Positions 1 to 53,174 of a stretch of 53,174 bases of DNA are shown here, in pieces (positions within the stretch are counted from its first letter, which is position 1; the number at the start of each line of letters is the position of its first letter). The stretch covers positions 1 through 53,174 of the forward strand of contig NZ_KB894605.1 in the NCBI RefSeq assembly GCF_000374545.1, read 5' to 3'. The notes beneath the pieces are model-generated. The model worked only from the letters and a program-made list of their open reading frames with translations, was not told where the DNA came from and did not search any database. The position numbers and the translations under genes are program-made. This DNA is from Anaeromusa acidaminophila DSM 3853 (GTDB lineage: Bacteria > Bacillota > Negativicutes > Anaeromusales > Anaeromusaceae).

Positions 1-8
1 AAAGGTTG

Positions 9-1219
9 ATTGTAAAATGAAGTTGAACACTTAAGAAAAAAGTCCATGGTGACTTTTCCTCGTATGGTAGAATGGAGTTCTCACACAACCATCACCAACG
101 AGGAGGCAATCACTATGGACTGCCATGATTATATCATACAAGAGCCAGAACGCAAGCGCGGCCAGCACTTAGGGAAAGAAGAACGAGGTGCTATTCAGCA
201 CCTAAATAAGCAGGGCTATTCATTACGCAAGATCGCTCAAGCCATCAATTGCTCGCCAAGTACGGTTATGAACGAGCTGCGCCGGGGAACGCCGCTGCGC
301 AAAAGCAACAGAGGTCGTGCGCCTGAATACAACGCTAAACGAGGTCATGCGGTCTACAAGGCTAACCGAACACGCTGCAAGAAAAGGCATCGTATAGTGG
401 AGTGCTCGGCCTTTGTTAAATGGCTAGTAAAAATGGTTCGCAGCCATACGTGGTCCATAGATGCTTGTGTAGGCCATGCAAAGCTTCATAACAAATTCCC
501 TAAAGAGCAGCTGGTGTGTACCAAAACGCTATACAACGAACTGGCATCCGGCAACTTGCCTCTATCACTTTTTGACGTGCCGGAATTGCTTAAACGCAAG
601 CGCAGAAAGGTCAAAAGCCATGAACATAAACGCCTGAAAGGCCGTAGCATCGATGAGCGCCCCGCTATTGTTGCGGAACGCACCGAGTTAGGACATTGGG
701 AAGCCGACACAGTGGTCGGCCTGCGCAATGGCAAGGAAGCTGTCGTTTTGACACTGATCGAACGCGTCACAGACCATTATCTTGCCATTCACATTCCCGG
801 AAAAACAAGCGTGGCCGTGATGAATGCCATGAGGCAACTATACAGTGAATATGGCAACCAGTTCAGTACTATCTTCAAAACAATCACCACCGACAACGGT
901 TCTGAATTTGAAGACTTTGCAGACGTTCAGCAATGGGGCACGAAAGTTTTCTTTGCTCATCCTTACTCGTCTTGGGAGAGAGCCATAAACGAAAGGCATA
1001 ACGGTCTCTTGCGCAGGTACATTCCCAAAGGCACGTCTATAGAGAGGTATACTCCCGAAGAGGTGAAGGGCTTTGCTGATGAAATAAACGCTCTTCCACG
1101 CAAGCGCCTCGGTTATCGAACTCCAGACGACCTTTTCGAAGACTTTCTTGACTCTATTTATGCTGCTTAATTTAAACTACTGTTCTACTTTACCAAAGTG
1201 TTCAACTTGCACTTGCAAT
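9..1219 (+). mobile_element. IS30-family insertion sequence, apparently complete
   Basis: A single transposase gene lies between imperfect terminal inverted repeats. The left repeat is at about 10-32 and the right at about 1196-1218. They share the block AAGTTGAACACTT perfectly, and the outer ten bases match partly. At about 1.2 kb with one ORF the element fits the IS30 family. I could not define a clear target duplication: the bases just outside differ, and only eight bases of left flank are visible. The element sits beyond the 3' end of the aldolase gene and its terminator, so it probably does little harm. Confidence 0.8.
115..1170 (+). CDS. IS30-family transposase (DDE)
   Basis: This 351-residue transposase catalyses cut-and-paste or circle-based movement of the surrounding element. 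Its N-terminus holds a helix-turn-helix of the IS30 type (RKIAQAINCSPSTVMNELRR, about residues 34-53), which binds the ends. The C-terminal half is an rve/integrase core. Candidate catalytic acids are the Asp in GHWEADTVVG, the Asp in TTDNGSEF and the Glu in ERAINERHNG, followed by the IS30 signature NGLLRRYIPKGT. I chose the ATG at 115 because AGGAGG lies at 101-106, eight bases upstream; the frame stays open further upstream but has no ribosome site there. The gene is intact, so the element may be active. Confidence 0.9.
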   Translation: MDCHDYIIQEPERKRGQHLGKEERGAIQHLNKQGYSLRKIAQAINCSPSTVMNELRRGTPLRKSNRGRAPEYNAKRGHAVYKANRTRCKKRHRIVECSAFVKWLVKMVRSHTWSIDACVGHAKLHNKFPKEQLVCTKTLYNELASGNLPLSLFDVPELLKRKRRKVKSHEHKRLKGRSIDERPAIVAERTELGHWEADTVVGLRNGKEAVVLTLIERVTDHYLAIHIPGKTSVAVMNAMRQLYSEYGNQFSTIFKTITTDNGSEFEDFADVQQWGTKVFFAHPYSSWERAINERHNGLLRRYIPKGTSIERYTPEEVKGFADEINALPRKRLGYRTPDDLFEDFLDSIYAA

Positions 1220-1345
1220 TTGCGTTCTTTTAACAAACCAAGAGTGCTATTTTTCAATACGATCGCTCCACTCCAGCCTATATTCTTCTCAATTCATTAT
1301 AAGCACTCCCTTACTGCCCGTCCAGAGGGTGCGAAAAACTTAAAA

Positions 1346-1386
1346 AAGCAGGGAAACCCGAAGCACTGCCTCGAAATCCCCTGCTT
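1346..1386 (-). terminator. Rho-independent terminator after the aldolase gene
   Basis: On the minus strand AAGCAGGG pairs with CCCTGCTT around a long loop, and the next bases are T-rich (TTTTTTAAGTTTTT). It starts 12 bases past the aldolase stop codon. The stretch 1220-1345 between it and the IS30 end holds nothing I recognise. Confidence 0.75.
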
Positions 1387-1398
1387 AAAATTTCATTA

Positions 1399-2223
1399 TT
1401 AAATAGCTTTGGCCTTGGAGATGCACTCAAAGGCCAGCATGTACTTGCGCACCGACTCCTTGACGCCCTTTTTAACAATCGCCATCAAGTTCACATAATT
1501 CATATGAGGCGTCCGCGACAGTTCTTTTTTCAACTGTTCCGCCGCTACCGTCGAAGTGTCGGTTGCAATATTAATTTTTGCAATACCTGCTTGGATCAAA
1601 CGCCGATATTCTTCCGACTGCAAACCAGCCCCGCCATGCATGACCAGGGGAATTTGCACCATCTGACGCAGCAAGCCAAGGCGTTCAAAATCCAACGAAG
1701 CATCCGCAATCGCGCCTAAATGATTGCCACATCCTACCGCCAAGGCGTCAATACGGGTTTTTTGCGCAAACTGCGCCGCCTCTTCCAATCCAGCAGTCGT
1801 CTCGCCGCCTAAAGAGCCAAGTTCTCCTTCCACGGTTAAACCGGAAGCATGAGCAATTTTGGCCACTTCTTTTGTACGACGTACGTTTTCCTCAAACGTC
1901 AGCCTAGAACCGTCAAACATGACCGAAGTAAATCCCCAACGTACCGCTTTTAAAATCCCTTCGTACGTATGACTATGATCCAAATGCAAGGCCACCGGAA
2001 CACTTGCTTTGTGAGCAGCCCTTACCATAGCAGCTCCCAACAAATCTGCGTCGACAAACTTAAATAACCGTTCAGGAATTCCAAGAACCAGGGGCGTTTT
2101 TAATTCTTCCGCTACTTCCACCACAGCTCCCAGGGTTTCAAAATTAAAAACATTAAAGCCCCCTACTGCGTATTGCCGCCGCCGCGCATCCTGTAGAAGT
2201 TCTGCCATTGTTACTAAAGCCAC
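1399..2223 (-). CDS. fba: Class II fructose/tagatose-bisphosphate aldolase family protein
   Basis: This 274-residue protein belongs to the zinc-dependent class II aldolases, which cleave fructose 1,6-bisphosphate or related ketose bisphosphates into dihydroxyacetone phosphate and an aldehyde in the cytosol. Visible signatures are LDHSHT (about residues 81-86, catalytic Asp and zinc His), VEGELGSLGG (about 131-140), the zinc His in GNHLG (about 168) and in VMHGGAGL (about 196), and KINIATD for phosphate binding. The GNHLG segment departs from the more usual GT(A/S)HG, so the substrate could be a sugar bisphosphate other than fructose. The start is GTG at 2223 behind GGGAG. It stands alone between terminators, so it is probably monocistronic. 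Confidence 0.85.
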   Translation of the reverse strand: MALVTMAELLQDARRRQYAVGGFNVFNFETLGAVVEVAEELKTPLVLGIPERLFKFVDADLLGAAMVRAAHKASVPVALHLDHSHTYEGILKAVRWGFTSVMFDGSRLTFEENVRRTKEVAKIAHASGLTVEGELGSLGGETTAGLEEAAQFAQKTRIDALAVGCGNHLGAIADASLDFERLGLLRQMVQIPLVMHGGAGLQSEEYRRLIQAGIAKINIATDTSTVAAEQLKKELSRTPHMNYVNLMAIVKKGVKESVRKYMLAFECISKAKAI

Positions 2224-2299
2224 GACACAACTCTCCCTTCAGGGTTTATTTATTATGTTTTTTCTTTTCGCCATACAAATCGAAAACCCCTGCGCAAAA

Positions 2300-2345
2300 A
2301 GCAAAGAGAGTTTGAAAAATTCATTTTTTTCAAACTCTCTTTGCT
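2300..2345 (-). terminator. Long perfect hairpin upstream of the aldolase gene
   Basis: The 20-base arms (AGCAAAGAGAGTTTGAAAAA and its exact complement) are separated by six bases. A TTTT run follows on the minus strand. It lies 77 bases before the aldolase start. It could be a second terminator for the ribosomal protein operon or a leader attenuator of the aldolase gene. The arms are A/T-flanked on both sides, so it could work in either direction. Confidence 0.55.
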
Positions 2346-2392
2346 TCAATAAGAAACCGATATAATTGGGATTCATAAAACCCTTTCGCGTC

Positions 2393-2459
2393 TTTCGTGT
2401 ATTTCGCGGTTCTTTATCAATGCCCCTCCAATTTATATCCAACCGCGAAAAGCGTGAAA
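2393..2459. repeat. Imperfect inverted repeat with CGCGAAA units (REP-like)
   Basis: Arms of 19 bases at 2393-2411 and 2441-2459 match at 16 positions when folded; the core is AACCGCGAAA. The neighbouring bases extend the CGCGAAA/ACGAAAG theme. This resembles the short intergenic palindromic repeats found scattered in many genomes. The open frame across it (2239-2442, minus) looks spurious because it also runs through the perfect hairpin at 2300-2345. Confidence 0.35.
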
Positions 2460-2479
2460 TTATAAATGTAGAGTATACA

Positions 2480-2506
2480 AAAAAGCCAGCCCAAAGGCCG
2501 GCTTTT
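2480..2506 (-). terminator. Terminator of the infC-rpmI-rplT operon
   Basis: On the minus strand AAAAGCCGGCC pairs with GGCTGGCTTTT (one G-U pair) and ends in a T run. It begins about 13 bases after the rplT stop. Confidence 0.85.
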
Positions 2507-2518
2507 CACTAGTTCATT

Positions 2519-2872
2519 TTACAGTTTGGCTTTAGCGGTTTCAACAAGCTGGTTGAAAGCAGCCAGATCATTGACAGCCAAGTCGGCCAGCATTTTGCGG
2601 TTTACTTCTACGCCAGCTTTAGTCAAACCATTGATCAATTTGCTGTAGGACAAGCCATTAATACGAGCAGCCGCATTAATACGGGCAATCCACAGACGAC
2701 GGAATTCGCCTTTTTTGGCGCGACGGTCACGACGAGCGTAGAACAACGCTTTCATGACTAATTCATTAGCTTTTTTAAACTGCTTGCTGCGGGCACCACG
2801 GTATCCTTTAGCCAGCTTTAGAATTTTTTTATGGCGTCGATGTGCAGTAACGCCTTTTTTTACTCTCGGCAT
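2519..2872 (-). CDS. rplT: 50S ribosomal protein L20
   Basis: This 117-residue basic protein has the full L20 pattern: [19 protein letters not shown] at the N-terminus, [12 protein letters not shown], and a C-terminal domain with [10 protein letters not shown] and [10 protein letters not shown]20 binds 23S rRNA early in large-subunit assembly and, in Firmicutes and enterobacteria, also represses its own operon. The last gene of the infC-rpmI-rplT set; 40 bases separate it from rpmI. A TGGAGGG ribosome site precedes the ATG. The infC leader at about 3666-3820 is its probable regulatory target. Confidence 0.97.
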
Positions 2873-2912
2873 TTCAATCCCTCCAGAAAGTGTACGTTAA
2901 AATATTTTTTAA

Positions 2913-3110
2913 TTATGCGTTCGGCAGCATAAGCTGTACGCGTTTGTGGTCGGACTTGCTTACCAGCGAAGCTTTGCGCAGATTGCGTTTACGCTTAGGT
3001 GATTTGCATTCCAGGATATGGCTTTTAAAAGCTTTGGCGCGCTTGAATTCACCGCTGGCGGTGATACGAAAACGTTTGGCAGCGCTTCTACGAGTTTTGA
3101 TTTTCGGCAT
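2913..3110 (-). CDS. rpmI: 50S ribosomal protein L35
   Basis: This 65-residue very basic protein has the L35 signature [20 protein letters not shown] at its start and [12 protein letters not shown] later. It is a structural component of the large ribosomal subunit. It lies between infC and rplT, the order conserved in nearly all bacteria, 30 bases after infC. Start is ATG at 3110 with a GGGGGAG ribosome site. Confidence 0.97.
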
Positions 3111-3140
3111 TACTTGCTCCCCCTTGCTGTTGTTTCAGTT

Positions 3141-3659
3141 TTACCCCTGCTGTTTGGGATTCAAAATCATAATCATGTTCTTGCCTTCCAGTTTCGGATC
3201 GCGTTCTACGTTGGCAATATCAGCCAATTCCTTGGCCATACGCACAAGCAAAACCCGCCCTAATTCCGGATGGGATAATTCCCGGCCGCGGAACATGATG
3301 GTCACTTTGACCTTGTCACCATCTTCTAGAAAACGCAGGGCATTTTTTTTCTTAACATCAAAGTCGTGGTCTTCGATATTAGGACGAAGTTTGACTTCTT
3401 TGATGGTAACGATTTTTTGTTTTTTCTTGGCTTCTTTGTCCCTTTTTTGCTGCTCATACTTGAACTTTCCATAGTCCATGATGCGGCATACCGGCGGACG
3501 AGCCGTCGGAGCAACTTCTACCAGGTCGAGATTCTGCTCAATAGCCATCTGCAAGGCGTCGCGCACCTGCATGATGCCTAGCTGTTCACCTTCGGCGGTA
3601 GTTACCCGCACTTCTCTTACCCGAATCTCTTCGTTGATCCGCAAATTTTCTTTGCTAAT
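3141..3659 (-). CDS. infC: Translation initiation factor IF-3, probable AUU start
   Basis: IF-3 keeps 30S subunits free and proofreads the start codon. The protein has the N-domain (INEEIRVREVRV, EQLGIMQVRDAL), the lysine-rich linker (KRDKEAKKKQK) and the C-domain (KEVKLRPNIEDHDFDVK, FRGRELSHPELG). An ATG is present at 3665, but GGAGG (3669-3673) ends only three bases before it. The ATT at 3659, two codons in, sits nine bases from GGAGG and gives (M)SKENLRINEEIRVREVR, aligning with the AUU-started IF-3 of Bacillus relatives as I remember it. I therefore place the start at 3659 (172 residues). A rare AUU start lets IF-3 limit its own synthesis. Confidence 0.9.
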   Translation of the reverse strand: MSKENLRINEEIRVREVRVTTAEGEQLGIMQVRDALQMAIEQNLDLVEVAPTARPPVCRIMDYGKFKYEQQKRDKEAKKKQKIVTIKEVKLRPNIEDHDFDVKKKNALRFLEDGDKVKVTIMFRGRELSHPELGRVLLVRMAKELADIANVERDPKLEGKNMIMILNPKQQG

Positions 3660-3665
3660 TGTCAT

Positions 3666-3818
3666 TCACCTCCGCATACATTTACAAAAAAGAAAGCGGG
3701 TAGAGTCTGCACTCCACCCGCAATACACCCTTAGCTTTGGGTTTGCTAACCTAGCTCACTGCTCCATGGCGTGGCAAGGTGAGAAGCGGATGGCTTCTTC
3801 TTTTAAGTCACTTTTGTT
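3666..3818 (-). promoter_or_regulatory. L20-type autoregulatory leader of infC-rpmI-rplT
   Basis: About 150 bases of untranslated leader follow the promoter. It contains a hairpin at about 3781-3800 (GAAGC/GCTTC), a TTAGC/GCTAA stem at about 3732-3752, and the terminator at 3696-3721. In Firmicutes such leaders bind L20 and then favour termination. The assignment rests on position and the folded elements; I did not match a covariance model. Confidence 0.6.
3696..3721 (-). terminator. Attenuator hairpin in the infC leader
   Basis: On the minus strand GCGGGTGGAGT pairs with ACTCTACCCGC across four bases, followed by TTTCTTTTTT. It lies between the promoter and the infC start, so it must be read through for expression. 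This is the expected design of an L20-controlled premature terminator. Confidence 0.75.
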
Positions 3819-3847
3819 AAGATACCATGATTTTTCTTCATTGTCAA
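3819..3847 (-). promoter_or_regulatory. Sigma-A promoter for infC-rpmI-rplT
   Basis: TTGACA (3842-3847) and TATCTT (3819-3824) are separated by 17 bases on the minus strand. It starts about ten bases past the thrS stop codon. Confidence 0.8.
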
Positions 3848-3854
3848 TAACGTT

Positions 3855-5765
3855 TTATTTTTTCGCCGCAATTTCCGCTAACAGTTGCTCCGTGAATGCC
3901 TCTGTCGCCTGCGGTCCCAAATCTCCTTCGCCCCGTTTACGCACAGCCACAGTGCCATTTTCCAGTTCCTTGTCTCCCACGACCAGCACATAGGGGATTT
4001 TTTGCATTTGCGCTTCTCTGATTTTATAGCCAATTTTCTCGTTGCGCTCATCCACGGCCACGCGAATGTCCTGATTCCACATTTCTTTTGCAACCTTTTT
4101 AGCATAGTCCATATGGCGATCTGTAATCGGTAGAATTTTAACCTGCACTGGCGCCAGCCAAGCCGGGAAGGCGCCAGCAAAATGCTCAATCAGAATGCCA
4201 ATGAAGCGCTCCAGGCTGCCATAAGCCACACGATGAATCATAACTGGACGATGCTTTTGGCCGTCTTCGCCGATATAGTTCAAATCAAAGTTTTCCGGCA
4301 TCAGCATGTCCAACTGAATGGTGCCGCACTGCCAGGTCCGGCCAATGGAATCACGCAGATGGAAGTCAATTTTCGGACCATAAAAAGCGCCGTCGCCTTC
4401 ATTAATCTTGTATTCCATGCCTCGTTCGTCAAGAGCGTCTTGAAGCGCCTTAGTGGCCGTTTCCCAAACATCATCCGAACCCATGGAATCCTCGGGACGA
4501 GTGGACAACTCGGCATGATACGAAAGGCCAAAGGTGCTATATACTTCATTAAACAAATCAATAACGCCCTGAATTTCTTCTTTGATTTGCGAAGGCAGCA
4601 TGAAAATATGCGCGTCATCCTGAGTAAAGCTGCGCACACGCATTAAGCCGTGCAAAGCGCCGGAAATCTCATGACGATGCACAAGACCCAGTTCGCAGGT
4701 ACGCAACGGCAAATCGCGATAGCTATGATACTGAGAGCGATATACCAAAATGCCGCCAGGACAGTTCATGGGTTTTACCGCGTAACCTTCGCCGTCAATC
4801 TCCGTAAAGTACATGTTTTCGCGATAATGATCCCAATGTCCGGACTGCTGCCATAATTTCTGATTCAAAATAATCGGTGTCCTGATTTCCTGGTAACCGT
4901 ATTTCCGGTGCATTTTGCGCCAGAACGTTTCCAGTTCATTGCGCACCACCATGCCATTCGGGTGGAAGAAAGGAAAACCAGGTCCTTCGTCTTGCATGCT
5001 GAATAAATCCAATTCTTTGCCCAGTTTACGGTGATCCCGTTTGGCCGCTTCCTCCAGCATTAACAGGTAGGCGTCTAAATCCGCTTTCTTCTCAAATACC
5101 GTCCCGTAAATACGCTGCAGCATTTTCCGTTTTTCATCGCCCCGCCAGTATGCGCCGGCCACCGACTGCAATTGAAGAGCCTTTAGACGACCTGTTGACG
5201 AAACGTGAGGGCCTGCGCATAGGTCGATAAATTCACCCTGCTCGTACATGGAAATAACCGCATCTGCCGGCAAATCCTGAATCAATTCCACTTTATAGTC
5301 TTCACCGCGCTCGTTGAATAACGCGATAGCCTCTTCCCGACTGACTTCTTTACGTGAAATCGGCAGATCTTCTTTAACGATTTTTTCCATTTCCTTTTGG
5401 ATGCGCGCCAGATCTTCCGTGCTGAATGGTTCTTCAACGTCAAAATCATAATAAAAGCCATTAGCAATAGCCGGTCCAATGGCGATTTTCACTTTCTTGT
5501 CGCCATATAAGCGTTTGACCGCTTGCGCCAGTACGTGAGAAGCGCTGTGACGCAAGGCATCGCGTCCTGCGTCTTCATCAAAAGTCAACAGCTCTACAGC
5601 CGCATCCTGCTGCAGCTTGCTGGCCAAATCCTTTACTTGCCCGTCTACCTTACCCACCAGTACTTTTTTAGCTAAGGAACGGCTGAGCTGTTCCGCCAAT
5701 TCGCCAAGAGTCGTACCCTGAGCCACCTCGCGAATGCTGCCGTCTTTTAATTTTACTTGTACCAT
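3855..5765 (-). CDS. thrS: Threonyl-tRNA synthetase
   Basis: This 636-residue class II synthetase charges tRNA-Thr. In order it has a TGS domain (residues 1-60), the editing domain with LRHSASHVLAQ and CAGPH metal/editing residues, the class II catalytic core (FFHPNGMVVRNEL, YAVKPMNCPGGILVY with the zinc Cys, MRVRSFTQDDAHIF) and a C-terminal anticodon-binding domain (VKILPITDRHMDYA). The ATG at 5765 is preferred over upstream in-frame starts because AAGGAGG lies eight bases before it and the protein then begins MVQVKLKDG. Expression is controlled by the T-box directly upstream. Length is normal for the family. Confidence 0.97.
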   Translation of the reverse strand: MVQVKLKDGSIREVAQGTTLGELAEQLSRSLAKKVLVGKVDGQVKDLASKLQQDAAVELLTFDEDAGRDALRHSASHVLAQAVKRLYGDKKVKIAIGPAIANGFYYDFDVEEPFSTEDLARIQKEMEKIVKEDLPISRKEVSREEAIALFNERGEDYKVELIQDLPADAVISMYEQGEFIDLCAGPHVSSTGRLKALQLQSVAGAYWRGDEKRKMLQRIYGTVFEKKADLDAYLLMLEEAAKRDHRKLGKELDLFSMQDEGPGFPFFHPNGMVVRNELETFWRKMHRKYGYQEIRTPIILNQKLWQQSGHWDHYRENMYFTEIDGEGYAVKPMNCPGGILVYRSQYHSYRDLPLRTCELGLVHRHEISGALHGLMRVRSFTQDDAHIFMLPSQIKEEIQGVIDLFNEVYSTFGLSYHAELSTRPEDSMGSDDVWETATKALQDALDERGMEYKINEGDGAFYGPKIDFHLRDSIGRTWQCGTIQLDMLMPENFDLNYIGEDGQKHRPVMIHRVAYGSLERFIGILIEHFAGAFPAWLAPVQVKILPITDRHMDYAKKVAKEMWNQDIRVAVDERNEKIGYKIREAQMQKIPYVLVVGDKELENGTVAVRKRGEGDLGPQATEAFTEQLLAEIAAKK

Positions 5766-5782
5766 TTTTACAACCTCCTTGC

Positions 5783-5819
5783 AAAAATAAAATCCCCGTC
5801 CCATGTAGGGACGAGGATT
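5783..5819 (-). terminator. T-box-controlled terminator before thrS
   Basis: On the minus strand AATCCTCGTCCC pairs with GGGACGGGGATT around TACAT (5791-5819), followed by TTATTTTT. It overlaps the region an antiterminator would use, starting just after the T-box sequence. Confidence 0.85.
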
Positions 5820-6030
5820 GCTCGCGATTCCACCCTGCTTGACCCGAAGGCCCTGCTTGTTTAGGAAAATAACGGCTCCTTATGCCGGCCGGCTCTACTT
5901 CTATTCAAACCGGCAGCTCCAAGGCGGTAGTTCAGCGCACCATGCCAGAACGCTTACAGCCAATGGCGTTCTTTCTCTGCAGACATGCCCCTCGTTGAAC
6001 CATATCCTTGTCTTTGCTATTGTTGATATT
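5791..6030 (-). ncRNA. T-box leader of thrS
   Basis: The leader carries the T-box core AGGGTGGAATCGCG (GGGTGGAATCGCG at 5823-5835), close to the canonical AGGGTGGNACCGCG but with T for one C. It ends in an intrinsic terminator. A candidate specifier ACC (Thr codon) lies at 5926-5928 in a GAACTACCGCC context, within the stem I region. Uncharged tRNA-Thr should stabilise the antiterminator and turn thrS on. The assignment to Thr follows from the downstream gene and the ACC triplet. Confidence 0.85.
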
Positions 6031-6036
6031 GTTTCG

Positions 6037-6066
6037 ATTATACTCCAAGGCCGCCAGCCCTGTCAA
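6037..6066 (-). promoter_or_regulatory. Sigma-A promoter for the thrS T-box
   Basis: TTGACA (6061-6066) and TATAAT (6037-6042) are 18 bases apart on the minus strand. The promoter lies inside the last codons of the PH/GRAM-like gene, and its -10 overlaps that gene's stop codon. Confidence 0.85.
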
Positions 6067-6394
6067 CCGGATTCAACCGCTCTATTAGGGCTTGATACCA
6101 TTCATTTCTGCGGCGGATAACAAAACGCAAGCTTTCCTTTTCAGCCGTCTTTATGACCAGCGCATTGGGTATAAGACCCAAGCTTCGAGCCGTAGCAACT
6201 TGCGTGAGATCCTCTAAGGAAACTTCTTTAAAATATTTGTGCTCCATCCCCATTACATAGCCTACAAAGACCAAGCGCTCTGTAGTCAAATATAAGGCGC
6301 CATGAAGTTTTTCCGCCGCCGAATCAAAATTAGCATGATCTTTTTTTATGATTTTTTCATCATCATGCAAAGAAAAGCTATACATGTATTGCAC
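6038..6394 (-). CDS. Small PH/GRAM-domain-like protein
   Basis: This 118-residue protein looks like a single PH/GRAM fold: repeated short strands with HGALYLTTERLVFVGYV near residues 31-47, then LEDLTQVATARSLGLIPNALVI and a closing helix (EWYQALIERLN). Such domains in bacteria are cytosolic or membrane-facing and poorly characterised; ligand and role are unknown here. The ribosome site AGGTG lies six bases before the ATG. It has no transmembrane segment or signal peptide. It ends inside the thrS promoter. It may be transcribed alone or read through into thrS. Confidence 0.65.
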   Translation of the reverse strand: MQYMYSFSLHDDEKIIKKDHANFDSAAEKLHGALYLTTERLVFVGYVMGMEHKYFKEVSLEDLTQVATARSLGLIPNALVIKTAEKESLRFVIRRRNEWYQALIERLNPVDRAGGLGV

Positions 6395-6510
6395 CTGCCT
6401 GTCAAAATTCGTTCAAGACAACTTGAATTTAATTTATATTCGACAAGCTTTGCAAAAAACCTACAAATTAAAGAACAGATTTTTAGTGTGGAAAACAATT
6501 TTCTCTATCG

Positions 6511-7161
6511 CTACGCGCTAACCTGCCGCGTGATCAAGTCGCCCTGGATGTTCATAGTATATTGCAATTGAGGCGCTAAGGCTTTAAAAAATTCCGCATG
6601 CCAAACCTCATGACACTGCGTCAGAAACTGGCTGTCTGCGCCGGCTTTCCCCCAATTTGCTCCTTGTATCCAGCCAGTATTACTCCACCTGGTCACTTTG
6701 CTGTCTTCCTGCTCCAGCCGGTCCCAACGATCACAAGGCATGCCGTTTAGCACCTTGCCGGCAAAGGCCGCATATGCTGCCGACGCGTCGGTTTCTTCCT
6801 GTCCGTCTTTGCGAGCTGCCAGTCCGCAAGTTTTCCCTTGAGCGGCAAAAACATTTTTTATCATTTCCTGTCCAGCAGTTCCAAAGCGCGCCAGCAGTTC
6901 TCTAACAGCGGCGCCTTCACGCAATTCGGCCAAATTAATTTGCCGCTGCAGCCAGCCATGTATATTACTCGCGTCAATCAGCTCCGCCAAATCCTCATCC
7001 GGCAATGGCTCTCCATAGGTCTGCCAAACCATTTCTCGTCCTTCTTCCGCCGCGTCGGCGTCAAACTGGGACGCCGACTCCCAAAGCAATTGTTCCCGCT
7101 CCACTAAGATACGAATTTTATGATACAGCCAGTAATGAATAGGTCCTAAATATAAGCTCAT
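6511..7161 (-). CDS. Uncharacterised protein paired with a siroheme reductase
   Basis: I do not recognise the family. The 216-residue protein is soluble, with no signal or membrane segment. It starts MSLYLGPIHYWLYHKI, is Ala/Glu-rich in helices in the middle, and carries conserved-looking Cys/His/Trp near the end (MPCDRWDRLE, then TQCHEVWHAEFF around residues 182-193). The CHxxxH-like cluster could bind metal or haem; this is a guess. The gene starts 15 bases after the siroheme reductase gene with a clear GGAGG site, so the two are almost certainly co-transcribed. A role in the same redox process is the simplest inference. Confidence 0.7.
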   Translation of the reverse strand: MSLYLGPIHYWLYHKIRILVEREQLLWESASQFDADAAEEGREMVWQTYGEPLPDEDLAELIDASNIHGWLQRQINLAELREGAAVRELLARFGTAGQEMIKNVFAAQGKTCGLAARKDGQEETDASAAYAAFAGKVLNGMPCDRWDRLEQEDSKVTRWSNTGWIQGANWGKAGADSQFLTQCHEVWHAEFFKALAPQLQYTMNIQGDLITRQVSA

Positions 7162-7176
7162 AGTAAATCCTCCGTT

Positions 7177-8136
7177 CTATTTGTTCTGTTCTTCTTTAAT
7201 GCTGCAGTTTAGCGCTTCCACCAGCTCTTCCACCTGCAGACCGTGAATAGCGGCCGCTTGCTGCAGCGGCTCTCCTGTCGAAGACGGACACCCGAGGCAG
7301 CCCAAGCCAAACGAGCGAAAAACCGGTACCGTGTGCGGATATACCTGCAGAATGTCGCTGATAACGGTTTCCGCATTTACCAATTCTCCCGGCTTCAGAT
7401 TTCCGTTTAACAGCGGCGCAGGCGCCTGCTGCTTGGCCAGAGGACGCTCTGGCTCTGCGGGACCTGGCTGCTGCCCGTAAAAGCGGCTCAACACTTCTTT
7501 TTGAAAACTTCCAAAGCCAATGCGGTCAATAAAAACTCCCATACGCTCTACCTCGGCATTTTGCTTGTAGAACGAAACAATGACATCGGCGATCCGCAGG
7601 GCTTCTTCCAAACTCAGCGATCCCAGCAGCTTATCCGCCAGCCTGGGCTGCGCTCCGGCGCAGCCGCCTACATACACATCCCAGCCGCTTTCCGTACCGA
7701 TGAAGCCCACATCTTTCACATGCACCTCGGCGCAGGAGTTAGGGCAGCCGGCTACGCCTATCTTAATCCGCGAAGGCATTTCTTTTTTATGGTAGCGCTT
7801 GTCCAGCTCCATGCCCAGCTTAATGGCATCTTGTTTGCCGCGCTTGCAAAAGGTGTCGCCTGGGCACATTTTGATGCTGCGCACGCAATTGGCAAACCCC
7901 ATGGCAGGCTGCATCCCCAGCAGTTCCCATACGCCTTCCACATCCTCCGCCTTTAAACCGGTGATCATAATGCGCTGCGCCGAAGTCAATTTCAGTACGC
8001 CGCCGAATTGCTCCGCCGCTTCCGCATAACGCCGCAATACCTCCGGTTTGACAAAACCTCCCGGAAGATGTGGCGTCACGGCATAGGTTTTTTTCCCGTC
8101 TCTTATTTTTTGCAAGTTTGCACCTTTAGGCTGCAT
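7177..8136 (-). CDS. Siroheme/4Fe-4S nitrite-sulfite reductase-like protein with DUF1858 tail
   Basis: This 319-residue protein has the compact nitrite/sulfite reductase fold: a ferredoxin-like N-domain (PGGFVKPEVLRRYAEAAEQFG), then the cluster/siroheme ligands in MCPGDTFCKRG (C-x5-C, about residues 90-97) and AGCPNSC (C-x3-C, about 130-135). A short linker leads to a DUF1858-type domain (about 255-310) with GCLGC and EPLQQAAAIHG, seen next to redox enzymes. It is shorter than classic assimilatory enzymes, so it may act with a partner. I chose the ATG at 8136 because AAGGAGG precedes it; the frame is open further upstream through the operator. Expression probably depends on the CRP/FNR-like site at 8198-8229. 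Confidence 0.85.
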   Translation of the reverse strand: MQPKGANLQKIRDGKKTYAVTPHLPGGFVKPEVLRRYAEAAEQFGGVLKLTSAQRIMITGLKAEDVEGVWELLGMQPAMGFANCVRSIKMCPGDTFCKRGKQDAIKLGMELDKRYHKKEMPSRIKIGVAGCPNSCAEVHVKDVGFIGTESGWDVYVGGCAGAQPRLADKLLGSLSLEEALRIADVIVSFYKQNAEVERMGVFIDRIGFGSFQKEVLSRFYGQQPGPAEPERPLAKQQAPAPLLNGNLKPGELVNAETVISDILQVYPHTVPVFRSFGLGCLGCPSSTGEPLQQAAAIHGLQVEELVEALNCSIKEEQNK

Positions 8137-8178
8137 AGCTTGTCTACCTCCTTCAGCATGGCTGTTCTCTATGGTCTT

Positions 8179-8229
8179 AGTATAGCCGCAAAAAGGAAAG
8201 CAGGCTGTGATATACCTCACAGCCTGCTT
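8179..8229 (-). promoter_or_regulatory. Promoter with CRP/FNR-type operator centred near -41.5
   Basis: A perfect inverted repeat (13-base arms, six-base spacer, 8198-8229) contains TGTGA-N6-TCACA at 8206-8221, the CRP/FNR-family consensus. On the minus strand a -10 candidate TATACT lies at 8179-8184. The expected start near 8172 puts the operator centre at about -41.5, the class II activator position, and the -35 region is replaced by the operator. The alternative is a plain RNA hairpin or terminator, since TTTCCTTTTT follows. Confidence 0.65.
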
Positions 8230-8282
8230 AAATTCGCCAATATCTGTCTCAAACAAATTCCAGTCTCTATAAAATCCCCCAG

Positions 8283-8317
8283 ACTAGATAATTTTTTTCC
8301 TCATTCACCTATCTAGT
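8283..8317. repeat. Short inverted repeat ACTAGATA / TATCTAGT
   Basis: Two 8-base arms are separated by 19 T-rich bases, between topB and the siroheme reductase promoter. No function is assigned. It may be a protein site or a remnant of an insertion boundary. Confidence 0.35.
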
Positions 8318-8331
8318 GGTATCCGATCACG

Positions 8332-8349
8332 GCCTCCAAGCTTGGAGGC
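8332..8349 (+). terminator. Perfect 18-base palindrome after topB
   Basis: GCCTCCAAGCTTGGAGGC is a perfect palindrome followed by TTTTAG on the plus strand only. For topB, on the minus strand, there is no T tract after it, so it is at best a weak terminator for that gene. The strand of function is uncertain. Confidence 0.4.
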
Positions 8350-8369
8350 TTTTAGTTCCATACTTCTTT

Positions 8370-10523
8370 TCAATCAATGAATTCCATTTTCCAGTTGTAT
8401 CTGCCTGTGTTTTGATCCTTGCCATAATAGAAATAGGCGGCAAACTTATTCCCCTTCTTGCTTTTTAAACCGCGAAAACCAACTCTTCCGTTTTTCAATA
8501 GCAGTTTAACCATCTCGGGTGATACTTGCTTTTCAAAAGACGCAATATATTTATCATCTTTCCAGATGGTAAATTTACAGCCGTTTTTCCAGTTGCTGCA
8601 GCCAAACGCCTTCGCTGACTCTACCACTGGGCTATTGCATTCCGGACACAAACCTAGTACTTCAACATCTTCCGGGATAATCGCATGGGCCCCAAAACCA
8701 GCGGCGTCTTTGACATCATTAACCGATTTTATCACGAACTCAATCATCATATTGATAAAATCAGCTTTGCTGAATTTTTTCTTCTCAATGTCCGCTAGGG
8801 TTTTTTCCAGTTTTCCCGTATACTCTAAGTCAAATAATTCTTTTACTGGGAATTTTTCCACCATCATTTTACCTAATTCGGTACAAGCTAGGCTTTTCCC
8901 TCGGATTTCGATATAGCCGACGTCTTTTAGTTTTTTGATGGTTTCCGCTCTAGTTGCAGGAGTCCCGATGCTAAAGCCGCTCAAGATAGCAAGCATCATT
9001 TCTTCCGCATCTTCTTCTTTATATTTACGGCCGCAATTTTCCATCTCGCGCAGTAACGTTTTTTCCGAATGATACTTAGGCGCCTTGCGCTTCACTTCAT
9101 TTACGCTGCTTTTATGCACAAAAACAGTATCACCATCTTCTACGTGGGGCAAGGTAATCTCTTTGGAAGTTACCTTTTCGACTTTCTTCCAGCCATCGTT
9201 TAATTCTACTTTTCCCTTGCTTAGAAAAACGCCTTCCAGCAGCTCACTGTCGATCTTAATAACCAATTCCGTCTCTTCATATTCTGCCACAGGCATAAAC
9301 TGTGCTAAAAAACGATTTACTACTGCCTCATAAACGATCTTTTCATCACTATTCATATTCCGTGGCAAAACATAGGTCGGCATAATGGCGGAATGGCTCT
9401 CAACCTTTTTACTGTCAAAAACTCGCTTGGACGTATGAAAAACGATGTCCTTTTCAAAGGGAAGCCCTTTTTTATGTGCATTTAATACTTTTTCCGCTTT
9501 TTCAATTAAGCTTTCATCTAATACTGAACTGGCTGTTCTCGGATAGGTAATCAACTTATTTTCGTATAAGCTTTGGGCTGTCTTCAATACTTTATCAGAA
9601 GTCCAGCCTTTATATTTACTGGTAATATGGCCTTGCAAATTCGATAAATTAAACAAGTATGGGGCATATTCTTTTTTATATTCCACTTTTTTACTTGTAA
9701 TGCGCGCCGTTTTTTCAGCCAACTCTTTTTGCAACAGTTCCAGCTTATCTTTGGTTTCAAATTTTTCACTTTCATTTTCATGATATACGCCTTCAAAGAT
9801 GCTGTCTTCCTTGGTTTTAAACTCGGAAACCAATTTATAGTAGCTGGATTCTTTAAAGGCTTCAATTTCTTTATCGCGATCATAAATGATCTTTAAAGTC
9901 GGCAATAAGACACGCCCAATATTTAAAACCTTGATCGATTCATCGGCGCGATATTTTACGGTAGCAACCGAGGTAAGGTTAATCCCAATTAGCCAGTCTG
10001 CCAGTTGTCGCCCAAATCCGGCATCTTGCAGCGAGCTCATTTCTGTATTGGAGCGCAAGCTTTGCAAGCCTTTTTTTACTTCATCGTTTGTCCATTCATT
10101 AAGCAGCAGGCGTTCTATGGGCTTTTTTATATCCAAATATAGTGCAATTTCATCAAAAATAATTTGACCTTCGCGATCATCATCTGTTGCCGCAATAATC
10201 CCGTCTATATCTTCTCGCATAATCAACGCGTGAATAATATCAACTTGCTTCTTGGCGCCGGCGTCAATTTGCTCTTTAGTCCGATCCGAAGACTTTATTT
10301 TATATTTAAATTCGCTTGGTATGTAAGGAAAATACTCTAATCTCCATCCTTTGAGCTCTAGATTATAATCTTTCAAATCATATAACTGCAGCAAATGGCC
10401 AAAAGCCCAGGTTATTACATAGTCGTTGCCTTCAATAAAGCCATCTTTCCTGATTTTAGCATTAATGGCGTCGGCGATATTTCTGGCTACTGATGGTTTT
10501 TCAGTAATAATCAATTTTTTCAT
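8370..10523 (-). CDS. topB: DNA topoisomerase III (type IA)
   Basis: This 717-residue enzyme relaxes or decatenates DNA by single-strand passage. It has the Toprim domain (MKKLIITEKPSVARNIADAI at the start, AATDDDREGQIIFDE for metal), the catalytic tyrosine in LITYPRTASS, the TopB signature SGFSIGTPATRAETI, and a C-terminal zinc-ribbon-like tail (CPECNSPVVE, FGCSNWKNGCKF). By eye the gene is clearly richer in A/T and lysine codons than the GC-rich genes beside it, which suggests transfer; topB copies are common on conjugative elements. No strong ribosome site sits at the ATG; AAGGAG lies well upstream. No mobile genes accompany it. Confidence 0.95.
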   Translation of the reverse strand: MKKLIITEKPSVARNIADAINAKIRKDGFIEGNDYVITWAFGHLLQLYDLKDYNLELKGWRLEYFPYIPSEFKYKIKSSDRTKEQIDAGAKKQVDIIHALIMREDIDGIIAATDDDREGQIIFDEIALYLDIKKPIERLLLNEWTNDEVKKGLQSLRSNTEMSSLQDAGFGRQLADWLIGINLTSVATVKYRADESIKVLNIGRVLLPTLKIIYDRDKEIEAFKESSYYKLVSEFKTKEDSIFEGVYHENESEKFETKDKLELLQKELAEKTARITSKKVEYKKEYAPYLFNLSNLQGHITSKYKGWTSDKVLKTAQSLYENKLITYPRTASSVLDESLIEKAEKVLNAHKKGLPFEKDIVFHTSKRVFDSKKVESHSAIMPTYVLPRNMNSDEKIVYEAVVNRFLAQFMPVAEYEETELVIKIDSELLEGVFLSKGKVELNDGWKKVEKVTSKEITLPHVEDGDTVFVHKSSVNEVKRKAPKYHSEKTLLREMENCGRKYKEEDAEEMMLAILSGFSIGTPATRAETIKKLKDVGYIEIRGKSLACTELGKMMVEKFPVKELFDLEYTGKLEKTLADIEKKKFSKADFINMMIEFVIKSVNDVKDAAGFGAHAIIPEDVEVLGLCPECNSPVVESAKAFGCSNWKNGCKFTIWKDDKYIASFEKQVSPEMVKLLLKNGRVGFRGLKSKKGNKFAAYFYYGKDQNTGRYNWKMEFID

Positions 10524-10582
10524 CTTAATCGACTAACAAAAATTGTTATCTCCTTCATTTAGTATGTCCAGCTGCAAACTAG

Positions 10583-10605
10583 AAAAGCCGCCTGCTGCGG
10601 CTTTT
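10583..10605 (-). terminator. Bidirectional terminator after the HD gene
   Basis: AAAAGCCGC and GCGGCTTTT pair around five bases and are T-rich on both sides. On the minus strand it closes the folE2-queC-queE-HD operon. Confidence 0.75.
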
Positions 10606-10623
10606 TTAGTTTAACGTTTCCGC

Positions 10624-11442
10624 TTAAAGCAGAAATTCTTGCTCCAATTCGCCTAAATGATGCAACAGCTGATACGCTATAAGCGCCAATTGCCAAGCCC
10701 GGCGACTGCGCAGATACTTAAAATCCAAATCCAAAATGCGTACGCGGTCCAAGGCGTCACAGTCCTTAAACAAGAAGAAAAGCCTTTTTATACGAGTCTG
10801 CTCAGCAACCGGCATCTCGCTTAGCGCTCTTAGGCCTCGCTGGTCTGCAATGCAATGCCACTGCATAACGAACTGCAACGCCCGCAAATCTTCCGGCTCT
10901 AACTGCTCTTGCAAGGTAACAAGTTTATGCATTTTTTCAATGCTGTCCGCCCCATGCCGCTCGCACAGCGCATCATGGCTGCGTCCAATATCATGAAACG
11001 CCGCTGCATAGAGCAGTACTTTCCGGTCTTTTGCCGACAACTGCTCCAAAAAAGACAGAAAAAAAGCATGCAGCAATACTCTTTTCATATGACTAATCCC
11101 ATGAATGCTCTCTGGCCGGTGAAACTGCCTTCGCAAAACGGCTTCATTCCCAGCCAACAGACGATACTCGTCCAGCAGCGCAGCGTTAACCACCTGCGGC
11201 CAAAACGTCCAAAATGAGTAAAAGCTATCAAGCCTATGAATCGAACTGCGGGTTCCGTTATGAACAACGGCCTCATAAATCTGCCCCTCAGCCCCAAGCT
11301 GTGCTGTTCTATATAAAGCCAGATGCAAATCTGGCGTCCACGCATCGCCGCCGCTTAAACCGGAAGGAATGTCCCGAGCGGCCTTAAATACTTTGCTGCC
11401 GTCCGCATTACTTAACGCCCGCTTTTCTTCCAATGCTTTCAC
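10624..11442 (-). CDS. HD-domain phosphohydrolase-like protein
   Basis: This 272-residue cytosolic protein contains an HD metal-binding domain: His in IHGISHMKRVLLHAFF (about residue 114), the HD pair in AAAFHDIGRSHD (about 149-150), and further His/Asp in HGADSIEKMH and FKDCDALDRVR. Such enzymes hydrolyse phosphate esters or nucleotides. The substrate is unknown. It follows queE by about 35 bases and ends at a terminator, so it is probably the last gene of the deazapurine operon. That could hint at a nucleotide or pterin substrate, but this is inference. The start is uncertain: GTG at 11442 with AGAGG very close, or a TTG three codons in. Confidence 0.75.
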   Translation of the reverse strand: MKALEEKRALSNADGSKVFKAARDIPSGLSGGDAWTPDLHLALYRTAQLGAEGQIYEAVVHNGTRSSIHRLDSFYSFWTFWPQVVNAALLDEYRLLAGNEAVLRRQFHRPESIHGISHMKRVLLHAFFLSFLEQLSAKDRKVLLYAAAFHDIGRSHDALCERHGADSIEKMHKLVTLQEQLEPEDLRALQFVMQWHCIADQRGLRALSEMPVAEQTRIKRLFFLFKDCDALDRVRILDLDFKYLRSRRAWQLALIAYQLLHHLGELEQEFLL

Positions 11443-11476
11443 CGCCTCTAATTACCGCCTGATTGCGTTAGCCGCC

Positions 11477-12064
11477 TTAAGGAACCTGTAGCACCCGATG
11501 GAGCTGCACGCCTACGCGCCACAGTTTTCCAGGGTTAGCACGCACCAATTCTAAGGCCCGTAAAGCCGATGCTGGCCTGCCGCCCTCAACCTGTAAATAC
11601 ACCCGTCCCTCCGGGACCAAAGAGTCTTGAATGTGCTCCGCCTGTAGCCGCTCATCCACTACGTATTTCAGTTCATCCGCACGACAGCGCACGCCGTATG
11701 CAGCATCCGGCTTAGGCGAAACAGCAATCCAGTCAATTCCCCACTCAGCCGGAACTTCTTGAGTGCCATTCGTTTCCAGCGCTACTTCATGTCCACGCGC
11801 ATGCAGCGCCGCTGCTAAAGGGCCTAAATCATGCAGCGTCGGCTCGCCTCCGGTAATAATGACGCGCCGTACATCGCGCGGCAATTGCAAAAGAATGTCT
11901 GCAATGTCCATATCCTTGGCTTCTGCCGCCGTTTGCGAATGAGCCGTATCACACCAACTGCAGCGAAGATTGCAGCCGCCCAGACGTACAAAAGACGCCA
12001 GCGTCCCCTGATAGTAGCCTTCCCCTTGAATGCTACTGAATAATTCTAACACCGGATAATTCAT
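11477..12064 (-). CDS. queE: 7-carboxy-7-deazaguanine synthase
   Basis: QueE is a small radical SAM enzyme that converts 6-carboxytetrahydropterin to 7-carboxy-7-deazaguanine in queuosine biosynthesis. The 195-residue protein begins with [19 protein letters not shown], followed by the cluster motif CNLRCSWCD (C-x3-C-x2-C, about residues 31-38) and the TGGEPTLH glycine motif that contacts SAM. Its ATG overlaps the queC stop by four bases (ATGA). Size and motifs match the family. Confidence 0.95.
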
Positions 12065-12732
12065 AATTTGCCCCCGGACCGGCGTTGCTGCAGATAGGTA
12101 GCAAGTCCTTTAGCCCGCAAAATGCAAGACGGACACTCGCCGCAGCCAGCGCCAGGAATCCCCTGGTAACAAGTCACCGTTTTTTCAGCAATATACTCCA
12201 GTTTTCCCATTTGATCCGCCAGCTCCCAAGTTTGCGCCTTATCCAGCCACATCAGCGGCGTATGCAAGACAAACTCCTCCGCCATGGCTAAATTCAAAGT
12301 AACATTTAGTGATTTAATAAAAATATCCCGACAGTCTGGATAGCCGCTAAAATCAGTCTCGCAAACACCAGTAACAAGATGACGCAAACCATGTCCTTTC
12401 GCCAAAACAGCTGCAAATGACAGAAACAGCAGATTACGCCCGGGAACAAAGGTAGAAGGAAGTGCGCCTTCTTCTCCCTCTGAAACAGGAATATCCGTAC
12501 GAGTCAATGCATTCGGAGCCAGTTGATTCAGCAGCGCCATATCCAACACCGTATGCTGCACGCCAAGCTCTGCGGCGATCTGCCGCGCATGCTCAATTTC
12601 ACTGCTATGCCTTTGCCCGTAATCAAAGGTAACCGCTTCCACCCGCTCAAATCGCTCCAACGCCCAAAACAAGCAAGTAGTGCTGTCTTGTCCGCCGCTG
12701 AAAACCACTAAAGCGCCTTGGCCCTGTTTCAT
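12061..12732 (-). CDS. queC: 7-cyano-7-deazaguanine synthase
   Basis: QueC uses ATP and ammonia to make preQ0 from 7-carboxy-7-deazaguanine. The 223-residue protein has the pyrophosphatase loop [12 protein letters not shown] near residues 8-19, the FDYGQRH motif, and a zinc site [16 protein letters not shown] near the C-terminus. I placed the start at 12732 because this ATG overlaps the folE2 stop in an ATGA junction. It is translationally linked to folE2 upstream and queE downstream. Confidence 0.96.
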
Positions 12733-13562
12733 TTTCCAGTCGCTCCTTCTACCCATTCGCTATGTGCGGCATAAGCGCTGTGATTGTGAATGGACTCAAA
12801 GTTTTCACATTCAATCGCAAACCAACGTACGCCCTTTAGGCCGCGAAACAGCAAAATCAAATCACGAATTACATCTTCAACAAATTTAGGGTTTTCATAA
12901 GCTTGCTCGGTAACAAATTTTTCATCCTGTCGCTTGAGCAACGAATACACAGGCGCGCTTCCTTGCGCTTCCATAGACGCCACAAGGTCCTCCAACCAAT
13001 GCAGCACTCCCGGACGGCAACGCAAACGAGCGCGCATCATGCCTCGCTGATTATGCGCGCCATAACGTGAGATTTCCTTGCTGCACGGGCACAAAGACGT
13101 AAAAGGAACTTCCACGGAAATAATAAAATCGAACGTTCCATCTTCATCATAAGCCGCTTCAAAAGAACAATTATAATCAACCAAACTGCGAATACCGCTC
13201 ACCGGCGCCGCTTTTTCAATAAAATAGATAAACGAAAAACTCACATGCGCCCGGCCTGCTTGCAGTCTAACACAAATATCTTTTGCCATGTCCTCCAGTT
13301 CCACCATAGAAACCGGCTTATTGCGCCAGGCATCCAATACTTCTAGGAACCGGCTCATATGAGTACCTTTATAGTCATGAGGCAAATCCACTGCCGCATC
13401 AATGGTAGCGACAACATGCTGAAATCCTCCGGCCTTTGTTCGAATAGAAAAAGGCAAACGAACCCCTTTGACCCCTACTTTTTGCAGTGAAACCCCTCTA
13501 TGATCCATCGAGCTTTGCACGTCATCCAACTGAATTTGCCCTCCTGTACAGTGATTCTTCAT
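12729..13562 (-). CDS. folE2: GTP cyclohydrolase FolE2 (type IB)
   Basis: FolE2 converts GTP to dihydroneopterin triphosphate, the first step of both folate and queuosine synthesis, using a metal other than obligate zinc. The 277-residue protein has [21 protein letters not shown] at its start, KGTHMSRF, the metal-binding region [23 protein letters not shown], and [18 protein letters not shown]. It is the lead gene of the queuosine operon. The ATG at 13562 has no clear ribosome site; a TTAAGA -10-like box lies immediately upstream, so the message may be leaderless. queD is not in this cluster. Confidence 0.96.
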
Positions 13563-13599
13563 TTCATCTTAACACATCTGTTCAAGCAAAGACAAGAAA

Positions 13600-13621
13600 G
13601 CCGGCCACTTCCGTGGCCGGC
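13600..13621 (-). terminator. Terminator after fni
   Basis: GCCGGCCAC and GTGGCCGGC pair around four bases, followed on the minus strand by TTTCTTGTCTTT. It separates fni from folE2. Confidence 0.85.
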
Positions 13622-13633
13622 GCCTGTATCCCT

Positions 13634-14689
13634 TTAGAAAAAGCGTCGCGTTAAACCGCGCTGTCGACTCCAAGACTCGACCAGACCTGTTAAAACCAAC
13701 GGAGCCTTCTGCAGTTCTTCAATACAACTGCAGCCAGACAGAAGTAGTATGGCCCGAACCTGCATTAATAAAGCCTGCCACTGTTCGACAGCAGCTTTCA
13801 AATCGCCAGACCAAACTAACCGCAGTGCCGGCGCCGCTAATGCGACCGCATCAGCCCCCAAGGCCAACGCTTTTACAATTTCCAACGCCGTTCGCACGCC
13901 TCCTGAAGCAATCAAAGACGCCCCTTGCCGCTGCACTACGCTGCCAGTTTCCAACAGCGAACACGCTGTTGGTATGCCCCAGGCCAAAAGATCTTCAGCT
14001 AAAAACTCATTTTTGCGTTCGGCTTCAATGGCAATGAAATTCGTACCGCCGCAGCCACCCACATCCAAGACTGCCACGCCACAGGAAAGAAGGGTTTCTG
14101 CCGCTTCTCGCTGCATGCCGCAGCCTACTTCCTTAACAATCACAGGGACCGAGACGGCGCTGCAAATAGCAGCAATATTATCCCGGTAGCCGCGGAAATC
14201 ACGATCCCCCTCCGCCATAAACAGTTCCTGTGCGACATTGAGATGCAACTGCAAAGCCGAGGCATCCAGCATATCAACCGCCATAACCGCTTGCTCCGGC
14301 GTGGCATGCGCTCCCAAATTGGCCCACACCGCTCCCGAAGGCAAATGCCGCCGCACAACGCGAAAAGTTTCTGCAAGCTCAGGTTCCTCCACCGCGGCAT
14401 ACTGCGAGCCCACAGCCAAAACGCTTTGAGTTTCTCTCGCTAATACCGCCAGACGCTCATTCAACTGCGCCACATCCTGAGCGCCGCCTGTAAGCGCATT
14501 GATAATTAAAGGGTGGATCAATGTTTGTTTTCCTACGGACGCAGCAAGAGAAATGTCAGTCACTGCCAAATCCGGAAGACAATGATGCAGCAACTGCACA
14601 TCCTGAAACCCATTTTTCGCCGGTCCATCTAACAATTCCAGCGCACAGCGCACATGGTCCATTTTGCGCGACTGCCTGGCAGATTGCAT
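13634..14689 (-). CDS. fni: Type 2 isopentenyl-diphosphate delta-isomerase
   Basis: This FMN enzyme interconverts isopentenyl and dimethylallyl diphosphate. The 351-residue barrel protein shows SRKMDHVRCALE at the start, INALTGGAQDVAQLN, AVGSQYAA, the phosphate/FMN segments VIVKEVGCGM and LDVGGCGGTNF, and ASGGVRTALEIVKALALGADAV. It begins one base after the ispH-rpsA stop (TAAGATG) and is followed by a terminator. Its place next to ispH gathers two isoprenoid steps: IspH yields both diphosphates and Fni balances them. Confidence 0.94.
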   Translation of the reverse strand: MQSARQSRKMDHVRCALELLDGPAKNGFQDVQLLHHCLPDLAVTDISLAASVGKQTLIHPLIINALTGGAQDVAQLNERLAVLARETQSVLAVGSQYAAVEEPELAETFRVVRRHLPSGAVWANLGAHATPEQAVMAVDMLDASALQLHLNVAQELFMAEGDRDFRGYRDNIAAICSAVSVPVIVKEVGCGMQREAAETLLSCGVAVLDVGGCGGTNFIAIEAERKNEFLAEDLLAWGIPTACSLLETGSVVQRQGASLIASGGVRTALEIVKALALGADAVALAAPALRLVWSGDLKAAVEQWQALLMQVRAILLLSGCSCIEELQKAPLVLTGLVESWSRQRGLTRRFF

Positions 14690-14690
14690 C

Positions 14691-16655
14691 TTATTTCTCT
14701 TCTTCAGCGGCTAAACGTTCGCCGATAGTCGCTTGCGCCGGTTCTGCTTGCGTATCGATAAAGGAGCTGAATTCCGCCCGCTCTGTTTCTTGCTGCGCCT
14801 GGGAAATGCTAAGACCGATCCGTTTCTGCTCTTTTTCCACGCGAATCACTTTTACAACCACTTCTTGTCCAATGGAAACAACCTCTTCCGGCTTGTTGAC
14901 GCGTTGTTCCGCCATTTCTGAAATATGCACAAGACCTTCGATGTCGCCATGAATTTTTACGAAAGCGCCAAAAGGCATCAATTTAGTCACAACGCCCTTT
15001 ACCAGCATGCCTTCCTGTAATTCTTCCACCGCATCCATCCAGGGATCGCGCTGCGTTTGTTTGAGGCTTAGAGAAATCCGTTTGGCCGCCGCATCCACTT
15101 TGAGTACCAAGACATCCACTTCATCGCCTACCTGCACAACTTCTTGGGGCGATTTAACATGATGCCAGGACAAATCCGAAATATGAATCAACCCGTCAAC
15201 ACCGCCAATATCGACAAAAGCGCCGAAGTCAGTAAGGCGGCGCACAACACCGTGCACAACCTGATTCGGTTCGATTGAACCGTAAATTTCTTCTTCTTTT
15301 TGTTTGCGTTCGTTTTCCAAAATCATTTTTCGAGATAAGACAATACGCTTTTTGCCCCGTTCGATCTCAATCGGCACAACCTGAATCGTCTGTCCGATAT
15401 ATTCACTTAGATTACCCACAAAGCGCAGATCAATATGAGACGCGGGAATAAAGCCTCGAATACCAAATACTGCTACCGAAAGACCGCCTTTTACCTCGGC
15501 AGTAACCGTAACTTGCAAGGGGCTTTTTTGCTCCATTGCTTCCTCCAGACGGTTCCAGGCAACCTGTTCATCCGCACGACGCTTAGACAGCAATACTTGG
15601 CCGTCCTCATTATCTGCATTCAAAACGTAAACATCAATTTCTTCGCCGTCTTTCACTACGTCTGAAGCTTGATCCGGGGCGGGATACGCCAATTCTTTCA
15701 AAGGAATAACACCTTCCGCCTTATAGCCGATATCAACAAACACCTCATCACGGCGAATTCCTACGACAGTTCCTTTAATCACCATGCCCCGTTCAATTTT
15801 TTCCGCTGTTTGGGCCAACATTTCGTTAAAATCCTGCATTTTCCTACAAACCTCCTCAATAATCCAATCCGGCGTTGATGCTCCTGCGGTAACTCCTGCG
15901 GTTTCCACATCAATAAACCAGGCCGGTTGTAATTCCTCCGCCGTTTCTATATGATATACCTTTGTTCCCGCTCGGGTGCAAAGGTCGGCTAGACGATTCG
16001 TATTGGCGCTGTTTTTGCCGCCTACTACGATAATCACCTGTGCTTGAGCAGCAAGCTGTAATGCAGCTTGCTGGCGTTGCTCCGTTGCCGCACAGATCGT
16101 CCTGTCTACTACGGCATCTGTTGACTTAGCCGATACAATGGCAACCAGTTCTGTAAACAAATCGGTCGCAAAAGTTGTTTGAGAAACAACGCCTATCTTT
16201 TCATATTCAGGCAACGACTCAGCTTCTTCCTTATTTTCCACTACTTTAGCCTGGCGCTGCGCCCATTCCAGAATACTTTGCACTTCCGGATGCCTATGTT
16301 CGCCAATAATAATAACTTGGCGTCCTTCATGAAAAAACCTCGCCGCCGCTTGCTGCGCTTTTTGCACGTGCGGGCAAGTAGCGTCAACAACAGTCAATCC
16401 TTTGCTTTCCGCTTCCTGATACACGCTCGGGCCCACGCCATGAGAACGAATAACGACGGTTCCCATCGAAAATTCATTTAAAGAAGCGGCCACGCCGACG
16501 CCTTGCTTTTGTAAACGTTCTACCACTTGAGGATTATGAATGATCGGCCCCAATGTCGCCACCGGACCGCTCGTATCCTTGCATTTTTCCGCCAACTCGA
16601 CGGCCCTTCGCACACCATAGCAAAAGCCACAATGTTCAGCTGTTATTATTTTCAT
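14691..16655 (-). CDS. ispH: IspH / ribosomal protein S1 fusion
   Basis: This 654-residue protein fuses two functions. Residues 1 to about 280 are IspH, the iron-sulfur enzyme making isopentenyl and dimethylallyl diphosphate: Cys in CGFCYGV, ATCPHV and TICAATEQRQQ, His in IIHNPQV and GEHRHPE. Residues from about 290 hold four S1 RNA-binding domains: VIKGTVVGIRRDEVFVDIG, a divergent LQVTVTAEVKGGLSVAVFG, VVHGVVRRLTDFGAFVDIG and LVKGVVTKLMPFGAFVKIH. The last two are the most typical. Such fusions are known from Clostridia and Negativicutes. The ribosome site GGGAGG is about 15 bases before the ATG, rather far. fni follows one base later. Confidence 0.95.
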   Translation of the reverse strand: MKIITAEHCGFCYGVRRAVELAEKCKDTSGPVATLGPIIHNPQVVERLQKQGVGVAASLNEFSMGTVVIRSHGVGPSVYQEAESKGLTVVDATCPHVQKAQQAAARFFHEGRQVIIIGEHRHPEVQSILEWAQRQAKVVENKEEAESLPEYEKIGVVSQTTFATDLFTELVAIVSAKSTDAVVDRTICAATEQRQQAALQLAAQAQVIIVVGGKNSANTNRLADLCTRAGTKVYHIETAEELQPAWFIDVETAGVTAGASTPDWIIEEVCRKMQDFNEMLAQTAEKIERGMVIKGTVVGIRRDEVFVDIGYKAEGVIPLKELAYPAPDQASDVVKDGEEIDVYVLNADNEDGQVLLSKRRADEQVAWNRLEEAMEQKSPLQVTVTAEVKGGLSVAVFGIRGFIPASHIDLRFVGNLSEYIGQTIQVVPIEIERGKKRIVLSRKMILENERKQKEEEIYGSIEPNQVVHGVVRRLTDFGAFVDIGGVDGLIHISDLSWHHVKSPQEVVQVGDEVDVLVLKVDAAAKRISLSLKQTQRDPWMDAVEELQEGMLVKGVVTKLMPFGAFVKIHGDIEGLVHISEMAEQRVNKPEEVVSIGQEVVVKVIRVEKEQKRIGLSISQAQQETERAEFSSFIDTQAEPAQATIGERLAAEEEK

Positions 16656-16761
16656 AAAGTTACACTTGAACCTCCCGAGTAACGATACTGGTACTTTTAT
16701 AAAATTCGCTGACTGAACGAGAAATCCTTTTTTACTGCATTATTTTTAAAAAAAAGAAAAA

Positions 16762-16802
16762 GCGGGACCCAAGTCTGCCTTCAAGACAGTCTCGAGTCCC
16801 GC
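16762..16802 (-). terminator. Terminator after cstA
   Basis: On the minus strand GCGGGAC pairs with GTCCCGC around an inner stem (AGACTG/CAGACT), followed by TTTTTCTTTTTTTT. Confidence 0.85.
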
Positions 16803-16827
16803 TCCCCTTCTATCCTTTTATTAGATA

Positions 16828-18684
16828 TCAGGGAGTCACATTCGGCTGTGTTTTGCCATATTCACAGAAGTTTTGAATTTCTGTGTTCATGCCGACCGGT
16901 TTATCGGTCTTCAGCAATTCCAGCCACTTGCGGCTGCAGTCGATCAACGTAATAACTACCAAAATAATCAAGACAATACTTACTGTACCGTTAATGTTGC
17001 CCAAGAGATTTCCCATTTTAAAGAACATGCCGACATTCATAATGCCTGCGGCAATAACAGTAACAACTAGGAAGACCATAGGAACAAAGGAAATTAAAGC
17101 ATAGCTCTTCGGAGCGATTTTCAGAATGATCGTCGTTCCCAAGGCCAAGGCAACAATGGCGAGAAGCTGATTGGCTACGCCAAAGAGCGGCCAAATCGTT
17201 CCTACGTCACCGCTATAGAGCAGATACCCCCACATTACGCTTACAAGAGCGCTCGTAAAGAGAATACCAGGCCACCAGTGAGATTCTTTCAATGGAGCGT
17301 ACACATAGGTTCCCAGGATATCCTGCAAAATGTAGCGGGCTACACGAGTGCCTGCGTCGATCGTAGTCAGGATAAAGAGAGCTTCAAACATGATAGCAAA
17401 TTGATACCAATAGCTCATCAGATGCTTCATGCCGCCGATGCTGGAGAAAATATGAGCCATGCCTACGGCCAGGGAAACGGCGCCGCCGGGACGGTGCATA
17501 ACATCCATACCCACCAAAGCGGACAGCTGTTTGATTTCTACCGTCGGGAACTGCGCAGCTATTTTGGCGTACGCAGCCGCAGGGCTGTTGATAGCCAGAT
17601 AATCGCCAGGCATCATAACTACGGCGGAAATCAAAGCCATCATAGCAACAAAGCCTTCCATCACCATGCCGCCGTAGCCAATAGCCCGAGCATGGGTCTC
17701 AATTTCAATCATTTTCGGGGTTGTACCAGAACTAATCAGGGAGTGGAAACCGGAAATGGCGCCGCAAGCAATGGTAATGAATACATAGGGCCATACCGGT
17801 CCGGGAATGATCGGGCCGCCGCCGTTGATAAACGGAGTTGTGAACGGAATATTAACGGTAGGCTGCACAACCAGAATACCCAGCGCCAAAGCGCCAATGG
17901 TGCCGATTTTCATATAGGAGCTCAAATAATCGCGAGGCGCTAAAAGCAGCCATACAGGCAGCGTAGCAGCACAGAAGCCGTAAACAGGCAAAGCAATCGA
18001 CAACGCCGGTTTGCTTAAGTTAAATGCTTCAGCCCAGCTTTCCAACGGTCCGCCAGGAAGTAGCCAGCTTCCCGAGAAAACAGCGCCTAATACGGCCAAG
18101 AAGCCAATGATAGAGCCGGAACGAATAGCGCCGGGGAAAATTTTGAACATATACAGACCGATCACGACTGCGATCGGAATGGTCATGCTCAAGGTGTAAA
18201 GGCCCCAAGGATTTTTAAAGAGAGCATTTACAACAACCATAGCCAAGCCTGCCAAAGCCACAATGATAATAAAGAAAATGGAAAGAGATGTAGTAATACC
18301 GGTAAGTGGTCCTACTTCACGACGAGCGATAACGGCCAAAGACTGACCATTATGACGAATAGACGCGAAGAGAATAATAAAGTCATGTACAGCCCCTGCA
18401 AAAATGGATCCTAAAAGAATCCAAGCAAAGCCAGGGCCCCATCCATATTGGGCTGCCAACACAGGGCCTACAAGGGGGCCTGCGCCAGCAATAGCAGCAA
18501 AATGATGACCAAAGAGTACCCATTTGTTCGTAGGCACAAACTCGCGTCCATCGTTGCAGCGATAGGCAGGAGTCACGTACGTGTCATTAAGCATGAGAAC
18601 TTTAGCAGCAATAAATGCGGAATAATAGCGATACGCCAAGACAAATAAGCAGCCGGATACAATGAGAAGTAAAGCGGAATTCAT
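16828..18684 (-). CDS. cstA: CstA-family transporter (pyruvate/peptide)
   Basis: This 618-residue integral membrane protein has about 16 hydrophobic helices and the CstA signatures YRCNDGREFVPTNKWVLFGHHFAAIAGAGPLVGPVLAAQ (in its N-terminal third, split here by position) and the later TLPVWLLLAPRDYLSSYMK and SGTTPKMIE. Members include the E. coli pyruvate importer BtsT and the peptide-linked CstA. The neighbouring LytS-LytTR pair resembles BtsSR, which senses pyruvate and switches on btsT, so pyruvate is the best substrate guess. The ATG follows a GGAGGG site. A candidate promoter lies about 110 bases upstream. Confidence 0.92.
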   Translation of the reverse strand: MNSALLLIVSGCLFVLAYRYYSAFIAAKVLMLNDTYVTPAYRCNDGREFVPTNKWVLFGHHFAAIAGAGPLVGPVLAAQYGWGPGFAWILLGSIFAGAVHDFIILFASIRHNGQSLAVIARREVGPLTGITTSLSIFFIIIVALAGLAMVVVNALFKNPWGLYTLSMTIPIAVVIGLYMFKIFPGAIRSGSIIGFLAVLGAVFSGSWLLPGGPLESWAEAFNLSKPALSIALPVYGFCAATLPVWLLLAPRDYLSSYMKIGTIGALALGILVVQPTVNIPFTTPFINGGGPIIPGPVWPYVFITIACGAISGFHSLISSGTTPKMIEIETHARAIGYGGMVMEGFVAMMALISAVVMMPGDYLAINSPAAAYAKIAAQFPTVEIKQLSALVGMDVMHRPGGAVSLAVGMAHIFSSIGGMKHLMSYWYQFAIMFEALFILTTIDAGTRVARYILQDILGTYVYAPLKESHWWPGILFTSALVSVMWGYLLYSGDVGTIWPLFGVANQLLAIVALALGTTIILKIAPKSYALISFVPMVFLVVTVIAAGIMNVGMFFKMGNLLGNINGTVSIVLIILVVITLIDCSRKWLELLKTDKPVGMNTEIQNFCEYGKTQPNVTP

Positions 18685-18752
18685 ACTTTTCCCTCCTGTT
18701 CATATTAAAAATCAAAAAGAAAACAGCCTATGTTTGTCTCTCCCTCCTCTCT

Positions 18753-18816
18753 GCTAAAAACAGGAATTTCATAAATTTCCTATTTTTAGCATACAGAAGA
18801 ATAGGATGCGCGACAA
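18753..18816 (-). promoter_or_regulatory. cstA promoter and start-site palindrome
   Basis: TTGTCG (18811-18816) and TATGCT (18788-18793) are 17 bases apart on the minus strand. Immediately downstream is an inverted repeat (18753-18790, arms GCTAAAAATAGGAA and TTCCTGTTTTTAGC, one mismatch as DNA) that would lie at the transcript start. LytTR regulators bind direct repeats, so this palindrome is more likely an RNA hairpin or the site of another repressor. The stretch upstream (to 18884) would hold the LytTR sites, but I could not define them. Confidence 0.5.
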
Positions 18817-18884
18817 TACATACGCTGTGAAATGCAGTATATGAAGGGTGAAGCACCGCCTGGGCCTGCGAATGGTTTTATCTC

Positions 18885-19640
18885 TTACAAGCCAAAAATA
18901 CGTTTGAGCGGACCAGCCTGCTGCCTACTTACAGGTATCTCTTCATTAGGCAGGTCTTCCAGGATGATATTGTAAGCTCCGTTAAACCAGGGGATAATTT
19001 CTTTCACCTTGCGGAGATTCACCAAGTAACTGCGATGACTGCGAAAAAAGCTATCCTCGCCTAGCCGTTCTTGTAATTCATTCAAGCTAAAGCTGGCTGA
19101 ATAGGTTTTATCTTTTGTTTGAATACGCACTTGATTGTTTGCCGCCTGCACCAGCAAAATATCCTCTGCATTGATTAATACGGTTTTTCCGCCATCGTCA
19201 ATAGCTAGCTTCTCTTTAAGATAGGTAGGCGAAGGGCAAAAACGATTATCACTATGACGTTCTCTCCAGGCGGTACGCACTTTATCCAGGCAGCGCCCAA
19301 TCCGTTTTTGTGAAAACGGTTTCAAAACGTAGTCTAACGCATTCAGATCAAACGCCCTGGCGGCAAATTCTTCATGAGCAGTAGCAAAGACCAGCAGCGG
19401 CGCTTCCGGTTTATCGGCAAAAGCTTCCGCCAACAAAAGACCGCTAAGCCCTGGCATCTCCACGTCCACAAAGACGACGTCCGGCTTCTCTCTGGATACG
19501 CCAGCAAGCCCCTCGGTCACACCAGCCGCTTGGCCGCAAACCTGAACATCTTCGTGAAGGGAAAGCAAGTAAGCCAACTCATTGCGCGCATGCATTTCGT
19601 CATCCACTAGAAATGCCCGCAGTCTGCATTCATTAGGCAT
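18885..19640 (-). CDS. lytT: LytTR-family response regulator
   Basis: This 251-residue regulator has a receiver domain (RAFLVDDEMHARNEL, the phosphoacceptor Asp in VVFVDVEMPG at about residue 55, and the switch residues FATAHEE and LDYVLKPFS) and a C-terminal LytTR DNA-binding domain (EDILLVQAANNQVRIQT, FFRSHRSYLVNLRKVKEI). Its ATG at 19640 overlaps the kinase gene by eight bases and has GAGAGAGG upstream. The kinase-regulator pair sits beside cstA, its likely target, as in BtsS-BtsR-BtsT. Confidence 0.93.
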   Translation of the reverse strand: MPNECRLRAFLVDDEMHARNELAYLLSLHEDVQVCGQAAGVTEGLAGVSREKPDVVFVDVEMPGLSGLLLAEAFADKPEAPLLVFATAHEEFAARAFDLNALDYVLKPFSQKRIGRCLDKVRTAWRERHSDNRFCPSPTYLKEKLAIDDGGKTVLINAEDILLVQAANNQVRIQTKDKTYSASFSLNELQERLGEDSFFRSHRSYLVNLRKVKEIIPWFNGAYNIILEDLPNEEIPVSRQQAGPLKRIFGL

Positions 19641-21342
19641 GATATTCCTCTCTTTCATTCGCATGGACGGGTATCCGCAAATAGATGCGCGTGCCCTCTC
19701 CGGGGATACTTTCCATCTTCAATGCATAAGAAGCGCCATATAGTACTTTCAAGCGTTCATTAACATTAGTAAGGCCTACGCCAGTCCCTTTTCCATATCC
19801 TAATAGGAGAATTTTTTCCATTACTTTTTCTTCAATTCCCAAACCGTCATCATATACGCAAATTTCCATATGCCCTGCCCGCTGCGCAATGTTCAGTCCT
19901 ACCATGCCGCCGCTTTCCCTGGCTAAAAGACCGTGTTTAACAGCATTCTCCACTAAAGGCTGTAATATAAATGCAGGCACCTGTATTCCCAGCATAGTGG
20001 CGTCAATTTCTTTTTCCACCTTTAACCTCGGGCCAAAGCGCGCTTTTTCCAGCACCAAATAGGAATCAACTAGCTCCAATTCTTCTTGGAGGCTGACAAA
20101 TTCACGGGAAGATTTCAGCGTACGCCGAAAAAAATCGCTCAGTTCAATTAACAACGTTCGAGCCTGCTCTGAATCGGTCCGGCATAAAGAAACAATAGTA
20201 TTCAGCGCATTAAACAAAAAATGCGGATTGACCTGCGCCTGCAAAGCCTTCAATTCCGCTTTGGTGGCCATTTCCGACATTTGCTGCAGATTCGCTAATT
20301 CCAGCTGCGTGCTAAAGATTTGCCCCAAGCCTTGAGCAAATTCAATGTCCAATTGGTTCATGGCATCATCGCGGCTATAATACAATTTAAACGCGCCGAC
20401 GATTTTTTCCCGACACAAAAGAGGCACCAACACGGCCGAATGCAACGGACATTCCGCATTGCTGCAGCCAATTTCCCGTCCATTGCGAGCGGTCAAAATC
20501 TGCCCGCTTTGGATGCATTCCTTCGTCACGGAAGTAACAATCGGCCCGCCTGCCGGGTGATGATCCGCCCCCAAGCCAACATGAGCCAGCACGGTATGCT
20601 GGTTGGTGATAGCTACCGCTGCTGCGCCAGTCATATAACGCACGGTCGTGGCAACTTTTTCCGCAGACAGGCGGTTGAGGCCTTGCCGAAAGTAAGGCAG
20701 CGTAGAATTGGCAATGTGCAGGGCTTTATGGGTTTGTATAGCGGCAATTTTAGTCTGGTGCTCACGGGCATTATAAATAATAATCATAAACGCCGCAATT
20801 CCTAAGCCATTAGCCAAAACCATAGGAAGCAATGCTTGAATAACCAAAGACTGAGCTACTGCATCCGGTTTGGCCAAAAACCAAATTAAGCCCATGCTAA
20901 AAAGAACCACCGTCGTACTGGTAACCATGCCGGTTACCACTTCCGGCGTTCTCGGACGCATGCGATAGTGAATATAACCAGCTAAAAATCCTGCTAAAAT
21001 CGTAGATATCCCGCACTCTACCGCCGTAAAACCGCCAATAAAAATACGGTGGAAACCTCCGATAATACCAGCAACGCCGCCTACAAGAGGTCCGCAGAGC
21101 AGACCTCCTACAATAACACCCGTATCTCGTACATTGACTAGCGCTCCTTCCACAGGAACGCCCATATAAGTTCCGCCAACAGACAACGCTGAAAAGAAGA
21201 GCATCAAAACAAACTGCTCTCGCAAAGTAGTTTCTTCTTTAAAAAGATAGCGAAAAGCTCTGGTATGAGAAAAGATGTACGCAATCACAGAAAGAATCGC
21301 AATACGCTGCAATAAAATTACGGACAAGCTTTCTTCCATCAC
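19633..21342 (-). CDS. lytS: LytS-type sensor histidine kinase
   Basis: This 569-residue kinase begins with about six membrane helices of the 5TM-5TMR_LYT type (GGTYMGVPVEGALVNVRDTGVIVGGLL motif region, about residues 55-90). A GAF-like cytosolic segment follows (about 210-345). The kinase core is LytS-like: ALQAQVNPHFLFNALNTI with the phosphoacceptor His, then VPAFILQPLVENAVKHG (N box) and DDGLGI/GTGVGLTNVNERL (ATP lid). Relatives sense extracellular pyruvate or cell-envelope state. The start is GTG at 21342 or the adjacent ATG at 21339. It begins six bases after the plsC stop. Confidence 0.93.
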   Translation of the reverse strand: MMEESLSVILLQRIAILSVIAYIFSHTRAFRYLFKEETTLREQFVLMLFFSALSVGGTYMGVPVEGALVNVRDTGVIVGGLLCGPLVGGVAGIIGGFHRIFIGGFTAVECGISTILAGFLAGYIHYRMRPRTPEVVTGMVTSTTVVLFSMGLIWFLAKPDAVAQSLVIQALLPMVLANGLGIAAFMIIIYNAREHQTKIAAIQTHKALHIANSTLPYFRQGLNRLSAEKVATTVRYMTGAAAVAITNQHTVLAHVGLGADHHPAGGPIVTSVTKECIQSGQILTARNGREIGCSNAECPLHSAVLVPLLCREKIVGAFKLYYSRDDAMNQLDIEFAQGLGQIFSTQLELANLQQMSEMATKAELKALQAQVNPHFLFNALNTIVSLCRTDSEQARTLLIELSDFFRRTLKSSREFVSLQEELELVDSYLVLEKARFGPRLKVEKEIDATMLGIQVPAFILQPLVENAVKHGLLARESGGMVGLNIAQRAGHMEICVYDDGLGIEEKVMEKILLLGYGKGTGVGLTNVNERLKVLYGASYALKMESIPGEGTRIYLRIPVHANEREEYHA

Positions 21343-21348
21343 CGTAAC

Positions 21349-21939
21349 TCACTCACTTTCTTTTTGTGCCATGAGCATTCCAATTTCCCGCATAATTTGC
21401 TGACTTAAATCATCAACAGCTTCCTTGTCCGGTTTCGTACGCGCCACAGGAATTGCCTTGCCGAAAGACACGGAAAACTTGGGCCAACCGCCGCCGCGAA
21501 AATCACTTCCCGTTACGGCCACAGGTACAACCGTGGTTCCCGTCTTTAGGGCCATCATCGCCATACCCGGTTCCGGTTCGCCTAAAACACCGTTTTTTCC
21601 CCGAGTCCCTTCCGGAAATACGCCTAGAACCTGACCGGCCACCAGAATTTCCAGCATACGCTTTACTGCCTGACGATCTGCACTCCCCCGTTTAACCGGA
21701 AAGGCTCCTAACCAACGAATCACATCCGCAAAAATCGGAAATCGAAATAATTCTTCTTTTGCCATAAAATAAATGCGCCGAGGTATATGACATCCGATTA
21801 AAGGCGGATCAAAATTGCCAATATGATTAGAAGCTATAATGACGGCTCCAGTAGCAGGAATGTTTTCCGTACCGCAAACGCGACAACGAAAGACCAGCCG
21901 AAATAGCCAATACAGAAAAAAACGCACTAGGCTATACAT
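21349..21939 (-). CDS. plsC: 1-acylglycerol-3-phosphate O-acyltransferase
   Basis: This 196-residue membrane-associated acyltransferase makes phosphatidic acid. It has an N-terminal hydrophobic helix (LVRFFLYWLFRLVF), the catalytic SNHIGNFDPP box (HX4D), KEELFRFPIF, and the acceptor-binding FPEGTRG. The ATG at 21939 follows the cmk stop by two bases and has a GAAGG site within the cmk end. The cmk-plsC pair is a conserved Firmicutes arrangement; ispH-rpsA, which usually follows, lies about 4.7 kb further along. Confidence 0.95.
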   Translation of the reverse strand: MYSLVRFFLYWLFRLVFRCRVCGTENIPATGAVIIASNHIGNFDPPLIGCHIPRRIYFMAKEELFRFPIFADVIRWLGAFPVKRGSADRQAVKRMLEILVAGQVLGVFPEGTRGKNGVLGEPEPGMAMMALKTGTTVVPVAVTGSDFRGGGWPKFSVSFGKAIPVARTKPDKEAVDDLSQQIMREIGMLMAQKESE

Positions 21940-21941
21940 AG

Positions 21942-22631
21942 TCAGACCTTCTTTCCCGCATCTCGGCAGACTTGACAAAGCCCTGTAATTTTGCCTACCA
22001 CGTCGTCAATACTCAAACCGCTGGTATCCAAAAGATAGGCGTCTGCCGCCTGCACAAGCGGCGCCAGTTCCCTCTGCTCATCCTGCTTGTCTCTGCTCTC
22101 CATTTCAGCCGCAACAAGAGATTCTTCTATTGCTTCTCCTTTGGCCTGCAATTCCAGCCAACGACGATGCGCCCTTTCTTGAAGAGATGCGGTAAGAAAG
22201 ACCTTCACTTCAGCTTGCGGAAACACGGCCGTACCAATATCTCGCCCGTCCATAACAACGCCGCCAGCAGCCCCCATCTCCCGCTGCATGGCAAGAAGAG
22301 CCTTGCGAACTTGAGGCTGTTGAGCATAAATAGATACCAAACGGCTGATTTCAGGACTGCGTATGGCCTCGCTGACATCTACGCCATCCACAAGAACCTT
22401 CGCCGCGCCTTCCCCAGGCAAGAGTTCCAGTTGCAGGTTTTCCAGCAGCACCGTCAATGCTTCTTCTTGCTCAGCGCTAATGCCAGCTTGTGTTGCTTTC
22501 CAGGCAACCGCCCTATACATAGCGCCAGTATCTATATATACATAACCCAGCTGTTGCGCTACCTTTTTCGCAACAGTGCTCTTACCGGCGCCCGCCGGCC
22601 CATCTATGGCAATAACTACTTTTTCCCCCAT
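21942..22631 (-). CDS. cmk: Cytidylate kinase
   Basis: Cmk phosphorylates CMP and dCMP with ATP. The 229-residue protein has the P-loop AIDGPAGAGKST (residues 8-19), the CMP-binding YIDTGAMYRAVAW, the RSPEISRLVS segment and the DGRDIGTAVFP motif. I chose the ATG at 22631 over in-frame ATGs further up because it has GAGG close by and the protein begins exactly as the family does. The 5' end is 35 bases from the aroA stop. Confidence 0.95.
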   Translation of the reverse strand: MGEKVVIAIDGPAGAGKSTVAKKVAQQLGYVYIDTGAMYRAVAWKATQAGISAEQEEALTVLLENLQLELLPGEGAAKVLVDGVDVSEAIRSPEISRLVSIYAQQPQVRKALLAMQREMGAAGGVVMDGRDIGTAVFPQAEVKVFLTASLQERAHRRWLELQAKGEAIEESLVAAEMESRDKQDEQRELAPLVQAADAYLLDTSGLSIDDVVGKITGLCQVCRDAGKKV

Positions 22632-22665
22632 GGCCTCGTGTTCTCTCCTCCCGGTCAGCGCCATG

Positions 22666-23961
22666 CTACTTTGCAAAGCCTGCCAACACCTCATAAAAAT
22701 CAGGATAGGATATTTCTACGCAATCCGCCCCCTCAATAGTAACGCCCTGCGCCGCACTGCCTGCAATAGCCAAGGACATAGCAATCCGATGATCATGATG
22801 AGCGAAACAAGTTGCCCCATGCAGCGAATGACCGCCTTCAATAACCAAGCCGTCCTCTTTTTCTTCGATCACTGCGCCCATTTTCCCAAATTCCAAAGCT
22901 ACTGCATGCAAACGGTCTGTTTCTTTTACCCGCAGTTCTTCTGCACCGCTGATAACGGTTTTTCCACTTGCAAACATAGCGGCAACCGCTAAAATAGGAA
23001 TCTCGTCAATCAGTCGGGGCATAATTTCACCGCCGATTTCACATCCCTTTAGTGCTGCAGAGCGCACTAAAATATCTGCAATATCTTCATTACCGCTGCG
23101 ACGGCGGTTCAGGACCGTTAAATCCGCCCCCATCTGCTCAAGCACATCCAAAATACCGGTTCGAGTGGGATTCAAACCCACATTTTCAATCGTCACTTCG
23201 CTGTCTGGAACGATCGAGGCGGCAACCATCCAAAACGCCGCGGAACTAATGTCCCCAGCAATATCAATCGCCGGCGGCGCTTCCAATTCCTGCGCCGGTT
23301 GCACCGTTACCGCATTTCCTTGCCGCGTCACTTTTACGCCAAACAGCTCCAACAAACGTTCTGTATGATCCCGTGAACGATGCGGTTCGCTTACTGTAGT
23401 CGGAGAGTCGGCGAAAAGGCCAGCCAGAAGAATGGCCGATTTTACCTGAGCGCTAGCAACGGGAAGATCATAGGTGATCCCTTTTAGCGTCGGATTAGGC
23501 CCAATAGCCATGGGTATATTGCGGCCTTCCTGACGGCCCGCTAATTGACTGCCCATCATACGAAGCGGTTTGACAACCCGTCCCATGGGGCGCTGACGTA
23601 AAGAAGCGTCGCCAGTAATAATGCTAAAAAAAGGCTGCGCTCCTAAAATACCGCTTAACAGACGCAGGGTAGTCCCTGAATTTCCGGCGTCCAGAACATC
23701 CTCCGGCTCTTTCAGGCCGTAAAGTCCATTCCCGCTGACCGTCAGTACCCCATCGGCATCCTTTTCCACCTTCACCCCTAAGGCGCGCATGCAACGCACA
23801 GTAGAAAGGCAGTCCGCAGCATACAGAAAGTTACTCAAACGAACAGGCCTCTCAGATAAGCCTGCCAGCATCACCGAACGATGAGAAATGGATTTATCTC
23901 CTGGTGCAACAATCGTTCCTTGCCATTGACTGACTGGTTGAATGACACGTGTCTGGGTCAT
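22666..23961 (-). CDS. aroA: 3-phosphoshikimate 1-carboxyvinyltransferase (EPSP synthase)
   Basis: AroA joins phosphoenolpyruvate to shikimate 3-phosphate. The 431-residue protein carries VAPGDKSISHRSVMLAGL (residues about 18-35), LDAGNSGTTLRLLSG, the ETDRL motif (RVKETDRLHAVA) and DHRIAMSLAIAG. The order and length are typical. It sits between aroF and cmk in the same direction with short gaps, so aromatic biosynthesis and nucleotide/lipid genes form one operon here. Confidence 0.97.
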   Translation of the reverse strand: MTQTRVIQPVSQWQGTIVAPGDKSISHRSVMLAGLSERPVRLSNFLYAADCLSTVRCMRALGVKVEKDADGVLTVSGNGLYGLKEPEDVLDAGNSGTTLRLLSGILGAQPFFSIITGDASLRQRPMGRVVKPLRMMGSQLAGRQEGRNIPMAIGPNPTLKGITYDLPVASAQVKSAILLAGLFADSPTTVSEPHRSRDHTERLLELFGVKVTRQGNAVTVQPAQELEAPPAIDIAGDISSAAFWMVAASIVPDSEVTIENVGLNPTRTGILDVLEQMGADLTVLNRRRSGNEDIADILVRSAALKGCEIGGEIMPRLIDEIPILAVAAMFASGKTVISGAEELRVKETDRLHAVALEFGKMGAVIEEKEDGLVIEGGHSLHGATCFAHHDHRIAMSLAIAGSAAQGVTIEGADCVEISYPDFYEVLAGFAK

Positions 23962-23988
23962 AAGACATCCTCCTCAATATAATCTGCT

Positions 23989-24999
23989 TCAGCCTTTACG
24001 GCCCACTACCGCGGCAATAGATGACAAAGCCTGCATCATTTGTTCAAAATTCTGCGGCGTCAAGGACTGAAATCCATCCGAGACAGCCTCTTCCGGGCAC
24101 TGGTGCACTTCTACAATAACTCCATCCGCTCCGGCCGCTACAGCAGCCAAAGTCATAGGCGTCACAAGGCGCCATTTTCCAGTGCCATGGCTGGGATCGG
24201 CAATCACCGGCAAATGAGTCAAATGTTTAGCCAAGGGAACGGCGCTTAAATCTAAGGTATTGCGAGTGTATGGCTCAAAAGTGCGGATGCCTCGTTCACA
24301 AAGGACAATAGCGTCATTGCCGCCGACCATGATGTACTCCGCCGCCATGAGCCATTCTTCTATGGTTGCTGAACTGCCTCTCTTCAAAAGCACTGGCTTA
24401 TCCGCATGAGCAATTTCTTTCAGCAACGCAAAATTTTGCATATTGCGCGTGCCAATTTGCAGCATATCTACATACTTGCAAACCGTCTCCACAGCTCTAG
24501 GATCGGTTACTTCCGAAACTACAGGCAAGCCCACTTCATCGGAAACAGCGCGCAAAATCCGCAAACCTTCTTCTTCCAAGCCTTGAAAGCTATATGGCGA
24601 TGTTCTCGGCTTATAGGCTCCGCCGCGCAGCATCACCGCACCGGCATTTTTCACTAGGCGAGCCGTTTCCGCAAACTGCTCATAGCTTTCCACGGCGCAG
24701 GGACCGGCAATAACCGGCACTTGTTCGCCGCCAAAAACGACTTCGCCAACACGAATCAGACTGTTTTCCGCCTGAAAAGAACGGCTTACAAGTTTGAAGG
24801 GAGTTCTCGTCTGTACTACTTTTTCAACGCCGTCTAAGCGTTCGAAAGCTTCGGCGTCTACCTCATCGTTCTCCCCGATTGCCGTAACTACCGTCCGTCC
24901 GCCTGTCTGCCAAACTTGGGCATCCAGTCCGCACTGGTGCAATTTTTCCAACACTCGCTGCACTTGCCCGGGAGTAGGCATTTGCATAAATATGATCAT
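23989..24999 (-). CDS. aroF: DAHP synthase (3-deoxy-7-phosphoheptulonate synthase)
   Basis: This enzyme condenses phosphoenolpyruvate and erythrose 4-phosphate, the first step to aromatic amino acids. The 336-residue protein has an N-terminal ferredoxin-like regulatory domain (residues 1-70) and a type I-beta catalytic barrel: [77 protein letters not shown]. The N-domain suggests feedback control by aromatic products. A GGAGGG site precedes the ATG. The gap 25000-25100 shows no clear promoter. Confidence 0.96.
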
Positions 25000-25100
25000 G
25001 ACCAGCCCTCCGATACGTTTTCACAAATCTGCTTCTATACTAATTTAAATTCACGCTATCCCTTGCATTTTCCTTTTTCATTGACTGGTTTCCTGCATTT

Positions 25101-26345
25101 TTATTGCGCCGCGCTTCGGCCCGCCAAATATCCGGTAGAAAAGGCCGCCTGCAAATTAAAACCGCCTGTGTTGCCGTCAATATCCAGTACTTCCCCTGCC
25201 AAATACAAACCGTCGACAATTTTCGATTTCATGCTGCGCGGATCTACCTCATTTACGCACACGCCTCCCGCTGTAACAATAGCTTCCGCTAACGGCCTCG
25301 CTCCTATCACCGTAAAAGGCAGCGCTTGCAGCAACTCCAACAAACGCCGACGTTCCTCCCGCGTCAATTGCCCAATCTCTTTCGCTGTATTAATAAATGC
25401 CAAATCCAGCACTACCGGTCGCAGCGAAGACGGCAGCAGTTCATCCAGACAATGCACCGCTTTTTTACGGCCTAATAAAGCAAAATCGCGCGCCAGACGT
25501 TTATCCAAGACCTCCGCTGTCAACGCCGGCTTCAGATTAACGCGTATTTCCACAAAACTGCCTGCGGCCACAGCCATGACAGCCTGGCGGCTCAACGTCA
25601 AAATGATAGGTCCTGACAAGCCAAAGTGAGTGAAAAGCATTTCACCGAACTCAGCGGCCACGCATTTCTCGTCCACCCACAACGAAGCTTCAACATTGCG
25701 AAGCGACAAACCCATCAATTCTTTTACCCACTCTTCTTCCACTTCCAATGGAACCAGCGCTGGCTGCAGCGGCGACAGCGAATGTCCGACCGCTTCAGCC
25801 ATACGATAGCCGTCGCCAGTACTGCCTGTTCCCGGATAAGAAGCGCCGCCGGTCGTTAAAATCACAGCGTCGGCCTTTTCTCGCCTGCCGTCAGTCAACG
25901 TAACGCCGCAAAGCCGCTCGCCCTCTTGCCATAATCCCTGCACAGGCGTTTTAAAATGAAAAACCACGCCAAGACGACGTAAGGTATGCTCAAAAGCAGC
26001 CACAACATCGGCTGCCTTCTCACTAACCGGAAAAACTCTGCCACCGCGTTCCTCCTTTGTCTCTACCCCGGCGCTGCGCAGTATTTCTCGTAAAGCGTCA
26101 TTATTCAAGGCGCTCCATGCGCTATAAAGAAACTTACCGTTTCCTACCATATTCTTGAGAAACCGCTCCCGGTCTCCGACATAGGTCACGTTACAGCGGC
26201 CTTTGCCGGTAATGCCTATTTTTCTTCCGGGACGGCCCATTTTTTCGTATATCGTCACTACAGCTCCCGCTTCGGCAGCCGCCAAAGCGGCCATAAGGCC
26301 CGCCGCGCCAGCGCCAATAACGGCAATTTTCTTTCGTTCTTCCAT
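25101..26345 (-). CDS. FAD-dependent oxidoreductase, HI0933/BaiN-like
   Basis: This 414-residue flavoprotein has an N-terminal Rossmann FAD motif (IAVIGAGAAGLMAALAAAEAGA), the family block YEKMGRPGRKIGITGKGRCNVTY, TTGGASYPGTGSTGDGY, and the C-terminal FAD site LYLAGEVLDIDGNTGGFNLQ. The family is common but poorly defined; BaiN is implicated in bile-acid reduction, others are unassigned. The gene opens the run into aroF-aroA-cmk-plsC. AAAGGATAG precedes the ATG. No functional tie to aromatic synthesis is evident. Confidence 0.88.
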   Translation of the reverse strand: MEERKKIAVIGAGAAGLMAALAAAEAGAVVTIYEKMGRPGRKIGITGKGRCNVTYVGDRERFLKNMVGNGKFLYSAWSALNNDALREILRSAGVETKEERGGRVFPVSEKAADVVAAFEHTLRRLGVVFHFKTPVQGLWQEGERLCGVTLTDGRREKADAVILTTGGASYPGTGSTGDGYRMAEAVGHSLSPLQPALVPLEVEEEWVKELMGLSLRNVEASLWVDEKCVAAEFGEMLFTHFGLSGPIILTLSRQAVMAVAAGSFVEIRVNLKPALTAEVLDKRLARDFALLGRKKAVHCLDELLPSSLRPVVLDLAFINTAKEIGQLTREERRRLLELLQALPFTVIGARPLAEAIVTAGGVCVNEVDPRSMKSKIVDGLYLAGEVLDIDGNTGGFNLQAAFSTGYLAGRSAAQ

Positions 26346-26429
26346 GGTTTTCTATCCTTTCATCGATGTAAAACCGACGTCATCTATTTTTTGAACTATG
26401 TTGCTGCTTCTACTTCGCTATATCAAGAA

Positions 26430-26448
26430 AGACCCTATTACAGGGTCT
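26430..26448 (-). terminator. Terminator after rluB
   Basis: AGACCCT and AGGGTCT pair around five bases, followed on the minus strand by TTCTTG. The T tract is short, so strength is moderate. Confidence 0.65.
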
Positions 26449-26456
26449 CTCACTAT

Positions 26457-27182
26457 CTACTCTGGTTTAAACTGATACAAACCGGCTACTTCTTCCGCTG
26501 TCAAATGGCGCCATTTTCCTCGGCGCACGCCTTGTAGCGTCAAAAAGGCAAAACGAATTCGTTTTAAGGACCATACCGGAAAGCCGATGGCGTCAAACAT
26601 CCTGCGCACCTGTCGATTACGTCCTTCACGCAGCACCACGGTCAGTACGGAACGATTTTTTTCACGCAAAACCTCTTGCAGCCGCACTTCCACGGGAGCA
26701 GTTACGCCGTCTTCCAAGCGAATACCAGCCCGCAAGCGATCCAGCTTTTCTTCGGAAGGAACGCCTTTCACCTGCACCAAGTATTCCTTTTCCACCTGAT
26801 GCCGGGGGTGAATCAAAGCATGCGTCAATTCGCCGTCGTTCGTCAACAATAACAGACCTTCCGTATGATAGTCCAGCCGTCCTACAGGATATACGCGAGC
26901 GTCAATTCCATCTAATAAGTCCAAGACGGTTTGGCGCCCTTCCGGATCTTTAGACGTTGTCACGCAGCCCTTTGGCTTATACAACAGTAAATACACCAAT
27001 TTTTCTTTCGCTATCAGACGACCATCTACCTGAATACGGTCTTTACCCGCATCCACTTTGCTTCCCAGTTCGGTTACAACCTTTCCGTTCACCTTTACAT
27101 GCCCTTCACTAATTAAGCGCTCCGCCTCGCGGCGTGAAGCCACTCCGGCATGACTCAATATTTTCTGCAAGCGTTCCTGCAT
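26457..27182 (-). CDS. rluB: Pseudouridine synthase, RluB/RsuA family
   Basis: The 241-residue enzyme converts a uridine in rRNA to pseudouridine, probably in helix 89/90 of 23S rRNA for RluB. It has an S4 RNA-binding domain at the N-terminus (MQERLQKILSHAGVASRREAE), the catalytic Asp in PVGRLDYHTEGLLLLTNDG (about residue 104), and REGRNRQVRRMFDAIG. The ATG at 27182 follows AAGGAGG. It ends the scpA-scpB-dacB-rluB run. In Bacillus subtilis a similar order includes spmA and spmB between dacB and rluB; they are absent here. Confidence 0.93.
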   Translation of the reverse strand: MQERLQKILSHAGVASRREAERLISEGHVKVNGKVVTELGSKVDAGKDRIQVDGRLIAKEKLVYLLLYKPKGCVTTSKDPEGRQTVLDLLDGIDARVYPVGRLDYHTEGLLLLTNDGELTHALIHPRHQVEKEYLVQVKGVPSEEKLDRLRAGIRLEDGVTAPVEVRLQEVLREKNRSVLTVVLREGRNRQVRRMFDAIGFPVWSLKRIRFAFLTLQGVRRGKWRHLTAEEVAGLYQFKPE

Positions 27183-27217
27183 TTCCGCCTCCTTACTTTT
27201 CCCAAGACAGCCGTATT

Positions 27218-28393
27218 CTAGGCCCGTCTTCCCTCCGACAATAGCCGGGCAAAGGCCACTTTTACCCAAGCCCACACATCTTCCGCCGAGAGCGCCGCTA
27301 AACGAAACAAGGATCGCCTCTCCACATCTTGTCCGGCCAGAAGCGGTATCGTAGCCACCTCTTCATCTCCGCGCAAAATCCGTACCGTGCCGATAGTATC
27401 CCCTCTGCGCACCGGAGCGACAATAGTATCTGGTTTTTGCACCGCAATACGATACGTATTACCAGCGCCATTACGCGATTCCGGCACAACAATATCCTGT
27501 GCAACATATAACGAAATTTGATTTTCCAAACCATCTAACACAGCTACATCCGCCACTTTTTGATTTTTCTGCAGCAACGATTTAGCTTTCACAACACCAA
27601 AGCCGTAATCCAATAGGGCAATAGAATCATCCCACATACGTTCACTGTCTAGCACTACGGAAATCAATTGCAACCCGTTGCGTTTCGCCGCGGATACCAA
27701 ACAGCGGCCTGCCGCGTCTGTATAACCAGTTTTAACGCCATTAGCGCCAGGATATAACCAAAGCATTCTATTTTCATTGAAAATTTCCCGATCATATCCT
27801 TTGCCTGGCCAAGGCATGACCCGTCGTTTCGAAGAAACAATCTCGGCAAACAACGGCTGCGTTCGATATCCATACGCAGCAATCCGGGCCAAATCATGGG
27901 CTGTCGAATAATGATTAGGGTCCGGCAGCCCGCTGGAATTGGCAAAATGCGTATTTACAGCGCCGATTTCTAACGCTTTTTGCGTCATTAAACGAGCATA
28001 AGCCGGCACCGAACCGGCAATGTGTTCCGCAACAGCCACGGTAGCATCATTGCCTGAAACCAGCATAATGCCATATAAAAGATCTAAAAGTTTTTGCTTT
28101 TCTCCAGTTTCCAGATACAACGACGATCCTTCCGTTTCGTGCGCCGCCTTACTTGCAACAATCCACTCGTCAAGTCGTCCTTTTTCAAGAGCCACCAGCA
28201 AAGTCATCATCTTGGTCGTACTAGCTGGATAGCGGCGACTTTCCGCATCTTTGGCGTACAGGACTTCCCCTGTCGTTGCATCCATGACAATAGCGGCCTT
28301 CGCCGTCACTGCCGGCGCTGCTTGCACGGAATCAGCCATTAAAGTATAAAAAAAACTGGCAAAAACAAATAACCAGAGAGTTTTTCGCGCCAT
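27218..28393 (-). CDS. dacB: D-alanyl-D-alanine carboxypeptidase (PBP5/DacB type)
   Basis: This 391-residue enzyme trims the last D-Ala from peptidoglycan stem peptides. It has a signal peptide ending near VQAAPA, the active-site SxxK in ASTTKMMT, SxN in VSGNDATVA, KTG in GVKTGYTDAAG, and a C-terminal PBP5_C-like domain with a possible amphipathic anchor at the end. Position next to scpAB and rluB matches the spore-type DacB of Bacillus, which adjusts cortex cross-linking; a vegetative role remains possible. It follows scpB by 15 bases. Confidence 0.93.
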   Translation of the reverse strand: MARKTLWLFVFASFFYTLMADSVQAAPAVTAKAAIVMDATTGEVLYAKDAESRRYPASTTKMMTLLVALEKGRLDEWIVASKAAHETEGSSLYLETGEKQKLLDLLYGIMLVSGNDATVAVAEHIAGSVPAYARLMTQKALEIGAVNTHFANSSGLPDPNHYSTAHDLARIAAYGYRTQPLFAEIVSSKRRVMPWPGKGYDREIFNENRMLWLYPGANGVKTGYTDAAGRCLVSAAKRNGLQLISVVLDSERMWDDSIALLDYGFGVVKAKSLLQKNQKVADVAVLDGLENQISLYVAQDIVVPESRNGAGNTYRIAVQKPDTIVAPVRRGDTIGTVRILRGDEEVATIPLLAGQDVERRSLFRLAALSAEDVWAWVKVAFARLLSEGRRA

Positions 28394-28408
28394 GAAAATC
28401 CGAAACTC

Positions 28409-28960
28409 CTAACCTTCATTTTTTTCATCGGTATTGGTTGTTTCATTCGGTAGTAAATTCTGCAAATCAGGTAATTGTTGTAAATCACGAAGGCCAAAGC
28501 ATTCCAAAAAGTCTTCAGTCGTCCCGTATAAAATAGGGCGTCCCAATGATTCTTTTCTGCCCACTTCCCGAATCAAGCCTCGCTCTACTAATTGCGTAAG
28601 CACTTTGTCAATACGAACCCCGCGAATTTCTTCCATTTCTTGCTTCGTTACAGGCTGTTTAAAGGCAATAATGGCCAATGTTTCCAACGCCGGCGCCGAC
28701 AACTTGCTTTCGCGAGCCCCAGCCAACGCGGTAATCAGCGAAGCCCATTCTTCTTTTGTGCCTAATTGAAAGCCCCCTGCTACTTCATAAAGCATAATGC
28801 CCCGTTCGCTACGGCCATATTCTTCCTGCATTTCCGCCAGCAGTAACTGAATATGTTCTTCCTCCACTTGCAGCACTTCCGCGAGAACTGAAACAGCTAC
28901 AGGTTTTCCGTGGGCAAACAAGAGCGCTTCCAACGGCGCCTTTAAATGCTGATAAAACAA
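28409..28960 (-). CDS. scpB: Segregation and condensation protein ScpB
   Basis: ScpB is the winged-helix kleisin partner in the SMC-ScpAB condensin complex, which organises and segregates the chromosome. The protein (183 residues) has PLEALLFAHGKPVAV, LETLAIIAFKQPVTKQEMEEIRGV and the wing GRPILYGTT. The best start is TTG at 28960: GAGGAGG lies seven bases before it (28968-28974) and the protein then reads (M)FYQHLKAPLEALLFA. This start overlaps scpA by 19 bases, implying coupled translation. The tail is acidic and variable. Confidence 0.94.
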   Translation of the reverse strand: MFYQHLKAPLEALLFAHGKPVAVSVLAEVLQVEEEHIQLLLAEMQEEYGRSERGIMLYEVAGGFQLGTKEEWASLITALAGARESKLSAPALETLAIIAFKQPVTKQEMEEIRGVRIDKVLTQLVERGLIREVGRKESLGRPILYGTTEDFLECFGLRDLQQLPDLQNLLPNETTNTDEKNEG

Positions 28961-29679
28961 GTCTGTTCCTCCTCGCAAGACAAAATGATTTCCATCGGTC
29001 CAAAAGACTGAAGCTGCTGCACACGCACTCGCTGTAAACGAACCAATTCCAAAACCGCTAAAAAGGAAGCGATTACTTCTCCTCGCGAGCCACTGCGAAT
29101 CAGCAAATCTTCAAAAGGAACGCAGCGGCGCTCTTGTAAAAGACGTACCACATCGGCCATTTTATCCTGAATGCTAATTTCTTCTCGTTCTACGACCGCC
29201 TGCGTTTGTGGCAGACGGCTTTCCCACAACGCAGTCAACGCTTGCAAAAGAAGCTGCGGCGTCAGACCGGCAGGCAACGGGCGAGCCGGCTCCGGCAGCT
29301 GTGACGGACGAGTAAAGACGCCCTGCCTCAACTGCCAACGTTCGCCTAATAGTTGAGCCAGCATTTTAAACCGCCGATACTCCAATAGCCGATCCACTAA
29401 TTCCTTGCGAGGATCCAGCCCTTCTTCCTCCTCTTCCTCGACAGCAGCTACCGGCAAGAGAAGTCTGGACTTGATTTGCAATAAAGTAGCGGCCATTAGT
29501 AAAAATTCACTGGCAATTTCCATGTTGAACTCTTCCATCTCGCGCAAGTATGCCAGATATTGAACCGTCACATCGGCAATCGGAATATTATATATATCCA
29601 GTTTGCTCTTTTCAATCAAATGCAGCAGAAGAGCCAACGGCCCTTCAAAACCTTCTAAGCGGATGCGATATGCTTCCAT
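28942..29679 (-). CDS. scpA: Segregation and condensation protein ScpA
   Basis: ScpA is the kleisin that bridges the SMC heads. The 245-residue protein has the N-terminal YRIRLEGFEGPLALLLHLIE motif, LDIYNIPIADVTVQYLAYL, an acidic segment EEEEEEG near residue 85, and a C-terminal winged helix (FEDLLIRSGSRGEVIASFLAVLELVRLQRV). It starts only four bases after the trpS stop and overlaps scpB. The ribosome site is weak, suggesting translation coupled to trpS. Confidence 0.95.
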   Translation of the reverse strand: MEAYRIRLEGFEGPLALLLHLIEKSKLDIYNIPIADVTVQYLAYLREMEEFNMEIASEFLLMAATLLQIKSRLLLPVAAVEEEEEEGLDPRKELVDRLLEYRRFKMLAQLLGERWQLRQGVFTRPSQLPEPARPLPAGLTPQLLLQALTALWESRLPQTQAVVEREEISIQDKMADVVRLLQERRCVPFEDLLIRSGSRGEVIASFLAVLELVRLQRVRVQQLQSFGPMEIILSCEEEQTCFISI

Positions 29680-29683
29680 TTGC

Positions 29684-30685
29684 TTAGTTCGGCAAATGCA
29701 TAACTTCGCGAACGCTGCGCATGGTTTCGTTGGCTACTTTGCGGGCCTTCTCCGCGCCAGCAGCTAAAATTTCATGCACGCGCTCCGGATGCTGCTCTAG
29801 AACTACTCTCCGTTCATGGATCGGCGCTAAAGCGCTCACCATATGATCCGCCAGACATTTCTTGCAGTCTACGCAGCCAATTCCCGCTTTGCGGCACTCT
29901 TGATCAATTTCTGTCACTGCCACAGCTGGTGAAAACACCTTGTGGAATGTAAACACCGGACAAACATCCGGATTTCCAACATCAGTGCGCCGTACCCGTT
30001 GCGGATCGGTTACCATTTGCCGCACTTTTTCACGAATCTCCTTTTCGCTGGCGGCAAATGGAATTTCATTACCATAGGATTTGCTCATTTTACGTCCGTC
30101 TAAGCCCGGCAGCAACGAAGCCTGGCTTAGCATTTCCTTAGGTTCCACAAAAACTTCCTGTCCATAAAGATTATTGAAGCGACGTACAATCTCCCTCGTC
30201 AACTCCAAATGAGGCAACTGATCAATCCCCACCGGAACCGTATCCGCTTTGTACAAAGCTATATCCGCCGTCATCAATTCCGGGTATCCCAAAAAGCCGT
30301 ACGTGTTGATATCTTTCCCTTGGCTGCCCAATTGAGCCAGCTTATCTTTATAAGTAGGCACCCTCTCCAGCCAAGACAAGGGCGTCATCATCGAAAGCAG
30401 CAGATGAAGCTCAGCATGCTCTTTTACCTGAGATTGAATGAAAATAGTATTTTTCTCCGGGTCTAGGCCAGCGCTCAGCCAGTTCAACGCCATTTCGTAC
30501 GTCCGTTGCGGCAGGGCTTCTGTATTCTCAAAAGTCGAAGTCAATGCATGCCAGTCTACAACACAAAAAAAACACTCATATTGCTCTTGCAGTTTGACCC
30601 AATTTTCCAACGCTCCTAAATAGTTTCCAAGATGAAAATTTCCAGACGGCTGCATACCGCTGAAAATGCGCCCTTTTACTGTCAT
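29684..30685 (-). CDS. trpS: Tryptophanyl-tRNA synthetase
   Basis: This class I enzyme charges tRNA-Trp. The 333-residue protein shows MQPSGNFHLGNYLGALENW (the HIGH-like motif), YKADTVPVGIDQLPHLELTREI and the KMSKS loop in LDGRKMSKSYGNEI. A Cys-rich insertion near the C-terminus (GCVDCKKCLADH) may bind zinc or a cluster. No T-box precedes it. The ATG has GGAGGG upstream. It lies 12 bases after the M50 protease gene. Confidence 0.96.
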   Translation of the reverse strand: MTVKGRIFSGMQPSGNFHLGNYLGALENWVKLQEQYECFFCVVDWHALTSTFENTEALPQRTYEMALNWLSAGLDPEKNTIFIQSQVKEHAELHLLLSMMTPLSWLERVPTYKDKLAQLGSQGKDINTYGFLGYPELMTADIALYKADTVPVGIDQLPHLELTREIVRRFNNLYGQEVFVEPKEMLSQASLLPGLDGRKMSKSYGNEIPFAASEKEIREKVRQMVTDPQRVRRTDVGNPDVCPVFTFHKVFSPAVAVTEIDQECRKAGIGCVDCKKCLADHMVSALAPIHERRVVLEQHPERVHEILAAGAEKARKVANETMRSVREVMHLPN

Positions 30686-30697
30686 GTTGAAACCCTC

Positions 30698-31321
30698 CTA
30701 AAAAAATAAAATGCCAACAATTGTTTGAATGGCAAGATATAACGCAATTTGAAACGGATATACAATCGTACCGATAACCCCAATATATACTAAAGCAATA
30801 AGAACTACCGGGCTATACGGAATAATCCGTTCATATAATTCAGCGTATTTCCAAGGCAAAAATACGCTAATTACCTTGGAGCCATCCAACGGTGGAATAG
30901 GCAGCAAGTTAAAAATAGCCAAAATAATATTATAATCTCTTGTCCAAGCTAGCACTTTCCACACCTCGGGAATTCCGATCCCCCATACTTTGCAAGCGCC
31001 TAAAGAAATCGCCGCAACCAATGCCATCAACGCATTGCTGAGAGGACCCGCCAAAGAAACCCAGATCATGCCGCTGCGATACGAGTGAAAGCGATTGGGA
31101 TTGACCGGTACCGGCTTGGCCCATCCAAACTGCGTCAGCCAAAGCATTAACAAACCGACCGGATCCAAATGAGCTAGCGGATTCAAAGTTACTCTGCCAA
31201 GTTGGCGAGGAGTATCGTCCCCCATAGCCACAGCTGCTCTCGCATGAGCATATTCATGCACGGTTAGAGCAATCAAAAGAGCCGGCACACGAAAAATCAA
31301 ATCGGCATCTAACGAAAACAC
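30698..31321 (-). CDS. Site-2-protease-like M50 metalloprotease
   Basis: This 207-residue membrane protein has four to five helices, the zinc motif HEYAH (about residues 23-27) on the first, and the third ligand Asp in FNLLPIPPLDGSKV. It belongs to the short M50 (YwhC-type) rhomboid-like intramembrane zinc proteases of unknown substrate. Some relatives act in spore or sigma-factor pathways, but nothing here shows that. The GTG start at 31321 has AAGGAGG six bases upstream. Its promoter diverges from that of the deacetylase gene. Confidence 0.9.
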   Translation of the reverse strand: MFSLDADLIFRVPALLIALTVHEYAHARAAVAMGDDTPRQLGRVTLNPLAHLDPVGLLMLWLTQFGWAKPVPVNPNRFHSYRSGMIWVSLAGPLSNALMALVAAISLGACKVWGIGIPEVWKVLAWTRDYNIILAIFNLLPIPPLDGSKVISVFLPWKYAELYERIIPYSPVVLIALVYIGVIGTIVYPFQIALYLAIQTIVGILFF

Positions 31322-31367
31322 GCCATTCCTCCTTCATTCAACCCTAACTAGTTGTCGCTAAATCAAT

Positions 31368-31396
31368 ATTATATCCTACTTTCTCCGGGAACGCAA
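31368..31396 (-). promoter_or_regulatory. Promoter for the M50 protease-trpS-scpA run
   Basis: TTGCGT (31391-31396) and TATAAT (31368-31373) are 17 bases apart on the minus strand, 47 bases before the GTG start. Confidence 0.75.
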
Positions 31397-31410
31397 AATC
31401 CTGTCCCCTC

Positions 31411-31439
31411 TTAACAAGCTCGTTTTACTGTGCTAGAAT
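31411..31439 (+). promoter_or_regulatory. Promoter for the polysaccharide deacetylase gene
   Basis: TTAACA (31411-31416) and TAGAAT (31434-31439) are 17 bases apart on the plus strand. It is divergent from the M50 promoter, and the two -35 boxes lie only 14 bases apart. Confidence 0.65.
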
Positions 31440-31498
31440 ACGAACTGAATAAGTTGTCAAAAATTCAAATCCCTATACAAAAAGGAGTCTTGTTTATC

Positions 31499-32413
31499 AT
31501 GAAGCCCCCCCGTTTTGTTTTTTCGCGCCGCGCCTTCGCCCTCTCTCTCTTCAGCGCCATTTTACTTTGCGCCTCTTTTCCTCTAATTACTTGGGCGATT
31601 CAACTCTGGGACGTTCCGGTTACAGCAGAAGATCCAGCGTCGACGCTTTCCCAAAGCAATCGTTCACCCGCTATTTTCATGTTACCCGAACACCCTGGGG
31701 ATGAACCATTAGCGGAAGAAGGTCGCCCTTTATATGACTCTTACCTTATTAATGAACGCTTACGGGCCAACCTCCCCCTCAACCTTCCAACTCCGCAGCC
31801 TTATAAAGCCGCAAAAGTAGTATATCTTACCTTTGATGACGGTCCTGACCCGCAAAATACGCCAGTGGTTCTAGATATCTTGAAAAAAGAACAGATAAAA
31901 GCCACCTTTTTTTTAGTAGGTACGCAAATCGAAAAACATCCTGATTTAGTAAAACGTCTTTTTGCCGAAGGTCATGCCATAGGCAATCATACCTATGACC
32001 ACATTTATAAAAATCTCTACCAATCGCCTCAAAGTTATGTAGCGCAACTAAACCATACCGATGAGCTTCTTAAATCCATTCTTCTTTGCCGCCCTCGCAT
32101 TTCCAGAGCTCCTGGAGGTTCTACAGGGAGCTTCAACAAAGGTTACTGGGATTTGCTCAAACAAAATGGCTATATTGAAGTTGGCTGGAATGTTTCCTCC
32201 GGCGATGCTTCAGCCGCCAAGGCTGCAGCAATTGAAGGAAATGTATTAACCCAAATGAAGCAAACCTTTTTACAAAGTCACGCGATTGTACTTATGCACG
32301 ACGGTCCCGGACATATTGAAACCGTCCGCGCCCTGCCAGGTATTATTCAAGCTTTAAAAGCCCAAGGCTATGAGTTTCGCGTAGTCAACACGCAAACACC
32401 GGCAGCCTGGTAA
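31499..32413 (+). CDS. Polysaccharide deacetylase (NodB-like)
   Basis: This 304-residue exported enzyme probably removes acetyl groups from peptidoglycan or another envelope glycan. A signal/anchor helix (FALSLFSAILLCASFPLITW) is followed by a linker, then the NodB domain: motif 1 VVYLTFDDGPDPQNTPVVL (catalytic and metal Asp), motif 2 GNHTYDH (metal His), motif 3 RAPGGSTGS, and the C-terminal IVLMHDG. The ATG at 31499 is chosen for AAAGGAG eleven bases upstream. It is the only host gene on the plus strand in this window and is shared out by bidirectional terminators. Confidence 0.92.
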   Translation: MKPPRFVFSRRAFALSLFSAILLCASFPLITWAIQLWDVPVTAEDPASTLSQSNRSPAIFMLPEHPGDEPLAEEGRPLYDSYLINERLRANLPLNLPTPQPYKAAKVVYLTFDDGPDPQNTPVVLDILKKEQIKATFFLVGTQIEKHPDLVKRLFAEGHAIGNHTYDHIYKNLYQSPQSYVAQLNHTDELLKSILLCRPRISRAPGGSTGSFNKGYWDLLKQNGYIEVGWNVSSGDASAAKAAAIEGNVLTQMKQTFLQSHAIVLMHDGPGHIETVRALPGIIQALKAQGYEFRVVNTQTPAAW

Positions 32414-32419
32414 AAAATA

Positions 32420-32461
32420 AAAAATCCGCTTTCTCTCTTCTTAGAGAGAAAGCGGATTTTT

Positions 32462-32463
<2 letters not shown>
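32420..32463. terminator. Bidirectional terminator between deacetylase and guaB
   Basis: AAAATCCGCTTTCTCTC pairs with GAGAGAAAGCGGATTTT around six bases with A/T tracts on both sides. It serves the convergent ends of both genes and overlaps the guaB stop region. Confidence 0.9.
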
Positions 32464-34009
<1,546 letters not shown>

Positions 34010-34072
34010 TCACATTGTTTCACTTCCTCTCTTTGTTTTCGATTCTCATGTATTATCAGAGAAAAAAAATAA

Positions 34073-34104
34073 AAAGCGTAAACCTCTTTTTGAGGTCTAC
34101 GCTT
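34073..34104 (-). terminator. Terminator after the VanW gene
   Basis: AAAGCGTAGACCTC and GAGGTTTACGCTTT pair around five bases (one G-U), followed on the minus strand by TTATTTTTTTT. It overlaps the last base of the gene. Confidence 0.85.
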
Positions 34105-35462
34105 TAATTGTTCTTTTTCTCTGTCGCTGCTTTTGTACCTACGCGGATAATACGTTCAGAAGGAGGAAAATCATCCGAAGAAATAATCTCTCGACTGATT
34201 TCTACGCCTTGATGCAACCGAATTTTTTCAATTTTTATTCGATAGCCGCTTTCGCCTCGTTCTTCTACAATTTGGCGGCCAGCCTCCAAATTAGCATCTG
34301 GTTTCACTACGACCGGCGCCGGGATTACCTGTTTATCCACTGGTACAATACGAACTTCAACCGGATCATCTGCGCTGCCAAATACTTGCACAGTCAGGCG
34401 ATTCCCTTCAATTTTACTGGAAATATAAAGATTGTGTCGGCTGGTATTGGTAAATTGAAAATCCAATTGATCATCCGCCACGGTTGCATCCTGTCCAAGC
34501 GGCACGTACCCAGGAGGACTATAGTGAGAAGTCCGTTCCACAATCTCCAAATCTGCCAATAAAACAGCATTATACAAGGTGCTGCTCACTTGGCAAACTC
34601 CGCCGCCCCAATCCGGCACTAACTTCCCATTGATAAATACAGGGGCTTCCTTATAGCCATTTTCCTGCGTCCGCTTACCTACTTGCGAATTAAAGGAAAA
34701 CACACTGCCAGCTCGCACCAGCGTATCATCAATACTACGCGAGGCCAAATAAACATTTTTAGACCGGTTGTTGTCATAGGCATTGAAATAACTGGAATAC
34801 GAACCCAAAAGACGATTAATCCCGCTAAGATCCTCAGCCCGTATTTCCGGCACATCATCCTTTACAGGCAAAGAAATCTGCAACGACTGAAAATCAGCCA
34901 TCGCGGCCTGCCATGTTGTTTCCAACTCCGTTCGTTCCAAATGCTGCCCTATGATTTCCGGTACAATCTGTACCTGCCCCTGTTGGTAATTAATATGTGC
35001 TTTACGGGATGGACGCTCTACCTCATGAACGATTTTATCCAGCAACGCTTTGACCTTAACTGGCTCATACGCAAGACGATAAGCAATCTGACGGCCTTTT
35101 TGCGTCGCCATATACCACTCCTGCAATTGCAGCCAAACCGGTCCTGTACGTCCGATCATGTAGGCTTCATGCGCCAACGCCGCTGCATCAGCATGTATGT
35201 TTAACTCATCCGTAGTACTTTCCCATTGCTGGTCGCCGTAAATAAAGCGGATTGTCTGATGAGCCAGTCTACTGCGAGCATCTTCTTCAATCGCAGCTAC
35301 TGCCGCCTCCTCGGTTAAACCGCCTAAATCCAGCGAACCTAATGTCACTCCATGGGAAATACCGTCACGAAAATACACGGCCGTGCCAGCAACGGCCAAA
35401 CTAGCCAAAGTAAAGGAAAGAATTAATACTAACGATAAACTGACTCGCTGCCATCGCTTCAC
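34104..35462 (-). CDS. VanW-family surface protein
   Basis: This 452-residue exported protein has an N-terminal membrane anchor (VSLSLVLILSFTLASLAVAGTAVYF), a peptidoglycan-binding-4-type region (about residues 60-200), the VanW domain (SFNSQVGKRTQENGYKEAP, PDWGGGVCQVSSTLYNAVLLADLEIVERTSHY) and a G5-like C-terminal domain (about 385-440). VanW proteins are named from vancomycin clusters but have no established role in resistance; most are envelope proteins of unknown function. It follows the PRC-barrel gene and its terminator, so it may have its own promoter. Length fits the family. Confidence 0.9.
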   Translation of the reverse strand: MKRWQRVSLSLVLILSFTLASLAVAGTAVYFRDGISHGVTLGSLDLGGLTEEAAVAAIEEDARSRLAHQTIRFIYGDQQWESTTDELNIHADAAALAHEAYMIGRTGPVWLQLQEWYMATQKGRQIAYRLAYEPVKVKALLDKIVHEVERPSRKAHINYQQGQVQIVPEIIGQHLERTELETTWQAAMADFQSLQISLPVKDDVPEIRAEDLSGINRLLGSYSSYFNAYDNNRSKNVYLASRSIDDTLVRAGSVFSFNSQVGKRTQENGYKEAPVFINGKLVPDWGGGVCQVSSTLYNAVLLADLEIVERTSHYSPPGYVPLGQDATVADDQLDFQFTNTSRHNLYISSKIEGNRLTVQVFGSADDPVEVRIVPVDKQVIPAPVVVKPDANLEAGRQIVEERGESGYRIKIEKIRLHQGVEISREIISSDDFPPSERIIRVGTKAATEKKNN

Positions 35463-35498
35463 GAAACCATTCCGTCCTCCTTTGCCTGTGCTTCAAAA

Positions 35499-35530
35499 GA
35501 CCGGGCTCCCGCCTAAGCGAAAGCCCGGTC
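35499..35530 (-). terminator. Terminator after the PRC-barrel gene
   Basis: GACCGGGCT and AGCCCGGTC pair around a 14-base loop, followed on the minus strand by TTTTG. Confidence 0.75.
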
Positions 35531-35540
35531 CCAAGCCAGC

Positions 35541-36347
35541 TTATTGTACATTCATCGACAGTTCTACATATTTACCTGCCAACTTGGCCTTTTGCAGAAC
35601 TTCTTCTGTAATTTCCCCGCCTTCATCCACAACGAGAACGCCATTGTCAGTCTCAATACGGCGGCTTGCTTTCTTTCCTAAAAGAAACTTGCGAGTTTTT
35701 TCTTCAATCTTACGCGAATACGCATCCACTTCCGGAGCGGCTTCCGCCGGTTTTTCTTCTGCTGGTTTTGTCTCTTCTACTTTGGGCTCCTCCACTACAG
35801 GGGCCGGAGCGGCAACAGGAGTCACAACCGGAGTTTCCGCCACAGAGGCCGGAACTTCCTCAACTGCCGGAGAAGCCTGCTCTTCCGAGGCGTCTCGAAT
35901 AAACAGTACATCTTTACCCAAAGTGATAATATTCTCCAGTAATACCTGTTGGCTATCACCGTTATCTACGGTATACTCGCATACTGCAATTTTCCCGTCA
36001 TTTTCAACCATGAAATCGGTAACCCGCCCTAAAATACGGCCAGCCGTGGTAACTACTTTAGTCCCAATCACTGAGGTATTGGCTACCAGCAATGGCTCAA
36101 TGTCCGGAAAATCAGCGACTCCTACTACATTATCGCTGGATTCGACAGTAACAGCAAATTCGCCAAGACCGGCTACCGCTTTAGCTGGAAGCAGTTTCGC
36201 CCCCAAATACCATTTGCCGTCGTCAATCAAAAACGCTTCTACGGATTTGGCTGCAGCATTAATGATAAACGCCTTGATCGTTCCCAGTTCCTCACCCTCG
36301 CGAATGCTAAATACAGGCAAGCTTAAAATTTCTGTGCTTTTTTTCAT
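35541..36347 (-). CDS. PRC-barrel protein with Ala/Pro/Glu-rich linker
   Basis: This 268-residue cytosolic protein has two PRC-barrel domains (about residues 5-75 and 85-155; GEELGTIKAFIINAAAKSVEAF and GTKVVTTAGRILGRVTDFMVE). A low-complexity linker rich in Val, Pro, Ala and Glu follows (about 165-215). The C-terminal segment (about 220-268) reads RKIEEKTRKFLLGKKASRRI and ITEEVLQKAKLAGKYVELSMNV. PRC barrels bind proteins or RNA in other systems. A ribosome site GGGAGGGG precedes the ATG. It lies between a membrane/TPR-like gene and the VanW gene. The function is unknown. Confidence 0.75.
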   Translation of the reverse strand: MKKSTEILSLPVFSIREGEELGTIKAFIINAAAKSVEAFLIDDGKWYLGAKLLPAKAVAGLGEFAVTVESSDNVVGVADFPDIEPLLVANTSVIGTKVVTTAGRILGRVTDFMVENDGKIAVCEYTVDNGDSQQVLLENIITLGKDVLFIRDASEEQASPAVEEVPASVAETPVVTPVAAPAPVVEEPKVEETKPAEEKPAEAAPEVDAYSRKIEEKTRKFLLGKKASRRIETDNGVLVVDEGGEITEEVLQKAKLAGKYVELSMNVQ

Positions 36348-36401
36348 AAATGAAACCCCTCCCGCATATGTATAAACATAAAAAATGGAATCCCCTGTAA
36401 T

Positions 36402-37610
36402 TTATTGCCGGCTGCGCCATTGTTGATAAACGGCTTCTACCCTCTCCAATACGGAAGCCGGTATGGCTTCCGGCGCAACCGCCTCTAGTTTAAGCTGGCG
36501 TAATACGCCAAGGAAAATTTGCAAATATCCTAACGTTTGTTGAATGTCTTTTTGCCAAACAGGCTGGCTCTTTACTTGAGGTAAAGCAAGCGCTGTTTCT
36601 AGCGCTGCAATGGCTTCATCCCAACATCCATAACGTTTCAGCAATGCCCCTTCTTCAATCAGCAAAAAGGGCAATTCTTCATCGTCAGCAAACTGAGCAA
36701 TCCCTGCTTGCAGAACCTGCTGCGCTGTTTTCCAGGAACCGGCTTCGCGAAAACGCCACGCTTCCTCCAAACAAGCGTCAACATTAACAAATGTTGTCGG
36801 GATTTCTTCTGTTTTCTTGAAAGACTCCACCGTTTCCTGCGAAGAACTCTCTTCACTTGCTTCTGCCTCGGGCACAACGGCTGCTGGCAGGTCTTCAGAA
36901 ACAACAACGGAATCCGCCGCTACTGATTCTGTCACGTCTCCTGTTGCTGCAGGTTTCTCAGGCTCCGTCTCAGGCATCTTGATCATCACAGGCTCAAGCG
37001 ATGTCCCTATAGTCTGAGATTCCACCGCTTCAACGCTCTTTTTCGAGATCAGCGCTGGTTTCTTAGGTTTAGCTGGCAAAGGCTTCTCGCCAACCGTGTT
37101 CGCTTTTACGCTTTCAACTGCAACAGTTTCCTTGTTTACTACCTTGGATGCCTTGTTTTTCTTTGTCGCAAGCGATTTTCTTTGTCTTTCTTCCTTCTTA
37201 CTCAAAGGCTTTTCTTGCTTGTCGTCCTCACGGACTTGCGCAAGTTGAGAGTCTTCTTGCTGTTTTTCGCCAACCGACGCAATAGGCAATATCGACGCTT
37301 CCGCCATAGCCGGGGAAGCAACCGCTGGCGACATGACCGGCATACACTCAGGCAATTTAGCAGCCGCCCAAGCGCCGCCAACCGCACAGATAAACAAAAC
37401 GGCAACTGTCATTTCCAGATTAGCCCAACTCAATAAAAGCCGCGGCAATACCGCAGCCAATAAAATTGCACAGCCGGCACAAAACAATACAATTCTCCAA
37501 GAAAGCTGCCATTGAGGAAACTTTCGGCTCAGCAAAGCTACCAAGCAAGCCAGGAGCAGCACAACAAATAAAATAATAAGAAAAAAAGCCACATCAACCA
37601 CCGCTATCAT
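36402..37610 (-). CDS. Membrane protein with charged linker and helical-repeat tail (unknown)
   Basis: I do not recognise the family. The 402-residue protein has three hydrophobic helices at the start (about residues 5-28, 38-58 and 66-86), then a long region of low complexity rich in Lys, Glu, Ala and Val (about 90-275). The C-terminal part (about 275-400) is helical and TPR-like: CLEEAWRFREAGSWKTAQQVL, EEGALLKRYGCWDEAIAALETAL. The topology suggests an inner-membrane anchor with a cytosolic protein-binding tail. It is followed by the PRC-barrel gene. The ribosome site is weak. Confidence 0.65.
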   Translation of the reverse strand: MIAVVDVAFFLIILFVVLLLACLVALLSRKFPQWQLSWRIVLFCAGCAILLAAVLPRLLLSWANLEMTVAVLFICAVGGAWAAAKLPECMPVMSPAVASPAMAEASILPIASVGEKQQEDSQLAQVREDDKQEKPLSKKEERQRKSLATKKNKASKVVNKETVAVESVKANTVGEKPLPAKPKKPALISKKSVEAVESQTIGTSLEPVMIKMPETEPEKPAATGDVTESVAADSVVVSEDLPAAVVPEAEASEESSSQETVESFKKTEEIPTTFVNVDACLEEAWRFREAGSWKTAQQVLQAGIAQFADDEELPFLLIEEGALLKRYGCWDEAIAALETALALPQVKSQPVWQKDIQQTLGYLQIFLGVLRQLKLEAVAPEAIPASVLERVEAVYQQWRSRQ

Positions 37611-37666
37611 AAAATGGATCTTTCTATTTGCCTATTCTACACAATCAGTAAATTTCCTTTCTTTTT

Positions 37667-38923
37667 TTAAGAAAAAGAAAGACCTTTATCTTCCAATTCT
37701 TGTGCAGCGCCCATACAAGCCAAAACTGCATGCTCAAAAGTAAGACCGCCTTGGAGATAAACAGCATAGGGTTCGCGCATCGGCGCATCGGCGCTCAGTT
37801 CGATGGAAGCCCCTTGTACAAAGGTTCCCGCCGCCATAATCACAGCATCCTCATACCCCGGCATACCGCTTGGCTCCGGCCGTACGTGCGCATCAACAGG
37901 AGAATATTTTTGAATCCCCTGACAGAAGGCAACTACTCTTTCCGGCGTTCCCAACGTAATCGCCTGAATAATATCACCTCGTTGCATCGACCAATGCGGC
38001 AATGTATTATAACCTAAATTTTCAAACAAGGCTGCAGCAAAAATAGCGCCTTTTACCGCCTGAGCCGTTGTATGAGGCGCTATAAACAAGCCCTGATACA
38101 ACAAACGATTTCCTCCCAAAGAAGCTCCCAACTCCGCCCCGATCCCCGGCGCAGTCAAGCGAAAAGCAGCCAGCTCCACTAAATCCCGTCGGCCTGCAAT
38201 GTAGCCGCCTGTCGGCGCCAACCCGCCGCCAGGATTTTTAATCAACGAGCCTGCCATAATATCAGCTCCAACCGCTGTCGGCTCCTGTACTTCCACAAAT
38301 TCGCCGTAGCAATTATCAACAAAGCAGACGCAGTCCGGAGCAATAGCCTTGACCGCCGAGCAAGCAGCGGCAATTTCAGCCACCGTCAATGTCGCCCGAA
38401 GGCTATAGCCCCGCGAACGTTGAATCAGCACCATTTTTGTTTTTGAATTCACATAATCTGATAGATGCTCCACGTCAATGCCGTTAGCGGACATGGGCAT
38501 TTCCCGATAGGACACGCCAAATTCCTTCAAGGAACCGGGAACTTCTCTTTCATGACCAATAACGCTTTGCATCGTATCGTAGGGCGCCCCTGTCAAAGAA
38601 ACCAACTCGTCTCCAGGACGCAAAACACCGAATAAGGCCGTAGCCAAGGCATGCGTGCCGGAAACAAACTGCGTTCGCACCAGCGCCGCTTCTGTGCCGC
38701 ATAGCGTCGCCCAAGTCTCTTCCAGCGTTTCCCGCCCGGCATCGTTATAGGCATAACCGCTTGTCGCCCGAAAGTGATAATCCGAAACTCGATGGCGGCG
38801 AAAAGCGTCCAATACTCTTAACGTATTGGTTTCAGCGATCTGATCCACTTCTTTGGCCATTGCCGCCATCTGCTGCAGCGCCTTTTCTTTCGCCGCTTGA
38901 ATTTTAGTACTAAATCGATTCAA
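37667..38923 (-). CDS. PLP-dependent methionine gamma-lyase-like protein (YnbB family)
   Basis: This 418-residue protein belongs to a pyridoxal-phosphate family often annotated as methionine gamma-lyase-like or aluminium resistance protein. Motifs are [47 protein letters not shown] and the PLP lysine in [21 protein letters not shown]. The substrate is not established for this family; the old aluminium link is weak. It ends the miaB-to-hflX run and overlaps the hflX stop by four bases, so it is translationally coupled to hflX. A short AT-rich hairpin overlaps its stop (37652-37682). Confidence 0.85.
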
Positions 38924-40746
38924 TCTACCTGTTCCTCACTCTCATCCACTGTTCCTTGCACAATACAATATTGACTCCAAAACGACTCCGCCCATAAAGG
39001 AATCTCCGCCTGCACCCGAATACCTTCCGGGGCATATTCGCAGGCAGTAACTTTGCCATCCTCATGCAGTTTATGCAACAGACCGCTCTGCTCATACGGC
39101 AGGCACAGCTCGCGCCGCACACTGCGGCGTTTTACTTTGGCGGCTACGGCCAGGAGCAGCTCCTCTAGTCCTGTTTTGCGCAACGCCGAAACCAAAAAAG
39201 CATCGCCACGCCGCAAGAGCCGTTCGACCACAGCAGGTTCTCCTGCTTCCATACGATCCGCTTTGTTAAAAACAAGCAGCATAGGTTTTTCTGTAGCCTT
39301 TAATTCCTTTAGTACCTCGTAAACAGCTTGTTCCTGCGCTTCTCGCTGCGAATGACTGGCATCCACCACATGAAGCAATAAATCAGCTTCTACAACTTCT
39401 TCTAGGGTAGCGCGAAAGGCTGCAACAAGCTGATGAGGCAGTTTTTGAATAAAACCGACGGTATCGGAAAAAAGAACTGTCTCACCATTAGGCAGCGTTA
39501 CACTGCGCGTCGTCGGATCCAAAGTAGCAAACAACTTATCCTCCGCCAACACCCCTGCATCTGTGAGCGCGTTCAATAACGTCGATTTTCCTGCATTAGT
39601 GTACCCTACTAAAGCAATCAGCGGCACTTCGTTATCCTTACGGCGTTGACGCTGTTGCTGGCGTTGCTGCAAAACCAGCGTCAATTCTCTTTCAATATCG
39701 CTGATGCGCGTTCTTACCCGCCGCCGGTCCACTTCCAGCTTCGTCTCACCAGGTCCGCGCGTACCAATACCGCCTCCTAAGCGAGACAATTCGATCCCCT
39801 TGCCGCTGAGTCTAGGCAGGCGATACCGCATCTGAGCTAGTTCTACTTGCAGCTTGCCCTCTCTAGAATGCGCCCGTTGAGCGAAGATATCCAAAATAAG
39901 CGCTGTGCGATCAATGATTTTTACGCCTAAAGCTAACTCCAAATTGCGTTGTTGAACAGGCGTCAGTTCATCATCAAAAATAATGACATTCGCATCCATC
40001 TGCTGTCGCAGCAGCGCCAATTCTTTGACTTTTCCCTGTCCGATAAACAAGGCCACATCCGGACGATCCCTTTTTTGCCGTATAACGCCCTTTACCTCTA
40101 CGCCGGCTGTTTCCGCCAACTGCGCCAACTCTTGCAAGGAAGAGTCCAGATCCCAATTATTCGTTCCGGTTTCCAAGCCAACCAGCAAAGCCGTTTCAGC
40201 TTCCTCCATGGCATGCCCGGAAACGGTTTGTTGGGCTAAAAGACGCTCTAACTGGAGAATCCAGCGTGAAAAAGGCAAAGTCGTTAACTGCGAGACGGAA
40301 AATGGACCTTCTTCCTGCCATTCATCGTCGCCCGTTAAAAAAGCGATCATGCAAAGCGCGGTTTCCGGCTGTGGCGCAGCCAAGGAAACCATCACATCAA
40401 AACGCAAGTCCCGCAACGAACTGACATCAGCCGCACTAAGGCGGCAATCACCGCCCGGATGCGTATGAATACACCGAATGCCGGAAAGCCGTTGTTGACC
40501 TCGGCGCCCGCGCACCTCCGGCAAATCTACTGTATAGGAATCCCCCAATGCCACCGCCACGACCCGACCTCGACGATTGCAATAAACGGCTACCTCGCGA
40601 TTCAGCAATTGACTAAGGCGCAACATTTCCTGCGCCATTTCACTGCTGAGTATCTGATCGGACGGTATTGTCATCTCATATAACTCTTCGAGCTGCGCCA
40701 GCAGCGACTTACGAACTCCTTGGATGTCTCCCAATACCTTGGCCAC
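38920..40746 (-). CDS. hflX: GTPase HflX with N-terminal JAMM-like domain
   Basis: HflX is a ribosome-splitting GTPase that rescues stalled or hibernating ribosomes. The protein is 608 residues, about 180 longer than the common form. The extra N-terminal part contains [18 protein letters not shown] (H94, H96, S104, D107), the H-x-H-P...S-x-x-D pattern of JAB/JAMM metalloproteases, with a candidate Glu at 51 in LLNREVAVY. Then come the HflX domain ([35 protein letters not shown]), the P-loop [10 protein letters not shown], the switch [10 protein letters not shown] and NKAD. The start is GTG at 40746; the ribosome site is weak. Confidence 0.93.
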
Positions 40747-40793
40747 GTCTTCCCACCATCCCTTCCGGTTAAAAGACGCTTATGAAAGCACTG

Positions 40794-41063
40794 CTATTCT
40801 ATAGCATTCGCGTTTCCTGTCGTCTCCCTCTGTTTTTCCACAAACCCATGCTGAAAAGCACGAAATGGAGTAATCGTGGAAATAGCATGCTTATAAACTA
40901 ACTGCTGTTTTCCATCGCTGTCTAAAATAACGGTAAAATTGTCAAATCCTTTAACAAGGCCTCTTAATTGAAAACCATTGACCAAATAAATGGTCACGGG
41001 ATTATTTTCCTTACGCACCTGATTTAGAAAACTGTCTTGCAGGTTCATCGGCTTTGCAAGCAT
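40794..41063 (-). CDS. hfq: RNA chaperone Hfq
   Basis: Hfq is an Sm-like hexamer that pairs small RNAs with mRNA. The 89-residue protein has the Sm1 motif ([25 protein letters not shown]) and the Sm2 motif YKHAIST (from [10 protein letters not shown]), followed by a short polar tail. I start it at the ATG at 41063, preceded by AAAGGGGGAG; a later in-frame ATG (MNLQDS) is possible. It sits between miaA and hflX, the order also found in enterobacteria (miaA-hfq-hflX). Confidence 0.95.
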
Positions 41064-41150
41064 TGCAACTCCCCCTTTTCTCTCTACCGAAACGCTGCTG
41101 CAACTGCACTTCCGGCGCAGCAACGGTTCTATAACATATAGTAATTCGCT

Positions 41151-42095
41151 CTACGTGCAAGAACTTCCTGTTTTCTCCCAATGCCGGACCAGAGAAAATA
41201 CATCTTCTCTCCAGCCGTCTTGGCCTACATCAAACCATTGCACATAGGGCATACGCTTAAACCAGGTAAACTGCCTTTTCGCAAAATGACGCGTATTTTT
41301 TTGTATGATTGCCACCGTTTCCTCAAAAGAATACTGTCCTTGCAAGTGAGCAACCATTTCCTTATAGCCAATACCTTGCATTGACTGGCAGGTTGTCTCC
41401 ACCTGCGCTGCCAAGAGACTCTTTACTTCTGTTTCCAGCCCCGCAGCCGCCATGCGCTCCACTCGTTGATCAATGCGCCGATATAATGCGCTTCGCTCCA
41501 TAGTCAGCCCCACAACCAACGACTGCTCCAGCCAGGAACTTGCAAGGCCTGCTTTTTTGCCAAGGCTCAGTGTTTCCCCGCCTTGACGCGCCACCTCCAG
41601 CGCCCGAATGACACGGCGCAAATTATTGGGATGCAGCTTAGCCGCGCTGAGCGGGTCCGCCTTTTGCAGCAGTCTGTGCACAGCCTCATTTCCTTCTTTA
41701 TGCGCCAACGCTTCCATCTCCTCACGGAAAGGAGCGTCTTCGTCCACTTCACTAAAAACATAGCCTTCCAAAAAAGCCTGCACGTAAAGCCCCGTGCCCC
41801 CAGCCAATACCGGCAGCCGTCCTCGGGCTTGGATATCCTTGATCACTGCCTCGGCCTGTTCGCCAAAGCGCACGGCATCATAAGGCTCATTGGGTTCTAA
41901 AATATCAATCAAATGGTGCGGAATCCCCCGGCGCTCCTCCTGCGAAGGCTTAGCCGTACCAATATCCATGCCACGGTACACAAGCATAGAATCGCCGGAA
42001 ACCACTTCGCCGTCATGGCGCAGAGCCAATTCTACCGCCAAGTCGGTCTTGCCTACAGCCGTTGGCCCCAACACCACCAGCAAGCGTTCTTTCAT
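41151..42095 (-). CDS. miaA: tRNA dimethylallyltransferase
   Basis: MiaA adds a dimethylallyl group to A37 of tRNAs reading codons that start with U, the substrate for MiaB's later methylthiolation. The 314-residue protein has the P-loop VVLGPTAVGKTDLAVELA, SGDSMLVYRGMDIGTAKP, PVLAGGTGLYVQAFLEG and the C-terminal QKNTRHFAKRQFTWF. It overlaps the methyltransferase gene by four bases. Isopentenyl diphosphate genes nearby supply its donor, though the link is only metabolic. Confidence 0.96.
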   Translation of the reverse strand: MKERLLVVLGPTAVGKTDLAVELALRHDGEVVSGDSMLVYRGMDIGTAKPSQEERRGIPHHLIDILEPNEPYDAVRFGEQAEAVIKDIQARGRLPVLAGGTGLYVQAFLEGYVFSEVDEDAPFREEMEALAHKEGNEAVHRLLQKADPLSAAKLHPNNLRRVIRALEVARQGGETLSLGKKAGLASSWLEQSLVVGLTMERSALYRRIDQRVERMAAAGLETEVKSLLAAQVETTCQSMQGIGYKEMVAHLQGQYSFEETVAIIQKNTRHFAKRQFTWFKRMPYVQWFDVGQDGWREDVFSLVRHWEKTGSSCT

Positions 42096-42886
42096 ATACC
42101 GGCTCCCTTCAAAATCCCATAACGCACGCGACTATAGCGACCGCCGGAAAACTCTTGGATGCCCAGACGTTCCCATTCCGGACTATGCACCGCTTCCTTG
42201 ACTACCACCCGGCGTCGCGCCACCCGGCAAGCTTCTTGCAAAAGTTCCCGCCTCAAAGGCCGCCGATCGGCAATCTGGTGCAAGGGCTGCATATTGGAGC
42301 TTCCTTGCACAGAATAGCGAAACATCGGGTCTAAATACACTGCATCTACCGCTCCGGCGGACATGTCTTTTAAGACGTTCAGCGTATCACCGTACTGAGC
42401 TTCAACCCTCCGCATAGCCGCTTCAAGAACCGGAGTCAACCCTACGGCATGCGCCAAACCATGTGAGGTAATCATAGCCACCCAAGGAGATTTTTCCACG
42501 CCTAAAATTTTCCCGGCTTCTCCTACGGCAAGACTCATCAAAACGGCATCCGCCCCCAAACCAAGGGTTCCATCCAGCACGGTTTCCCCCGGCTGCAACT
42601 CTAAAGCCTGCACCAGCGGGTCCTGACCGTTTCTTTCCCACTGCAACGCACGCAAGGCCGCCATACTGGGATGGTAAAAGTAGCGCCAGCCAATCCCCTC
42701 AATGACAGGACCGTCAACGGAAAAAATCACCAATTTTTCTACGCCTTCTTGTTGGCGCAGCTTTTCCAGCGATAATTCTCCCCGGACAACATACTTCCCA
42801 CCCCAGCGTTCGGCAAACTTCTTGGCTTCCCCTACCAAAAATGTCCCTGCATTTCGCGCCGTCGTCACTCGCAATTCATCCATCAT
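42092..42886 (-). CDS. Class I SAM-dependent methyltransferase, RsmJ-like
   Basis: This 264-residue protein starts with an N-terminal domain (residues 1-80) and then a Rossmann methyltransferase fold: ETVLDGTLGLGADAVLMSLAVG (SAM-binding), ILGVEKSPWVAMI, and the motif AVYLDPMFR, which resembles the DPMYP motif of the 16S rRNA methyltransferase RsmJ. The RNA target is not known for this Firmicutes version. It lies between mutL and miaA, overlapping miaA by four bases. It could modify rRNA or tRNA; rRNA is my preference from the motif. Confidence 0.8.
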   Translation of the reverse strand: MMDELRVTTARNAGTFLVGEAKKFAERWGGKYVVRGELSLEKLRQQEGVEKLVIFSVDGPVIEGIGWRYFYHPSMAALRALQWERNGQDPLVQALELQPGETVLDGTLGLGADAVLMSLAVGEAGKILGVEKSPWVAMITSHGLAHAVGLTPVLEAAMRRVEAQYGDTLNVLKDMSAGAVDAVYLDPMFRYSVQGSSNMQPLHQIADRRPLRRELLQEACRVARRRVVVKEAVHSPEWERLGIQEFSGGRYSRVRYGILKGAGI

Positions 42887-42905
42887 GCTTTACTAACAGC
42901 TCTCT

Positions 42906-44867
42906 TTACGTTCTTTTAAACCAACGCATCAGCTCGGCCTCGCCAAAACGCACCATCACAGGACGTCCGTGCGGGCAGCTATAAGGCAGCGTCGTTTGCG
43001 CCAATTGCTCTAATAGACGCTCCATCTGCCGTTGATTCAACTCCTCGCCGGCTCGGATGGCCGCATGACAAGCCGCCGTCTCAAACACCATATGCCGCAG
43101 TTGCGCCGCTGTCGGCTGCTGCATTTCGTCTAAACGCACCAATAGCTCCCGCAGCATCGTCTCTGGAGAAGTACCTGTCAAATCGGCAGGAAGCTCCAAG
43201 AGCCTCGCCGTTCCTGGGCCGGCCATCTCTAATCGAAACCCCAGCGACGCCAACGCCTCCCCATGCTGTTCCAATAGAAATTCTTCTTTTTCATCCACCT
43301 CAAGATAAACAGGTACCAATAAGGTCTGCCCTGGCATAGCCGCCGCTTCCCCTACAAATTTATCATAAAGAATGCGTTCATGCGCCGCATGCTGATCCAC
43401 CAGATACAGTTGTTCTTTGTCTTTGGCAACAATATAGCACGACAAGACCTGCCCTAAAACCTGCAACGGCTCGGCCGCCTCGGTTTCGTTCGAGATTGTT
43501 GCCTGAGCCAAAGGAGCCCTGCTTTCCGTTTGGCAGTCTTCGTCCATCATCGTCGCGTCCACAGCCTGGAAAATCTCTGTTCTTGTCGGTTCGGACTTCA
43601 TTTCTGGTTCTATTTTTTCACAAGGCGCCGCCGTGACCGTCTCAGCAGGCGCCTCATAGACAGGGATACTTTCTGCCGCTGCAACCGGACGCTGCCGTTC
43701 TGCAAGAGGCTTAAAAATAGGACGATATGGCTCCGGCAAAGGCGCTGGCTGCGCCGGTCTCTCTTTCGCAGTCTGTGCCGTCGTCGCAACTGGAAGATTT
43801 TGAAAATCAAAAGATTGAATTTCTTCTTTAGGCCGAGGCGCAACAACCGGCGCCGCTTGGCGCAGCTGCTCTGCGGCCGGCCTAGTTAAACAAACAGTGA
43901 CTGCCTTATAAACGGAGCGAAAAACATCCTGCTCGTTTTTGAACTTCACTTCGCTTTTTTGGGGGTGCACATTGACATCAATATCTTCCGCCGGCACGTC
44001 AATACGAATAACCGCCAAAGGAAAACCTGTTTTCGGCAGCACCGAATGATAGGCGTTATCCAAAGCCTTGCTCAAGGCGCGGCTCTGCACCACCCTGCCA
44101 TTAACCAAAAAAGTTTGCCACTGCCGACTGCTGCGCAAAAGAGTAGGCTGTCCTAAAAATCCCCAAAGGCTAATTCCCTCCTGAGCGTGGTTCAGCTCCA
44201 AGAGCCCTGCGCCAGCCTCCTTGCCGTACAGAGAAGCAATTACATCTTCCAATCGCCCGCTGCCATTTGTGCTAAGAACCAAACGTTGGTTATTAATTAG
44301 GCGAAAAGCCACTTCCGGGTGCGATAAGGCAAGGCGCGTTATAATATCGTGGATTTGGGCGCTTTCAGTAGCCGGTTTTTTCAAAAATTTGAGGCGCGCC
44401 GGGAGATTAAAGAAAATATCCCGTACCAAAATAGTGGTACCCACGCCGCCGCCCGCTTCCGTCACTTCCAGCGTTTGGCTTCCTTCCATGACAATTTGCG
44501 TCGCCAAAGCGTCTTCTTGCCTTCTCGTAGTCAAGGTAAAACGGGACACCGAGGCAATACTCGGCAACGCTTCGCCACGAAATCCCAAACTGGCGATATG
44601 GTATAAATCATCAGCACTGCGTATTTTACTGGTAGCATGACGCAGCATGGCCGTCTGCGCATCTTTAGCGCTCATGCCCCAACCGTCATCGCTGATACGA
44701 ATGCTTTCACAACCTCCGCCTGCAATCTCCACCTCTATATTGCGGCTAGCGGCGTCAATTGCGTTTTCTACCAGTTCCTTAACTACAGACGCCGGCCTTT
44801 CTACCACTTCGCCTGCGGCTATCTGGTTTGCTGTATGCGCGTCTAATACCTGTACAATATTTTCCAT
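42906..44867 (-). CDS. mutL: DNA mismatch repair protein MutL
   Basis: MutL couples mismatch recognition by MutS to strand incision. The 653-residue protein has the GHKL ATPase motifs NQIAAGEVVERPASVVKEL, ISDDGWGM and ASLGFRGEALPSIASV, a long Pro/Ala/Glu linker (about 345-455), and a C-terminal endonuclease domain: DQHAAHERILYD (metal-binding motif DQHA-x2-E-x4-E with Asp at the last position), ETAACHAAIRAGEEL and CPHGRP. So it is the nicking type of MutL, expected in bacteria without MutH. It begins two bases from the mutS end. Confidence 0.96.
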   Translation of the reverse strand: MENIVQVLDAHTANQIAAGEVVERPASVVKELVENAIDAASRNIEVEIAGGGCESIRISDDGWGMSAKDAQTAMLRHATSKIRSADDLYHIASLGFRGEALPSIASVSRFTLTTRRQEDALATQIVMEGSQTLEVTEAGGGVGTTILVRDIFFNLPARLKFLKKPATESAQIHDIITRLALSHPEVAFRLINNQRLVLSTNGSGRLEDVIASLYGKEAGAGLLELNHAQEGISLWGFLGQPTLLRSSRQWQTFLVNGRVVQSRALSKALDNAYHSVLPKTGFPLAVIRIDVPAEDIDVNVHPQKSEVKFKNEQDVFRSVYKAVTVCLTRPAAEQLRQAAPVVAPRPKEEIQSFDFQNLPVATTAQTAKERPAQPAPLPEPYRPIFKPLAERQRPVAAAESIPVYEAPAETVTAAPCEKIEPEMKSEPTRTEIFQAVDATMMDEDCQTESRAPLAQATISNETEAAEPLQVLGQVLSCYIVAKDKEQLYLVDQHAAHERILYDKFVGEAAAMPGQTLLVPVYLEVDEKEEFLLEQHGEALASLGFRLEMAGPGTARLLELPADLTGTSPETMLRELLVRLDEMQQPTAAQLRHMVFETAACHAAIRAGEELNQRQMERLLEQLAQTTLPYSCPHGRPVMVRFGEAELMRWFKRT

Positions 44868-44869
44868 CC

Positions 44870-47449
44870 CTAGCGCCCCATTTCTTCCTTCGCCTGATTT
44901 TGCAAGCGAAACAGCGTATTCAGCGCCTCAATGGGCGTCAGGCTCATTACATCCAGCCCTAACAGTTCTTCTGTTAAAGCGCTTCCGAACAAAGTAAGAG
45001 ATGGCTCGGCCTTTTTCACGACTGGCGTTGCTGCTTCCCTGGCGCTGCAAGTCTCCAGTTCGGCCAGCACCTCTTTGGCGCGCTGAATAACTTTTGACGG
45101 CAACCCAGCCAACTGCGCAACATGGATGCCGTAGCTCTTATCAGCGCCTCCCGGCACAATGCGTCGCAGAAAAACAACATTATTCCCTTTTTCCCGCACC
45201 GCAACGGAGTAGTTGCGAATGCCGCTCCAAGCGTTCTCCAATTCTGTCAATTCATGATAGTGCGTAGCGAAGAGCGTTTTACAGCCAATCTGCTTTTTGA
45301 TGTATTCTACTACCGCCCTAGCAATGCTCATACCGTCAAAAGTGCTGGTTCCCCGGCCGATTTCATCCAAAATAACCAAGCTGTTTTTCGTGGCGTGCCG
45401 TACAATGGCGGCTACTTCATTCATTTCCATCATAAAGGTGCTTTGGCCGGTTGCCAAATCATCACTAGCGCCGACACGGGTAAAAATACGGTCTACCGGT
45501 GAAATAACCGCGCTGCGTACAGGCAGAAAGCTGCCTGCCTGCGCCATAAGCACCAACAACGCCACTTGGCGCATATACGTAGATTTCCCTGCCATATTGG
45601 GCCCTGTAATAACCATAACGTCTTCCACACCCGGAAAAAGCTGCGTATCGTTAGGCACAAACAATTCGCCCTTCAGCAGCCGCTCAACAACAGGATGGCG
45701 ACCGTCCTGAATCTGAATACTGCCATTTTCTTCAAGGCGGGGACGCACGTATTGATGGCGCACAGCCGCATCGGCAAAGCTATGCAACACATCCAGCACC
45801 GCCACGCGCCGCGCTGTAGCTTGCAAAGCGCAAAGCTCTTCTTTCACCCGATCGCGCAAGCGGCAGAACAGGTGGTATTCCAGTTGCACAATCCTCTCCT
45901 GGGCGCCCAGGATTTTAGTCTCGAACTCCTTTAATTCCGGCGTAATATATCGCTCGGCATTAGCCAAAGTCTGTTTGCGTTGGAAATAAGCTGGTACCGC
46001 TGAGGTATTTGCATGAGTAACCTCCAAGTAGTACCCAAAGACCTTGTTATAACCAATCTTCAAGGAACGTATTCCTGTCTTTTCCTTTTCCGAACGTTCA
46101 AATTCTTCAACCCAGCATTTGCTGTCCCTGGCCACTTCCCGCAGTTCGTCCAGCTCGCTATCATAACCGCTGCGAATCATACCTCCCTCGCGCACCGACA
46201 CAGGCGGAGATTCCACAAAAGCGGCTCCAATTTCTTGAGCCAGTTCCGCATGACTTTCCCATGTCGCATATAGCTCGCGCAGCAAAGGACTCTGCGCCTG
46301 GTTCAGCACCATTCGCAGCGCAGGCAGCTGCGCCAGCGACTGGGACAAAGACACCAGATCCCGCGCATTGGCGGTTCCCAGCTCCACACGAGTGACTATG
46401 CGCTCGAAATCATAAATTCCTTCCAGCGCCTCAACCAAAGCTTGCCGCAATAGCGGCGCCCCCGTTAATTCTTCTACCGCTTCATGGCGTTTTGTGATGT
46501 CTTTTCCATAACGCAGCGGCTGCTCCAGCCAATGCTTTAACAACCTGCCGCCCATAGCGGTACGCGTAAAATCGAGCACCTGCAAGAGCGTTGCTTTTCT
46601 GCCGCCGTCGCGAAGATTGCGTGTAATCTCCAAATTGCGCAGCGTCGACGCATCTAGTAAAAGATATTGCTGCTGCGTCTGTTCCGCCAACCGATTGATA
46701 TGGGCTAAATCGGTTTTGACCGTCTCATGCAAGTAGCACAAAAGATGTTCGACTGTTTGCAACGCTTCCTTGTCGTTTGGTTGCTCCGTCGGCGCAAAAT
46801 GCTGTTTTACAAAAGCCCCAGCCTCCGGTGCAAAGGCTCGCTGTTCCGGACGACAGTATAAGCGATCCTGCGAAAATTCATCCAGTTCCGTCCAGTAGCT
46901 CAAATGCCCGGATACAATAATCTCTTTAGGCTGCAGACGATACAAAGCATCCCACAAAAGCGGTTTTTCTCCTTCGCCGTCCATGACGCTCCAAAAACAT
47001 TCTCCTGTGGATAAATCCGCCGCCGCCAAATACACGCGTCCAGTTTCTCCTTCTCGGACAAGCGCTAAATAATGGTTGCTTTTTTCGCTCAAGGACACTT
47101 CTCCTAAAAAAGTTCCTGGCGTCACAATGCGTACTACTTCGCGCCGCACCAAGCCTTTAACTTGTTTAGGATCCTCAACCTGCTCGCAGATGGCTACCTT
47201 ATAGCCTTTTTGGACCAGCCGCGCCAAATAGTTTTCCGCCGCATGATAGGGAATACCACACATGGGAATGCGTTTCCCCTGTCCGCCCTCCCGCGAAGTC
47301 AAGGTAATTTCCAACTCACGTGAAGCCAGCTCCGCATCTTCAAAAAACATTTCATAAAAATCGCCTAAACGAAAAAAAAGAATCTCCTGAGAATGACGGC
47401 TTTTCACGTCCCTATATTGTTCCAGCATCGGCGTATAGGCTGTCGCCAT
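44870..47449 (-). CDS. mutS: DNA mismatch repair protein MutS
   Basis: MutS binds mismatches and recruits MutL. The 859-residue protein starts YTPMLEQYRDVKSRHSQEILFFRLGDFYEMFFEDA (mismatch-binding Phe-x-Glu in the DFYEMF segment), continues with connector, lever and clamp domains, and ends with the ATPase: Walker A ITGPNMAGKSTYMRQ, STFMMEMNE, Walker B VILDEIGRGTSTFDG, and FATHYHEL. A C-terminal helical tail follows. Length and motifs are standard. It lies 18 bases after miaB in the same operon. Confidence 0.97.
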   Translation of the reverse strand: MATAYTPMLEQYRDVKSRHSQEILFFRLGDFYEMFFEDAELASRELEITLTSREGGQGKRIPMCGIPYHAAENYLARLVQKGYKVAICEQVEDPKQVKGLVRREVVRIVTPGTFLGEVSLSEKSNHYLALVREGETGRVYLAAADLSTGECFWSVMDGEGEKPLLWDALYRLQPKEIIVSGHLSYWTELDEFSQDRLYCRPEQRAFAPEAGAFVKQHFAPTEQPNDKEALQTVEHLLCYLHETVKTDLAHINRLAEQTQQQYLLLDASTLRNLEITRNLRDGGRKATLLQVLDFTRTAMGGRLLKHWLEQPLRYGKDITKRHEAVEELTGAPLLRQALVEALEGIYDFERIVTRVELGTANARDLVSLSQSLAQLPALRMVLNQAQSPLLRELYATWESHAELAQEIGAAFVESPPVSVREGGMIRSGYDSELDELREVARDSKCWVEEFERSEKEKTGIRSLKIGYNKVFGYYLEVTHANTSAVPAYFQRKQTLANAERYITPELKEFETKILGAQERIVQLEYHLFCRLRDRVKEELCALQATARRVAVLDVLHSFADAAVRHQYVRPRLEENGSIQIQDGRHPVVERLLKGELFVPNDTQLFPGVEDVMVITGPNMAGKSTYMRQVALLVLMAQAGSFLPVRSAVISPVDRIFTRVGASDDLATGQSTFMMEMNEVAAIVRHATKNSLVILDEIGRGTSTFDGMSIARAVVEYIKKQIGCKTLFATHYHELTELENAWSGIRNYSVAVREKGNNVVFLRRIVPGGADKSYGIHVAQLAGLPSKVIQRAKEVLAELETCSAREAATPVVKKAEPSLTLFGSALTEELLGLDVMSLTPIEALNTLFRLQNQAKEEMGR

Positions 47450-47467
47450 AACCAGTTCCCCCTTTGG

Positions 47468-48772
47468 TTACACTGATTCCCCTTTAAGAATCCAGGTCTG
47501 CGCCTTGGTAATGCGCACTTGGATTAAATCTCCCGGTTTTTGCCCTTCCTGATACGGCCACAGTACCAATTTGTTGCCTCGGGTCCGTCCGCACCATTGT
47601 TTAGGATTGGTTTTACTAGGTCCCTCTACCAGTATTTCTTGACAAGTATGGAGCAATTTCTCATTGCACGCTAACGCCACTTTTTCCTGCGAAGTCAGCA
47701 AGCGCTGCAAGCGTTCCTTTTTCACCGCCAGCGGCACTTGTTCTTTCATTTCAGCAGCCGGCGTTCCTGAGCGGCTGGAATATAAGAAGGTATAAGAAGC
47801 GTCAAAGCCAACCTCTTCCACTAACGCTACCGTATCAGCAAACATTGCTTCGGTCTCTCCAGGAAAGCCGACAATCAGATCCGTAGTTAAAACCGCGTCA
47901 GGCACGGCAGCTCTCACTTTTCGCACAAGCTCCAGATACTCCTCACGCGTATATCCTCGATTCATCTGCCGCAAAATTTCATTGTTTCCTGCTTGGATAG
48001 GCAGATGAAAATGCGTAGTAATATGTTTGCTTTTTGCTACAGCCGCAATAACTGCATCATCCATATCGCGCGGGTGCGATGTCATATAACGGATGCGCAG
48101 CAAGCCGGGAATGTCATCCAACGCCTGCAACAGCGCTGCAAACGTATCGGGCGTCCCTTTTCCATAGGAATTCACATTCTGCCCTAGAAGAGTAATTTCC
48201 TGATAGCCCTCGGCCGCCAGGCTCCGCACCTCATCCACAATATCACTTAGCGCCCGGCTGCGCTCCCGCCCCCGGACATAAGGAACAATGCAATAGGTGC
48301 AAAAATTGTTGCATCCAAACATAATCGGAACCCAAGCAGCTACGCCGCTTTTTCGCACTACCGGCATTTCTTCAACAATTTGCGTTTCCGCTTCCGCCAG
48401 CACCGATCGCTCGCCAGTTCGCTGCTCTCCCAGCCAAGCCGCCAAATGGTGAATCATATTCGTACCCATAACCAGATCTACATGAGATGCTTTGCGCAAA
48501 ATGCGTTCTTTATCCTTTTGCGCCATGCAGCCTGTAATAATAATGCGCACATGAGGACGTTCCTGCTTGTGACGCTTCAGCTCGCCAATTTTCCCGTATA
48601 TCTTTTTCTCGGCGCTTTCCCGCACACAGCACGTATTAATAACAATTACGTCCGCCTCTTCCAGATTATCTGTTGCCAGATATCCTTGCGAAGCCAGCTG
48701 TCCGGCCATTTTTTCCGAGTCATTTTCATTCATTTGGCATCCATAAGTCAAAATGCAATAGAAACCGTTCAT
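47468..48772 (-). CDS. miaB: tRNA-2-methylthio-N6-dimethylallyladenosine synthase
   Basis: MiaB is a radical SAM methylthiotransferase that acts on the MiaA product at A37 of tRNA. The 434-residue protein carries the N-terminal cluster cysteines (TYGCQMNENDSEK, INTCCVRE, ITGCMAQ), the radical SAM motif CNNFCTYCIVPYVRGRERSR, and a C-terminal TRAM domain (EILVEGPSKTNPKQWCGRTRGNKLV). It leads the miaB-mutS-mutL-miaA-hfq-hflX run. A promoter lies about 47 bases upstream. An AAAGGAG site precedes the ATG. Confidence 0.96.
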   Translation of the reverse strand: MNGFYCILTYGCQMNENDSEKMAGQLASQGYLATDNLEEADVIVINTCCVRESAEKKIYGKIGELKRHKQERPHVRIIITGCMAQKDKERILRKASHVDLVMGTNMIHHLAAWLGEQRTGERSVLAEAETQIVEEMPVVRKSGVAAWVPIMFGCNNFCTYCIVPYVRGRERSRALSDIVDEVRSLAAEGYQEITLLGQNVNSYGKGTPDTFAALLQALDDIPGLLRIRYMTSHPRDMDDAVIAAVAKSKHITTHFHLPIQAGNNEILRQMNRGYTREEYLELVRKVRAAVPDAVLTTDLIVGFPGETEAMFADTVALVEEVGFDASYTFLYSSRSGTPAAEMKEQVPLAVKKERLQRLLTSQEKVALACNEKLLHTCQEILVEGPSKTNPKQWCGRTRGNKLVLWPYQEGQKPGDLIQVRITKAQTWILKGESV

Positions 48773-48818
48773 GGCAACTCCTTTACATACCCATTAATAC
48801 TAAAAGTCTATCTTTTCT

Positions 48819-48847
48819 ATTATAGCCGCAAATCTCTTCGCTGTAAA
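48819..48847 (-). promoter_or_regulatory. Promoter for the miaB-mutS-mutL operon
   Basis: TTTACA (48842-48847) and TATAAT (48819-48824) are 17 bases apart on the minus strand, between the TSUP terminator and miaB. Confidence 0.8.
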
Positions 48848-48866
48848 AGCGTCACTACAAGAAAAA

Positions 48867-48906
48867 ACGCTTTCTTGGAAGTCTTTTACAACCTCCGAGA
48901 AAGCGT
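48867..48906 (-). terminator. Terminator after the TSUP gene pair
   Basis: On the minus strand ACGCTTTCTCGG pairs with CCAAGAAAGCGT (one mismatch pair) around a 16-base loop, followed by TTTTTC. It starts ten bases after the second TSUP gene. Confidence 0.8.
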
Positions 48907-48915
48907 CCATAGGCT

Positions 48916-49281
48916 TTACTTCTTTTTATTCAAAGCCATGCGCAGCCCCATACAAATGACAAATACGCCAAAAAAGCGACGCAGCATCTCGGGCGGAATG
49001 CTCTGCACAAGATCCGAGCTGCCCAAGGCCCCTATAACAGCGCCAAGGGCCAACAACGCCGCCACCTTATATTTTACAATTCCTTGCTGATGAAAGCGCC
49101 ATAACCCAGTCAGAGCCGTTGGAATGATGACAAGAAGAGAGATGCCTTGAGCAGTGTGTTGCGGAACGCCCATAAGAAACACCATCATCGGCACCAAGAT
49201 CATACCGCCGCCAACGCCCATAAGGCCGCTTAAAATACCGGCAGCTACCCCGCCCAAGGCAATAATCGCCAACGCTTCCAT
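48916..49281 (-). CDS. Half-size TSUP (TauE/SafE) permease, second of a pair
   Basis: This 121-residue membrane protein has about four helices and one copy of the TauE/SafE repeat: GVAAGILSGLMGVGGGMILVPMMVFLMG near the start and LRRFFGVFVICMGLRMAL at the end. Standard family members are about 250 residues with two such repeats. Its ATG shares one base with the stop of the preceding half (TGATG), so the two are translated together, probably forming a heterodimer equal to one full transporter. The substrate is unknown; sulfite, sulfonates and organic anions are typical of the family. Confidence 0.85.
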   Translation of the reverse strand: MEALAIIALGGVAAGILSGLMGVGGGMILVPMMVFLMGVPQHTAQGISLLVIIPTALTGLWRFHQQGIVKYKVAALLALGAVIGALGSSDLVQSIPPEMLRRFFGVFVICMGLRMALNKKK

Positions 49282-49643
49282 CAGCCGCCCACCGCCATTC
49301 GCAGTCCTACAAGAACTAAAAATACGCCAAACATCCGCTTAAGCTGTACTGCAGGTATCTTAGACATCCAGCGTGATCCCAGAGCAGCGCCAATAACACT
49401 GCCAACCGTCAACATGGCCGCAATAGAAAAATCCAGTTGCCCGTACAAGCCGTAGACAAACGTACTGGCGGCCGCAGTCGGAACAATCACCGCCAAGGAG
49501 GTAGCATGCGCCTCATGCTGCGATAAGCCGAGCAAGGAGACCATAACAGGCACCAATACAATGCCGCCGCCAATACCAAGCATACCGCTCAGCACTCCAG
49601 CTACCACTCCGTAAAGCACAACACGTACTGCATGTCCTTCCAT
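49281..49643 (-). CDS. Half-size TSUP (TauE/SafE) permease, first of a pair
   Basis: This 120-residue membrane protein is paralogous to its downstream neighbour: GVVAGVLSGMLGIGGGIVLVPVMVSLLG at the start and LKRMFGVFLVLVGLRMAV at the end. Each half lines up with one repeat of a full TSUP permease. The gene begins about 30 bases after the P-loop/Asp23 gene, with AAGGAG upstream at a loose spacing, and may be read from the same promoter. Confidence 0.85.
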   Translation of the reverse strand: MEGHAVRVVLYGVVAGVLSGMLGIGGGIVLVPVMVSLLGLSQHEAHATSLAVIVPTAAASTFVYGLYGQLDFSIAAMLTVGSVIGAALGSRWMSKIPAVQLKRMFGVFLVLVGLRMAVGG

Positions 49644-49672
49644 AGCTGCCTACCTCACTCTCCTTGGATATA

Positions 49673-50491
49673 TCAATCCATGCTTAAGCTGCGCACTACC
49701 AGGTTAACTTCAGATACCGTCATGCCTGTCGTGTATTCAACCGCTTCTCGAATGCGCCGTTGTACTGCTGGTAATTCCTGCTGAATTACCGTTCCAAAAA
49801 GCACCACTAATTCCGCCGTAATCTTTACGCCTTTGTCTTTTTCTTTGCGAATTTGCACTTTCCCCACCTTGCTAACAAAGGCTGCATCTAACGCTTCTTT
49901 CTGCGTCACTGCGACCAGAACGTCATCGGCAATTAAGAGTTTGCCATAGTAGCTGAAAGTAGGACGAACAATCGACTTTTCTCCTAGCTTGCGCCGCGCC
50001 GCCGAAGAACGTCGGCTGAAAATTTCCAGTGAATCCACCAAATAGCCGGAAAAATGAGGCTTCAACTCGATTGTTGGCACAGGAATAATATGTTTTCCTT
50101 CTCGTAATCTAGCCTTACGAGCTTTAGCAATTTCCGTCGGACTAGCAATTTCCTCAATACGAATAATTTTTTGAATGGGCGGGAGCTTGAGAATTCTAAC
50201 AATTTTTTCCACCATACCATCGGAGGTTCCTAAAACCAAAATGCGCTGCGGTTTAACTTTCTCAATCGCTTCTCGTACTTCGGCGGCATGCTCCGGATCC
50301 GTAAAGATCGCCCGCCGTACGGCGCCAATCTTATTAGGCTCCTTTTTAGCCGATTTGCCTGCAATAATTTTACTGTCCTTAATAAACAAACCATCGTCAA
50401 TCAAGGCGTCTGCCGCTTGTTCATGCGCGACAATCAAGGCCCGATGGCTCTTGCCGGTACCACTCGGTCCAACGAATGCAAACACGTCCAT
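49673..50491 (-). CDS. P-loop NTPase fused to an Asp23/Gls24-like domain
   Basis: This 272-residue protein begins with a Walker A loop (MDVFAFVGPSGTGKSHRA, residues 1-18), followed by a compact NTPase-like region (DDGLFIKDSKIIAG, RILVLGTSDGMVEKI). The C-terminal third (about 180-272) resembles Asp23/Gls24 envelope-stress proteins: GKVQIRKEKDKGVKITAELVVLFG and YTTGMTVSEVNLVVRS. Asp23 proteins link to the membrane or cell-wall stress, but the fusion is uncharacterised. AAAGGAGG lies six bases before the ATG at 50491, and a TTGACA-type promoter lies upstream. Confidence 0.8.
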   Translation of the reverse strand: MDVFAFVGPSGTGKSHRALIVAHEQAADALIDDGLFIKDSKIIAGKSAKKEPNKIGAVRRAIFTDPEHAAEVREAIEKVKPQRILVLGTSDGMVEKIVRILKLPPIQKIIRIEEIASPTEIAKARKARLREGKHIIPVPTIELKPHFSGYLVDSLEIFSRRSSAARRKLGEKSIVRPTFSYYGKLLIADDVLVAVTQKEALDAAFVSKVGKVQIRKEKDKGVKITAELVVLFGTVIQQELPAVQRRIREAVEYTTGMTVSEVNLVVRSLSMD

Positions 50492-50525
50492 AGCATGCCT
50501 CCTTTCAAAAATCTCTATTTCTATC

Positions 50526-50555
50526 ACCTTACTGGAAATGCTGCCGTTTTGTCAA
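50526..50555 (-). promoter_or_regulatory. Possible promoter for the P-loop/Asp23 gene
   Basis: TTGACA (50550-50555) and TAAGGT (50526-50531) are 18 bases apart on the minus strand. The -10 is weak. It starts right after the PHP gene stop. Confidence 0.5.
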
Positions 50556-50567
50556 GAAAGACCGCTC

Positions 50568-51395
50568 TTACACTTTGCGTTTTTCCATTGCCCTTTGCAA
50601 AGAACAAGCAATCGTGTCAGGCGCATGAAATACGCCAAGCATTTCCGGGAACCGTCCGGGAATAGCGTGAAAATCAGACCCTCCTGTAGCCAACAGTTTG
50701 GCTTCCTGCGTCCAGGCAAGATATTTTTCTTGCTGCTGTTTTGTATGCATCGGGTGAAATACTTCTAGCCCTTCCGCACCGGCGGCCAATACTTTTTTCA
50801 CAAGCTCGTCATCTCCCGCCAAGCCTGGATGCGCCACCACCGCCACACCGCCTGCCGCTTGAATCAATTCAATCACCTCTGGATATTTCAGGCGCCGATG
50901 CGGCACATAAGCCGGCCCATTTTTATGCAAAAGTGCATGAAACACTTCTCCGACCGTACCAAAAGCGCCCATAGCTACTAAGGCTCTTGCCACATGCGGC
51001 CTGCCGATAGAACCGCCGCCCGCCTGAACCGCTACATCTTCCAGCTTCAAAGAATAGCCAAGTCCTCTTAGCTTGTCCACCATTTCTCCCGCTCTATTTT
51101 GACGGCTTTGCGCCAACAATGCCAATTCCGCCTGAAAGAAAGACTGCCGCCAATCCATTCCATAGCCTAAAACATGCACCTCATGACCTGGAATATCCGT
51201 ACTAAACTCAATACCAGGAACAAAGCGCAAACCTAAAGGCCAAGCAAAACCTTCGGCTTCCTCTAACGCCCGCGTAGTATCATGGTCGGTAATGGCAATC
51301 ATCTTCAATTCAGCAGCGACAGCCGCTTCATAAACTTGCAGCGCCGTCCACCGTCCATCCGAAGCCAGCGTATGGATATGCAGATCTACACTCAT
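50568..51395 (-). CDS. PHP-domain phosphoesterase
   Basis: This 275-residue cytosolic metal enzyme has the PHP motifs in order: DLHIHTLASDGRW (motif 1), AITDHDT (motif 2), GIEFSTDIPGHEVHVLGYG (motif 3) and VAVVAHPGLAG and GGSDFHA (motif 4). Relatives hydrolyse small phosphate esters, for example the 3',5'-nucleoside bisphosphatase/RNase AM type; the substrate here is unproven. Its ATG at 51395 overlaps the pepA stop (ATGA), so it is translated with pepA. Confidence 0.9.
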   Translation of the reverse strand: MSVDLHIHTLASDGRWTALQVYEAAVAAELKMIAITDHDTTRALEEAEGFAWPLGLRFVPGIEFSTDIPGHEVHVLGYGMDWRQSFFQAELALLAQSRQNRAGEMVDKLRGLGYSLKLEDVAVQAGGGSIGRPHVARALVAMGAFGTVGEVFHALLHKNGPAYVPHRRLKYPEVIELIQAAGGVAVVAHPGLAGDDELVKKVLAAGAEGLEVFHPMHTKQQQEKYLAWTQEAKLLATGGSDFHAIPGRFPEMLGVFHAPDTIACSLQRAMEKRKV

Positions 51396-52873
51396 AGCTG
51401 CACCAAACTTTTTGCAATTTCCAGCAGCGTAAGCACCCCAGCGCCGCTGCCTCCTTTCACCCAAGCCCCTGACGTCTTAAGTAGTGTCGCAGTACCGGCA
51501 ATATCCAAATGTGCCCAAGGCGTTTCCTTGGCGAAAGCGCCGATAAAAAGGCCGCCTGTAATCATACCGCCATAGCGGCCTCCGGTATTTTTCAAATCCG
51601 CTATATCGCTTTTCAATAGCTCCGCATATTCTTCATCATGCGGCATCAGCCAAGTTTTTTCTCCAGCTCGCTCACCGGCCGCCACAATCAAATCAGTCCA
51701 GGCTGAATCATTTCCCAAAAGACCGCTGCGCACTCGCCCTAAAGCCACCATGCAAGCGCCGGTAAGAGTCGCTACGTCAATAATGCGCTGCGCTCCCTCG
51801 TGCCGGGCGTACGCCACGGCATCCGCCAAAATAAGCCTTCCTTCTGCATCAGTGTTAATTACTTCAATCGTCTGTCCGTCCATAGCGGTCACTATATCTC
51901 CCGGTTTTAGGGCTTTGCCGGAAGGCATATTTTCGGTACAAGGAAGCACCGCCAAAAGATTCACTGGCAATTTTAAAGCGGCAATCGCATCCATCGCCGC
52001 CAGGACGGCAGCCGCTCCTGACATATCGTCTTTCATTTCCTGCATGCCCTCGCCCGGCTTTAAGCTGATGCCGCCACTGTCAAAAGTAATGCCTTTGCCT
52101 ACGAAAGCCGCATCCCAGGGCTTACCCTTTATACCGCCGCAATAGCGCAGCACAATAAGCCTAGGCGGCACATCACTTCCCTGCGCCACTGCGCTCAACG
52201 CCCCCATGCCGGCAGCTTTTATCCGCTTAGCGTCCCAAACATCAACATCCATGCCATGCAGCGTCGCCAAGCGCTGCGCTTCTTCCGCCATTTTTTCCGG
52301 TGTCATAACCGCCGCCGGCTGATTGACCCAATTTCTAGCCTGCAGCACGGCTTCCGCCGTTACAATGGCGCTTTGCAGCGTTTTTTCCAACAAAGGAGTT
52401 ATTGCCCGCTGGCTTTGAAAGAATACTGTCTGTAGTACGGGTTCTTTCTTTTTACTCTTATAGCAATCGAAGCGATATCCTCCCAGGATAGCTCCCAAAG
52501 CCGCTTCATAAGCGCTCTCTTCGAGCGTCAATCCCAGTTCATCAAGAAGAATAACACTTTGAGATATTTTAGCCTTTTCCAACGCGCGCACCGCTTGTCC
52601 TAAACAAAAACGAACCCCTTGGACATTCAGTTGCTCACGTTTTCCAAATTGCAGCAATAGAAAATCAGGCATAGTATCTAGGCAGGAACGAAGCAGGTAC
52701 GTATCGCCCTTGTCATTGCAGCAGACGCCCTGCTGCAGCCAAGCGCTCAAACGTCCCTGCAACTGCGCATCTACTTTCTTCCCTTCTTCTCCCATGAAGG
52801 TATCTCCTTGAAAGACCGGCAAAACAATTGCGGCCCCTTTTACCGTTTTCTTTCCAAGCCACTCTATTTTCAT
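51392..52873 (-). CDS. pepA: Leucyl aminopeptidase (M17)
   Basis: This 493-residue cytosolic enzyme releases N-terminal amino acids from peptides. The metal and catalytic blocks are VGKGITFDSGGISLKPGEGM, MKDDMSGAAAVL and NTDAEGRLILADA. The start is the ATG at 52873, eight bases after AGAGGTG (52882-52888); an ATG two codons earlier is too close to that site. It is followed by the PHP gene with a four-base overlap. The IS200-like element ends just upstream of this ribosome site, so the native promoter is probably displaced. Confidence 0.95.
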   Translation of the reverse strand: MKIEWLGKKTVKGAAIVLPVFQGDTFMGEEGKKVDAQLQGRLSAWLQQGVCCNDKGDTYLLRSCLDTMPDFLLLQFGKREQLNVQGVRFCLGQAVRALEKAKISQSVILLDELGLTLEESAYEAALGAILGGYRFDCYKSKKKEPVLQTVFFQSQRAITPLLEKTLQSAIVTAEAVLQARNWVNQPAAVMTPEKMAEEAQRLATLHGMDVDVWDAKRIKAAGMGALSAVAQGSDVPPRLIVLRYCGGIKGKPWDAAFVGKGITFDSGGISLKPGEGMQEMKDDMSGAAAVLAAMDAIAALKLPVNLLAVLPCTENMPSGKALKPGDIVTAMDGQTIEVINTDAEGRLILADAVAYARHEGAQRIIDVATLTGACMVALGRVRSGLLGNDSAWTDLIVAAGERAGEKTWLMPHDEEYAELLKSDIADLKNTGGRYGGMITGGLFIGAFAKETPWAHLDIAGTATLLKTSGAWVKGGSGAGVLTLLEIAKSLVQL

Positions 52874-52897
52874 CGTCATTACACCTCTTAAAAAAGT

Positions 52898-53027
52898 CAT
52901 GACCGCCCGTTAAACGGGCGGCATGCACCAGCCCTATAAGGGCTGATTACTAGCGGCACCTAAAAGTGCTGCTTTTCACTTCGTTCAAGCCATCTTTGCA
53001 CTTGGTACTAGCTACCCCTGAAGGGGT
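52898..53027. repeat. Chain of four hairpins at the IS200-type right end
   Basis: Four palindromes lie in 130 bases: CCGCCCGT/ACGGGCGG (52903-52921, extended by CATG on both sides with one unpaired base at 52902), CAGCCCT/AGGGCTG (52929-52945), AGCGGCAC/GTGCTGCT (52952-52973, one G-U) and ACCCCT/AGGGGT (53014-53027, inside the end of tnpA). The first has the imperfect stem with a bulged T on the tnpA strand that IS200/IS605 transposases recognise. Confidence 0.7.
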
Positions 53028-53174
53028 CTTCTAACTCTTTTACACTAATTTTATCCATCATTTGATCTGCTTTCTCTTGTTCTCTTATATACTTTTTTAT
53101 TGTAGCTTCATTAAGGCCAACTGTACTCACATAATATCCAATTGACCAGAAATGTCGATTCCCAAATTTGTATT
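53008..53174 (-). CDS. tnpA: IS200/IS605-family TnpA transposase, 3' part only
   Basis: The last 55 codons of a Y1 transposase run off the right edge of the window. It reads YKFGNRHFWSIGYYVSTVGL, then NEATIKKYIREQEKADQM and ends PFRGS. The FWSIGYYVSTVG strand and the following helix ATIKKYI, with the probable nucleophilic Tyr, match IS200/IS605 TnpA. These enzymes move single-stranded DNA using hairpin ends. The N-terminal half with the HUH motif lies outside the window, so integrity cannot be judged. No TnpB is visible. Confidence 0.85.
   Translation of the reverse strand, partial: YKFGNRHFWSIGYYVSTVGLNEATIKKYIREQEKADQMMDKISVKELEDPFRGS

Follow-up and report, generated by a model that had tools for sequence, protein, structure and literature searches.

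The perfect palindrome ahead of a siroheme reductase gene of Anaeromusa acidaminophila DSM 3853 very probably contains, judging from sequence comparison, a class II operator for an activator of the CRP/FNR superfamily. With a comparably high degree of confidence, we predict a small regulon that groups the gene with hcp, a short siroheme reductase gene, a cupin gene and, through a site with one mismatch, a hemerythrin gene. The case rests on the operator core combined with a -10 box at a fixed spacing and on the conservation of this arrangement, not on the number of sites. Positions refer to the window, the whole stretch of 53,174 nucleotides that was analyzed, unless a contig is named (Table 1).

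The inverted repeat has arms at 8198-8210 and 8217-8229 (AAGCAGGCTGTGA / TCACAGCCTGCTT) that are 100% complementary across a spacer of 6 nt, exactly the perfect 13-base-arm palindrome with TGTGA-N6-TCACA that the original prediction had described. On the minus strand the core, running from 8221 to 8206, is two-fold symmetric, and the elements follow in the order AAGCAGGC-TGTGA-GGTATA-TCACA-GCCTGCTT-TCCTTTTTGCGGC-TATACT-AAGACCA, then AAGGAGGTA and the ATG at 8136. The center of the palindrome, 8213.5, falls at -41.5 relative to a start near 8172 that was placed by arithmetic from TATACT, and the window sequence contains no -35 hexamer at the reductase promoter. The class II geometry proposed at the outset, with the operator in place of the -35 region, holds on this predicted start, and both the regulon and the taxonomic spread of the sites described below agree with it; activation of the reductase promoter, as opposed to repression, would be the expected effect. 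A search of positions 7900-8700 against Rfam yielded no credible RNA element, the one snoRNA match scoring below the gathering score.

Table 1. Features of the reductase locus and perfect TGTGA-N6-TCACA sites in the genome
Feature	Position	Strand	Basis or remark
Reductase CDS, 319 aa	window 7177..8136	-	NIR_SIR_ferr and NIR_SIR fused to DUF1858/TIGR03980; Pfam/NCBIfam
Ribosome-binding site AAGGAGGTA	window 8145..8153	-	sequence
Predicted transcription start (A)	window 8172	-	inferred from -10 box
-10 box TATACT	window 8179..8184	-	21 nt past TCACA
T-rich tract TCCTTTTTGC	window 8188..8197	-	past the stem, between operator and -10 box
Inverted repeat, 13-nt arms	window 8198..8229	-	outer arms AAGCAGGC/GCCTGCTT; with TTTCCTTTTT resembles an intrinsic terminator
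Operator core TGTGAGGTATATCACA (predicted)	window 8206..8221	-	center at -41.5
topB (topoisomerase III type)	window 8370..10523	-	upstream, co-oriented; Pfam/NCBIfam
Perfect site	window 8206..8221	-	siroheme reductase-DUF1858 gene
Perfect site	C20:47844		hcp (Hcp at C20:46098-47720)
Perfect site	C1:218520		second short siroheme reductase (NIR_SIR, 220 aa)
Perfect site	C21:14442		cupin

The open reading frame of the reductase (8256-7177) opens at a TTG, but we assigned the start to the ATG at 8136 with its ribosome-binding site, and the longer form is unlikely because the orthologs begin at this ATG. The predicted product is a small, single-unit siroheme/4Fe-4S reductase of the nitrite-or-sulfite type. 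For its reductase unit the best match is the C-terminal portion of NirB, and the solved relatives are an F420-dependent sulfite reductase and plant-type sulfite and nitrite reductases. The unit carries the siroheme/4Fe-4S ligand cysteines in the motifs CPGDTFC (residues 91-97) and CPNSC (residues 131-135), a C-x5-C ... C-x3-C arrangement. The C-terminal DUF1858 domain, which corresponds to TIGR03980, the 'hybrid cluster protein-associated redox disulfide' domain, has a cysteine pair in CLGC (residues 280-283), and its solved relatives are two small DUF1858-like proteins. The cysteines of all three motifs are invariant across 55 orthologs, and this, with the NIR_SIR domains, bears out the earlier naming of the gene as a siroheme reductase gene; the fusion to DUF1858 is an addition to that description. 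A third short siroheme reductase paralog of 228 aa (C7:37105-37746), which shares 48% identity with the window protein, is without the operator, and paralogs of this type were found in many genomes of the class. Downstream of the reductase gene, a 216-aa reading frame (6511-7161) had no Pfam or NCBIfam match, and the left edge of the window carries an IS30-like transposase reading frame (46-1170), recognized from its translation.

A genome-wide search for the motif returned four perfect sites, all placed in promoters. Four sites in a genome of 3.48 Mb is near chance expectation, so the single 16-mer core is not beyond chance and we dropped the site count as evidence for a regulon. At all four, however, TATACT or TATGCT stands 21-22 nt after TCACA, and the same four promoters are present in each of the four genomes of the genus (16/16), the other three genomes having exactly these four perfect sites. 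Further sites were found by allowing mismatches with the -10 position fixed. One of these, CGTGA-N6-TCACA with TATAAT at 22 nt, heads the hemerythrin gene in three genus genomes. Another, CGTGA-N6-TCACG with TATACT at 22 nt, lies on contig C20 of G001 (locus L075) ahead of an asrA-like gene (anaerobic sulfite reductase), named from its translation, and the same search did not find it in the other genus genomes. Two weak sites were not counted: for the one at C6:165549 there is no N-oxide gene that could plausibly be assigned to it, and the other, close to the DUF1858 gene at C7:23359, has no -10 box at the proper distance.

Orthologs of the reductase gene were scored as positive when the upstream region had a site with no more than two mismatches that was followed after 21 or 22 nt by TAnnnT. 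By this measure 44 of 54 orthologs in the class had both site and -10 box, and they span 19 family-level groups; several near-identical genomes of one genus are among the 54, so the effective number is smaller, although the signal still extends over many families. Dinucleotide shuffles gave a mean of 0.135 and a maximum of 2. The spacings cluster sharply at 21 nt (43 of the 44). Propionispora, too, shows such an arrangement, TATGA-N6-TCACA-N21-TATGAT. The ten orthologs without a site under this definition belong mostly to a single family (f23), in which most orthologs either lack the site or carry one that does not fit the -41.5 geometry. Upstream of seven orthologs in the class, two tandem sites lie about 22-23 nt apart, which suggests two bound dimers. 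The outer arms behave differently from the core: the GCAGGC arms are kept within the genus only, where they are complementary at 8/8 positions, whereas elsewhere 0-4/8 positions pair and the stem is not conserved. Because the core is kept class-wide and the arms are paired in the genus only, we concluded that the core, not the stem, is under selection. This is the opposite of the pattern that the original prediction had named as contrary to it, a stem conserved without its TGTGA/TCACA core.

The same promoter pattern was found well beyond the reductase gene. Of 200 Negativicutes genomes, 64 contain TGTGA-N6-TCACA-N21/22-TATnnT, against one genome for a reversed-pattern control. Among 83 class promoters that were inspected, 68 could be assigned to genes, mainly hcp (25), siroheme reductases (11, comprising five DUF1858 fusions, four short forms and two NirA-like forms), cupin (9), narK-type transporters (7) and hemerythrin (6), with HPP (3), narG (3), nirC (2), rubrerythrin (1) and ferredoxin (1) as less frequent targets. 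The other 15 sites, at genes that were not assigned as targets, are probably chance occurrences at least in part.

The palindrome also has the features of a terminator, a G+C stem of 13 bp with a 6-nt loop followed by a T-rich tail (TCCTTTTT), and its fold is more stable than chance (z -4.8) because the stem shares these features. The outer arms AAGCAGGC/GCCTGCTT moreover recur in terminator-like hairpins 3' of genes in this genome and genus. That the palindrome is nothing but the intrinsic terminator of topB, with TGTGA and TCACA coincidental, nevertheless appears exceedingly unlikely, given that the core and its 21-nt distance are kept in 40 orthologs outside the genus that have no complementary arms, that the promoters of hcp and other genes carry this core without a stem, and that the stem itself is retained in G001 and G002 despite a different upstream gene; on the strength of the ortholog comparison we discarded this explanation. 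The operator is preceded by topB in this genome and in G003, by an HTH gene in G001 and by a Vsr-like nuclease gene in G002 (L025 and L023 are the equivalent loci in G001 and G002), a variability that suggests a hotspot for insertions with the palindrome as its boundary. Compatible with the operator, and in our judgment possible though somewhat short of probable, is a dual element in which an ancestral operator was extended within the genus into a terminator-like hairpin that would block read-through before the -10 box and so insulate the promoter. Identical or nearly identical outer arms and T-tract in the four genus genomes, despite their different upstream genes, argue for such an element, as does the match of the arms to the terminator hairpins of the genus; but these genomes are closely related, which makes conservation over 16 nt weak evidence, and inspection by eye suggests that G001-G003 have separate hairpin/T-run terminators in their upstream regions. 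That the outer arms resemble part of a terminator had not entered the original prediction. Between topB and the operator lies a second palindrome, GCCTCCAAGCTTGGAGGC (8331-8350), with a T-run on the plus strand only.

Two CRP/FNR proteins score above the Pfam cut-off in this genome, and the one encoded at C2:163290 is most likely the regulator of the operator, as far as sequence comparison can indicate. It is an orphan CRP-type protein (224-227 aa) with the recognition helix RETLSR, and its RE--SR residues fit TGTGA under the rule that R180/E181 go with this half-site (PMC1274295). Proteins of this type are present in all four genus genomes, G003 included; in five genomes from other families a relative is encoded next to hcp, and a sister clade lies directly upstream of the reductase ortholog in six genomes, this clade being well supported and placed within or beside the C2 group in a tree whose root is weak. 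In this genome the C2:163290 gene is not adjacent to any target, and no operator site of its own was found at it. It is improbable that the second protein, C7:156073, serves the operator instead. With the helix RETVSR it could recognize this core as well, and in three genomes its gene is the next one downstream of the hemerythrin gene whose one-mismatch site was described above; we demoted it because G003 is without it yet retains all four operators. Most genomes of the class in which the promoters occur lack it too, and there the C2 type adjoins hcp. Control by cAMP-CRP or by an oxygen-sensing FNR is more improbable still, even though the operator core is identical to the CRP consensus of E. 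coli and C2:163290 scores best against CRP models, its best solved relatives being GlxR and CRP. In an alignment with 4cyd, the Gly/Arg region that contacts cAMP reads FAEVLLFNHLPYPAAS in C2:163290 against FGELSIFDPGPRTSSA in the GlxR structure, and the phosphate-contact arginine is missing; the protein has no cysteine at all and is therefore not an FNR-type Fe-S sensor. The class-wide promoters, too, head N-oxide genes and not genes of carbon catabolism, so that neither oxygen control nor carbon catabolite control is likely.

Because the regulon consists of N-oxide genes, we consider nitrite/NO, a nitrosative stress, the most likely inducer. Among the signals originally listed (oxygen, redox, nitrite/NO or cAMP-like), nitrite/NO is thus favored by regulon content, while sensing of oxygen by FNR and of cAMP is disfavored by the residues of the likely regulator. 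In the mechanism we propose, a CRP/FNR-superfamily activator, with C2:163290 as the candidate, would bind TGTGA-N6-TCACA as a dimer at -41.5 in response to nitrite/NO and recruit RNA polymerase to a TATACT promoter that has no -35 box, switching on the reductase, hcp, short reductase, cupin and hemerythrin genes by class II activation.

At the class II CRP promoters of E. coli the activator is centered at -41.5 and there is no -35 box; the geometry here is the same, but the candidate regulator lacks the cAMP-contact residues. A closer parallel is HcpR of Desulfovibrio, which recognizes the CRP-like motif wTGTGA-N6-TCACAw and activates hcp, and whose regulon includes a nitrite-induced pair, 206515-206516, that is sulfite/nitrite reductase-like and has sites near -35 (PMC545781, PMC1274295). 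Motif, hcp as a target and a sulfite/nitrite-reductase-like target are shared with our regulon, hcp being the gene most often found behind the class promoters, and we suggest that it works in a way resembling the Desulfovibrio HcpR regulon, a type known from other anaerobes. It differs in belonging to another class, in the fusion of the reductase to DUF1858, in a candidate regulator that is not adjacent in this genome, and in the cupin, hemerythrin, narK, nirC, HPP and narG targets added in Negativicutes. The HcpR of P. gingivalis uses heme (PMC12750200). In Thermoanaerobacter tengcongensis a CRP-like site lies upstream of hcp and the CRP-like Crp2 is encoded beside it (PMC1274295), but Crp2 is an ortholog of B. 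subtilis Fnr, and the candidate described here is a cysteine-free protein. Among reductases, alSir of D. vulgaris (DVU_1597) is likewise a small, single-unit siroheme/4Fe-4S enzyme, an assimilatory-type sulfite reductase with no extra ferredoxin domain (PMC3448663); the window protein adds the C-terminal DUF1858/TIGR03980 domain and its similarity to NirB. In the open-access papers that our literature search covered, we found no description of this regulon in Negativicutes.

A fuller picture can be drawn, although we consider it unlikely to hold in all its parts together. A CRP-type regulator that has neither cysteines nor cAMP contacts and falls outside the HcpR clades described so far would run a nitrite/NO regulon throughout the Negativicutes, the reductase-DUF1858 fusion would be a dedicated, hitherto undescribed partner that works with Hcp to detoxify N-oxides, and the operator of the genus would double as an insulating terminator. 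What began with one palindrome leads to a class-wide regulon with the promoter grammar TGTGA-N6-TCACA, 21-22 nt, TATnnT, and with it come a specific candidate for the regulator and a limited set of N-oxide enzymes. An uncharacterized siroheme reductase-DUF1858 fusion is thereby tied to hcp, and hence would serve the response to nitrite/NO and not ordinary sulfur assimilation, a prediction that can be tested in gut and sediment anaerobes.
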